Source: a virus
IMG/VR virus record: IMGVR_UViG_3300042090_001586
Span: 1 to 31,509 of that record
Length of the DNA: 31,509 nucleotides
Direction: 5' to 3' (one strand)
In this document: piece after piece, positions 1-31,509 of the stretch
Position numbering within the stretch: the first letter of the stretch is position 1
Layout: every line of letters starts with the position of its first letter
Notes under the pieces: generated by a model
Told to the model about the DNA's origin: nothing
The model's database searches: none
The model's input: only the letters and a program-made list of their open reading frames with translations
Program-made: the position numbers and the translations under genes

Positions 1-46
1 AGACTGGCTTCTTTTTCAATATGTTCATGCTTAGCGAAGTAATCAT
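1..46 (-). CDS. Start of an ORF running off the left edge
   Basis: An ATG at 46 opens a frame that stays open to base 1 (15 residues, beginning MITSLSMNIL). Its ATG overlaps the TGA of the Ala-rich small ORF upstream as an ATGA junction, the kind of coupling seen elsewhere in this window. Too little is present to name a function. Confidence 0.35.
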   Translation of the reverse strand, partial: MITSLSMNILKKKPV

Positions 47-165
47 TTGTCTTTAAGGGCAATCCTTTGAAGGATGAATTTGTTGCACTTGGATTTGACC
101 GCCGCCCTCGCCGCCGCCGCCGCCCGGCGGACGGCGAGGGAGATGAATTCATCGATTTTCCTCAT
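43..165 (-). CDS. Small Ala/Arg-rich basic protein, 40 aa
   Basis: This is a 40-residue ORF starting at the ATG at 165 (MRKIDEFISLAVRR...). It continues through a run of five alanines into a basic C-terminus with many Lys and Arg and a single Cys. The stop overlaps the next ATG. The Ala-rich part is encoded by the GC-rich inverted repeat at 105-140, so the peptide may be a by-product of that structure rather than a selected protein. It resembles no family I know. The overlap with its neighbour and the end-to-end position after the 73-residue gene support it weakly. Confidence 0.35.
   Translation of the reverse strand: MRKIDEFISLAVRRAAAAARAAVKSKCNKFILQRIALKDK
105..140. repeat. GC-rich inverted repeat (strong hairpin)
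   Basis: The 9-base arms CCCTCGCCG (105-113) and CGGCGAGGG (132-140) are exact complements. An inner CCGCCG/CGGCGG pairing around CCC extends the stem. No T-run follows on either strand, so it is not a typical intrinsic terminator. Confidence 0.6.
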
Positions 166-197
166 CAGAGGCGTTGTGCAGTTTGGTCATCGGGTTA

Positions 198-419
198 CTA
201 CAGGTTCGCTCCTTGGGGAAGGGGACGGTCATGGGGTTTCGTGGAGGGAATAATCTTGTCGCAGTTCACGCATAGGAGATTATTCCCCGTCTTATCGTAT
301 TGATGTGAGCAACCATCTTGCGATACTTTCTTTTTTGTCGGTTCGGCGGGAGAGGGGGATTGGGTGTTGCTCATAGGCCAGTTACAAGTACAGTTTTCGC
401 GCGAATGGTTACAATTCAT
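198..419 (-). CDS. Small zinc-binding-like protein, 73 aa
   Basis: The C-terminal half holds Cys37-x-His39 and Cys50-x2-Cys53 (C-S-H ... C-V-N-C), the spacing of a small zinc ribbon. Further cysteines lie at 3, 10 and 12. A Pro/Ser segment PSPAEP sits in the middle. The same peptide occurs in the 306-residue neighbour upstream, and the DNA encoding it is repeated (338-364 versus 1037-1063). Its leader and start codon are also a near-exact copy of the neighbour's (415-457 versus 1342-1384). The gene therefore looks like a partial relative of the neighbour, assembled from duplicated pieces. The function is unknown; nucleic-acid or protein binding through zinc is only a guess. Confidence 0.55.
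   Translation of the reverse strand: MNCNHSRENCTCNWPMSNTQSPSPAEPTKKKVSQDGCSHQYDKTGNNLLCVNCDKIIPSTKPHDRPLPQGANL
338..364. repeat. 27-base repeat, copy 1
   Basis: It matches 1037-1063 in the same orientation with one mismatch, in the part encoding the PSPAEP peptide of two neighbouring Cys-rich proteins. Confidence 0.8.
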
Positions 420-457
420 AATCTTCTATAGCGTTAGGTTTATTTCAGGAGGGAGGG
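415..457. repeat. 43-base leader repeat, copy 1
   Basis: It is identical to 1342-1384 except for one base (C at 432, T in the other copy). On the minus strand it covers the end of the 306-residue gene, its TAG stop, and the leader plus ATG-AA of the 73-residue gene. It contains GAAATAAACCTAA and CTATAGAAGATT just before the ATG. Confidence 0.9.
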
Positions 458-1346
458 TTATATGAATCGCTTTATCGTATGCGGCGGCGGTAGCTTCGGC
501 GATATACAAATCACTTTTATAGCTATCTTTCCCGTAATAGCCAAGCTTATATCCTTTTCTTCTTCCCCGTTCTTCCGCTTCCTTGGAAATACGAGATAAT
601 TCCTCTGAAAAGCATTTATCGAGTCGGGCGAAAAAATGACTTGTAGGGTAGATTCCATTTGTATCCTCTCCGTCGAACATTTCGCTTATTGCATCGGTTC
701 GTTCTTTCTGGAACCGTGCAAGCGGAGTTCCTGCCGGAGCTAGGATAACTTCAATGGACTTTTCAACATGCTCAAGGTGAATGTAATGCTCGAAACAATC
801 AACGTAGTGCATATTTCCACAGGCGTCCTCCATACACTTACAATGCACTCCATTACATCCTTTCTTTGTTCCCCTGCCACACTTACCCATGAGGCCTAAA
901 CCACCACAACACTTCATCGCGTTCGTCCCGTTCAGGTCAGAGGGGGTGGAGGACATAAACGGCTTCATTATGGACATCTGTGCGTTATCGGCTATCAAGT
1001 TCATTTGGTGGTCGATAAACTCTTTTTTGGGGTTCCTCGGTTCGGCGGGAGAGGGGGGTTGGGGACAAAACCGAGGACAGGTACATGATTTACATGTCGT
1101 AAAGACACTGTTTTGGTTGCATTGGAGACAGACGTTGTTGTGCTGACTTCTCTCTCTGATGACTTCCTCGATGTCTTTGTACTTTACTTTGTACTTGTCG
1201 GATAACTGAGCGATTATCACATTGAGAAAGTTGTACTGAACCAAATCATGCACCTTTTTCATTTGTCGCGCCTGTAACGGTTTTATCGTTGAGGCACGCA
1301 TTTCGTATAAGTCAACGATAATTTCTTCTGGTTTAATCATTTTCAT
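426..1346 (-). CDS. Cys-rich protein of unknown function, 306 aa
   Basis: The first ~65 residues look helical and charged. Two cysteine clusters follow: residues 73-94 (C73-x2-C76, C85-x2-C88-x-C90, C94) and residues 146-184 (eight Cys plus His), with spacings that suggest two or three bound metals. A PPSPAEPRNPKK linker joins them. The last ~100 residues are charged and helical without cysteines. I do not recognise the family. The start is set by an ATG inside the 43-base leader repeat, and the last codons lie inside the second copy of that repeat. It belongs to a run of small accessory genes between the recombination block and the left edge, several with paired cysteines. Confidence 0.75.
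   Translation of the reverse strand: MKMIKPEEIIVDLYEMRASTIKPLQARQMKKVHDLVQYNFLNVIIAQLSDKYKVKYKDIEEVIRERSQHNNVCLQCNQNSVFTTCKSCTCPRFCPQPPSPAEPRNPKKEFIDHQMNLIADNAQMSIMKPFMSSTPSDLNGTNAMKCCGGLGLMGKCGRGTKKGCNGVHCKCMEDACGNMHYVDCFEHYIHLEHVEKSIEVILAPAGTPLARFQKERTDAISEMFDGEDTNGIYPTSHFFARLDKCFSEELSRISKEAEERGRRKGYKLGYYGKDSYKSDLYIAEATAAAYDKAIHITLPPEINLTL
1037..1063. repeat. 27-base repeat, copy 2
   Basis: Partner of 338-364, inside the 306-residue gene where it encodes the PSPAEP linker. Confidence 0.8.
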
Positions 1347-1384
1347 AATCTTCTATAGTGTTAGGTTTATTTCAGGAGGGAGGG
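1342..1384. repeat. 43-base leader repeat, copy 2
   Basis: Partner of 415-457. Here it lies between the stop of the 71-residue gene and the ATG of the 306-residue gene and includes the start codon. A 13-base piece of it, GAAATAAACCTAA on the minus strand, recurs at 1613-1625 ahead of the 71-residue gene. Confidence 0.9.
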
Positions 1385-1385
1385 A

Positions 1386-1601
1386 TTACGGTACGATTTC
1401 AAAAATTTCTTCGACTTTGATTATTTCACCAATATCCTTACAGTGACGGGGAAGCAGTTTTTTGAATTGCGCCTTGTTTTCGGGTTCCAAAAAATACTTT
1501 TCTGCATCGCCAGTCAGCGTTCCTGATTTGACGTGCAAAGCAATGCAAAAAAGCTGGATGCCGTCGGTCATGCTGATGAGATAATTGGTATCTGGGTTCA
1601 T
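1386..1601 (-). CDS. Hypothetical protein, 71 aa
   Basis: This is a compact protein with mixed helix and strand (MNPDTNYLISMTDG...VEEIFEIVP). It has two cysteines and one His but no clear metal pattern, signal or membrane segment. The ATG at 1601 follows a leader with GAAATAAACCTAA, the same element as in the 43-base repeats, which supports the start. The family is not recognised. It is co-oriented and closely spaced with its neighbours, so it is probably in the same transcript as the 306-residue protein. Confidence 0.6.
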   Translation of the reverse strand: MNPDTNYLISMTDGIQLFCIALHVKSGTLTGDAEKYFLEPENKAQFKKLLPRHCKDIGEIIKVEEIFEIVP

Positions 1602-1652
1602 ATGATAGTTATTTAGGTTTATTTCTTGAGATGCTTAGGGGGCTTGGGGAAA

Positions 1653-2141
1653 TTACGCCGCCAGTTCTATATCGTTTTCGACCTCATTTCCCCAAACGTC
1701 CCACCCTTCTGTCTTTTGTCGGGCGAACAACTCTATCTTTTTTCCGTCGAAGCATTTTTCTATGATGTCCCTGACCAGTTCCGGCTTCTCCGAATGTATC
1801 CCGCGTTTTGCCTCGAACCATTCAGACTTAATATATTTTTTTGTCTTTTCCCATTCTTTTCCAAACATTTCAGGGTACATTTCAGCAAGTTGTTTCATTG
1901 AGAGTAATTCACCCACAACTTTCGGTATTTTTCCACAGTTCTCATCAAATCCATTATCGCATTTCTGGCAATAGTATTTCGGTCTTCCTTTTTTGAGATC
2001 GAGTTCACTCACATATCCCGTCCTATTGAACCGATGTTTTCCGTTCTTGCACCGGTTTTCCCTTCTTCCGTCGCGGGAATCCCTCACGTAGTAGCCAAAA
2101 GAATATGCGATTATAAAAACGATAATTCCTGTAGTAATCAT
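1653..2141 (-). CDS. Membrane segment + zinc ribbon + MT-A70 methyltransferase C-terminal tail
   Basis: Three parts are visible. Residues 3-18 form a hydrophobic membrane segment. Residues 31-69 hold C31, H36, C58-x2-C61 and C69, a zinc-ribbon-like arrangement. Residues ~107-157 match the C-terminal end of MT-A70-type N6-adenine DNA methyltransferases: an HSEKPE motif, then KIELFAR, then GWDVWGNE. The catalytic DPPW motif and the SAM-binding core that precede this tail in the family are absent, and the protein is far shorter than the usual ~200+ residues. So this is a fused fragment, a non-catalytic partner, or a decayed gene. It stays open over its whole length with the same base use as its neighbours. 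Confidence 0.75.
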   Translation of the reverse strand: MITTGIIVFIIAYSFGYYVRDSRDGRRENRCKNGKHRFNRTGYVSELDLKKGRPKYYCQKCDNGFDENCGKIPKVVGELLSMKQLAEMYPEMFGKEWEKTKKYIKSEWFEAKRGIHSEKPELVRDIIEKCFDGKKIELFARQKTEGWDVWGNEVENDIELAA

Positions 2142-2173
2142 CTCTTTTTCTCATCTTCCCCCTCTTGGGGAAA

Positions 2174-2617
2174 TCAGATTATTATTGCCTCATACTTTAC
2201 GCCGTCAAGTTCGACGCTGACCTTTTTCCCCTTCAACGTCGGTGCGGCATAAACATCCTTGATGCCCGTGATGCCCTCAAAAACTTTTTGATCGAAGTAT
2301 CCGCAGTTGAGTATCGCATCCTTGTCTTTTTCTGCCGCGCCATCCCACCATGCCTTCCACGAACCCTCGTATGGCAGGACTTTTAGGTATCCGCCGATTT
2401 CCCCATGAATCGGATTGGACTTTTTCTCATCCCCCGTCATGTTCTTTTCTTCAATCCAGTGCGTCAAAGGAAGCTCGATTTTCGGCATTGAACTCTTCAC
2501 TTTTTCCCATTCCGATTTTTCGACATCCTTGTTGAACACCCTATAGCTTTTCTGGTATCCTTCCCCGCTTGACACGTATTTATCCGTGCCGAGGCAGAAC
2601 AGCATATACTCCGACAT
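2174..2617 (-). CDS. Hypothetical phage protein, 147 aa
   Basis: The start at 2617 (MSEYMLFCLGTDKYV) follows an A-rich leader. The C-terminal part has the sequence SWKAWWDGAAEKDKDAIL followed by an ITGI motif. From memory this resembles WWD...ITGI segments in uncharacterised phage and metagenome proteins, but I cannot name the family. There are no membrane segments and no obvious catalytic motif. The end is beta-like (KKVSVELDGVKYEAIII). It is transcribed with the small accessory genes on both sides. Confidence 0.65.
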   Translation of the reverse strand: MSEYMLFCLGTDKYVSSGEGYQKSYRVFNKDVEKSEWEKVKSSMPKIELPLTHWIEEKNMTGDEKKSNPIHGEIGGYLKVLPYEGSWKAWWDGAAEKDKDAILNCGYFDQKVFEGITGIKDVYAAPTLKGKKVSVELDGVKYEAIII

Positions 2618-2619
2618 CT

Positions 2620-2847
2620 TTAGATTTTTCGAGTAGGAGCAGGAGTAGCAGGAGGAGCAGGAGGAGCAGGAGTAGCAGTAGGAGCAGGAGGAGCAGGAGT
2701 AGCAGGAGGAGCAGGAGGAGCAGGAGTAGCAGTAGGAGCAGGAGTAGCAGCAGGAGCAGGAGTAGCAGGATTAGCAGGAGTAGCAGGAGGAGCAGGAGGA
2801 GCAGGAGGAGCAGGAGGAGCAGCAGGAGCAGGAGGAGCAGTCTTCAC
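2620..2847 (-). CDS. Pro/Ala-rich low-complexity protein, 75 aa
   Basis: It starts with GTG at 2847 behind the leader CCAATAAAAAGT and reads MKTAPPAP..., followed by an almost pure Pro-Ala/Thr repeat ending in TRKI. Such sequence forms an extended, unstructured rod or linker. It is encoded by a hexamer-like repeat (GCTCCT/GCTACT variants), so the repeat may expand and contract. The same DNA is open in other frames. One of these, from the ATG at 2872, gives a 33-residue peptide of about a dozen Cys in CSSC units, ending at a TAA near 2774. The Pro/Ala frame is preferred because it spans the whole repeat and ends outside it. Confidence 0.45.
   Translation of the reverse strand: MKTAPPAPAAPPAPPAPPAPPATPANPATPAPAATPAPTATPAPPAPPATPAPPAPTATPAPPAPPATPAPTRKI
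2631..2840. repeat. Hexamer-type simple repeat (GGAGCA/GTAGCA)
   Basis: About 210 bases are built almost entirely of AGCAGG and AGTAGC/AGGAGC units on the plus strand. It reads as Arg/Ser repeats on the plus strand and as Pro/Ala or Ser/Cys repeats on the minus strand. Confidence 0.9.
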
Positions 2848-2852
2848 ACTTT

Positions 2853-2999
2853 TTATTGGTATCTTTTTCCATAGTTTTTATTTTTTACCCCCCCCTCTAT
2901 TGAACCGCATCTCACGCACTCATGCGCCGCCCTGAAACCTCCTCGGCACGGTTTCGCTTTCCAGAAACCGCACATCGGACACAAGAATTTATTCCTCAA
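2853..2999 (-). CDS. Small zinc-ribbon protein, 48 aa, TTG start
   Basis: From TTG at 2999 the frame reads MRNKFLCPMCGFWK..., then CVRCGS and a basic tail, giving two CxxC pairs plus an extra Cys: a textbook zinc ribbon. GGGGGA lies four bases before the TTG, a possible ribosome site. A second TTG at 2984 would shorten it by five residues but keep the first CPMC. The start overlaps the end of the rusA-like gene by 11 bases. A run of eight G inside the gene could cause slippage or a sequencing error; the frame shown is the one that stays open through it. Confidence 0.55.
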   Translation of the reverse strand: MRNKFLCPMCGFWKAKPCRGGFRAAHECVRCGSIEGGVKNKNYGKRYQ

Positions 3000-3336
3000 T
3001 TTTCCCCCATGCATTTGGTTTGATAGAAAATTTTATGTACTCTTCGCCTTTTTTAACGAGCACTTTGGTTACGTCCCAATGGTAGATATCCCTATCGTTG
3101 AAACCGTACTTCGCCGCCAGACAATCTTGGAAGGCTTTGATGAGATTGTCCCCGTCGGCGCTTTTCGCAGAGACGCCGAACTCATATTTCACGTCCAGTT
3201 TTCCGATGGGGAAAGCCTTCGGCTTCGGGATAAGATATGCAAGCGCTTCCCGGTATGCCTCGAACTCCCGCGTGATATAGTGCCTTCCTTGAAAACACTG
3301 GTTTACAGTAAGGGGCTTGATTCGTATTGTTTCCAC
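2989..3336 (-). CDS. rusA: RusA-family Holliday junction resolvase
   Basis: The 115-residue length fits the RusA family (~120). The N-terminus LTVNQCFQGRHYIT is the typical RusA opening. The acidic active-site region is SADGDNLIKAFQDCL, with D61, D63, K67 and D71. Metal-dependent RusA enzymes cut four-way DNA junctions, which in phages debranches recombining DNA before packaging. The gene overlaps the HNH-like gene by 34 bases and follows a RecB-like nuclease and an ssDNA-binding-like gene, so it is the last enzyme of a recombination operon. The early operon promoter at 5487-5515 probably drives it. Confidence 0.88.
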   Translation of the reverse strand: METIRIKPLTVNQCFQGRHYITREFEAYREALAYLIPKPKAFPIGKLDVKYEFGVSAKSADGDNLIKAFQDCLAAKYGFNDRDIYHWDVTKVLVKKGEEYIKFSIKPNAWGKIEE

Positions 3337-3602
3337 GGCAATCTGGGATATTTTTCTTTATCTTCTTTTTTCGCCCTCGACATGGCGAAAAAGATGTTCC
3401 ATTTTTTGTCCAAAAGGTCTCGGAGATGATGCCGATAAAAGAGAGGAATGATGGCGAAAGGAGCCTGTATTTGACGACCTGCATAGGTCAAGGCATGTTC
3501 CCACGTTATCCGTCCTTGGCACTCTGCGTTCTTTCGCGCGCACACGGAATAGAACGGGTCAGCCGCAAGTTCCTGCCTAAGTTTTCTGGGTATCGGAGCC
3601 AT
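3303..3602 (-). CDS. HNH-like / NinG-like nuclease domain protein
   Basis: Starting at ATG 3602 the protein reads MAPIPRKLRQEL, followed by CARKNAECQGRITWEH, then YAGRQ, and IIPLFYRHH. This is the layout of phage HNH-type proteins in which a Cys pair, a W-E-H segment and a final PLxxxHH box form the beta-beta-alpha metal fold. The second Cys pair is incomplete (PLFYRHH where PLCxxHH is more usual), so catalytic competence is uncertain. An earlier in-frame ATG at 3632 is possible but would deepen the overlap with the upstream gene. The position next to rusA suggests a role in recombination. Confidence 0.65.
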   Translation of the reverse strand: MAPIPRKLRQELAADPFYSVCARKNAECQGRITWEHALTYAGRQIQAPFAIIPLFYRHHLRDLLDKKWNIFFAMSRAKKEDKEKYPRLPWKQYESSPLL

Positions 3603-3909
3603 GTAGTATTTCTTTCGCGGGGAAGTCTTCATGGATGCCATGCTTGGCAAGGAAAGCGTTCACGGTATCGTACACGATATCGATGTCCATCGTGTCCATC
3701 TCCGCAGTGCTCGACTTGCCAAGCTGGATCTCCATGAGAGGCCTCCACAAAAGCTCTTTGACCATCGTCTTCGTCCACGCTATCTCCGCATCATACGAGG
3801 TCAAAGTCGTGCGGATATCGAGTCCTGCGGCGTTCAATGCTTCCGCAACCAACTGGAAATACAGATGAAGTGCTTTATTTTGTTGTGCAGTCCTTGGTTG
3901 TATCTCCAT
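3577..3909 (-). CDS. Conserved phage protein of recombination cluster, 110 aa
   Basis: It opens with RTAQQNKALHLYFQLVAEAL and continues with KELLWRPLMEIQ, a Ser-Ser-Thr box and IHEDFPA at the end. From memory this pattern (QNKALH, KExLWRP, ST, FP) is widespread in uncharacterised phage proteins found beside replication and recombination genes. The function is unknown. It is mostly helical, with no membrane segment. Spacing to the upstream gene is ten bases and it overlaps the HNH-like gene downstream, so it is translated as part of the same operon. Confidence 0.75.
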   Translation of the reverse strand: MEIQPRTAQQNKALHLYFQLVAEALNAAGLDIRTTLTSYDAEIAWTKTMVKELLWRPLMEIQLGKSSTAEMDTMDIDIVYDTVNAFLAKHGIHEDFPAKEILHGSDTQKT

Positions 3910-3918
3910 GGTCTTTTT

Positions 3919-4284
3919 TTAGCGTTCATTGAACTCGCGAACGTCTTCCGGATCCGCGCCACCGACCGCTTTGAGCTGGATGCTCGGCACTTCCTCCCCG
4001 GTCTGCGGATTGTTCGCCGTGCCGATATGCACCTGCATCTCTTTGCCCTTCCAATTATCGCTGTTCGTCCCGTAGAGCGCCGAGACCGCCTTGAAGTTCT
4101 TCTTGTTCATCTGGAACTTCTTGGTCTCCGTGGCCACGCCTACGTCTTTCGGGATGATGGCGACCGTGAAAATCCACTGTCCTTTATCGTCTTGGGCTCC
4201 GACATCAACGAATTTGATGCAATCGCCCTCTTCGACATTGACATTCGCCTTGAGAAACTTGCTTGGGAACTTTATCTCTGGCAT
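3919..4284 (-). CDS. Possible ssDNA-binding-like protein, 121 aa
   Basis: The sequence is a beta-rich small domain: KANVNVEEGDCIKFVDVG, then FTVAII, a conserved-looking segment MNKKNFKAVSALYG, then WKGKEMQVHIG. An NKKN...ALYG...WxGK pattern is familiar from phage proteins proposed to bind single-stranded DNA through an OB-like fold. The assignment rests on that resemblance and on its place directly after the RecB-like nuclease. The C-terminus is acidic (DPEDVREFNER), a feature many SSBs use to recruit partners, although the match to the classic tip is poor. Confidence 0.6.
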   Translation of the reverse strand: MPEIKFPSKFLKANVNVEEGDCIKFVDVGAQDDKGQWIFTVAIIPKDVGVATETKKFQMNKKNFKAVSALYGTNSDNWKGKEMQVHIGTANNPQTGEEVPSIQLKAVGGADPEDVREFNER

Positions 4285-4322
4285 CTTTTGGTTTTTTCTT
4301 GGTTTTTATTTTTTGCGACCTT

Positions 4323-5153
4323 TTAATTTTGAAGGTTGATAACTTTATGCAAGACAACCGCCGACTCGAAAGCCTTACGAAGCTCTCCTGTATCGTAACG
4401 GAAAAAAGGTTCCACGACCTCCGCGCCGAAAGGAAAGACGATGTAGCAATCGGCGAACTTCGTGAGATAGTCCTTCTTCATCTTCATACCGTCCGCATCG
4501 TAGAGACCGTGCTCTTCGATGGCGATATCATATCCTGCGATCTGGATGAACTGGCTGATGTACGCCTCTTTTGAAGATTTGAAGTCGATGATGGCGTACT
4601 TCCCGTTCCTCAACTCGGCGACGCAATCGACGATACCGCCCGTCCACAACCTCTCCGAATAACAATGCCCTTCGGAAACGATGAAGCGCTTGACGTTCTC
4701 GACCGCCCACGAAGAAAAAATCCTGACTGGAAGAGGAAAATCCATGTCTCCCACTACGATCATCTCATCCGCTTCGATGCACTGCTTGACGTAGCTTTCC
4801 AACTCCTCGTGCATATCCGTCCCTTTATTAGCCGAACTCTTCAGGACTTTCGAATGGGCGGCATAAGCACTGTCCAAGAGAGACTGGTAATCCTCATAGG
4901 ACATTTCCGTTATCTTGTCTTTCCACAAAGAGGAAGCATTCTCACGCTCTATCCTATTCTTCTCCTGCTCTTCTTCCGTAGGATGCTTCCTCGTATCGAG
5001 CTTCTTGACCCACCCGAGCTCCGCCACCGCCAAACCCGAAGCCCACCACGTCAGCGGTTTCGCCAAAACCTGCACTACCGTGGAAGTTCCAATCAAAGGC
5101 TTGCCGTCCAATAAATGCATATGTTCACCTTTCTCGTCTCTGTATTCGTACAT
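4323..5153 (-). CDS. PD-(D/E)XK nuclease, RecB/Cas4-like exonuclease
   Basis: The 276 residues show the Cas4/RecB-type active site in order: GTDMHEELE (H115), E167 and GGIVD (D176), IIDFKSS (D190, K192), then QFIQIAGY (Q201/Q204, Y208). This metal-dependent nuclease fold resects DNA ends, typically to make the 3' single strand used in phage recombination. No cluster of four cysteines is seen, so an iron-sulphur cluster as in true Cas4 is unlikely. It heads the recombination genes with SSB-like, HNH-like and RusA proteins downstream, and it lies five bases after the 64-residue gene. Confidence 0.85.
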   Translation of the reverse strand: MYEYRDEKGEHMHLLDGKPLIGTSTVVQVLAKPLTWWASGLAVAELGWVKKLDTRKHPTEEEQEKNRIERENASSLWKDKITEMSYEDYQSLLDSAYAAHSKVLKSSANKGTDMHEELESYVKQCIEADEMIVVGDMDFPLPVRIFSSWAVENVKRFIVSEGHCYSERLWTGGIVDCVAELRNGKYAIIDFKSSKEAYISQFIQIAGYDIAIEEHGLYDADGMKMKKDYLTKFADCYIVFPFGAEVVEPFFRYDTGELRKAFESAVVLHKVINLQN

Positions 5154-5157
5154 GGTT

Positions 5158-5352
5158 TTAATGTGCTAAAAGATAATTTATAGAGTCGCTTTCCGCTGGT
5201 TCCTGCGGCATCTCCGCGAAATGGATCGAGTCCATGATATGACCCGCGAGCGACCATGCGCTCATGCCGTCGTACTCCGGACGCAAGCCGTCGTCGGCGA
5301 CGTATTTTCTTATCAACTCTCTGACCAATTCCTGCACTTGTTCTTTTTTCAT
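5158..5352 (-). CDS. Small hypothetical protein, 64 aa, first gene of recombination operon
   Basis: This is an acidic, mainly helical protein (MKKEQVQELVRELIRKYV...). It has no Cys, no membrane segment and no motif I recognise. The ATG at 5352 follows an A-rich leader with two AAATAAA-type stretches and no Shine-Dalgarno site. It is the first gene after the strong promoter at 5487-5515, and its stop is five bases from the nuclease start, so it is probably co-expressed with the recombination enzymes. Confidence 0.6.
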   Translation of the reverse strand: MKKEQVQELVRELIRKYVADDGLRPEYDGMSAWSLAGHIMDSIHFAEMPQEPAESDSINYLLAH

Positions 5353-5480
5353 ATTTTTTTCGACTTTATTTAATCTTTATTTTTTCACAGGAGAAGGGGA
5401 ACTATGGAAGCAGAAGGGATAGCACCAGCCGGAACCGAAGCGTCCTACATCTTTATCCCCCACGTTCCCCGACCCTGATA
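5353..5480 (-). promoter_or_regulatory. ~128-base 5' leader of the recombination operon
   Basis: No gene is seen here. The exact inverted arms GGGGAAC (5396-5402) and GTTCCCC (5464-5470) could fold the leader into a long-range stem. The last ~45 bases before the ATG are A-rich. Confidence 0.4.
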
Positions 5481-5921
5481 CTAGGAAGTATATACCCACC
5501 CTCGGCATTTGTCAAAAGAGGGAGTTATGCTAAGTTTCGATATTTCTTCTTTCGCCTCTTTGGGCATTGAATTAACGTTTTCCAAGATGAACCATTTGGG
5601 CTTCAAAACCTCTTTCAGTCGCAAGAACTCATAGAACAGTCCGCTACGTTTTCCGGCAAGTCCTTCACGCCCTTTCTTGGCGATGCTTAGGTCTTGACAA
5701 GGACTTCCACCTATGAGCAAATCTATCGGTTCGTCAATCCATCCACTTTCCAAAAGACCCACGATCGAACCGACCTCGATGATGTCCGGCCACCGTTTTT
5801 GGGCTATTCGCATGGCACTCGGTTCAATCTCGGAAGCCCAATAATGCTCGACGGGAATACCCGCCTTGTTCAAGGAGACACGAGCACATGCAATTCCATC
5901 AAAGCAACTAAGTACATTCAT
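5481..5921 (-). CDS. C5-cytosine DNA methyltransferase, 3'-truncated
   Basis: The N-terminal half of a Dcm/Dnmt-type enzyme is clear: motif I FDGIACARVSL, an acidic residue of the SAM pocket in ASEIEP, IDLLIGGSPCQD with the catalytic C75, and motif VI LENV at 113-116. The protein stops at residue 146. Motif VIII (QxRxR), the target recognition domain and motifs IX and X are missing, whereas phage relatives usually exceed 280 residues. The last ~16 residues no longer look like the family and coincide with a perfect sigma70-type promoter. It cannot select a target site alone, so it is probably inactive, or it is half of a split enzyme whose partner is outside this window. Confidence 0.85.
   Translation of the reverse strand: MNVLSCFDGIACARVSLNKAGIPVEHYWASEIEPSAMRIAQKRWPDIIEVGSIVGLLESGWIDEPIDLLIGGSPCQDLSIAKKGREGLAGKRSGLFYEFLRLKEVLKPKWFILENVNSMPKEAKEEISKLSITPSFDKCRGWVYTS
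5487..5515 (-). promoter_or_regulatory. Strong sigma70-type promoter for recombination operon
   Basis: On the minus strand TTGACA (5515-5510), 17 bases, then TATACT (5492-5487). It sits inside the last codons of the truncated methyltransferase and points at the 64-residue gene and the recombination enzymes. Confidence 0.8.
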
Positions 5922-6032
5922 TTCCTTTTTCTTCTTTCATGTTCCGTCAGTTAGTTTATGAGGGGTCAGGTCAGCCTTAAGCATTGTATTTTAATTTATA
6001 TTGCTTTCCCTTCTGATGGCCCCCCCTACCCC

Positions 6033-6051
6033 CCATTATTAAAAATAATAA
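6033..6051. repeat. AT-rich palindromic 19-mer, copy 1
   Basis: It reads CCATTATTAAAAATAATAA, with arms ATTATT and AATAAT. The same 19 bases occur on the opposite strand at 13216-13234, just before the 424-residue fibre gene. Confidence 0.7.
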
Positions 6052-6166
6052 TCGGCGGCAGAGGAGTCCAATATATATCGTTTCCCTTTTCGCGTTTCTG
6101 CCCGGCGAACAGGCTTATTGGATACGGGCAATTTAGAGTCCCCCGTTTTAACCCCCGGACTTGGAA

Positions 6167-6204
6167 TACAAAAGCCCCCAACCGTTTGGGGCGACTGGGG
6201 GCTT
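6167..6204 (-). terminator. Intrinsic terminator
   Basis: Stem AAGCCCCCA (6204-6196) pairs with TGGGGGCTT (6180-6172) around a 15-base loop, followed by TTGTATT. The U-run is short, so termination may be partial. Confidence 0.55.
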
Positions 6205-6239
6205 ATGCCACCATCTTCCCCAAAAAGATGCTGACTTAC
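6167..6239 (-). ncRNA. Candidate small RNA, ~73 nt
   Basis: It is bounded by a good promoter (6246-6273) and a hairpin terminator (6167-6204). The predicted RNA begins near 6239, contains a first hairpin CATCTT-(7)-AAGATG, and ends in the terminator stem. Only a three-codon ORF (ATG GTG GCA TAA) with a GGGGAAG before it lies inside, so the product is either an sRNA or an attenuated leader that ends before the methyltransferase gene. No family is recognised. Confidence 0.5.
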
Positions 6240-6245
6240 TAGAAC

Positions 6246-6273
6246 AGTTTAGCAAAAGAGAACGTCCTGTCAA
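6246..6273 (-). promoter_or_regulatory. Promoter ahead of the small RNA
   Basis: On the minus strand TTGACA (6273-6268), 16 bases, TAAACT (6251-6246). Inverted arms CTCAA and TTGAG at 6278-6289 lie directly upstream of the -35 and could be an operator half-site pair. Confidence 0.65.
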
Positions 6274-6370
6274 GCGCCTCAAAATTGAGTTATGCACAGA
6301 TACATAGAGTAACCTTTGTGTTGTGATAACTTTTACTATATCGAAGCGCGTCAAGAAGCGGCGACCCCTT

Positions 6371-6796
6371 TTAAGAGGCCACGCCGTTTTTTGTTATCCT
6401 CCGATAGCATGTCCAGTGGTCTCCGTAGCCATGAGAGATGGCCCAATCGAGCATTTTAATTGCATCGGACGGTATCAAAGGAGAGCCATTTATACCGGAG
6501 AGACGGGACATCATGCCCCATGTTCCGTCTTTTATCGTTCCATCGGCGCCACGATTGAACTGCGCCACGCCGTCGGATATGCGCCCGTTGCTGTCCGGAC
6601 GTGAGATGTTCACTCCACTCGACTCGCAATTCACTACCCGTGCGTCGATTTGAGGGTTATTCGGCACGAACGAGAGAGGGATAGCCCAAAGACCAAAAGA
6701 GAGCGTGTAGAGCGTTTTAGGGGCAAAGAGGGGGTATGTCCTAGGGGACAAGAAGTTTATAAGAAAGACTAAAGAAAAGCATAGTATTCGTTTCAT
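6371..6796 (-). CDS. Secreted lysozyme/transglycosylase-like enzyme
   Basis: The N-terminus has two hydrophobic stretches (about 3-17 and 28-45), fitting a signal or signal-arrest sequence. From residue 54 the sequence VVNCESSG resembles the catalytic Glu region of lysozyme/SLT-like folds (E58). It is followed by GVAQFN, GSPLIPSDAIKMLDWAI and HWTCY, matching small muralytic domains where C57 and C130 could form a disulfide. At 141 residues it is a compact single domain. It lies downstream of the holin-like and papain-like genes, so the likely role is cell-wall degradation at lysis. The exact glycosidase family is unsure. Confidence 0.65.
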   Translation of the reverse strand: MKRILCFSLVFLINFLSPRTYPLFAPKTLYTLSFGLWAIPLSFVPNNPQIDARVVNCESSGVNISRPDSNGRISDGVAQFNRGADGTIKDGTWGMMSRLSGINGSPLIPSDAIKMLDWAISHGYGDHWTCYRRITKNGVAS

Positions 6797-6820
6797 AAGT
6801 CGGGCGACTGCTCCCTATCT

Positions 6821-6919
6821 CTATTGAGATTTTTCCTTTAGAGGGAAAGATTGGTTTGCGGCTTTTTGGGAAGCTTCCCTCTGATGCCGGAGCGCGATCG
6901 TTCTCCGTACTCCGCGCAT
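6821..6919 (-). CDS. Small basic peptide, 32 aa
   Basis: The ATG at 6919 has an excellent ribosome site (GGAGGAAAATC before ATG). The frame reads MRGVRRTIALRHQREASQ... and ends at TAG 6821. It is basic, with no hydrophobic segment. The strong ribosome site is rare in this window and is the main support. It sits 24 bases upstream of the lysozyme-like gene and may couple its translation. The function is unknown. Confidence 0.45.
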   Translation of the reverse strand: MRGVRRTIALRHQREASQKAANQSFPLKEKSQ

Positions 6920-7101
6920 GATTTTCCTCCGACCGTGTTTCGCCAGTCGGCACTGTTCCGCGCAGGCAGAGGCTATTCCCCGCTCCCGGTCGCGCACCTA
7001 TGGGGCGGGACTTAATTTAATCCGGCATCACAAGGAACCTGCCTCAATCCTACCATTTCCGCCGCCCTGCCGCAACGGGGGACGCGCACGCCATGGAAAC
7101 C
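6920..7101 (-). other. Mostly non-coding stretch in the lysis region
   Basis: No ORF here is convincing. It holds the candidate promoter at 7047-7075 and a short inverted repeat CCGAC/GTCGG just before the 32-residue peptide. No tRNA or recognised RNA family was seen. Confidence 0.4.
7047..7075 (-). promoter_or_regulatory. Candidate extended -10 promoter
   Basis: On the minus strand TTGCGG (7075-7070), 17 bases, then TAGGAT (7052-7047) preceded by TGG, an extended -10. It would drive the 32-residue peptide and the lysozyme-like gene. The -35 is weak. Confidence 0.35.
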
Positions 7102-7167
7102 CTACCCGAAGAGCATCCACTTGAGCAGGGCGACGACGGCGAGGAGCTTTATGAGTGCAGTGAGCAT
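7102..7167 (-). CDS. Hydrophobic membrane peptide, 21 aa
   Basis: The 21-residue frame MLTALIKLLAVVALLKWMLFG is almost entirely one membrane helix with two lysines. It lies in the lysis region between a small basic protein gene and the lysozyme-like gene. Such peptides can act as small holins, antiholins or toxins, but the only support is composition and position; the ribosome site is weak. Confidence 0.35.
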   Translation of the reverse strand: MLTALIKLLAVVALLKWMLFG

Positions 7168-7322
7168 GGTCTTGTCTCTTTACTTTGGTTTACATGCCTG
7201 CGGGGGAAGTAAACTGATTCGGCGGTTTCGTTTACGTCTGGTCTTCAGAAAAGTCGCCCGCCGTGCATGGGGACGGCGGGACTTGTGGGCCGGAAGCCAG
7301 GGGCTTGCCGGGAAGGAAGGAG

Positions 7323-7490
7323 CTAAACGCGGGGGGCTTGGCGGGGAAGAATGGGGATGGCTATCGTCATGCTTTCCGGCTCGGGCGTGTACAGGGTGGT
7401 GACTTCCCAGTATTCGTTTCCGCAGAGGCGGCCTATGCGCTTCTCCAGCCTGACGGGACAGCCGTACCAGAGGTACACCTGCCGCTTCAC
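7323..7490 (-). CDS. Small protein with GTG start, 55 aa
   Basis: GTG at 7490 opens a frame reading MKRQVYLWYGCPVRLEK..., with a second Cys at 23, strands around EYWEVTTLY and a Pro-rich end. It begins one base after the TGA of the zinc-ribbon gene, so translation is probably coupled. No Shine-Dalgarno lies at the right distance. The only strong one, AAGGAGG inside the upstream gene, is ~33 bases away. The function is unknown. Confidence 0.5.
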   Translation of the reverse strand: MKRQVYLWYGCPVRLEKRIGRLCGNEYWEVTTLYTPEPESMTIAIPILPRQAPRV

Positions 7491-7491
7491 G

Positions 7492-7644
7492 TCAGTTCAC
7501 CCTGACGCGAGATGGCTGGATCACCTCCTTGTTCCGCTTGGGTTTCTGTCTTGCGGGAGTCCCGTTCAGGAGCTTCCCGCAGTTGGAGCAGTTCCACCTG
7601 TCCGCGAGGGCGAGGCGGATGTTGCAGTGCGGGCAATGGGTCAT
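7492..7644 (-). CDS. Small zinc-ribbon protein, 50 aa
   Basis: The ATG at 7644 follows TAAGGAGGCAAG, the strongest ribosome site in the window. The sequence MTHCPHCNIRL...WNCSNCGKLL has two CxxC pairs 12 residues apart, a typical zinc ribbon, followed by a basic tail (QKPKRNKEVIQPSRVRVN). The tail codons contain the 17-base 16S rRNA-like tract (7514-7530). It is probably a nucleic-acid-binding or adaptor protein. It is too short for routine gene callers. Confidence 0.7.
   Translation of the reverse strand: MTHCPHCNIRLALADRWNCSNCGKLLNGTPARQKPKRNKEVIQPSRVRVN
7514..7530. other. 17-base exact match to the 3' end of 16S rRNA
   Basis: The plus strand reads GGCTGGATCACCTCCTT, the universal terminal sequence of bacterial 16S rRNA including the anti-Shine-Dalgarno. 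The minus (coding) strand is therefore a 17-base perfect complement of the 16S tail, lying in the C-terminal codons of the 50-residue zinc-ribbon gene and far longer than any ribosome site needs. Confidence 0.75.
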
Positions 7645-7695
7645 CTTGCCTCCTTATTTTTTGAATGTGCGTTGCCGAGTCTGCTGTCCTCGTTC

Positions 7696-7721
7696 CTCCC
7701 GGCAGAGAGTGAGGTCGGGAG
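7696..7721. repeat. Inverted repeat between holin-like and zinc-ribbon genes
   Basis: Arms CTCCCG (7696-7701) and CGGGAG (7716-7721) flank a 14-base loop. No T-run follows on the minus strand, so it is more likely an mRNA structure than a terminator. Confidence 0.45.
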
Positions 7722-7737
7722 TTTCAGGATATCAGGC

Positions 7738-7986
7738 TCATGCTTCATATACTTTCGGTTCGCCCGTCAAGGGAACGCCTTGTGAGTTCGTCAGAAATTG
7801 CTTAGTTAAATATGCCACTGCTCCAGCGAGCGCGAGATGCCATACCGTCGTCCAGTCGGGGGCGAAAGAGCCTCCCTGCGAGAACGCCGTCAGGAGCTGT
7901 CCGACATAGCCAGCCACGGGGGTCAGGATGGCGATGACGGACGCCTTGACCCAATCCGCCACGTTAAGATGGAATAATTTGGACAT
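7738..7986 (-). CDS. Holin-like two-helix membrane protein
   Basis: The 82 residues contain hydrophobic helices at about 13-35 (WVKASVIAILTPVAGYVG...) and 47-65 (TTVWHLALAGAVAYL), followed by KQFLTNSQG and a polar tail. This two-helix layout and a tail of the type YLxKxFLTNxxG fit small phage holins or holin-like proteins, which make the membrane lesion that lets lysins out. Its neighbours (coiled-coil membrane protein, papain-like peptidase, lysozyme-like enzyme) support a lysis role. The ATG at 7986 follows a long A/G-rich leader with GGTCAATAAAG; no Shine-Dalgarno is present. Confidence 0.6.
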   Translation of the reverse strand: MSKLFHLNVADWVKASVIAILTPVAGYVGQLLTAFSQGGSFAPDWTTVWHLALAGAVAYLTKQFLTNSQGVPLTGEPKVYEA

Positions 7987-8194
7987 TTTCTTTTTCTTTT
8001 TCTTTATTGACCTTTTGCTCCGTCGCTCCCTTCAGGAAGAACGCGAGGCAGTCCGCGCACACGATGCGCCTCATGCCCCAGCGGTCGCGCACGACGAAGC
8101 CCCAGTTTCGCACGACGTGCGGGCAGGTCGTCTGGACGGCGGTGGAGGAAGCGATGATGTTCATATCCATGTCGTGTTTAGGTATCCTGGCCAT
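7964..8194 (-). CDS. Small Cys-containing protein, 76 aa
   Basis: Starting at ATG 8194 (MARIPKHDMDMN) the protein has C-P-H ... RRIVCADC, a Cys/His set (about residues 24-50) that could bind one zinc, then a very basic-acidic tail (KVNKEKEKEN). A longer start at 8272 would run deep into the upstream gene in another frame, so the shorter one is preferred. It overlaps the holin-like gene by 23 bases and the 83-residue gene by 34 bases. The function is unknown. Confidence 0.5.
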   Translation of the reverse strand: MARIPKHDMDMNIIASSTAVQTTCPHVVRNWGFVVRDRWGMRRIVCADCLAFFLKGATEQKVNKEKEKENVQIIPS

Positions 8195-8412
8195 GGTTGT
8201 GTCATGTTCGGCGGCCACTGTTGGCAGGGGATGAACTTCCATTGCGAGTTCGGACAGTGCGGAAGCGGGCACTGCGGGAAGATGGGCGGCGTGGGGGGGC
8301 GCTGTTTCAGCGCGTCTATTTCCTCCTGCATCTTCGCGACCTTCCTCTCCAACGCCGCCAACGCCTCGATTTCGGGGCTTGTCTTCGCGGTTTTCTCCTT
8401 TGTTATTTTCAT
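8161..8412 (-). CDS. Coiled-coil protein with Cys/Pro-rich tail, 83 aa
   Basis: Residues ~12-37 form a heptad-like coiled coil (EIEALAALERKVAKMQEEID). The rest is Pro/Trp-rich with three cysteines (CPLPHCP, then PCQQW). It begins 12 bases after the stop of the papain-like gene and has its own promoter with the -10 only six bases from the ATG, implying a leaderless transcript. Similar short coiled-coil proteins occur in phages without known function. Confidence 0.55.
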   Translation of the reverse strand: MKITKEKTAKTSPEIEALAALERKVAKMQEEIDALKQRPPTPPIFPQCPLPHCPNSQWKFIPCQQWPPNMTQPWPGYLNTTWI

Positions 8413-8418
8413 GCTTCC

Positions 8419-8447
8419 ATCATATCACATTTTCCCCTCGGATTCAA
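8419..8447 (-). promoter_or_regulatory. Extended -10 promoter, leaderless for the 83-aa gene
   Basis: On the minus strand TTGAAT (8447-8442), 17 bases ending in TGA, then TATGAT (8424-8419), then GGAAGC and the ATG at 8412. It overlaps the end of the papain-like gene. Confidence 0.6.
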
Positions 8448-9351
8448 TCCCCAGTATCCACTGCTTAAGGGCGGCGAGCCACGACTGCCAGAGCGACACC
8501 TGCGCGGGGGTGGGGGATGCGGGGAAGGTCGGGTCTGGCGGGAGCGGGGCGGGAGGGGGAGGGGGGACGTACCGTATGACCGGCTGGAGGGCGTAGCTTA
8601 TCTGGTAGCCCGGCAACAGTTCCTTGAAATAGGGGGCGTAATTGTCCTTCACGAGCACGGTCGTGCCGTCGATGGCGTAGGCGGCGACGACGTGGACGGG
8701 GGCGCCCGTGGCTATCGTGGGGCATGTCTGGTTCCACCCTGCGTCATTCACGGGGATGCCCAAAGCCAACGGGGCGGTAGGCAACGCCGCCGCCATGGCC
8801 GCGATGTCGGTCGCGCCGCCGTCGTTCACCCAATGATATTGCAGAAAATCCTTGCCGCCCATCAATGCCAAGAACTGCGTCCCGACCTCCAAGACGTTCT
8901 GCGGGATGTTCGTCGCGTCCCACTGGGACAGGGTCTGCGTGTCGGGGAGCATCGCATAGGGCACGACCCCGACTTTCTGCGCCCACTGCCACCATTCGGG
9001 GATGGTCCCGCCGTTCTGCAACGCGCCCGAAAGGACGGCTATGAGGCGGTCGCTCGAATGGAAGTGGGGAGAATTATCGACGGAAGACACGTCCATGAAG
9101 CCCATCGCCGCAATCCTCTGCTGTACGTCCGTGGGGAGCGTCGGCATGAGCGCGTCCATCAGCGCGTCGAAGATCTTGTTGTTCGAGAAGTCCCAGCAGC
9201 AGTCGGTGTCGTTCCCGTCGGGGAGGAGCTGGCGGTCGTCGAACAGGAAATGGGGGAGCCAGTCCGCCGTCGTCCCCTTGAGTTCGATATGCCCGTCGCC
9301 CATGCGCCAGTCGCGCGGGTCGTCTTTTATGATTAAATCGTGCTTAGGCAT
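8425..9351 (-). CDS. Papain-like cysteine peptidase (C1 fold)
   Basis: Residues 51-56 (CCWDFS) match the papain active-site box SCWAFS, making C52 the likely nucleophile. APVHVVAAYAI supplies the catalytic His220 in the usual H-x-V...Y context. VLVKDNYAP (D236/N237) stands where papain has KNSWG. A Pro-rich hinge (about 262-276) leads to a C-terminal helix rich in Trp. There is no signal peptide. The gene overlaps the coiled-coil membrane protein by 8 bases and precedes the lysis genes. Possible roles are cross-link cleavage in the cell wall, processing of virion or surface proteins, or host protein attack. The wall role is the best guess from position. Confidence 0.7.
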   Translation of the reverse strand: MPKHDLIIKDDPRDWRMGDGHIELKGTTADWLPHFLFDDRQLLPDGNDTDCCWDFSNNKIFDALMDALMPTLPTDVQQRIAAMGFMDVSSVDNSPHFHSSDRLIAVLSGALQNGGTIPEWWQWAQKVGVVPYAMLPDTQTLSQWDATNIPQNVLEVGTQFLALMGGKDFLQYHWVNDGGATDIAAMAAALPTAPLALGIPVNDAGWNQTCPTIATGAPVHVVAAYAIDGTTVLVKDNYAPYFKELLPGYQISYALQPVIRYVPPPPPAPLPPDPTFPASPTPAQVSLWQSWLAALKQWILGIESEGKM

Positions 9352-9679
9352 GGAAATGTATGTAGGCGAGCAATGTCAGAACCCCGATGACCAGCCCGAC
9401 GATGGTCACGACGGTCCCCCACGAGAGGCTCGACCCCTCGGACTTCCCGTTGTCCTCGTCCTGATTCCGCTCGAGGGCGCGGATCCGGGACTCGATGTCC
9501 ACGTTGACGCGCTTCTGGATCATCTCGACCTCCTTGCGGTCCGCCTTGTCGCGCTCCAGCGAGGCTATCTTCGCCACGGTGCCGTCGCGCATGTTCTTCA
9601 CCTCGGCGGTGAGGTAGTCGAGCTTCACGCCCATCTCGGTGCGGAACACGAGGAAGTCCTGCTGGAGGGTGGATTTCAT
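9344..9679 (-). CDS. Coiled-coil protein with C-terminal membrane helix (XhlA-like layout)
   Basis: The ATG at 9679 comes one base after the TGA of the big adhesin gene, giving 111 residues. A charged coiled coil spans ~1-75, and a single membrane helix (WGTVVTIVGLVIGVLTLLAY) lies at 87-107 with a short His-containing end. This is the layout of XhlA-type lysis accessory proteins and of some tail-anchored spacers. Sequence identity to XhlA cannot be judged here. It is placed between fibre and lysis genes, and it overlaps the papain-like gene. Confidence 0.6.
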   Translation of the reverse strand: MKSTLQQDFLVFRTEMGVKLDYLTAEVKNMRDGTVAKIASLERDKADRKEVEMIQKRVNVDIESRIRALERNQDEDNGKSEGSSLSWGTVVTIVGLVIGVLTLLAYIHFHA

Positions 9680-9680
9680 G

Positions 9681-11546
9681 TCAGTAAGGGTTCCCCATGC
9701 AACGAAAATCAATTACATCCGCACCAAGCGTTGCGTTGGTGATGACTAGCGTCGAGGTCGTCACGCTGTATCCCACGACGATGCTCGCCGTCCTGCTCGT
9801 CACGACGCATGAGGGAAGGTACGTCCACGCCGAAGCGAAGTTAAGTGTGCAGGTCGTCGCTACTGTTCCTGCGGTTATCACGCCACCGTTGTCCGAACCA
9901 GTTACGCTGGGAGAACCCGTGCCACAGGACGTAACGGAAACCGAGGACGTTGCCGAGCCGAGATGCCCGTTCACGTCGAGGAATTGTCCAGTCGTCGTCG
10001 CCGTTACTCCCGCGAAGTTTCCATAGAGGAGAGAGTACTTTTGGTCGTTGGCGGCGGTGGATTGCTGTATATCTCCAAGATAGAAAAGGTTTGAGCCTGT
10101 TGCGTTCGAGCCAGCATAATTTCCGATTGATACACCGTATCCTCCCGCTTCATTCGTCCCCGCATAATTTCCTATGTCGGTAGCATAGGAAATTGGAGTG
10201 CTACCGGTTTCTCCGCCAGTATTCGTTCCAATAAAAACATCTCCGTTAAAAACACCTAAACCTGAATTACCCGCGCCGTTCCCAATGCCTACATTATTGC
10301 TTCCTGTGGTGTTGGCGGCGAGGGAATTATAGCCGTTCGCTGTGTTGTTGCCGCCGGTGGTGTTGGCGCTGAGGGAAGCAAAGCCATCCGCTGTGTTCTG
10401 GTTTCCTGTGGTGTTGGAGAGGAGAGAATTAACTCCATTCGCTGTGTTGTTGCCGCCGGTGGTGTTGGCGGTGAGGGAAGCATATCCATTCGCTGTGTTG
10501 TAGTATCCTGCGGTGTTGGAGAGGAGAGAATTAACTCCATTCGCTGTGTTGTAGAATCCTGTGGTGTTGGAGTAGAGGGATTCATAGCCGTTCGCGGTGT
10601 TGTAGTTGCCGGTGTTGGAGTAGAGAGAATTAACTCCATTCGCTGTGTTGTATTTTCCTGTGGTGTTGGAGTAGAGGGATTCATAGCCGTTCGCTGTGTT
10701 CTGGTATCCTGCGGTGTTGGAGAGGAGAGAATTAACTCCATTCGCTGTGTTGTAGTTTCCTGTGGTGTTGGCGGCGAGGGAATTATAGCCGTTCGCGGTG
10801 TTGTTGCCGCCGGTGATGTTGGAGTAGAGGGATTCATAGCCGTTCGCTGTGTTCTGGTATCCTGTGGTGTTGGAGTAGAGAGAATTAACTCCATTCGCTG
10901 TGTTGTAGAATCCTGTGGTGTTGGAGTAGAGGGATTCATAGCCGTTCGCGGTGTTGTAGTTGCCGGTGGTGTCTTCATTTCCCGCCTGATAGCCAATAAA
11001 CGTATTAGATATCCCAGTCGTCGTTGCTGCCGCACCGACACCAAGAGCCGTCGTGTAGGGAGAACCACCCGAAGTAACACCCGTGAGAGACGAAGTAGAA
11101 GTTATCGTAGAAACGATGACCCCATTCATATAAATCCCGCCCGTAGCGTCAATACTCCCATTCACGCCGAGGGCATAACCCAAATCGGTCGTGGTGGCGA
11201 TGTTTATATCATTCGTGGAGGTTGATTCGTAAATCGTGGAGTTCGTGAGTGCGAGAGAACTAGAAGCGAAAGGAAGGTATCCCGCAGTAAATGGAGTAGT
11301 CGTCGCCACGCCACCCGCCGCTCCCGTCGCCGGAGTTGAACATGAGAGCGTGTTCGTGGACGAGGCATAGGTGAGATACTGTCCCGACGAGCAGTTGACG
11401 TTCTGCGCGGAATAGCTATTCGCAGTAGAACTTGATGTCACTATCCCTGCACCAAGCGAACCGATATAACTGGCATAGCTCAAGGAGCCAGCCGTGAGTA
11501 TTCCTGCTGTCACCGCCCCCAGCAATATGAGAAGTTTCCTGTTCAT
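9681..11546 (-). CDS. Repeat adhesin / fibre with secretion-type N-terminus, 621 aa
   Basis: The N-terminus MNRKLLILLGAVTAGILTAG is a signal peptide or membrane anchor. A Ser/Thr-rich region follows, with several ATTT/STST stretches. Residues 198-417 carry thirteen units of 17 residues (one of 16), each based on NTANGY(E/N)SL(Y/L)SNTTG. After them comes a NVGIGNGAG region recalling YadA-head and phage-fibre repeats, where each unit is one coil of a beta-roll, and a C-terminal strand-rich cap with four Cys. The fold is probably a trimeric fibre. It lies in the fibre block but, unlike normal phage fibres, seems exported. Starts overlap the 126-residue gene by four bases (ATGA). Confidence 0.75.
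   Translation of the reverse strand: MNRKLLILLGAVTAGILTAGSLSYASYIGSLGAGIVTSSSTANSYSAQNVNCSSGQYLTYASSTNTLSCSTPATGAAGGVATTTPFTAGYLPFASSSLALTNSTIYESTSTNDINIATTTDLGYALGVNGSIDATGGIYMNGVIVSTITSTSSLTGVTSGGSPYTTALGVGAAATTTGISNTFIGYQAGNEDTTGNYNTANGYESLYSNTTGFYNTANGVNSLYSNTTGYQNTANGYESLYSNITGGNNTANGYNSLAANTTGNYNTANGVNSLLSNTAGYQNTANGYESLYSNTTGKYNTANGVNSLYSNTGNYNTANGYESLYSNTTGFYNTANGVNSLLSNTAGYYNTANGYASLTANTTGGNNTANGVNSLLSNTTGNQNTADGFASLSANTTGGNNTANGYNSLAANTTGSNNVGIGNGAGNSGLGVFNGDVFIGTNTGGETGSTPISYATDIGNYAGTNEAGGYGVSIGNYAGSNATGSNLFYLGDIQQSTAANDQKYSLLYGNFAGVTATTTGQFLDVNGHLGSATSSVSVTSCGTGSPSVTGSDNGGVITAGTVATTCTLNFASAWTYLPSCVVTSRTASIVVGYSVTTSTLVITNATLGADVIDFRCMGNPY
10296..10955 (-). repeat. Thirteen tandem 51-base units in the adhesin gene
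   Basis: Twelve units are 51 bases and one (the seventh) is 48, missing one Thr codon. Three kinds alternate (NGYES, NGVNS, NGYNS/YAS), which suggests higher-order duplication of paired units. Confidence 0.9.
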
Positions 11547-11923
11547 GCCTTTATCTGCGCTTTTTGCGCCATGTTGTTTTTTGCTTCGCTGATCGACGCT
11601 TCGACTGTTTGCGTCGCCTGTTCCGTAGCGTCCTGAACCGCTTGGGCTACCGCCGCCGAGATCTGCGCTGTCTTATATGAAGCTATCATTTCGTTAGTAA
11701 GGAAGTCGGTCACAAAATCCTCGGGCGAAACAGGGTTGTCGCCCATCACGGCGGGAGTCGGCAAGACGGCAGGAACGTCTATCGGATTTCCTTTTGAGTC
11801 GTAAGACAGGGTTTCCTGCGAGCCTTGCGTGGCTGGGGTGACGATTATCTGGGATTGATAACCTTGCTGGATAGCGTAATTCAAGACTACTTCGTCGTTG
11901 ATTGTCGAGGGGATGTTGAGCAT
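11543..11923 (-). CDS. Hypothetical protein in fibre block, 126 aa
   Basis: The first half is polar and strand-rich (MLNIPSTINDEVVLNYAIQQGY...), with a Pro-rich turn around PAVLPTP. The second half is a long helix rich in Ala, Gln and Glu (AVAQAVQDATEQATQ), suitable for coiled-coil trimer formation. It overlaps the adhesin start by four bases, so the two are translated together. It may be a chaperone or base for the fibre. The leader has two AATAAAC copies and no Shine-Dalgarno. Confidence 0.65.
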   Translation of the reverse strand: MLNIPSTINDEVVLNYAIQQGYQSQIIVTPATQGSQETLSYDSKGNPIDVPAVLPTPAVMGDNPVSPEDFVTDFLTNEMIASYKTAQISAAVAQAVQDATEQATQTVEASISEAKNNMAQKAQIKA

Positions 11924-11939
11924 GGGTTTATTGGTTAGT

Positions 11940-13214
11940 TTATTGGATATACCATGAAGATTTATTGCTACAGAAACTTAGCGACATGGCATTTGTAGCG
12001 ATCGTTGTGGTGGCTAATCCATTGATAGTATTGCTCCCTTGCCCCGCCACCGTGATTGCGTTCGTCCCCGCGTTGCCGCCCGCATCGGTTACTGTAACGC
12101 ACGTCCCGCCCGCTACCGAGGCGATAGTAGGAAGAGTAACTGTCCCTGCGCTTGAAGTCGCTATCCAAAAAACAAGAGAAGATGTAGCGGTCAGAGTCGT
12201 AGAAGTTGAGATATTTATATTCCCCGTTGCGAATGAGCCATTTACGGTCAAGGTGGAACTCGGACTCGTCGTCCCGATGCCGACGTTGCCGTTTATATCT
12301 ATCCTCATCCTGACCACATTATGAGTTCCTAAACTTAAACCTCCCACCGAACCTTGCCCAAACATAAATGCGTCGTAAGGCTGAGAACCAGGTAATATAG
12401 ACCCGCCCACCGATGACTCTGCACCAAATAAATCCAAGGCTGTGCCATTTGCGACAGTGTACCAAGCAGGGTTCGTGGCAGTTGTAGCCTTAAGATAAAT
12501 ATTAGGCTCAGCAGATTCAACATCCAAAATCGCCCCCGGATTCGTCGTCCCGATGCCGACGTTGCCGGTGGAGGAGGAGTAGAAAAGCGTCGAGGTTCCC
12601 GAAAGCCCCCCCGTCGCGTTCGCCCAGTAGGGGAAGTAGAAGGCCGAAGGGGCGGAGGAGGTGGAGAGGGAGCCGCCGGAAGTCGAGGTGACGTAGTGCG
12701 AGTCGTTATTCCACTGGGAGATTGAGGTAGTGGCGAAGTTCGCCGTAGTGAGTCCCGTGGAGGTGGAAAGGAAAATGGTCGAGGTCGCGGGGAAGAAGTA
12801 AGTAAGGCCCGTGGAAGAGGTGACGTATCCCGGATTCGTGAAGAGTATCGTGCCCGTCGGCGATATCGAGATGGGCGTAAGCCCCACGAGGTTCGCCGTG
12901 CTCGTCACGCCGTTGTTTATGACGACATAGCCGTTCGTGCCGGAGGCGTTCACGAGGATGCCGTTGCCCGCGTAGACGAGGGTGGAGGAGCCGCCGCCCG
13001 TTCCGTTCGCTTGAAAACCATAAACGGGAGCGCCGTTCGTGGTCGTCGTGGAAAGATAGAGGTTATATCCTATACTTGAAGTAGGAACATTCATACAGAT
13101 TCCCGTTCCGCCCCCCGAACCCGTGAGACACGGTGAAGAGGCTTGCGCTCCGAAAGCAAAGCCGAGGGTCAAGAGCGAGAGAACGCCGAAAGAGATGAGG
13201 AATTTTTTAAGCAT
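11940..13214 (-). CDS. Exported Ser/Thr-rich fibre-like protein, 424 aa
   Basis: It has a classic secretion signal (MLKKFLISFGVLSLLTLGFAFG then AQA/SS). A long Ser/Thr/Gly-rich region follows (many TSST and STST). Two GNVGIGTT(N/S)P motifs, near residues 217 and 311, each begin a short beta domain (ILDV, TLTV). Such motifs occur in phage tail fibres and in large exported proteins of CPR bacteria and Bacteroidota. The C-terminus is strand-rich with three cysteines. In the same block as the 621-residue adhesin, it is likely a surface or virion fibre. The AT palindrome at 13216-13234 lies directly before the ATG. Confidence 0.7.
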   Translation of the reverse strand: MLKKFLISFGVLSLLTLGFAFGAQASSPCLTGSGGGTGICMNVPTSSIGYNLYLSTTTTNGAPVYGFQANGTGGGSSTLVYAGNGILVNASGTNGYVVINNGVTSTANLVGLTPISISPTGTILFTNPGYVTSSTGLTYFFPATSTIFLSTSTGLTTANFATTSISQWNNDSHYVTSTSGGSLSTSSAPSAFYFPYWANATGGLSGTSTLFYSSSTGNVGIGTTNPGAILDVESAEPNIYLKATTATNPAWYTVANGTALDLFGAESSVGGSILPGSQPYDAFMFGQGSVGGLSLGTHNVVRMRIDINGNVGIGTTSPSSTLTVNGSFATGNINISTSTTLTATSSLVFWIATSSAGTVTLPTIASVAGGTCVTVTDAGGNAGTNAITVAGQGSNTINGLATTTIATNAMSLSFCSNKSSWYIQ

Positions 13215-13215
13215 T

Positions 13216-13234
13216 TTATTATTTTTAATAATGG
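13216..13234. repeat. AT-rich palindromic 19-mer, copy 2
   Basis: It is the reverse complement of 6033-6051 over all 19 bases and sits within the leader of the 424-residue fibre gene. Confidence 0.7.
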
Positions 13235-13845
13235 AATGAATGGGGCGTCTGCGCGCTCGAATAGGTCGTTGCCGCCGCCGGAGGGTTCACAAAAGTAACC
13301 TCCCAGCCGTCCGTCTGCGGAACGGGCGTGGAATATCCGTCCCCCGCCACAAGTTGTGCCCCTCCTACGACGATATAGACGGGCTTATTATAGAAATAGT
13401 AGGTCGTGGTCACGCCGTCCGGCACGAAAACAGCGTCCTCTTGCTGGAGAAGGACGGGCATGGAAGCGCCCCCCATCTTGGAATAGGAAATGCGTATCTC
13501 GTCACGGAGCTTCGAGATTATCTGTGTATTCTCTTCTTTCACTTTCGCCAGCTCTTTCGAGTGCTTCTCCGATTTCTCATCCACGACGGACGACAAGCGT
13601 TGCACGGCGGCGGAACTCTTGCGGTCGAACTCCGCCATGCGGATCTCATGCTGGCGGGACTGTTCATCCATCGCTTCTTTCATGGCTTTCCGCCACTCTT
13701 TTTTATGGGCGTCGAAAAGTTTCTTCATCTCTTCGATGGAGGAAGAACTTTTCTCCACGTCGTTCACCAGTTCGCTATAACCCTCCTGCGGGTCAAGCTC
13801 GATGAGCAGCTTGCGGAGCTTTTTTTTCTTCTCGGTATCAAGCAT
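13225..13845 (-). CDS. Coiled-coil protein with C-terminal beta domain, 206 aa
   Basis: Residues ~1-118 are highly charged and helical (LDTEKKKKLRKLLIELDP..., long K/E/A heptads). The last ~80 residues are strand-rich (VFVPDGVTTTYYFYNKPVYIVVGG) and end in SFHY. This head-to-tail layout of coiled stalk plus small beta domain suits a fibre base or tail needle part. It overlaps the PurD-like gene by 8 bases. That gene also ends in a short charged coiled coil, so the two products might interact. There is no signal peptide, in contrast to the next gene. Confidence 0.65.
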   Translation of the reverse strand: MLDTEKKKKLRKLLIELDPQEGYSELVNDVEKSSSSIEEMKKLFDAHKKEWRKAMKEAMDEQSRQHEIRMAEFDRKSSAAVQRLSSVVDEKSEKHSKELAKVKEENTQIISKLRDEIRISYSKMGGASMPVLLQQEDAVFVPDGVTTTYYFYNKPVYIVVGGAQLVAGDGYSTPVPQTDGWEVTFVNPPAAATTYSSAQTPHSFHY

Positions 13846-15400
13846 CTTTGAGTATTTCTTTTATCTCATCACGCAAAGAACGGAGGTCTCCCGCATGTTT
13901 GTCGGACAGGTCTTTCATTTTCTTCTCGTATCCGTCACGCATGTTCTTTATTTTCCCGTCGGTATCGCCGTCGCCCGCATACAGATCGTACCCCGTGATG
14001 AAACCTTTCTCGACGGCGTAGTTGTAACGCACCGCAAGGGATGTCCCATAGGAGTCATCGAGGAAATCTCCTTTACAGCGATAACCCCACCTTTTCGTCG
14101 CCAGAGCGAACTTATCCACGGAGGCGTAGGTAGCCTCCACCGCCGAAAGGAAGTCGTTACCATGCCCCGTTATGACGCAAGCAGAGGGGTCGTAGCCCGC
14201 CGTAACCCACTCTCCTTTGACCATTTTGGCGTCCATAGGCCAGCAGTGCTCGGCGATGTCCTCCGGGATCATCATCTTGATGCCTTCTTTCTCCGACTCA
14301 TCGTTGAAGATGCGGACAGAACAGGACATTTTCTTGTTCCTTATCGGGTTGCGGAAATTGACGATATCATTGAAATAATCCACGGGGTTCACTCCTTCCA
14401 TCTGAGAGGTGAAATCGTCGTAGCCCACGCGGTTCGCGCAGAACTCGCCGGGATATATCTTCCCCGATGCTTTCGAGATCAAGACGGACAGATCCCATAC
14501 GAACATCCCTTTCGCTTTTTTCGCCATCTCGTCCACGATGGGAGGAAAAGCGATGGTATTTATCTTGTCGTCCATCTCTGTCAGCAAGACCATGTCCGTT
14601 CCGCAACCGACCAACTCCGAACCGACATCACCAGCGTATTTCCTTTTCGTCTCGATATCCAAAGAAGTGAAGACCTCTTCGCCGTCATAGTAGATGCGTT
14701 CTGGCGTGAGCTCGATGGCGTCCTCCAGCTTCACTTCGAAGATCATGCCGCCCGCATTATAGAGGTCTTTGTTCTCTTCAAGCGCATTTATCAAAAGTTC
14801 TTTGCAGGTCTCGATATCCTCGCCCGGGGGCACGATGGTCGGCGCTTCAGGATTGTTCCCTTTGAGAACCAGCATGTCGTCCGAGTCCTGCACGAGCTTG
14901 ATACCCTCGTCCACGGTCTTGCATTCCCACACTTTCTCTTTTGCCACATCGGGATAGTTCTGGGCGATGAACTCTTTTGCTTTTTCCCTGTCCGACTCCA
15001 AGATGCGATGTTCGAGCGTCGGGAAATTGCCGTGCGGCATAAAAGCAGAAAGCTTCTCTGCGTATTTGAAACAGGTGTTCATATCGCAGAAGACGAACCA
15101 TGAGTCCTTGTCGTCCCTTTTCTTCAGATAATCGACGACGCTATCGGCGGAATATACGTCAATGACGCCGGAATAGTTCGACATGCGGAGCTTCTTCGTC
15201 TCGCCCTTCTCGCCCTCGTCGGAGGGGTCTTTCCCCTCCTCTTTCATCTTCTTTATCTCGTCCGGAGTGTAGATATCCGCTTGGTCTTCGATGATGCCGA
15301 CGATGACCTCGCCTTCGGTGTTGTCTTTGAACCTTTTGGCGATGGAACATCCTTCACCGCTAAAAGTAATTAAAGCCAAATTCTTTATTTTATTCTTCAT
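13838..15400 (-). CDS. PurD (GARS)-like ATP-grasp ligase with coiled-coil tail
   Basis: The 520 residues follow the layout of phosphoribosylamine-glycine ligase: an N-domain (LALITFSGEGCSIAKRF), an ATP-grasp region with K180 in MLVLKGNNP, DGEEVF, the GDVG turn, and the metal-site PGEFCANRVG (E319, N323). The C-domain follows, CVITGHGNDFLSAVEATYASVD then RCKGD, like the VTGxGxxxxEA..YxxVxxI...YRxDIG end of PurD. Residues 1-470 thus cover the whole enzyme, and residues 486-520 add a coiled coil. Several PurD signature residues differ, so the substrate may not be glycine. It overlaps the KH gene by 11 bases and sits in the virion gene block. Confidence 0.8.
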   Translation of the reverse strand: MKNKIKNLALITFSGEGCSIAKRFKDNTEGEVIVGIIEDQADIYTPDEIKKMKEEGKDPSDEGEKGETKKLRMSNYSGVIDVYSADSVVDYLKKRDDKDSWFVFCDMNTCFKYAEKLSAFMPHGNFPTLEHRILESDREKAKEFIAQNYPDVAKEKVWECKTVDEGIKLVQDSDDMLVLKGNNPEAPTIVPPGEDIETCKELLINALEENKDLYNAGGMIFEVKLEDAIELTPERIYYDGEEVFTSLDIETKRKYAGDVGSELVGCGTDMVLLTEMDDKINTIAFPPIVDEMAKKAKGMFVWDLSVLISKASGKIYPGEFCANRVGYDDFTSQMEGVNPVDYFNDIVNFRNPIRNKKMSCSVRIFNDESEKEGIKMMIPEDIAEHCWPMDAKMVKGEWVTAGYDPSACVITGHGNDFLSAVEATYASVDKFALATKRWGYRCKGDFLDDSYGTSLAVRYNYAVEKGFITGYDLYAGDGDTDGKIKNMRDGYEKKMKDLSDKHAGDLRSLRDEIKEILKDA

Positions 15401-15671
15401 GGTGTTCGTTGGATATGGGGTTTCCTACATGGATGAGCACTCGGGCGTTGTTCAGTTCGCACCAGCCACGCATGATATTCCTGATGCACCGCGCCATCAG
15501 TCCCGTCTTGCCGATGAGCAAACGCAGGTCATCCCTCTCTGCGATGACGTTCAAGACGATGCCGCGTCCCGCACTATCCATATGATGACGTATCTCGATC
15601 TGCTCGGGATATCGGGTCAAAGGTTGCACGATGGTCAAAAGATACGCGGTTGCTTTTTCTTCGGTGTTCAT
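15390..15671 (-). CDS. KH-domain RNA-binding protein, KhpA-like
   Basis: The 93 residues are almost exactly one KH domain of the bacterial KhpA/YlqC kind: helix ATAYLLTIVQPLTRYPEQIEIR, strands, then ERDDLRLLIGKTGLMARCIRN, with the GxxG loop at 54-57 (GKTG). KhpA proteins bind RNA and act as small chaperones with KhpB in translation or cell-size control. A phage copy is unusual. The ATG at 15671 was chosen because KH homology begins there and because an extended -10 ends six bases upstream. It overlaps the PurD-like gene by 11 bases, which implies a joint function. Confidence 0.85.
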   Translation of the reverse strand: MNTEEKATAYLLTIVQPLTRYPEQIEIRHHMDSAGRGIVLNVIAERDDLRLLIGKTGLMARCIRNIMRGWCELNNARVLIHVGNPISNEHHEE

Positions 15672-15677
15672 GTTTTT

Positions 15678-15686
15678 ATTATAACA
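15678..15686 (-). promoter_or_regulatory. Extended -10, leaderless for the KH gene
   Basis: TGT then TATAAT (15683-15678), then AAAAAC and the ATG. The start of transcription would be at or next to the A of the ATG. No -35 match is seen. Confidence 0.5.
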
Positions 15687-15688
15687 TT

Positions 15689-18637
15689 TTATTCGCTTGC
15701 CTGCTTCTTCTGGTATTTTTTGAGGTCGGTCAGATATTTTTGGTAGGCGCTTTTCTGGTAATAGTTCTGTATCCACGTCTGTTCTACGGGCGCGGTATAG
15801 GATTGCAGGAAGGTCTGGACGATGTTCTCCCACATCGGATGCGTGGTGTCCCATCCTGTCAAGGTTTTGATAAGTTCCGTGGGAACGCCTTTTGCTATGG
15901 TATTCCCTACCACGTCCGTACCCTGCGGCTGAACCTCCGTCTGGAAAAGGTTCAAAAGACGTGAAGTAAAAGGAGCGCCGGAATCCGCATAAGGGGAAGT
16001 GATGCCATAGAGGTTAGAATAGACGTCTTTCCCCGTCGCAAGAATAGAACCAGCTTCAGGTATCGGCCCCGAACCCAATTTGTTCAAAAGACCCTGTGCG
16101 CCTTCTTGGATAAGTTCGGGAACAAGATTCGTGGAAGCCGCAGGTGTGACATATACCATCTCACCCTTCTGGTTCTTCTGTCCCGTCGCTATCTTCCACG
16201 CCGCACCTTGGTCATTCTGCCACAAAGGAACGCCTGCAAGGGCTTCGTTCAACGAGTTCCAGACCTTGATGGGCAGGAGTTGGCGCTGGGGGTTGGTGAG
16301 CCAAGAACCGAACTGCAGGTCAAGGTTCGTCTTGAACCAAGAATAATAGGGGTAGAGGGCTTGGAAAAAACTTTTCTCCGTCGCCGAGACATTCTGCCAG
16401 TTCCCCGCGATGTGATTTACATAATCCGCCGCCTCCGAGTCCGTCGCACCTTTGTTCAAGGCGGTACGGAAGATGGAAGCGCGTATCGCTTCATCCGAAC
16501 CTTGGAACAGCTTGTTCCCGACGTTCGTGTTCCCGAAAGGGTTCAAAGCGTCGCCCAGCTTACGCATCGCATCGCCGTAATTTCCGCCGAGCACCGAACC
16601 CATGATGCCTTTCGTTTGGGGTTGCATCATGTCCGTCCCCAATTCCTGCATGGAACGCCCGTCATTGAACAAAGGGCGAAGCGCCCCCGCCTGTTGCATC
16701 CTGTCGATGATCGCTCCGCCGTCCCGTGCGTCCTCCACGCCCTGCGTGACGGTGTCGAAAGCGTTCATACCGCCCGCAAGCCACATATTCATCATCACGT
16801 TGTGCGTGACGTGGTAGATGGCGGTCAAAGGATTAAAGAAGTAGAGATTGACAAGGCGTCCGGAAACACCTTTCAAGCTTTTCATCACGCCAGAGTCGGG
16901 CGTTTTCGTGAAAATCTGGTTCAGGTCGTCGGCTATCGCCTTGTTCTCGAAGGCGTACATCTCGGAAGCGTTTTTGCTCGTGAAGAAAGAGCTCGGCGTG
17001 TAGATGCCGTAACCCGCCTCCTTGTACTGTTTCATCTCGCTCGGGTCTATCGCTTTGCCGAACTCGGAGATGGCGTAGTTGATATGGTCAAAAAGATTCT
17101 TGCGAGCCATCGTCTCCGCATGTTCCGTAGCCAAAGAGAGATAGGGGTCATCAGATAAGCCGTAGGCATACCGGGCTTTCATGGCGACGTCATGCAAAGC
17201 ATCCCGCCCTGTTTCAAAGAGGGGATTTTTCAGATTATAAATGGCTTGGTCTATCGCGTCGGCGTCCTGTCCCGCCGCCTTCATCATGCCCCGCACGAAA
17301 TCCTCGTCGCTCACCCGTCCCTTCTGGAAGGCGGCGATGAGCTTCTTCATGGGACGGGACTGCGTGTAGACTTTCTCTTCCGAGTTGTATCCGACGTTCC
17401 TGATGTAGTCCTTGAGCATGGACTCGTCGGACAAGCCAGTCTCGCTTTTGATGCCTTCCATCATCGGACGCCATTCGTCCACATAATGAGCAAGCTGTTT
17501 CGCCACATTCTCGGACACTTCCGGCTGAACTTCTTTGATTATCTTTGCGATTCCATCGGCTCCGAGACCCTTCAAGCCTTCCTGCGAGACACCCAATTCC
17601 GCTGTGGTATCGTTCGCCAAACGGAAAAAGTCGGAAGCGTCTTGGGCCGTCATATGCACCGCAGAGTCCCCGTCGAAGAACTTTATCGAAGCAAGCCAGC
17701 CATTCACTTTCGCATAGGAGTTCTTGGCGAAGGTCTGCATCTTGGAGCGGTAATAGTCACCGTCCATCTCCACGCCGTTCAAGACCTTCGGGTTGAAGGT
17801 TGCTTGGACTACTTTGTAGGGCGTCGAGTCGCGCACCCAATCCGCGATGGCAGAATCACGGACGGCGGAAATTGTCTTGTCGATGGAGTCGCCCGATAAG
17901 ATGGTCTTTCCCGCGAACTTCAAACCACGTTCGGTTATCAGAGAATCTTCGCCGTTCAGATAACGTGCTTTGACCGCGTCTTTGAACTGTTCCATCACGT
18001 CGGGAAGGTACTTCGTCACGTCACGTCCCATGTCCGCCGCTTCGCCCATGTCTTTTATGGCTTTCATCCCCTCGTTCGAGATGACGCCGAGGCTTTTCCC
18101 CGTCTCGTCGAACATCTCGCCCACCCGATTGAAAAGACCATCACCCGAAACATACATCAAAGGGTCGGTGGCGACGTCCAAAGCGAAACCTCCCACGCCC
18201 GCGCCGACGCGGGTCTCCCATGAGTTCGGGTCTTTCCCCCAATCCTTCGCCAACTGGTTGAAAATATCCTGCCCCGAGACGTCGGAACTGCCGGGCGTCA
18301 TGCCCGCAAGCACTTTCAGAGGGTTCAGATTGCTCGCTTCGGGGACGCCCATCGCTTTCGCAATCGTGGTCTCGACTGCTTTCTCCGGGCGGGAAGTCCA
18401 GTAGGTTACGGCAGACCAAGCGTTCTTGATGCCGCCCCAAGAGTCCTGCGCCACGGTATTCGCAACCTGACCGAGACCCGAAAGAATACCGTTCTTCGGA
18501 GCGACATTCGTGGTCGGAGTGGTTTTCCCTGATTGCAGACGTCCCGCAACGGGAACTTTGGGCGTAGCCAAAGGAGCCGCCGAAGGAGTTGTCGGCGCAC
18601 TTCCCGATTGTAAGCGACCTACTACGGTAGTTGCCAT
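15689..18637 (-). CDS. Large internal virion / ejection-type protein, 982 aa
   Basis: The N-terminus carries GRLQSG twice (about residues 7-12 and 32-37) inside a Pro/Thr/Ala-rich stretch. A segment GVGGFALDVATDPLMYV follows, typical of large internal or polyvalent phage proteins. The remainder is mainly helical. Near residue 780 an aromatic segment FFQALYPYYSWFKTNLDLQF and other amphipathic parts could insert in membranes, as ejection proteins do. No enzyme motif was found. It lies next to a 537-residue protein of similar style, matching the paired internal core proteins of podoviruses. The ATG follows CAATAAAAAAA without a Shine-Dalgarno. Confidence 0.65.
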   Translation of the reverse strand: MATTVVGRLQSGSAPTTPSAAPLATPKVPVAGRLQSGKTTPTTNVAPKNGILSGLGQVANTVAQDSWGGIKNAWSAVTYWTSRPEKAVETTIAKAMGVPEASNLNPLKVLAGMTPGSSDVSGQDIFNQLAKDWGKDPNSWETRVGAGVGGFALDVATDPLMYVSGDGLFNRVGEMFDETGKSLGVISNEGMKAIKDMGEAADMGRDVTKYLPDVMEQFKDAVKARYLNGEDSLITERGLKFAGKTILSGDSIDKTISAVRDSAIADWVRDSTPYKVVQATFNPKVLNGVEMDGDYYRSKMQTFAKNSYAKVNGWLASIKFFDGDSAVHMTAQDASDFFRLANDTTAELGVSQEGLKGLGADGIAKIIKEVQPEVSENVAKQLAHYVDEWRPMMEGIKSETGLSDESMLKDYIRNVGYNSEEKVYTQSRPMKKLIAAFQKGRVSDEDFVRGMMKAAGQDADAIDQAIYNLKNPLFETGRDALHDVAMKARYAYGLSDDPYLSLATEHAETMARKNLFDHINYAISEFGKAIDPSEMKQYKEAGYGIYTPSSFFTSKNASEMYAFENKAIADDLNQIFTKTPDSGVMKSLKGVSGRLVNLYFFNPLTAIYHVTHNVMMNMWLAGGMNAFDTVTQGVEDARDGGAIIDRMQQAGALRPLFNDGRSMQELGTDMMQPQTKGIMGSVLGGNYGDAMRKLGDALNPFGNTNVGNKLFQGSDEAIRASIFRTALNKGATDSEAADYVNHIAGNWQNVSATEKSFFQALYPYYSWFKTNLDLQFGSWLTNPQRQLLPIKVWNSLNEALAGVPLWQNDQGAAWKIATGQKNQKGEMVYVTPAASTNLVPELIQEGAQGLLNKLGSGPIPEAGSILATGKDVYSNLYGITSPYADSGAPFTSRLLNLFQTEVQPQGTDVVGNTIAKGVPTELIKTLTGWDTTHPMWENIVQTFLQSYTAPVEQTWIQNYYQKSAYQKYLTDLKKYQKKQASE

Positions 18638-18642
18638 TTTTT

Positions 18643-20256
18643 TTATTGTGCGGCTATCTGAGATGAGATATACGCCGGATCAACGTCCGGATAAGCCGCC
18701 TCTAATTGAGAGAGACTATAATTTCCCGTCTGGATATCTGCGGTAAGTTCCGCCTGCGTTGTCGGGTCGATATTGGAACCTGTCATGTTCTTCGTGCCGA
18801 TGACATCGTTAAAAGAAGCAAGCAAAGTAGAACCCTGACCGGGATACTGCTTTTCCAAAGCCGCCGTTATGTCTGCGGTGCTCGAACCTTGAGCGTAACC
18901 GGAAGCAATTATCTGCTGTGCCCCTTTCGTGACTCCGTTCGTGGAAAGGCGGAGGGATTGCGACAGGGTCAAGCCGCCGCCCGAAAGGGTCATCTGCTTC
19001 ACCATCAGGTTCGCGTTGTCGAGCTGCGTCGTCAGGTTGTAACGGGAAGAAGCGCTCTCATTCACGCTCGTCAAAGTCTGCGGGTCAATGCCGAGCACAG
19101 ATGAATAATAGGATATCTGCGTAGGAGACAAGGTAGCGCCGTATTTGAGCATCGTCGAAAGCTGGCTCGTCGTCTGCGTCATTATCTTCTCCTGCGTCGT
19201 CGCGTCGGCGGCCTGTATCTTCGCGATAATTCCCAAAGCGGTGTTCGTCAAAGAATACTTCTCGTCCAAAGCGTTCTGTGCGTTCGTTTGATCCTGTCCC
19301 ATAAGCGTCATCTGCTCGTTCACCGCAGCCTGCGTCACCTGCATGATGTTCGTCAGATTGCTTGCCTGTTTCTGCAGTTGTACGTTCCGCGCCGAAGTTA
19401 AAGCAGAGATCTGCGACTCCGTGGCGAAGCCTCCGTTCCTCGTAAGCTCCGAACGGATGTCGTCCTCCGTTCCGTTCATTATCGTATCGAGGTTCAATAA
19501 TTTTAGCTGGTCATCATTCAGTCCCGAAGACGCCATCAGGTCATTGTACGCCTTTAGCAATGAAGGAGGAGGAGTGCTAAAGTCATTCATTATGTTCGAA
19601 AGCTGCGTCTCCGCCGCACCCATCGCGCCGCCGTCCGTATTCGATGAGGTGACGGAATCGTTGAAAGATTGCAAAGCGGAACCGCCCGAGTTCACGTCTT
19701 CCGAAGACATGCCGTCGTTCATGCTGTCGGCGACGGACTGCTGGTCGCTCTCCGACATGAAGCCGGTATCCAAAGCGCCCGTCGAAGTTGTTGCGGGAGC
19801 CGCGCCGCCGAGTCCCGTCACCCGCGCGGTATAAGCCGCGACGCTTTCTCCCGGCTGGAAATAGAACGGGTGCGCCGCATAGAAAGAGGCGACTTCGGCG
19901 GCGGAAGCTCCGGGAGGGGGAACGGAAGATTGTCCCGAACTTTCGCTTCCCGTATTCACTACCGGAGTCGAGGTAGCAGGAGTATTCGCCTGTGGAGTAG
20001 TCTGCGTCTGCGCCGTGTTCACCAAAGGGGCGTTCGGTACGGGGCCGTACTTCTTCGCGGAAGCGGCATGAGCCGCCGTAGCCGCTGCTTGGGTGTTAGG
20101 TGCTGGAGTTATCTGCGTCGTCGAAGAAGGGATAACCGCATGGGCTACGGAAGAAAGTGCCTGCTTATCAGCGCTCACAATATCACCCGGAATCGCTTCT
20201 ACGTCTTTCGCGACGGTCTCCGCACCACCTAGAAGTTTTTGAAAAATGTTCGCCAT
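18643..20256 (-). CDS. Internal virion-type protein, 537 aa
   Basis: The N-terminal ~35 residues are amphipathic helix (MANIFQKLLGGAETVAKDV). Residues ~45-130 are low-complexity Pro/Thr/Ala/Ser, and residues ~230-500 are Gln/Asn/Thr-rich helices without cysteine. This flexible start plus helical bundle, and its position beside the 982-residue protein after the tail genes, suggest an ejected core protein. Similar composition is shared by the two. No catalytic motif was found. A double TATAAT stands just before the ATG. Confidence 0.6.
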   Translation of the reverse strand: MANIFQKLLGGAETVAKDVEAIPGDIVSADKQALSSVAHAVIPSSTTQITPAPNTQAAATAAHAASAKKYGPVPNAPLVNTAQTQTTPQANTPATSTPVVNTGSESSGQSSVPPPGASAAEVASFYAAHPFYFQPGESVAAYTARVTGLGGAAPATTSTGALDTGFMSESDQQSVADSMNDGMSSEDVNSGGSALQSFNDSVTSSNTDGGAMGAAETQLSNIMNDFSTPPPSLLKAYNDLMASSGLNDDQLKLLNLDTIMNGTEDDIRSELTRNGGFATESQISALTSARNVQLQKQASNLTNIMQVTQAAVNEQMTLMGQDQTNAQNALDEKYSLTNTALGIIAKIQAADATTQEKIMTQTTSQLSTMLKYGATLSPTQISYYSSVLGIDPQTLTSVNESASSRYNLTTQLDNANLMVKQMTLSGGGLTLSQSLRLSTNGVTKGAQQIIASGYAQGSSTADITAALEKQYPGQGSTLLASFNDVIGTKNMTGSNIDPTTQAELTADIQTGNYSLSQLEAAYPDVDPAYISSQIAAQ

Positions 20257-20264
20257 GTATATAA

Positions 20265-20273
20265 ATTATAACA
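20265..20273 (-). promoter_or_regulatory. Extended -10 for the 537-aa gene
   Basis: TGT then TATAAT (20270-20265), eight bases before the ATG. A second TATAAT overlaps the preceding stop at 20278-20273. A weak TTGAGC lies 19 bases upstream of that one. Confidence 0.45.
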
Positions 20274-20822
20274 TTATACTTTTGCTATGGAAAGATAGCT
20301 CAACGAACCGGAAACGGGCTGCGTCGAGCTCGATCCGGTCTGGGCGTAGAGCTCGATGTAATCTCCGACGGCGCAATTCACTATGATGACTGCGGGAACC
20401 GCTACCACGACGCCCGTCGCATGGGGCGCGGAATAGGAAGCGCATACCTTCGACCCGTTCTGGTAGACCATGCTCTGATAGGAGACGTCAGCAGTCGAGG
20501 GATTCGAGAAATAGGCAAACCCGATAAGAAGATACTGTCCCGCACTGGATATTTTGAACCTGCCATTCCCCGAATCGAACGTAATGCCGTTTGCGAAAGA
20601 CTTGGTGACGATGGGAACTTTGGTCGGCGTAAAAGTGGCCTGAACCGTCGTGGTGCCGGAACCGATGCCGCTTGCGGCCGCTCCTGCGTTGTCCACATAT
20701 CCTTTTATGGCGACATCAAAATAATCCGTAGGAATATCGGAAACCTTCTTGTCCACGATGCCGCTCGAAAGAAGCTGGCGGACTATCGTCTGTATCTCGC
20801 TTTTTTGGTCGGGCGTGAACAT
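20274..20822 (-). CDS. Virion protein with C1q/TNF-like jelly-roll domain
   Basis: The N-terminus (MFTPDQKSEIQTIVRQLL) is helical. From residue ~58 the sequence is a jelly roll of the C1q type: F..TKSFANGITFDSGNGRFKISSAGQYLLIGFAYF, later VVAVPAVIIVNCAVGDYIELYAQTG and a final SGSLSYLSIAKV. C1q-like domains form trimers and occur at the tips of phage fibres and on capsids. The gene follows the nozzle gene directly (TAA then ATG), which suggests a tail-attached trimer. Confidence 0.75.
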   Translation of the reverse strand: MFTPDQKSEIQTIVRQLLSSGIVDKKVSDIPTDYFDVAIKGYVDNAGAAASGIGSGTTTVQATFTPTKVPIVTKSFANGITFDSGNGRFKISSAGQYLLIGFAYFSNPSTADVSYQSMVYQNGSKVCASYSAPHATGVVVAVPAVIIVNCAVGDYIELYAQTGSSSTQPVSGSLSYLSIAKV

Positions 20823-22520
20823 TTAATTGGTTCCCGGGTTATCCTGTTCCAAGTAATCTATCTCAACTTTCTCCGGATAGAACGGAAGCGATGAAGAAGG
20901 GGCAAGCATGAAGCCGAAGCCGGAGACCGCTTTCATCGAGAGACCGAAGCGAACCATGTTCAAAGAACCCTGCGCCAGCGTCGGGTCGGAACCTGCGGCA
21001 TATGAATATGTCTTCGAGATGAGACTGTTCAATCCTGCGTCATAAAGTTGGAGCGTGAAGCTGGTGGTTCCCGTCATCGGAGGCATGTAGACGCGCGCCT
21101 CGACGGGACGCATCTTATGACCGAACTCCTGAACCTGCGTCGCGTAATTCCCCTGAATGTTCCCGGAATAGTATTGCAGATGGATGACGCGGGAAAGAAA
21201 GTTCGGCCCCGAGTCGTTCTTGATGAAATAATAAAGCTTGGAACGGGTTATCTCTTTCGAAGCACTTGAGGATAAAACATTATTATGCGTGGTAGGAACG
21301 GAGAGACCGCCGACGATAAAACCTGCGGTCAGTCCAGTCTCGATCGCAAGGACATACAACTTGTTCGTGGTCACGTCGAAACAACATACCGATACCGTGG
21401 TTTTCCCGGAGACAAGGAAAAAGACGTATTTTCCGACAACATCAACGGAGTGGGGCATGGGAGGATAGAGCGAATTCCCCGTGTCTTCGAAACGCGCAAG
21501 CTCGTTCCCCAAAAGGTCAAAGATGCCCACGCCGTCGAGGTCTTTTGCGAACATCACGGAAGCTGTCTGCGTCACGGCGATAGCGGTTATGTTCATGCCG
21601 GGAAAATACTGGAGCGTGGATAAAGCGGCATCGGTCTGATTCCAATATCCCAGAACTCCCATGATAGGCTGATAGATGGCTGGCTGAATGTCATTTATCG
21701 AAGTAGGTACGTTTGATGAAGCAAGTATGATATAGCGTCCGTCGGAAGACGTCTTCATGTCTTTTATATCTTGGTCTTGCGGAAGCGAAGGGTTCAAATC
21801 GCCGTAGTTGTCCGTCGTGTTCAATGGCTGATTCACGGCGGAATAACTGGAATTGAGGGAGACGATATTCCTTCCGTTTCCAATATACAGGGAACCGTTT
21901 CCCGCTTTCAACATCGGACGAGGCGCGGCTATGGTAAAGACAGCAGAACCGAAAGTAACGGGTTGGAAAGCACTGCCGCTCTGCATTAAAGCCACGGCGG
22001 TGCTCGAACCGGTTCCCGAGAGATAATAAGCGCAGGTCTTGGCGGTCGAAGACTGCTGTGCGTCCGTGCCCACGATTATCGTCCCGAGACCCGCAGGGGT
22101 GTTCGCATCGAAGAAAATGCCGCCGCCACCGACGATAGTATCCTGCCCGTTCAGCCCGACGAGCTTCGAGACCTGATCTATGTCTGGCGTAACATTCGTA
22201 AGGTCAGATGCCTGAATGACATAAGCAGCTCCCGAAGTATCGAAGCCTACGACATTCGCTCCTGAAGTGCTCGATTTGGAAACAGGAAATTGCGCTTTGA
22301 ATGTAGGTACGATGGTCGCCGTCGGAAGGCTCCCCGTCATATTGTATGTCGCCTCGATAAAAGCGAGTCCTTTGGTTTGAAGCGGATTCGCAAAAGGCAG
22401 CCGTCCGAAAGGGGCGGCGGAGATAGGCTGGAGACCCGAGTTCATATCTCCTATGAGATCAGCCGTGAGGGCGCCCGTAAAATTGTCGATTACTTTCGTG
22501 AGAACTTTTGTAGCTGCCAT
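20823..22520 (-). CDS. Tail nozzle-like protein, 565 aa
   Basis: It is rich in beta strands with repeated short blades (GNGSLYIGNGRNIVSL, DGRYIILASS, GIFDLLGNELARF, YVFFLVSG), as in the beta-propeller plus barrel of T7 gp12-type nozzle proteins. Length and position directly after the adaptor fit a short tail tube. There are no Cys pairs except CC at VSVCCFDV, and no signal. Its ATG overlaps the adaptor stop (TAATG). The assignment is from layout and composition, not from a clear motif. Confidence 0.6.
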   Translation of the reverse strand: MAATKVLTKVIDNFTGALTADLIGDMNSGLQPISAAPFGRLPFANPLQTKGLAFIEATYNMTGSLPTATIVPTFKAQFPVSKSSTSGANVVGFDTSGAAYVIQASDLTNVTPDIDQVSKLVGLNGQDTIVGGGGIFFDANTPAGLGTIIVGTDAQQSSTAKTCAYYLSGTGSSTAVALMQSGSAFQPVTFGSAVFTIAAPRPMLKAGNGSLYIGNGRNIVSLNSSYSAVNQPLNTTDNYGDLNPSLPQDQDIKDMKTSSDGRYIILASSNVPTSINDIQPAIYQPIMGVLGYWNQTDAALSTLQYFPGMNITAIAVTQTASVMFAKDLDGVGIFDLLGNELARFEDTGNSLYPPMPHSVDVVGKYVFFLVSGKTTVSVCCFDVTTNKLYVLAIETGLTAGFIVGGLSVPTTHNNVLSSSASKEITRSKLYYFIKNDSGPNFLSRVIHLQYYSGNIQGNYATQVQEFGHKMRPVEARVYMPPMTGTTSFTLQLYDAGLNSLISKTYSYAAGSDPTLAQGSLNMVRFGLSMKAVSGFGFMLAPSSSLPFYPEKVEIDYLEQDNPGTN

Positions 22521-23269
22521 TAAAATTCATACCCCGTCGTTTGGATCCCTTGGGGAGAAGGCGACTTTTGGTTTCCCCTTTTGAGTATCTGCTCGAGCTT
22601 TCCCGACTCGGAAGCGTTGATCGCCTGATACTCTTTCGCGCGAAGCTGTGATTCCTCGTTGCTCCTTGAAGATTGTATCCATGCCATGCGGGAAGCTAAG
22701 ACGTTCACGTTGAGGTTGAAAGGATACAGCACGTTGCTGGAGTCGGAAGCGTAAAGCGTCGGCGCGGCGAAGTACATCATGTAGAAGAACTTCGTCAAAT
22801 TCTGCCCGTCCACGGAATTGTTCGGCGCGGGGAATATCTCGAAAGTCGCGCCGCGATTGTCGAACTGCGGATTGCGCGTGACGGAGTTGTTGCGAAGCCA
22901 CATGTATCCCTGACCGTTCGGCAGATTACCGACGTCAATAAGATTGGCTTCGATATAGTTGTTCTCCGTGGTGTCCTGATAATTGACGTTCAGGGTCTTC
23001 AGCATCCACATCTCCGCCGTCGGCGTGGAACCCGTTACGGGAACCCACGAGGAGGAAACGCCGTCAGGCCACGAATAGATGCCCACTTGGTCGGTGGCGT
23101 TCATATACGCCTCGATGACCTGAGCGGCGTTGATGCCGCGCAGTATCATATCGCTCGTTGAAGCAAGGAGAGCCTCGTTCGCAAGGACTATCGCATCAGC
23201 GTCAAGCAGGCCGTTCGAATCGGTCTGAAGATATGTCCGCGCCGCTTGGATGACAGATAATAATTGCAT
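22520..23269 (-). CDS. Head-tail adaptor (T7 gp11 / P22 gp4-like)
   Basis: The protein opens with a helix (MQLLSVIQAARTYLQ), then ANEALLASTSDMILRGI, and ends with an extended basic tail. The middle segment YPFNLNVNVLASRMAWIQSSR plus RAKEYQ resembles the closing helices of phage adaptor proteins that bind under the portal. The position between capsid and nozzle is the usual one. A hairpin separates it from the capsid gene. Confidence 0.65.
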   Translation of the reverse strand: MQLLSVIQAARTYLQTDSNGLLDADAIVLANEALLASTSDMILRGINAAQVIEAYMNATDQVGIYSWPDGVSSSWVPVTGSTPTAEMWMLKTLNVNYQDTTENNYIEANLIDVGNLPNGQGYMWLRNNSVTRNPQFDNRGATFEIFPAPNNSVDGQNLTKFFYMMYFAAPTLYASDSSNVLYPFNLNVNVLASRMAWIQSSRSNEESQLRAKEYQAINASESGKLEQILKRGNQKSPSPQGIQTTGYEF

Positions 23270-23281
23270 GGGTTTATGACC

Positions 23282-23302
23282 GCCCCCTTCACAAGAGGGG
23301 GC
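23282..23302 (-). other. Hairpin after the capsid gene
   Basis: Arms GCCCCCT and AGGGGGC (7 bp, 7-base loop) lie between capsid stop and adaptor ATG. No U-run follows, so it more likely stabilises the capsid mRNA or gives partial pausing than full termination. Confidence 0.5.
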
Positions 23303-23311
23303 AGGTTAAAC

Positions 23312-24250
23312 CTACGCGGAGACGGCTGATTCCACGCGTGCGATGCGGTATGAGGTCGAAGTATCCTCGAACCGGGTCGAGCCGAGTCCGAACTTGCCGC
23401 CGATGCTCGTATAGAGGTTGAGCGGATTGTTGGAGTCAGGGGTCGAAACGATGTAAGGAGTTATCGGCTGGAAGAAGCCCCAACCGAACGACTCATGGCC
23501 GACGAACGTCGCGGGATAGACCGTGACCGTCGAGCTGAACGTCTGCACGTTCGGGGAGCGCATGGAGCGGCCACCACGGTAATCGCCCATCTTGCCTTCA
23601 AGAAGGTCATTGACCGAAGTGTACCGACCCGTGTCAAGCCAGCCACCCGCACCGGTGTTCGACATAACGTCGAACTCCTGATTCGGATGCCAGATGACCG
23701 CGTACCATCCGCCGACGAACGATTTGAGACCGTTGCCGTTCACGCCCGAGAGATTACGGATAGCCTTCGTGTACGCCGTGATGTCCATGAGGTCGGAAGC
23801 CGTCAAGGAAGCCCGTGACGTCTTGCCGCCCGCATAGATCACGCCGTTCGAAGAACCATTGACCGTCGTCTGCAAGGAGTTATCGAGCTGACGTCCCAAA
23901 GCCAACTTGACTTCAAGCGCGCAGTTATCGACAACCTCGATGGCCGAGTTACGCACAAGAATGTCCGTCACCTGTACGACGATACCGTACTGCGTGACAC
24001 CGGAAGTGAAAGCCGCCGATGCCCACTGGTACGCCGAGGGATCCTGACCTTCCGTGATCTGGGAGACGCTGGAAGTTCCGATCTGCGAAGACTGCGGAAA
24101 AGCAAGCGTAGCGAAACCCTTCGGTACGTCTTTCTTCACGCCGAGCTTGGCGAACTGCAATTCAGGCTCCAAGTGACGCACGATTGACGTGACGTAGTTG
24201 ATGAGGAGTTGTGCTGACCACTGTGTAGTGGTAGTGAGTCCTGTTGCCAT
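23312..24250 (-). CDS. Major capsid protein, HK97 fold, N4-gp56-like
   Basis: The 312 residues follow the N4-gp56 family: an early helix (INYVTSIVRHLEPELQFAKLG), the fixed K-D-VPKGFATLAFP segment, QITEGQDP at the E-loop, QYGIVVQVTD, the long spine helix ending EVKLALGRQLD, and GGWYAVIWHPNQEFD with LLEGKMGDYRGGR near the end. It is the shell subunit. The scaffold gene directly upstream fits; no protease domain is evident. The leader has no Shine-Dalgarno despite the need for high expression. No signal peptide is present. Confidence 0.85.
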   Translation of the reverse strand: MATGLTTTTQWSAQLLINYVTSIVRHLEPELQFAKLGVKKDVPKGFATLAFPQSSQIGTSSVSQITEGQDPSAYQWASAAFTSGVTQYGIVVQVTDILVRNSAIEVVDNCALEVKLALGRQLDNSLQTTVNGSSNGVIYAGGKTSRASLTASDLMDITAYTKAIRNLSGVNGNGLKSFVGGWYAVIWHPNQEFDVMSNTGAGGWLDTGRYTSVNDLLEGKMGDYRGGRSMRSPNVQTFSSTVTVYPATFVGHESFGWGFFQPITPYIVSTPDSNNPLNLYTSIGGKFGLGSTRFEDTSTSYRIARVESAVSA

Positions 24251-24283
24251 TTTCTACAAAAGACAATCCGGGTATAAGAACGC

Positions 24284-24781
24284 CTAACCTTCGACCAGTT
24301 TGAAATTACCTTTCTGTTCCTCCGCGATAAGGGCGGTACGGAGTTCCTCTTGGGACATCTCCTCCGGCCTCTTCTGACCGCGTGGCGGTTGGAAGTCCGC
24401 AGAACCTCCCATGTTCATCTCGCGGGTTGTCGCCGTTTCGATGTCCTGTCGGGTCTGTAGTTTCCCTTCGCCGTGAAGAACAAGTACCGTCGCCTCATCC
24501 ACGGTCTTGCCACCTTTGACAAGTTCTTGGATGCGGTCTTTGTACTCCGCCGCATGAGGATACTTGTTCGCGGCATTGTTGAATCCGTTCTCGAACTCAA
24601 GCGCCGCGATCTTCGCATCCGCATCGGCTTTGTCTTTCAAACGCTGGCTTTCCAGTTCGGCTATCTTTTTCGCCGAATCGTCTGTCTTGTTTTCGACCTT
24701 TGGGGCTGCAACAGTCGTCTCCTTGCCCGTATCTTGCGGAGCTCCTTCACCCGGTTTCCTGAGGGTTGTTTCGTCTGGCAT
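24284..24781 (-). CDS. Scaffolding protein
   Basis: The 165 residues are strongly charged and helical: a Glu/Lys/Ala-rich coiled coil (AKKIAELESQRLKDKADADA), YKDRIQELV, and a basic QPPRGQKRPEE turn before a final helix (MSQEELRTALIAEEQK). No Cys. This composition directly before the capsid gene is typical of scaffolds that fill the prohead and leave before DNA entry. The leader contains AAAGGTCAATAAA, shared with the holin-like gene. Confidence 0.8.
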   Translation of the reverse strand: MPDETTLRKPGEGAPQDTGKETTVAAPKVENKTDDSAKKIAELESQRLKDKADADAKIAALEFENGFNNAANKYPHAAEYKDRIQELVKGGKTVDEATVLVLHGEGKLQTRQDIETATTREMNMGGSADFQPPRGQKRPEEMSQEELRTALIAEEQKGNFKLVEG

Positions 24782-24815
24782 AATAGTGTTTGACTTTTTT
24801 ATTGACCTTTAATTT

Positions 24816-25361
24816 TTATACCACCCTGCGCGTAAAGCGTTGCTGATGTTTCGTGATGCACCGATAGTCCGAGCAGCATACGATGAGCTTGCTGTCGTCA
24901 TCGGGACTGCCGAACACATACAACGTCCTGCCGAAGACCGTACCGCGCATGTTCGCGTCTTTCGGGCAGTAGGTACAACGCATCGTCAAACCTTTGTAAT
25001 TGTGTTCGTGGCGGCAATACTTCTCGATTCCTACCTGAACCTGTTCACCGTCGATGATGTCCCACACGGGACGGGGCTGTTCTTTTCCCGTATATCCTTC
25101 CTCCCACGGGCAACCCGTCTTGGAATGGGGACAGAGGGGATCGTTCTTGCAGATATGCATACATTTCCCTTTCAGCGTGTTCTTGTCCACAACCCCATAA
25201 GGAGTGCCGTGGAACTCGCACACGCCGACCCGTATCTGCGGATACACCCTCGAATGGATGACACCTTCCTCGATGGAGGCTTCGATGGAAAGAGGTTTCG
25301 CCTCCGCCACCGCCACCGCAACCTCCGTATTTTCGCCTTCCTTGTTTTTATCCTTTGGCAT
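24816..25361 (-). CDS. Cys-rich zinc-binding-like protein, 181 aa
   Basis: The ATG at 25361 is used (a TTG nine bases earlier is possible). The first ~35 residues are charged. Then come VCEFHG, KCMHICKNDPLC, HSKTGC, KYCRHEH, RCTYC and VCCSDYRC, at least thirteen Cys and several His, suggesting two to three zinc sites. The family is not recognised. It lies between a coiled-coil protein and the scaffold, so it may be a packaged or assembly factor. It overlaps the 146-residue gene by 14 bases. Confidence 0.65.
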   Translation of the reverse strand: MPKDKNKEGENTEVAVAVAEAKPLSIEASIEEGVIHSRVYPQIRVGVCEFHGTPYGVVDKNTLKGKCMHICKNDPLCPHSKTGCPWEEGYTGKEQPRPVWDIIDGEQVQVGIEKYCRHEHNYKGLTMRCTYCPKDANMRGTVFGRTLYVFGSPDDDSKLIVCCSDYRCITKHQQRFTRRVV

Positions 25362-25788
25362 TTTTTTCAAGCTGTTTATTTAATTCCTTTATTCGACTTT
25401 GAAGCAGTTTCTGCTTGTTCTGATTGTCTTTCCTGATATGTTCGAAGTCCGACATCAGGAGCAGTATCTCGTAGAAAGAGTTGTCGTAGATGAGCTGGGC
25501 GGATATCTTCTGCTTTTCCTCGGGCTTGACATCTTTCTTGCCAAGCTCGCGGTTCAGGTCTTCTATCTCTTTCCTTACTTTCGTAAGCGAAGGCGATAAA
25601 ATGATATTCCTGAATGTCACCCATGCGTGGAAGTCCTCGAGTTCCTTCAGAGCGTCGCATAGGCGTACCGCTTCCGTGAGGTCTGCCTCCACCGTCATCA
25701 GCGCCCTCTCCATCTCCCGACGAGCCTCTTTATTGCGCGAAGCATCGTCATTATCGAATTTCCTTTGGACGTCAGTTCCTATGTCCAT
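25348..25788 (-). CDS. Coiled-coil protein before scaffold, 146 aa
   Basis: It is almost wholly helical with high charge (KEARREMERALMTVEADLTE, later KVRKEIEDLNRELGKK and KQKLLQSRIKELNKQLEK), carries one Cys and has no membrane segment. Such a protein between portal and scaffold genes could be a head assembly or decoration partner. I do not recognise the family. Confidence 0.65.
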   Translation of the reverse strand: MDIGTDVQRKFDNDDASRNKEARREMERALMTVEADLTEAVRLCDALKELEDFHAWVTFRNIILSPSLTKVRKEIEDLNRELGKKDVKPEEKQKISAQLIYDNSFYEILLLMSDFEHIRKDNQNKQKLLQSRIKELNKQLEKNAKG

Positions 25789-25808
25789 ATCTTTTTTAAG
25801 TTATATCT

Positions 25809-26261
25809 TTAATTTCCCAAAGATGACTGGTCGATCGCACTCAACGTCAAAGTAGCCGTTGGAGAACCGACAATGTTCGTCCCGCCGTAGGTGTACACGA
25901 CACGCATACCACGGCTCATAAGGGGCAAGGTGCTCGAAGTACCGGCTGCCAAAGCGCCCGTCGGAACCGAACCCGTGTAGCCCGTCGGCTTGCCGATGCT
26001 CGCGAAGTATGCCAGCGTTTCCGTCACTGTCCCCGTAACCTGCGCGAAATGCACGAGGTCACGGAACGTCCCCGAAGAAGGGTCTTGCGTCTGCAGATAC
26101 ACATCGAGAGTCGGAGAAGAGCCCGCCACGAATGTCGGGACATAGAACTTCGCCAGAAGCGTATTGAAATCGTACAGACCGAGCGTGAAAATCTGCGAAC
26201 CCGAAACACCCGTCGTCTCGCTCAACGTGAATACCGTATCCGGATAATTTTGCCTAAGCAT
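25809..26261 (-). CDS. Beta-rich virion protein, 150 aa (decoration type)
   Basis: The ATG at 26261 (MLRQNYPDTVFTLSE) is preferred; upstream in-frame codons translate an A-rich leader. The protein is strand-rich with LGLYDFNTLLAKFYVPTF and SSPTLDVYLQTQDPSSGTF. The segment SPTLDVYLQ is similar to SPTMQFDVYEL of the 141-residue protein at 26556-26981, and both have a Gly/Ser/Thr-rich middle. So the two are probably related head decoration or fibre proteins. No signal peptide. Confidence 0.65.
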   Translation of the reverse strand: MLRQNYPDTVFTLSETTGVSGSQIFTLGLYDFNTLLAKFYVPTFVAGSSPTLDVYLQTQDPSSGTFRDLVHFAQVTGTVTETLAYFASIGKPTGYTGSVPTGALAAGTSSTLPLMSRGMRVVYTYGGTNIVGSPTATLTLSAIDQSSLGN

Positions 26262-26293
26262 TTTATTGTTGTTTTTTGATTTATTTTTCGACC

Positions 26294-26311
26294 ACATCGT
26301 TCCGACGATGT
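26294..26311. repeat. Perfect 7-bp hairpin in leader
   Basis: ACATCGT-TCCG-ACGATGT between the small basic gene and the 150-residue gene. No U-run follows; it may be an mRNA processing or stability element. Confidence 0.5.
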
Positions 26312-26316
26312 TCTCT

Positions 26317-26547
26317 TTATCCCTGCATCACTTTGCTTGCCGCCCGAGCAACTTTCTTATGGCGACTGGCATACGTCTTCTTCGCCTTCGCCAGCTTGCC
26401 CGTGCCGCCCGCACCCTCCCACTTCTTCTTCCCTTTTCCTCCTTTCCCCTTCACTTGAAGGGCGAAGTACACGGAATCTCCTTTCTTCTGCCCGTACTCT
26501 GACTCTAATTTCTTTTTTACTTTCGCGCCCGCTTTCGTCGTCGGCAT
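26317..26547 (-). CDS. Small basic protein, 76 aa
   Basis: It is very rich in Lys and Gly (KVKKKLESEY, KGKGGKGKKKW) and ends KKVARAASKVMQG. From memory the N-terminal part (K-K-K-LESEYGQKKGDSVYFAL) resembles short phage proteins of unknown function encoded near portal and capsid genes. Charge suggests contact with packaged DNA. Its C-terminus resembles that of the 71-residue basic protein at 29019-29234. Confidence 0.65.
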   Translation of the reverse strand: MPTTKAGAKVKKKLESEYGQKKGDSVYFALQVKGKGGKGKKKWEGAGGTGKLAKAKKTYASRHKKVARAASKVMQG

Positions 26548-26555
26548 GATTTTCT

Positions 26556-26981
26556 TTATGCATCATACAACGCAAGGGCAACCGTGAAGGCTATCGTGCC
26601 GATGGTTCCCGTGGTCGAACCTACGACCTTTAGATCGGAACCTTTTCCAAGAAGACGGAGCGTTCCCGTATTCGAACCGGAAGAGAAGGTGGCGCCCGAA
26701 GAGGTCATACCTCCGCCAGAGTCGATGACGCGGTCATCCGGCGAACTCATGGAACCCGTGGTTCCCACATGAATCCACGCGTTATCAAAGAGCTCGTAAA
26801 CATCGAACTGCATCGTGGGAGATGTCCCCGACAAGGCGGAGAGATGGCAGACCACTACGGTCTCTTTGTAATTCGGCTTTGCTTCCTGAGCCATCGGCAC
26901 GAGCGTGGAAAGTTGCCACGTCGCCGAAGCGGAACCTGCCGTCGAAACGTTCGCTAACTCAAATGAATTTGTTTTGGTCAT
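26556..26981 (-). CDS. Beta-rich virion protein, 141 aa
   Basis: It has strand-rich segments (YKETVVVCHLSALSGTSP, FDVYELFDNAWIHVGTTG) with a Gly/Ser/Thr loop (SGGGMTSSGATFSSGSNTG), followed by LRLLGKGSDLKVVGS and an end of VALALYDA. Similar in layout to the 150-residue protein; a head decoration role is inferred from position after the portal. One Cys, no signal peptide. Confidence 0.65.
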   Translation of the reverse strand: MTKTNSFELANVSTAGSASATWQLSTLVPMAQEAKPNYKETVVVCHLSALSGTSPTMQFDVYELFDNAWIHVGTTGSMSSPDDRVIDSGGGMTSSGATFSSGSNTGTLRLLGKGSDLKVVGSTTGTIGTIAFTVALALYDA

Positions 26982-27009
26982 GTTTTTTTCAGCATAACAT
27001 ATTTATCGT

Positions 27010-29007
27010 TTAAGCCAAGATACGACCTTTGCGCTGGGTGTCATTTTGCGCTTCTTTTGCCAAAGGGACTGCGGTCTTCTCCGGGTTCTGCTTATCGGCT
27101 TGAATGGGAATTTTGTTGTTCTTCGTCTGACCCGCACCACCCTGCGGTTGAGGCGAAGGAGGATTCGCGCCTTGCCCGCCGCCGGAGGATTGTTCTTTCG
27201 CTTCCTGGTCTTCCTTCTGCTTCTGCTTGATGGCGAGATGACGCTGATGGATGAAATAGTGCGCCCACTTCGCGGGCGTATTCTTCGCCATCGCGTGCTC
27301 GTACAAATGGTCTTCGTCGTCGTCCTGCGGGGAAACGGGCGTGAACTTGTTCTTCTCCAAGAGTTCGTTCTCCATACGGGCTTTTATCTGTCCGACGCTC
27401 GAAGGAACGATAAGGTCTATCGTAGAAGCCTGCATCCCGAACTTCGGGAAGTAAACGTATTTGTTGAACTTGTCCAAAGAACGGGGGTCGAGATTCTTCG
27501 TGATGATGGGATAGTTCTGCATCAGGTCGCGGCGCACGACCAGTTCTTTGTACTCCGCTTCCTTCTTGGAGATGATCTCCGCTTTCGGCGGGTACTTCGT
27601 TTTGAAATCATCGAGCTTGACGCTCTCCTGCGTTATCCCGTTCACGGAGGTCAAGGTGATGATCTTCATATCCGTCGCCCGCATATTCTTCGGGTTGATG
27701 AGCTGGAGATACCAATGCGAGCAAAATTCTTTTTCCGCGATGGAGATGACCTTCGCCTGCAAAGAAGAGGTCTGGTCGGCGACCTGTTGCATCATCGCCG
27801 CTTCCGTTGCCGACTTTTTTCCTTTCTGTATCGTCGGCTGGACTATCGCCGTACCGATGACATCGGATGCTTCCGAAGAGACAAGGGACATGAAAGCGTT
27901 GAGCGAGGTGCTCATCGCCGCATGGGTCTGCAAAGGCTTCACGGCGTTGTCCAAGTCATCAACGGAGATATGCTGCAAAATCTGGCGGGAATATAACTGC
28001 GTCACGTCCGTGACATGTTCGGGATTGTAAACGTAAATGGGATTCGCATCGTCTTTCGCCGCAAGGAAAGCGAGGTTCAATAAGACGTTCCGCGCACGGT
28101 GCTTGTCTTCGATGAGGTCGGGGACGGATATCTCGAGCGAAGAATGAGGCTCGCGGAATATCTGTTTCTTGACGATGGGCCACGACTGGTCGTCGGAAAT
28201 ATATTTGCCGAGCCTTTCGACGAGCATCTCCTGCGAGAACATCTTGTCCGTCCAGACCATGATCCTTTTCCCTTCGGGTATCATTTTCCCGTCGGAGTCC
28301 ACATCGCCCGGCGCGGATACCGTCATATGTTCCAAAATCTGATAGATGTCGTTCGTCGAATTGGAAGAGTCGGCGACATTCACGCCCATGCGAGCGGCAT
28401 CCCTCCGATTCTTATAATCCCATAATTCCGCTTCGAGACCCGCAGAGATGCGGGTGATGTCGAAACCAGGAGACAAAGCTTTCTTCATCCTCAGAAGTTC
28501 GAAGCGCGAGAAGGTCTTCCACTTCGAATAGTAGCGCCACTTCCTCACGTCGGAGAAGAAAGGGTCGTGCACGAGGTACAGGGGATTGACCACTTCCGGC
28601 TTCATCACTTTATGCACCTTGTCGAAACGCAAGGTCTCGATATATCCCGCTCCGAAAAAACAGGCGTCCCATGTCCAGTCGTAGTTCAAAATCCACATCT
28701 CCATCTCCTTGTAATCGGATTGGTAGAGCTTGTTCAAAGTCTCCGTCTTTTTGTAGTCGGAGTCCTCCGTCGGCATGAAAGTCGTCTGCAGGACGTCGGA
28801 GTATAAATTCGAAAAGACGCGGTTGAAGAAAGAAGGAAGCATCGAGGAGGAGATGCTCTGGTCGTCCCTCATCAGGTTGTTGTACAGGATAAGCTGTTGA
28901 ACCTGCTTCAATTTTTTGGAACGCAAATAATCCTGACCTTCATTGTATTCGGTCATCACGCGGTTCAAGAGATTACTGCGTATCGGCTTGTTCTCTTCTT
29001 CTGCCAT
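27010..29007 (-). CDS. Portal protein, 665 aa
   Basis: Length and position between terminase and scaffold/capsid fit a portal. The N-terminal part has helices with aromatic residues (MLPSFFNRVFSNLYSDVLQ). It continues with WILNYDWTWDACFFGAGYIETLRFD, a stem-like region, VVNPLYLVHDP and RKWRYYSKW, as in podovirus portals. A Gln/Pro-rich disordered C-terminus ends the protein (SGGGQGANPPSPQPQGGAG). The dodecamer would form the DNA channel and dock the terminase. Confidence 0.8.
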   Translation of the reverse strand: MAEEENKPIRSNLLNRVMTEYNEGQDYLRSKKLKQVQQLILYNNLMRDDQSISSSMLPSFFNRVFSNLYSDVLQTTFMPTEDSDYKKTETLNKLYQSDYKEMEMWILNYDWTWDACFFGAGYIETLRFDKVHKVMKPEVVNPLYLVHDPFFSDVRKWRYYSKWKTFSRFELLRMKKALSPGFDITRISAGLEAELWDYKNRRDAARMGVNVADSSNSTNDIYQILEHMTVSAPGDVDSDGKMIPEGKRIMVWTDKMFSQEMLVERLGKYISDDQSWPIVKKQIFREPHSSLEISVPDLIEDKHRARNVLLNLAFLAAKDDANPIYVYNPEHVTDVTQLYSRQILQHISVDDLDNAVKPLQTHAAMSTSLNAFMSLVSSEASDVIGTAIVQPTIQKGKKSATEAAMMQQVADQTSSLQAKVISIAEKEFCSHWYLQLINPKNMRATDMKIITLTSVNGITQESVKLDDFKTKYPPKAEIISKKEAEYKELVVRRDLMQNYPIITKNLDPRSLDKFNKYVYFPKFGMQASTIDLIVPSSVGQIKARMENELLEKNKFTPVSPQDDDEDHLYEHAMAKNTPAKWAHYFIHQRHLAIKQKQKEDQEAKEQSSGGGQGANPPSPQPQGGAGQTKNNKIPIQADKQNPEKTAVPLAKEAQNDTQRKGRILA

Positions 29008-29018
29008 CTTTATTTTAT

Positions 29019-29234
29019 TTATCCGAACATTTTATTCGCCGCGCGGGCGATGTTCTTCGGCGTCATCTTCGGAGCTTGCGGCATCGTCTTTTTCTTCGGC
29101 GTCTTCTTCGTGGGAACCGTTTTCTTTTTCGGCGTCATTTTTTTCGGCGTCGTCTTCGGCATGGATTGTTTCGTCCCATACGGAGGAATCCAACCCGCCA
29201 TGCTCGGTTGATCACCAACTTTTTGTGTCTTCAT
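29019..29234 (-). CDS. Lys/Thr/Pro-rich basic protein, 71 aa
   Basis: The middle is a run of TPKKKT-like units (PKKMTPKKKTVPTKKTPKKK), reminiscent of histone H1-like tails, followed by QAPKMTPKNIARAANKMFG. The end is nearly the same as in the 76-residue basic protein (ARAA(N/S)K). Likely DNA-binding or packaged inside the head. An extended -10 ends six bases before its ATG. Confidence 0.65.
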   Translation of the reverse strand: MKTQKVGDQPSMAGWIPPYGTKQSMPKTTPKKMTPKKKTVPTKKTPKKKTMPQAPKMTPKNIARAANKMFG

Positions 29235-29240
29235 CTTTTT

Positions 29241-29249
29241 ATTATACCA
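29241..29249 (-). promoter_or_regulatory. Extended -10, leaderless for the 71-aa gene
   Basis: TGG then TATAAT (29246-29241), then AAAAAG and ATG. Almost identical in layout to the KH gene start. Confidence 0.5.
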
Positions 29250-29252
29250 TAT

Positions 29253-29858
29253 TTATTTTTTCTTATGGGAGAGGATATCGGCGGCGACCCTCTCGGTCTC
29301 GACCGCGCCGTAGATATGGACATCTTTCGCTCCTGCTTTTGCAAGCGCTTTGCTTCCGACGGAAGCCTGCTGTCCCTGACGTGCGCCCGCGTAGATGTTC
29401 TCGCGGTTCTTCCAGTTCTTCCGGCGCATCCTGACGTGGATATGAATGAAGCCGTCCTCCGTCTGTCCCATCGTCACGGCGGGATTTTTCCTCGTCTCCT
29501 CGTCGTATTCCCATCCCGTCTCCACCATCGTCGCTTCTATCGTCGGTTTCCAGTGGGCGAAGAAGTCTTTCGGGTCGCACTTGAGCAAAGGGTTCGTGGC
29601 GAACTTAAAATCGCGGACAACGATAGTGCTGCCCACGATGGAATCCCTCTCTATTTTCTGCCCCTCCACTTCGCCCGTGATGCCGTCGTTGCCAAACCAC
29701 TCATAGCCCTGCGGGTCGCGTATCGAACCGTCGGCGCATTTGTACCATCCTTCCTGCGAGACCTGCGTTATCAAACGGCCTTCTTTGTCCCGTCCGCCGA
29801 CATGGATCAGGCAGAGATGGCAGTCACCGAAGACGCGATGCCGCGAGCAGTGTTTCAT
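29253..29858 (-). CDS. Hypothetical protein with N-terminal Cys/His knuckle, 201 aa
   Basis: The N-terminus MKHCSRHRVFGDCHLCLIH forms a compact Cys/His cluster (C4, H7, C13, C16, H19), probably one zinc. The rest mixes strands and helices (WEYDEETRKNPAVTMGQ, GFIHIHVRMRRK). I do not recognise it. It overlaps the membrane peptide by 4 bases and sits between terminase and portal, where phages often carry small assembly or modulator genes. Confidence 0.6.
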   Translation of the reverse strand: MKHCSRHRVFGDCHLCLIHVGGRDKEGRLITQVSQEGWYKCADGSIRDPQGYEWFGNDGITGEVEGQKIERDSIVGSTIVVRDFKFATNPLLKCDPKDFFAHWKPTIEATMVETGWEYDEETRKNPAVTMGQTEDGFIHIHVRMRRKNWKNRENIYAGARQGQQASVGSKALAKAGAKDVHIYGAVETERVAADILSHKKK

Positions 29859-29956
29859 TTAAGAGAAATTACATACAGGAAAAAAAGAATGAGAGAACCA
29901 TACGTCACCGCCAGTATCAACTTCGTATATTGTATCATCCGCTCTTCGGGTGTCAT
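29855..29956 (-). CDS. Single-helix membrane protein, 33 aa
   Basis: The frame starts MTPEERMIQYTKL and has one hydrophobic helix over residues ~12-31 ending in Lys. Its TGA overlaps the next ATG (ATGA), and a strong promoter with the -10 seven bases before the ATG points at it. So it is the first gene of the head operon. Such short single-span proteins next to terminase genes may act at the membrane during assembly or lysis timing. Function is unknown. Confidence 0.6.
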   Translation of the reverse strand: MTPEERMIQYTKLILAVTYGSLILFFLYVISLK

Positions 29957-29963
29957 TGTAATG

Positions 29964-29992
29964 ATTTTAGAGCCCTTTCCAGTTCCTGTCAA
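29964..29992 (-). promoter_or_regulatory. Strong promoter of the head operon
   Basis: TTGACA (29992-29987), 17 bases, TAAAAT (29969-29964) overlapping the terminase stop codon, then seven bases to the ATG at 29956. The best late promoter seen, and it implies a leaderless first gene. Confidence 0.75.
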
Positions 29993-31340
29993 TGCGGTCT
30001 GACCAAGGATGTGCGGCGGCGAGCTCCCTTTTCTCGAAGTTCGGCGCGAGCATGGTCATCACCGCCGCATCGACGCAGTTCGGGCTCTTGAAACCGCGAC
30101 GGCGCATCTCGTCTTTGCTCTGGATGTGGATGGAAGCGGAAGCTTCTTTGAAGCGGATGGAGGAGAGTTCGCTCACCCAGCCGTCGTCCCGCACGAGCTT
30201 GCCGCCCCGCAGTATCCAATTACGGAAGTTCCAGTACATCTCGTCCTTCAGGTTCGTGAACATCTTCTTGTCGGAGGTCATGCCGCCGAAAGAGACGCCT
30301 TTGACTTTGATGGTCGGATGGTTCTTGAAGATCTCTTTCAGGCGGTCGAGGAGACCTTTGCCGATGCCCGTCTGATCGACGTAGATGATGCGGAGATTTT
30401 CGTAGGACTGCGAGATGCCGACCACCTGCGGCACGAGGGTCATCACGTCGTTCGTCTTCTGATTGAACATGATCTGCGCGCAGAAGTTCGAACACAGGAC
30501 GATGGCGGAGTTATCGCCGCCGCCCGCAGGGTCGATGGCGAGGGAAGAGTACCCGACATGCATCGGAGATTCCATGTAAGCGTTCTTGATCTCGGAAGAT
30601 GAGAGCAGGGGTTGGTAGCCGTCGTCATCGAGGTTCCTTTCGAAAGCAGACCAGTCGCCTTCGAGATACGCTTTCCTTTCCGCTTCCGGCAGGGATTCCA
30701 AAGAAGCGAAGTACTCTTTCGGAAGATAGGGATTGTCTTTCGGCAGGGCGGCGACGTAGAAAAACTCTTTCGGCTCCTGCTCGGAAGGGGAGAAGGCGCG
30801 GTCTATCCAGTATTGCTTGACCCATCCTTCTCCCGGGTTCGTCGCCCCCAGCCAGACGGGACGCCGGACACCCATCCAACGGAGACGGGTACGGAGGATG
30901 TTGAAAGTGTCTTTCGAGTTTTTGATGACCTCATCGACGGCGATGACGGCGAACTCGGATGAAAGATATTTGGAAGGGTCGTCGAGGTTGCGGAAAGCCA
31001 AGATGCCGCCGCCGAAGTGGGGATTCAGCTGGAACTCGTGCCGCTGTTCGTTATAGCTTCCGAGCGCCGCCGGGAACTCCGTCTTGACCTTGGAGATATG
31101 CCGGTCGTTCAGGGCGCCGTAGTCCTCGCAGAATAAAGCCGCGCGTATGCCCGGCTGCTTCGTCTCCGCCGCCAGTTTCAGGAGCCAGTAAATGCACGAC
31201 CAGCGGAGCCAGTAGCTTTTTCCCGCGCCCATCGAACCGCCGTAGAGGGTGAACTTATATTGCTCCGTGGCGTACAAAGCCTCCTGCTGCTTCGGGGAGA
31301 AGTGGGAAAGCTCGAAGAAGTTTACGGTCTTTTCCGCCAT
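29967..31340 (-). CDS. terL: Terminase large subunit
   Basis: The 457 residues contain Walker A GGSMGAGKSY (K41), Walker B AVIAVDEV (D136, E137) and the coupling box GATNPG (165-170). The nuclease has acidic residues D270 (LAIDPAGGGDNS), D322 (VDQTGIG) and D424 (NCVDAAVM). It is the ATP-driven DNA packaging motor and headful or site nuclease. Its ATG directly follows the stop of the HExxH gene. Length is in the usual range, and both domains are complete. Confidence 0.95.
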   Translation of the reverse strand: MAEKTVNFFELSHFSPKQQEALYATEQYKFTLYGGSMGAGKSYWLRWSCIYWLLKLAAETKQPGIRAALFCEDYGALNDRHISKVKTEFPAALGSYNEQRHEFQLNPHFGGGILAFRNLDDPSKYLSSEFAVIAVDEVIKNSKDTFNILRTRLRWMGVRRPVWLGATNPGEGWVKQYWIDRAFSPSEQEPKEFFYVAALPKDNPYLPKEYFASLESLPEAERKAYLEGDWSAFERNLDDDGYQPLLSSSEIKNAYMESPMHVGYSSLAIDPAGGGDNSAIVLCSNFCAQIMFNQKTNDVMTLVPQVVGISQSYENLRIIYVDQTGIGKGLLDRLKEIFKNHPTIKVKGVSFGGMTSDKKMFTNLKDEMYWNFRNWILRGGKLVRDDGWVSELSSIRFKEASASIHIQSKDEMRRRGFKSPNCVDAAVMTMLAPNFEKRELAAAHPWSDRIDRNWKGL

Positions 31341-31509
31341 TCAAATAAGTGAGTAAAGATAATCCGCGATCCGTTGCGCGGTTTGTCCCGTTATCGTCGC
31401 AAGGCTTTCCTCGTCGCCGGGCTCTTTGAGGGAGATGGATTTTATCTTATTCAGAAGCATGACTCCCGTACCAAAATGAAGCGACTCGTGACAGATGGTG
31501 TCAATGGAC
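31341..31509 (-). CDS. C-terminal end of an HExxH (metallopeptidase-like) protein
   Basis: The frame is open from the right edge to TGA at 31341. The visible ~55 residues contain ICHESLHFG, an HExxH zinc motif, then EEPGDEES-like acidic residues (EPGDEES) and a C-terminal helix ending RIADYLYSLI. Small phage proteins with one HExxH and a downstream acidic helix occur near terminase genes. The N-terminal part lies outside the window. Confidence 0.55.
   Translation of the reverse strand, partial: SIDTICHESLHFGTGVMLLNKIKSISLKEPGDEESLATITGQTAQRIADYLYSLI

Follow-up and report, generated by a model that had tools for sequence, protein, structure and literature searches.

A PurD-fold ATP-grasp protein encoded behind ejection-type genes in phages, and its putative role as a virion-module amide ligase

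We analyzed a 31,509-base virus sequence, IMG/VR virus record IMGVR_UViG_3300042090_001586 (the whole of which is called the window here), and found that a 520-aa protein encoded in its virion block is best read, from family profiles and a structure model, as a member of an undescribed PurD-fold ATP-grasp subfamily that occurs mainly in phages and also in some Levyibacteriota. In 11/11 phages one or two large ejection-type proteins are encoded upstream of the gene, and this conserved position is the strongest functional clue, suggesting that the enzyme goes with the virion or ejection module. The KH, ligase and fiber-base-like genes of the window are all on the minus strand, and the locus contains the following features.

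15689–18637, minus strand: 982-aa large internal/ejection-type protein, upstream; role from position and size
15678–15686, minus strand: TGTTATAAT, extended −10 box, probable leaderless promoter, 6 bases before the KH ATG
15390–15671, minus strand: KhpA-type KH-domain gene, 93 aa, ATG start, GKTG loop intact
15390–15400, minus strand: overlap of the KH and ligase genes, 11 bases
13838–15400, minus strand: PurD-fold ATP-grasp ligase, 520 aa, ATG start
13844–13963, minus strand: codons of the C-terminal coiled-coil helix, residues 480–519, from the AlphaFold model; shared with G012–G015
13225–13845, minus strand: coiled-coil fiber-base/adaptor-like protein; first 8 bases shared with the end of the ligase gene

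An earlier note on this DNA had described overlapping KH and ATP-grasp genes located between ejection and fiber-type proteins; both reading frames and their 11-base overlap are present, and the location was borne out. A fiber-like protein at 9681–11546 of the window contains many repeats of the type NTANGYESLYSNTTG.

Fold, family and distribution of the ligase

As a single query, the 520-aa protein retrieved nothing useful in Pfam, PHROG, NCBIfam, the PDB or tblastn searches; the NCBIfam search, TIGR00877 included, gave no match at E ≤ 1, and matches to Post_transc_reg and L27 were rejected as chance. The earlier description of a full PurD-like ATP-grasp enzyme was nevertheless right, though this is visible only through the family profile and the structure model. 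Compared with the PDB, the family profile matched PurD (2xcl, E = 2e-7) across the ATP-grasp and C domains, and hhalign aligned the family with PurD across 400 columns. GARS_C was matched by three phage members (best 6e-4), and TIGR00877 (purD) by 14/15 bacterial members scanned. The AlphaFold model of the 520-aa protein, for which the input was an 11-sequence alignment, had a pLDDT of 87.2 and a pTM of 0.83; it matched 13 PurD entries at Z 23–25 over ~385 residues, with biotin carboxylases next at ~20. Foldseek matched the model to PurD at E 1e-20, and found weak generic ATP-grasp matches only in the viral library. The domain order is pre-ATP-grasp, ATP-grasp, GARS_C-like and then coiled coil. 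The family as a whole is one that Pfam and PHROGs miss, and the window protein is missed by NCBIfam too.

Along with the ATP-grasp fold, the window protein has R138, K180, E250, K252, D303, E319 and N323, with roles assigned by alignment, and it keeps the invariant or near-invariant catalytic-type residues of the family (R138, E230, E250, K252, D303, E319, C321, N323 and R324). Some of them are encoded as follows.

14987–14989, minus strand: R138 codon, invariant; at the position of PurD's first phosphate-binding Lys
14645–14653, minus strand: E250 and K252 (codons 250–252), invariant in 28/28; counterpart of PurD "DHK"
14492–14494, minus strand: D303 codon, invariant; likely metal ligand, by alignment
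14417–14446, minus strand: EFCANRVGYD metal-site motif, codons 319–328; replaces PurD EFN(C)RFGDPE

Across the family this last motif is an invariant EFC(S/A)NR-G with an extra residue relative to PurD, such that the usual E-x-N metal motif reads E-F-C-x-N, and two cysteines, C266 and C321, are near-invariant. In the clade formed by G012–G015 and G017, Gln replaces K180, the counterpart of the second phosphate-binding Lys of PurD.

IMG/VR was scanned for the suspected metal-site motif EFxxNRxGYD, written as a degenerate DNA pattern. Of the eight stretches recovered, six encoded homologs (phmmer E 4e-47 to 2e-78), one was the identical contig and one held an unrelated protein. With a profile scan of IMG/VR added, the phage homologs beyond the window protein came to ten, and scanning genomes yielded 17 bacterial-genome loci, in Levyibacteriota, Verrucomicrobiota and others; the prophage gene at the Paraburkholderia locus L079 is the one that phage record L062 also carries. 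The sole INPHARED match, Enterococcus phage Efs 1-1-1 (22% identity, an unannotated wastewater contig), was left out. Related loci found by the ligase or the ejection protein alone were limited to a 100% identical contig, IMGVR 3300014655_000013, which matches the window over 18,098 bases with no mismatch.

In the ligase tree, the bacterial clade was supported at 100/97 and the phage clade of G012–G015 and G017 at 100/100, and the window protein, with an end branch of 1.47, was not placeable. The bacterial branch is patchy: the ligase was found in 1/380 Patescibacteria sampled, that one being the query genome, and in 12/73 genomes of the query genome's family. L029 and L030, which by capsid and TerL are the closest relatives of sufficient length for a judgment, reach the locus and are without the ligase, while the TerL/capsid relatives L004–L007, L010–L013 and L028 stop before the locus, so that missing matches there are uninformative.

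We also observed variants of the gene itself. Tandem duplicates are present at L070:4565–7368 and L073:7938–10799, and the Levyibacteriota genome G025 carries four copies. Ligases with an N-terminal HAD-like extension are encoded at L039:2141–3976 and L045:2555–4420; the motif of the extension reads YDFHGTL in G012 and is degenerate in G014, and the extension of these two gave no Pfam match and a low-confidence model.

Position in the virion block and possible roles

The ligase gene directly follows the ejection-type gene in most of the phages, with a few small genes between them in L062 and G016. The upstream proteins themselves are clearly related (E < 0.01) in two groups only, G012/G015/G017 and the ligase-lacking pair L029/L030, apart from one marginal match between G014 and L029. 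SLT domains were detected in upstream proteins or their neighbors in G013 and L062, as was LPD38, a phage polyvalent-protein domain (PMC5512222), in L059. When the window's main proteins were compared with the available sequence of G013, G016, L055, L059, L062 and L063, the ligase was the sole virion-block homolog common to the window and these six phages. Since the same location recurs in ten other, mostly unrelated phages, the ligase probably joins molecules for the particle, and its retention behind mostly unrelated ejection proteins in 11 phages would imply a general assembly or entry step.

The extra coiled-coil tail, also described in the earlier note, corresponds to the predicted helix 480–519. 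It is present in the window, G012, G013, G014 and G015 only, and in 0/17 bacterial members. In the window, G012, G014 and G015, the next gene, which is fiber-base-like, shares 8–17 bases at its start with the end of the ligase gene. In L029 and L030, which are without the ligase, a short coiled-coil protein occupies the corresponding slot, and when a profile of the tail was run against the open reading frames of six ligase-lacking relative records, the L029 slot protein ranked first (3.7e-4) and that of L030 second (0.12); because short coiled coils score easily, this match is suggestive at most. It hints that the ligase domain may have been joined to, or lost from, a fiber-base accessory protein. 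The tail is missing from 6/11 phage members, and tethering therefore cannot be universal.

Our tentative proposal, which we consider quite possible if short of probable, is that the protein is a virion-module amide ligase, tethered by its coiled coil to a fiber-base protein in some phages. It would be produced along with the late virion proteins, immediately following the ejection proteins, and, like PurD, would activate a carboxylate with ATP as an acyl phosphate and then join an amine, with substrates other than phosphoribosylamine plus glycine. In the window phage and its coiled-coil-bearing relatives, the C-terminal coiled coil would probably hold the ligase at the fiber base, and, as the particle is assembled, the enzyme would most likely add an amino acid or a small amine or acid to one of the virion or ejected proteins. 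That this amounts to a hitherto undescribed particle modification system, in which a virion-borne PurD-type ligase attaches an amino acid to fiber-base or ejected proteins, is a further step that we hold to be rather doubtful. Counting against a virion ligase are the bacterial members, which are chromosomal and without a virion, the clade in which K180 is replaced by Gln, and the missing ligase of L029 and L030.

The constant place of the gene behind ejection genes, together with the SLT or LPD38 domains of the upstream proteins, would also fit an enzyme that is packaged or co-ejected and that, once inside a newly infected cell, modifies one of the host's proteins or metabolites; modification of host proteins has been proposed for ATP-grasp peptide ligases (PMC4431377). 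We regard this as possible but rather unlikely, given that the coiled coil adjoins the fiber base rather than the ejection proteins and that no fusion of the ligase to an ejection protein was seen.

Neighboring genes in other genomes are consistent with yet another product. A HExxE zincin-like protein adjoins the ligase in Levyibacteriota and in phages G016 and L062, and lies near TerL in G012, G014, G015 and L011. These small proteins had no Pfam match in those scanned and no PHROG match below 0.06, and none is encoded in the window; examples are listed below.

L066:9405–9953: small HExxE (zincin-like) protein
L049:10173–10562: small HExxE (zincin-like) protein
L062:7248–7670: small HExxE (zincin-like) protein
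L044:5217–5591: small HExxE (zincin-like) protein
L011:8343–8753: small HExxE (zincin-like) protein

An Amidohydro_2 gene stands beside the bacterial ligase at four loci (L068, L069, L075 and L080, from Verrucomicrobiota and one unclassified bacterium), an Asp/Glu racemase gene is just upstream of it in L062/L079, and an N-acetylmuramoyl amidase is downstream in L055. The HExxE, amidohydrolase and racemase neighbors point to amide, amino-acid or peptide chemistry, not RNA. All of these would suit an amidoligase whose product is a cell-wall peptide or an amide-linked metabolite rather than a modified protein, but the neighbors vary by lineage, none of them is in the window, and a soluble metabolic enzyme would not need a fixed position in the virion block; we therefore consider it unlikely.

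The KH gene and its promoter

In agreement with the earlier note, the gene that overlaps the ligase encodes a KhpA-like KH protein. It matched PF13083 (KH_KhpA-B) at E = 1.8e-7 and 31.4 bits, just below the curated cut-off of 32.1, and is ~30% identical to Levyibacteriota KhpA in alignment, with the GxxG RNA-binding loop intact (IGKTG opposite IGKEG). In family match, loop and identity it resembles KhpA, and it differs in being a phage gene that falls slightly under the Pfam cut-off.

The earlier note had seen in this protein the RNA-guiding partner of a ligase that modifies RNA or protein, and the gene overlap, the probable shared promoter and the intact loop all fit that idea. However, a PF13083 match was found in 0/16 other related phage records, all ligase carriers found included, some of which are fragments; as a positive control, the search does recover the KH domain in the window's own record. 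The gap between ligase and ejection gene is 0–88 bases in G012–G015 and G017, the closest ligase-bearing relatives, vs. 289 in the window, so that the KH gene looks inserted; a 282-base KH gene cannot fit in the shorter gap, and this lack of space is independent of record fragmentation. Moreover, the fold is that of PurD, not of an RNA ligase. The pair is not kept together, which the earlier note had itself named as a refutation, and a KH-guided ligase is largely refuted as a family-wide mechanism and in our view highly improbable. What stands of that interpretation is a PurD-fold enzyme with a coiled coil, in the virion block and probably non-purine; the KH protein as RNA guide is not supported. 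The KH gene looks like a chance neighbor of the ligase, and we read it as recently inserted and as serving RNA handling in its own right.

The leaderless promoter that the note had assigned to the gene pair is plausible, with TGTTATAAT lying 6 bases from the KH ATG. The window contains three copies of TGnTATAAT vs. 0.42 expected, each on the coding strand, and 2/3 of the boxes lie 6–8 bases before a start codon:

15678–15686, coding strand: TGnTATAAT box
20265–20273, coding strand: TGnTATAAT box
29241–29249, coding strand: TGnTATAAT box

Shine-Dalgarno sites are almost absent from the window genes, most of which are without one, and this, together with the excess of boxes on the coding strand, makes leaderless messages plausible. 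From these sequence features, the boxes placed 6–8 bases ahead of start codons are probable leaderless promoters. In a sigma-70 −35/−10 scan of the window, matches were rarer than chance.

Comparison with PurD and other ATP-grasp ligases

The ligase shares with PurD (TIGR00877; PDB 2xcl, 1gso, 2yw2) the whole N, ATP-grasp and C fold and the positions of the E-K and E…R motifs, and differs from it in the EFC(S/A)NR-G motif and near-invariant cysteines described above, in its coiled-coil tail and virion-block location, and in standard tests by which, at the level of sequence, it is not a GAR synthetase. First, the PROSITE PurD signature PS00184, R[LF]GDPEx[EQIM], was found in 0/28 family members, window included. 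Second, a bacterial member taken as an example scored 22.1 bits with TIGR00877, vs. an equivalog cut-off of 288 bits. A separate GARS_N-bearing PurD is encoded in 8/13 bacterial genomes with the family, the five in which it is absent being draft genomes. The signature is lost throughout and the catalytic residues are retained; the earlier placement of the enzyme outside purine synthesis is probably correct. The signature criterion was earlier used to deny GARS function to extra haloarchaeal PurD-like proteins (PMC3261824). These proteins (rrnAC0307 and Hlac_1553), likened to the ligase by description only, are likewise without a GARS_N match or the signature Asp and were judged non-GARS; they are cellular, with no phage context reported.

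Sporadic occurrence in bacteria and phages is shared with the R2K ATP-grasp peptide ligases, as is a migrated metal-site Asn (ExGD in R2K.3, E-F-C-x-N in the window family); the one-position Asn shift in R2K enzymes was described as new to the superfamily (PMC4431377). They belong to another ATP-grasp clade, whereas the window family has a PurD-type C domain after the ATP-grasp domain. The ATP-grasp/amidoligase set of LUZ24-like phages (PMC3890496) likewise comprises amide-forming ligases encoded by a podovirus; the ligase there is 291 aa and lies in the early region beside GATase and COOH-NH2 ligase genes, and tblastn gave no detectable match between that set and the window ligase family. The signature loss, shifted metal-site Asn and pair of near-invariant cysteines open the substrate question to direct testing.

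That the gene is an auxiliary purine gene encoding a phage GAR synthetase is most improbable: no fold or family is nearer than PurD, and virus-encoded GART has been reported in the oceans (PMC11360552), but against this stand the missing signature, the genuine PurD alongside it in 8/13 bacterial genomes, the virion-block position and, as the earlier note had stated, the lack of any other purine gene among the ~19 window proteins scanned with Pfam. A C5 cytosine methylase open reading frame at 5481–5921 of the window covers PF00145 positions 1–122 of 324 only, and is truncated or split. Bacterial members of the ligase family could pass for PurD, and the "auxiliary purine genes" of virus surveys may consequently include this family.
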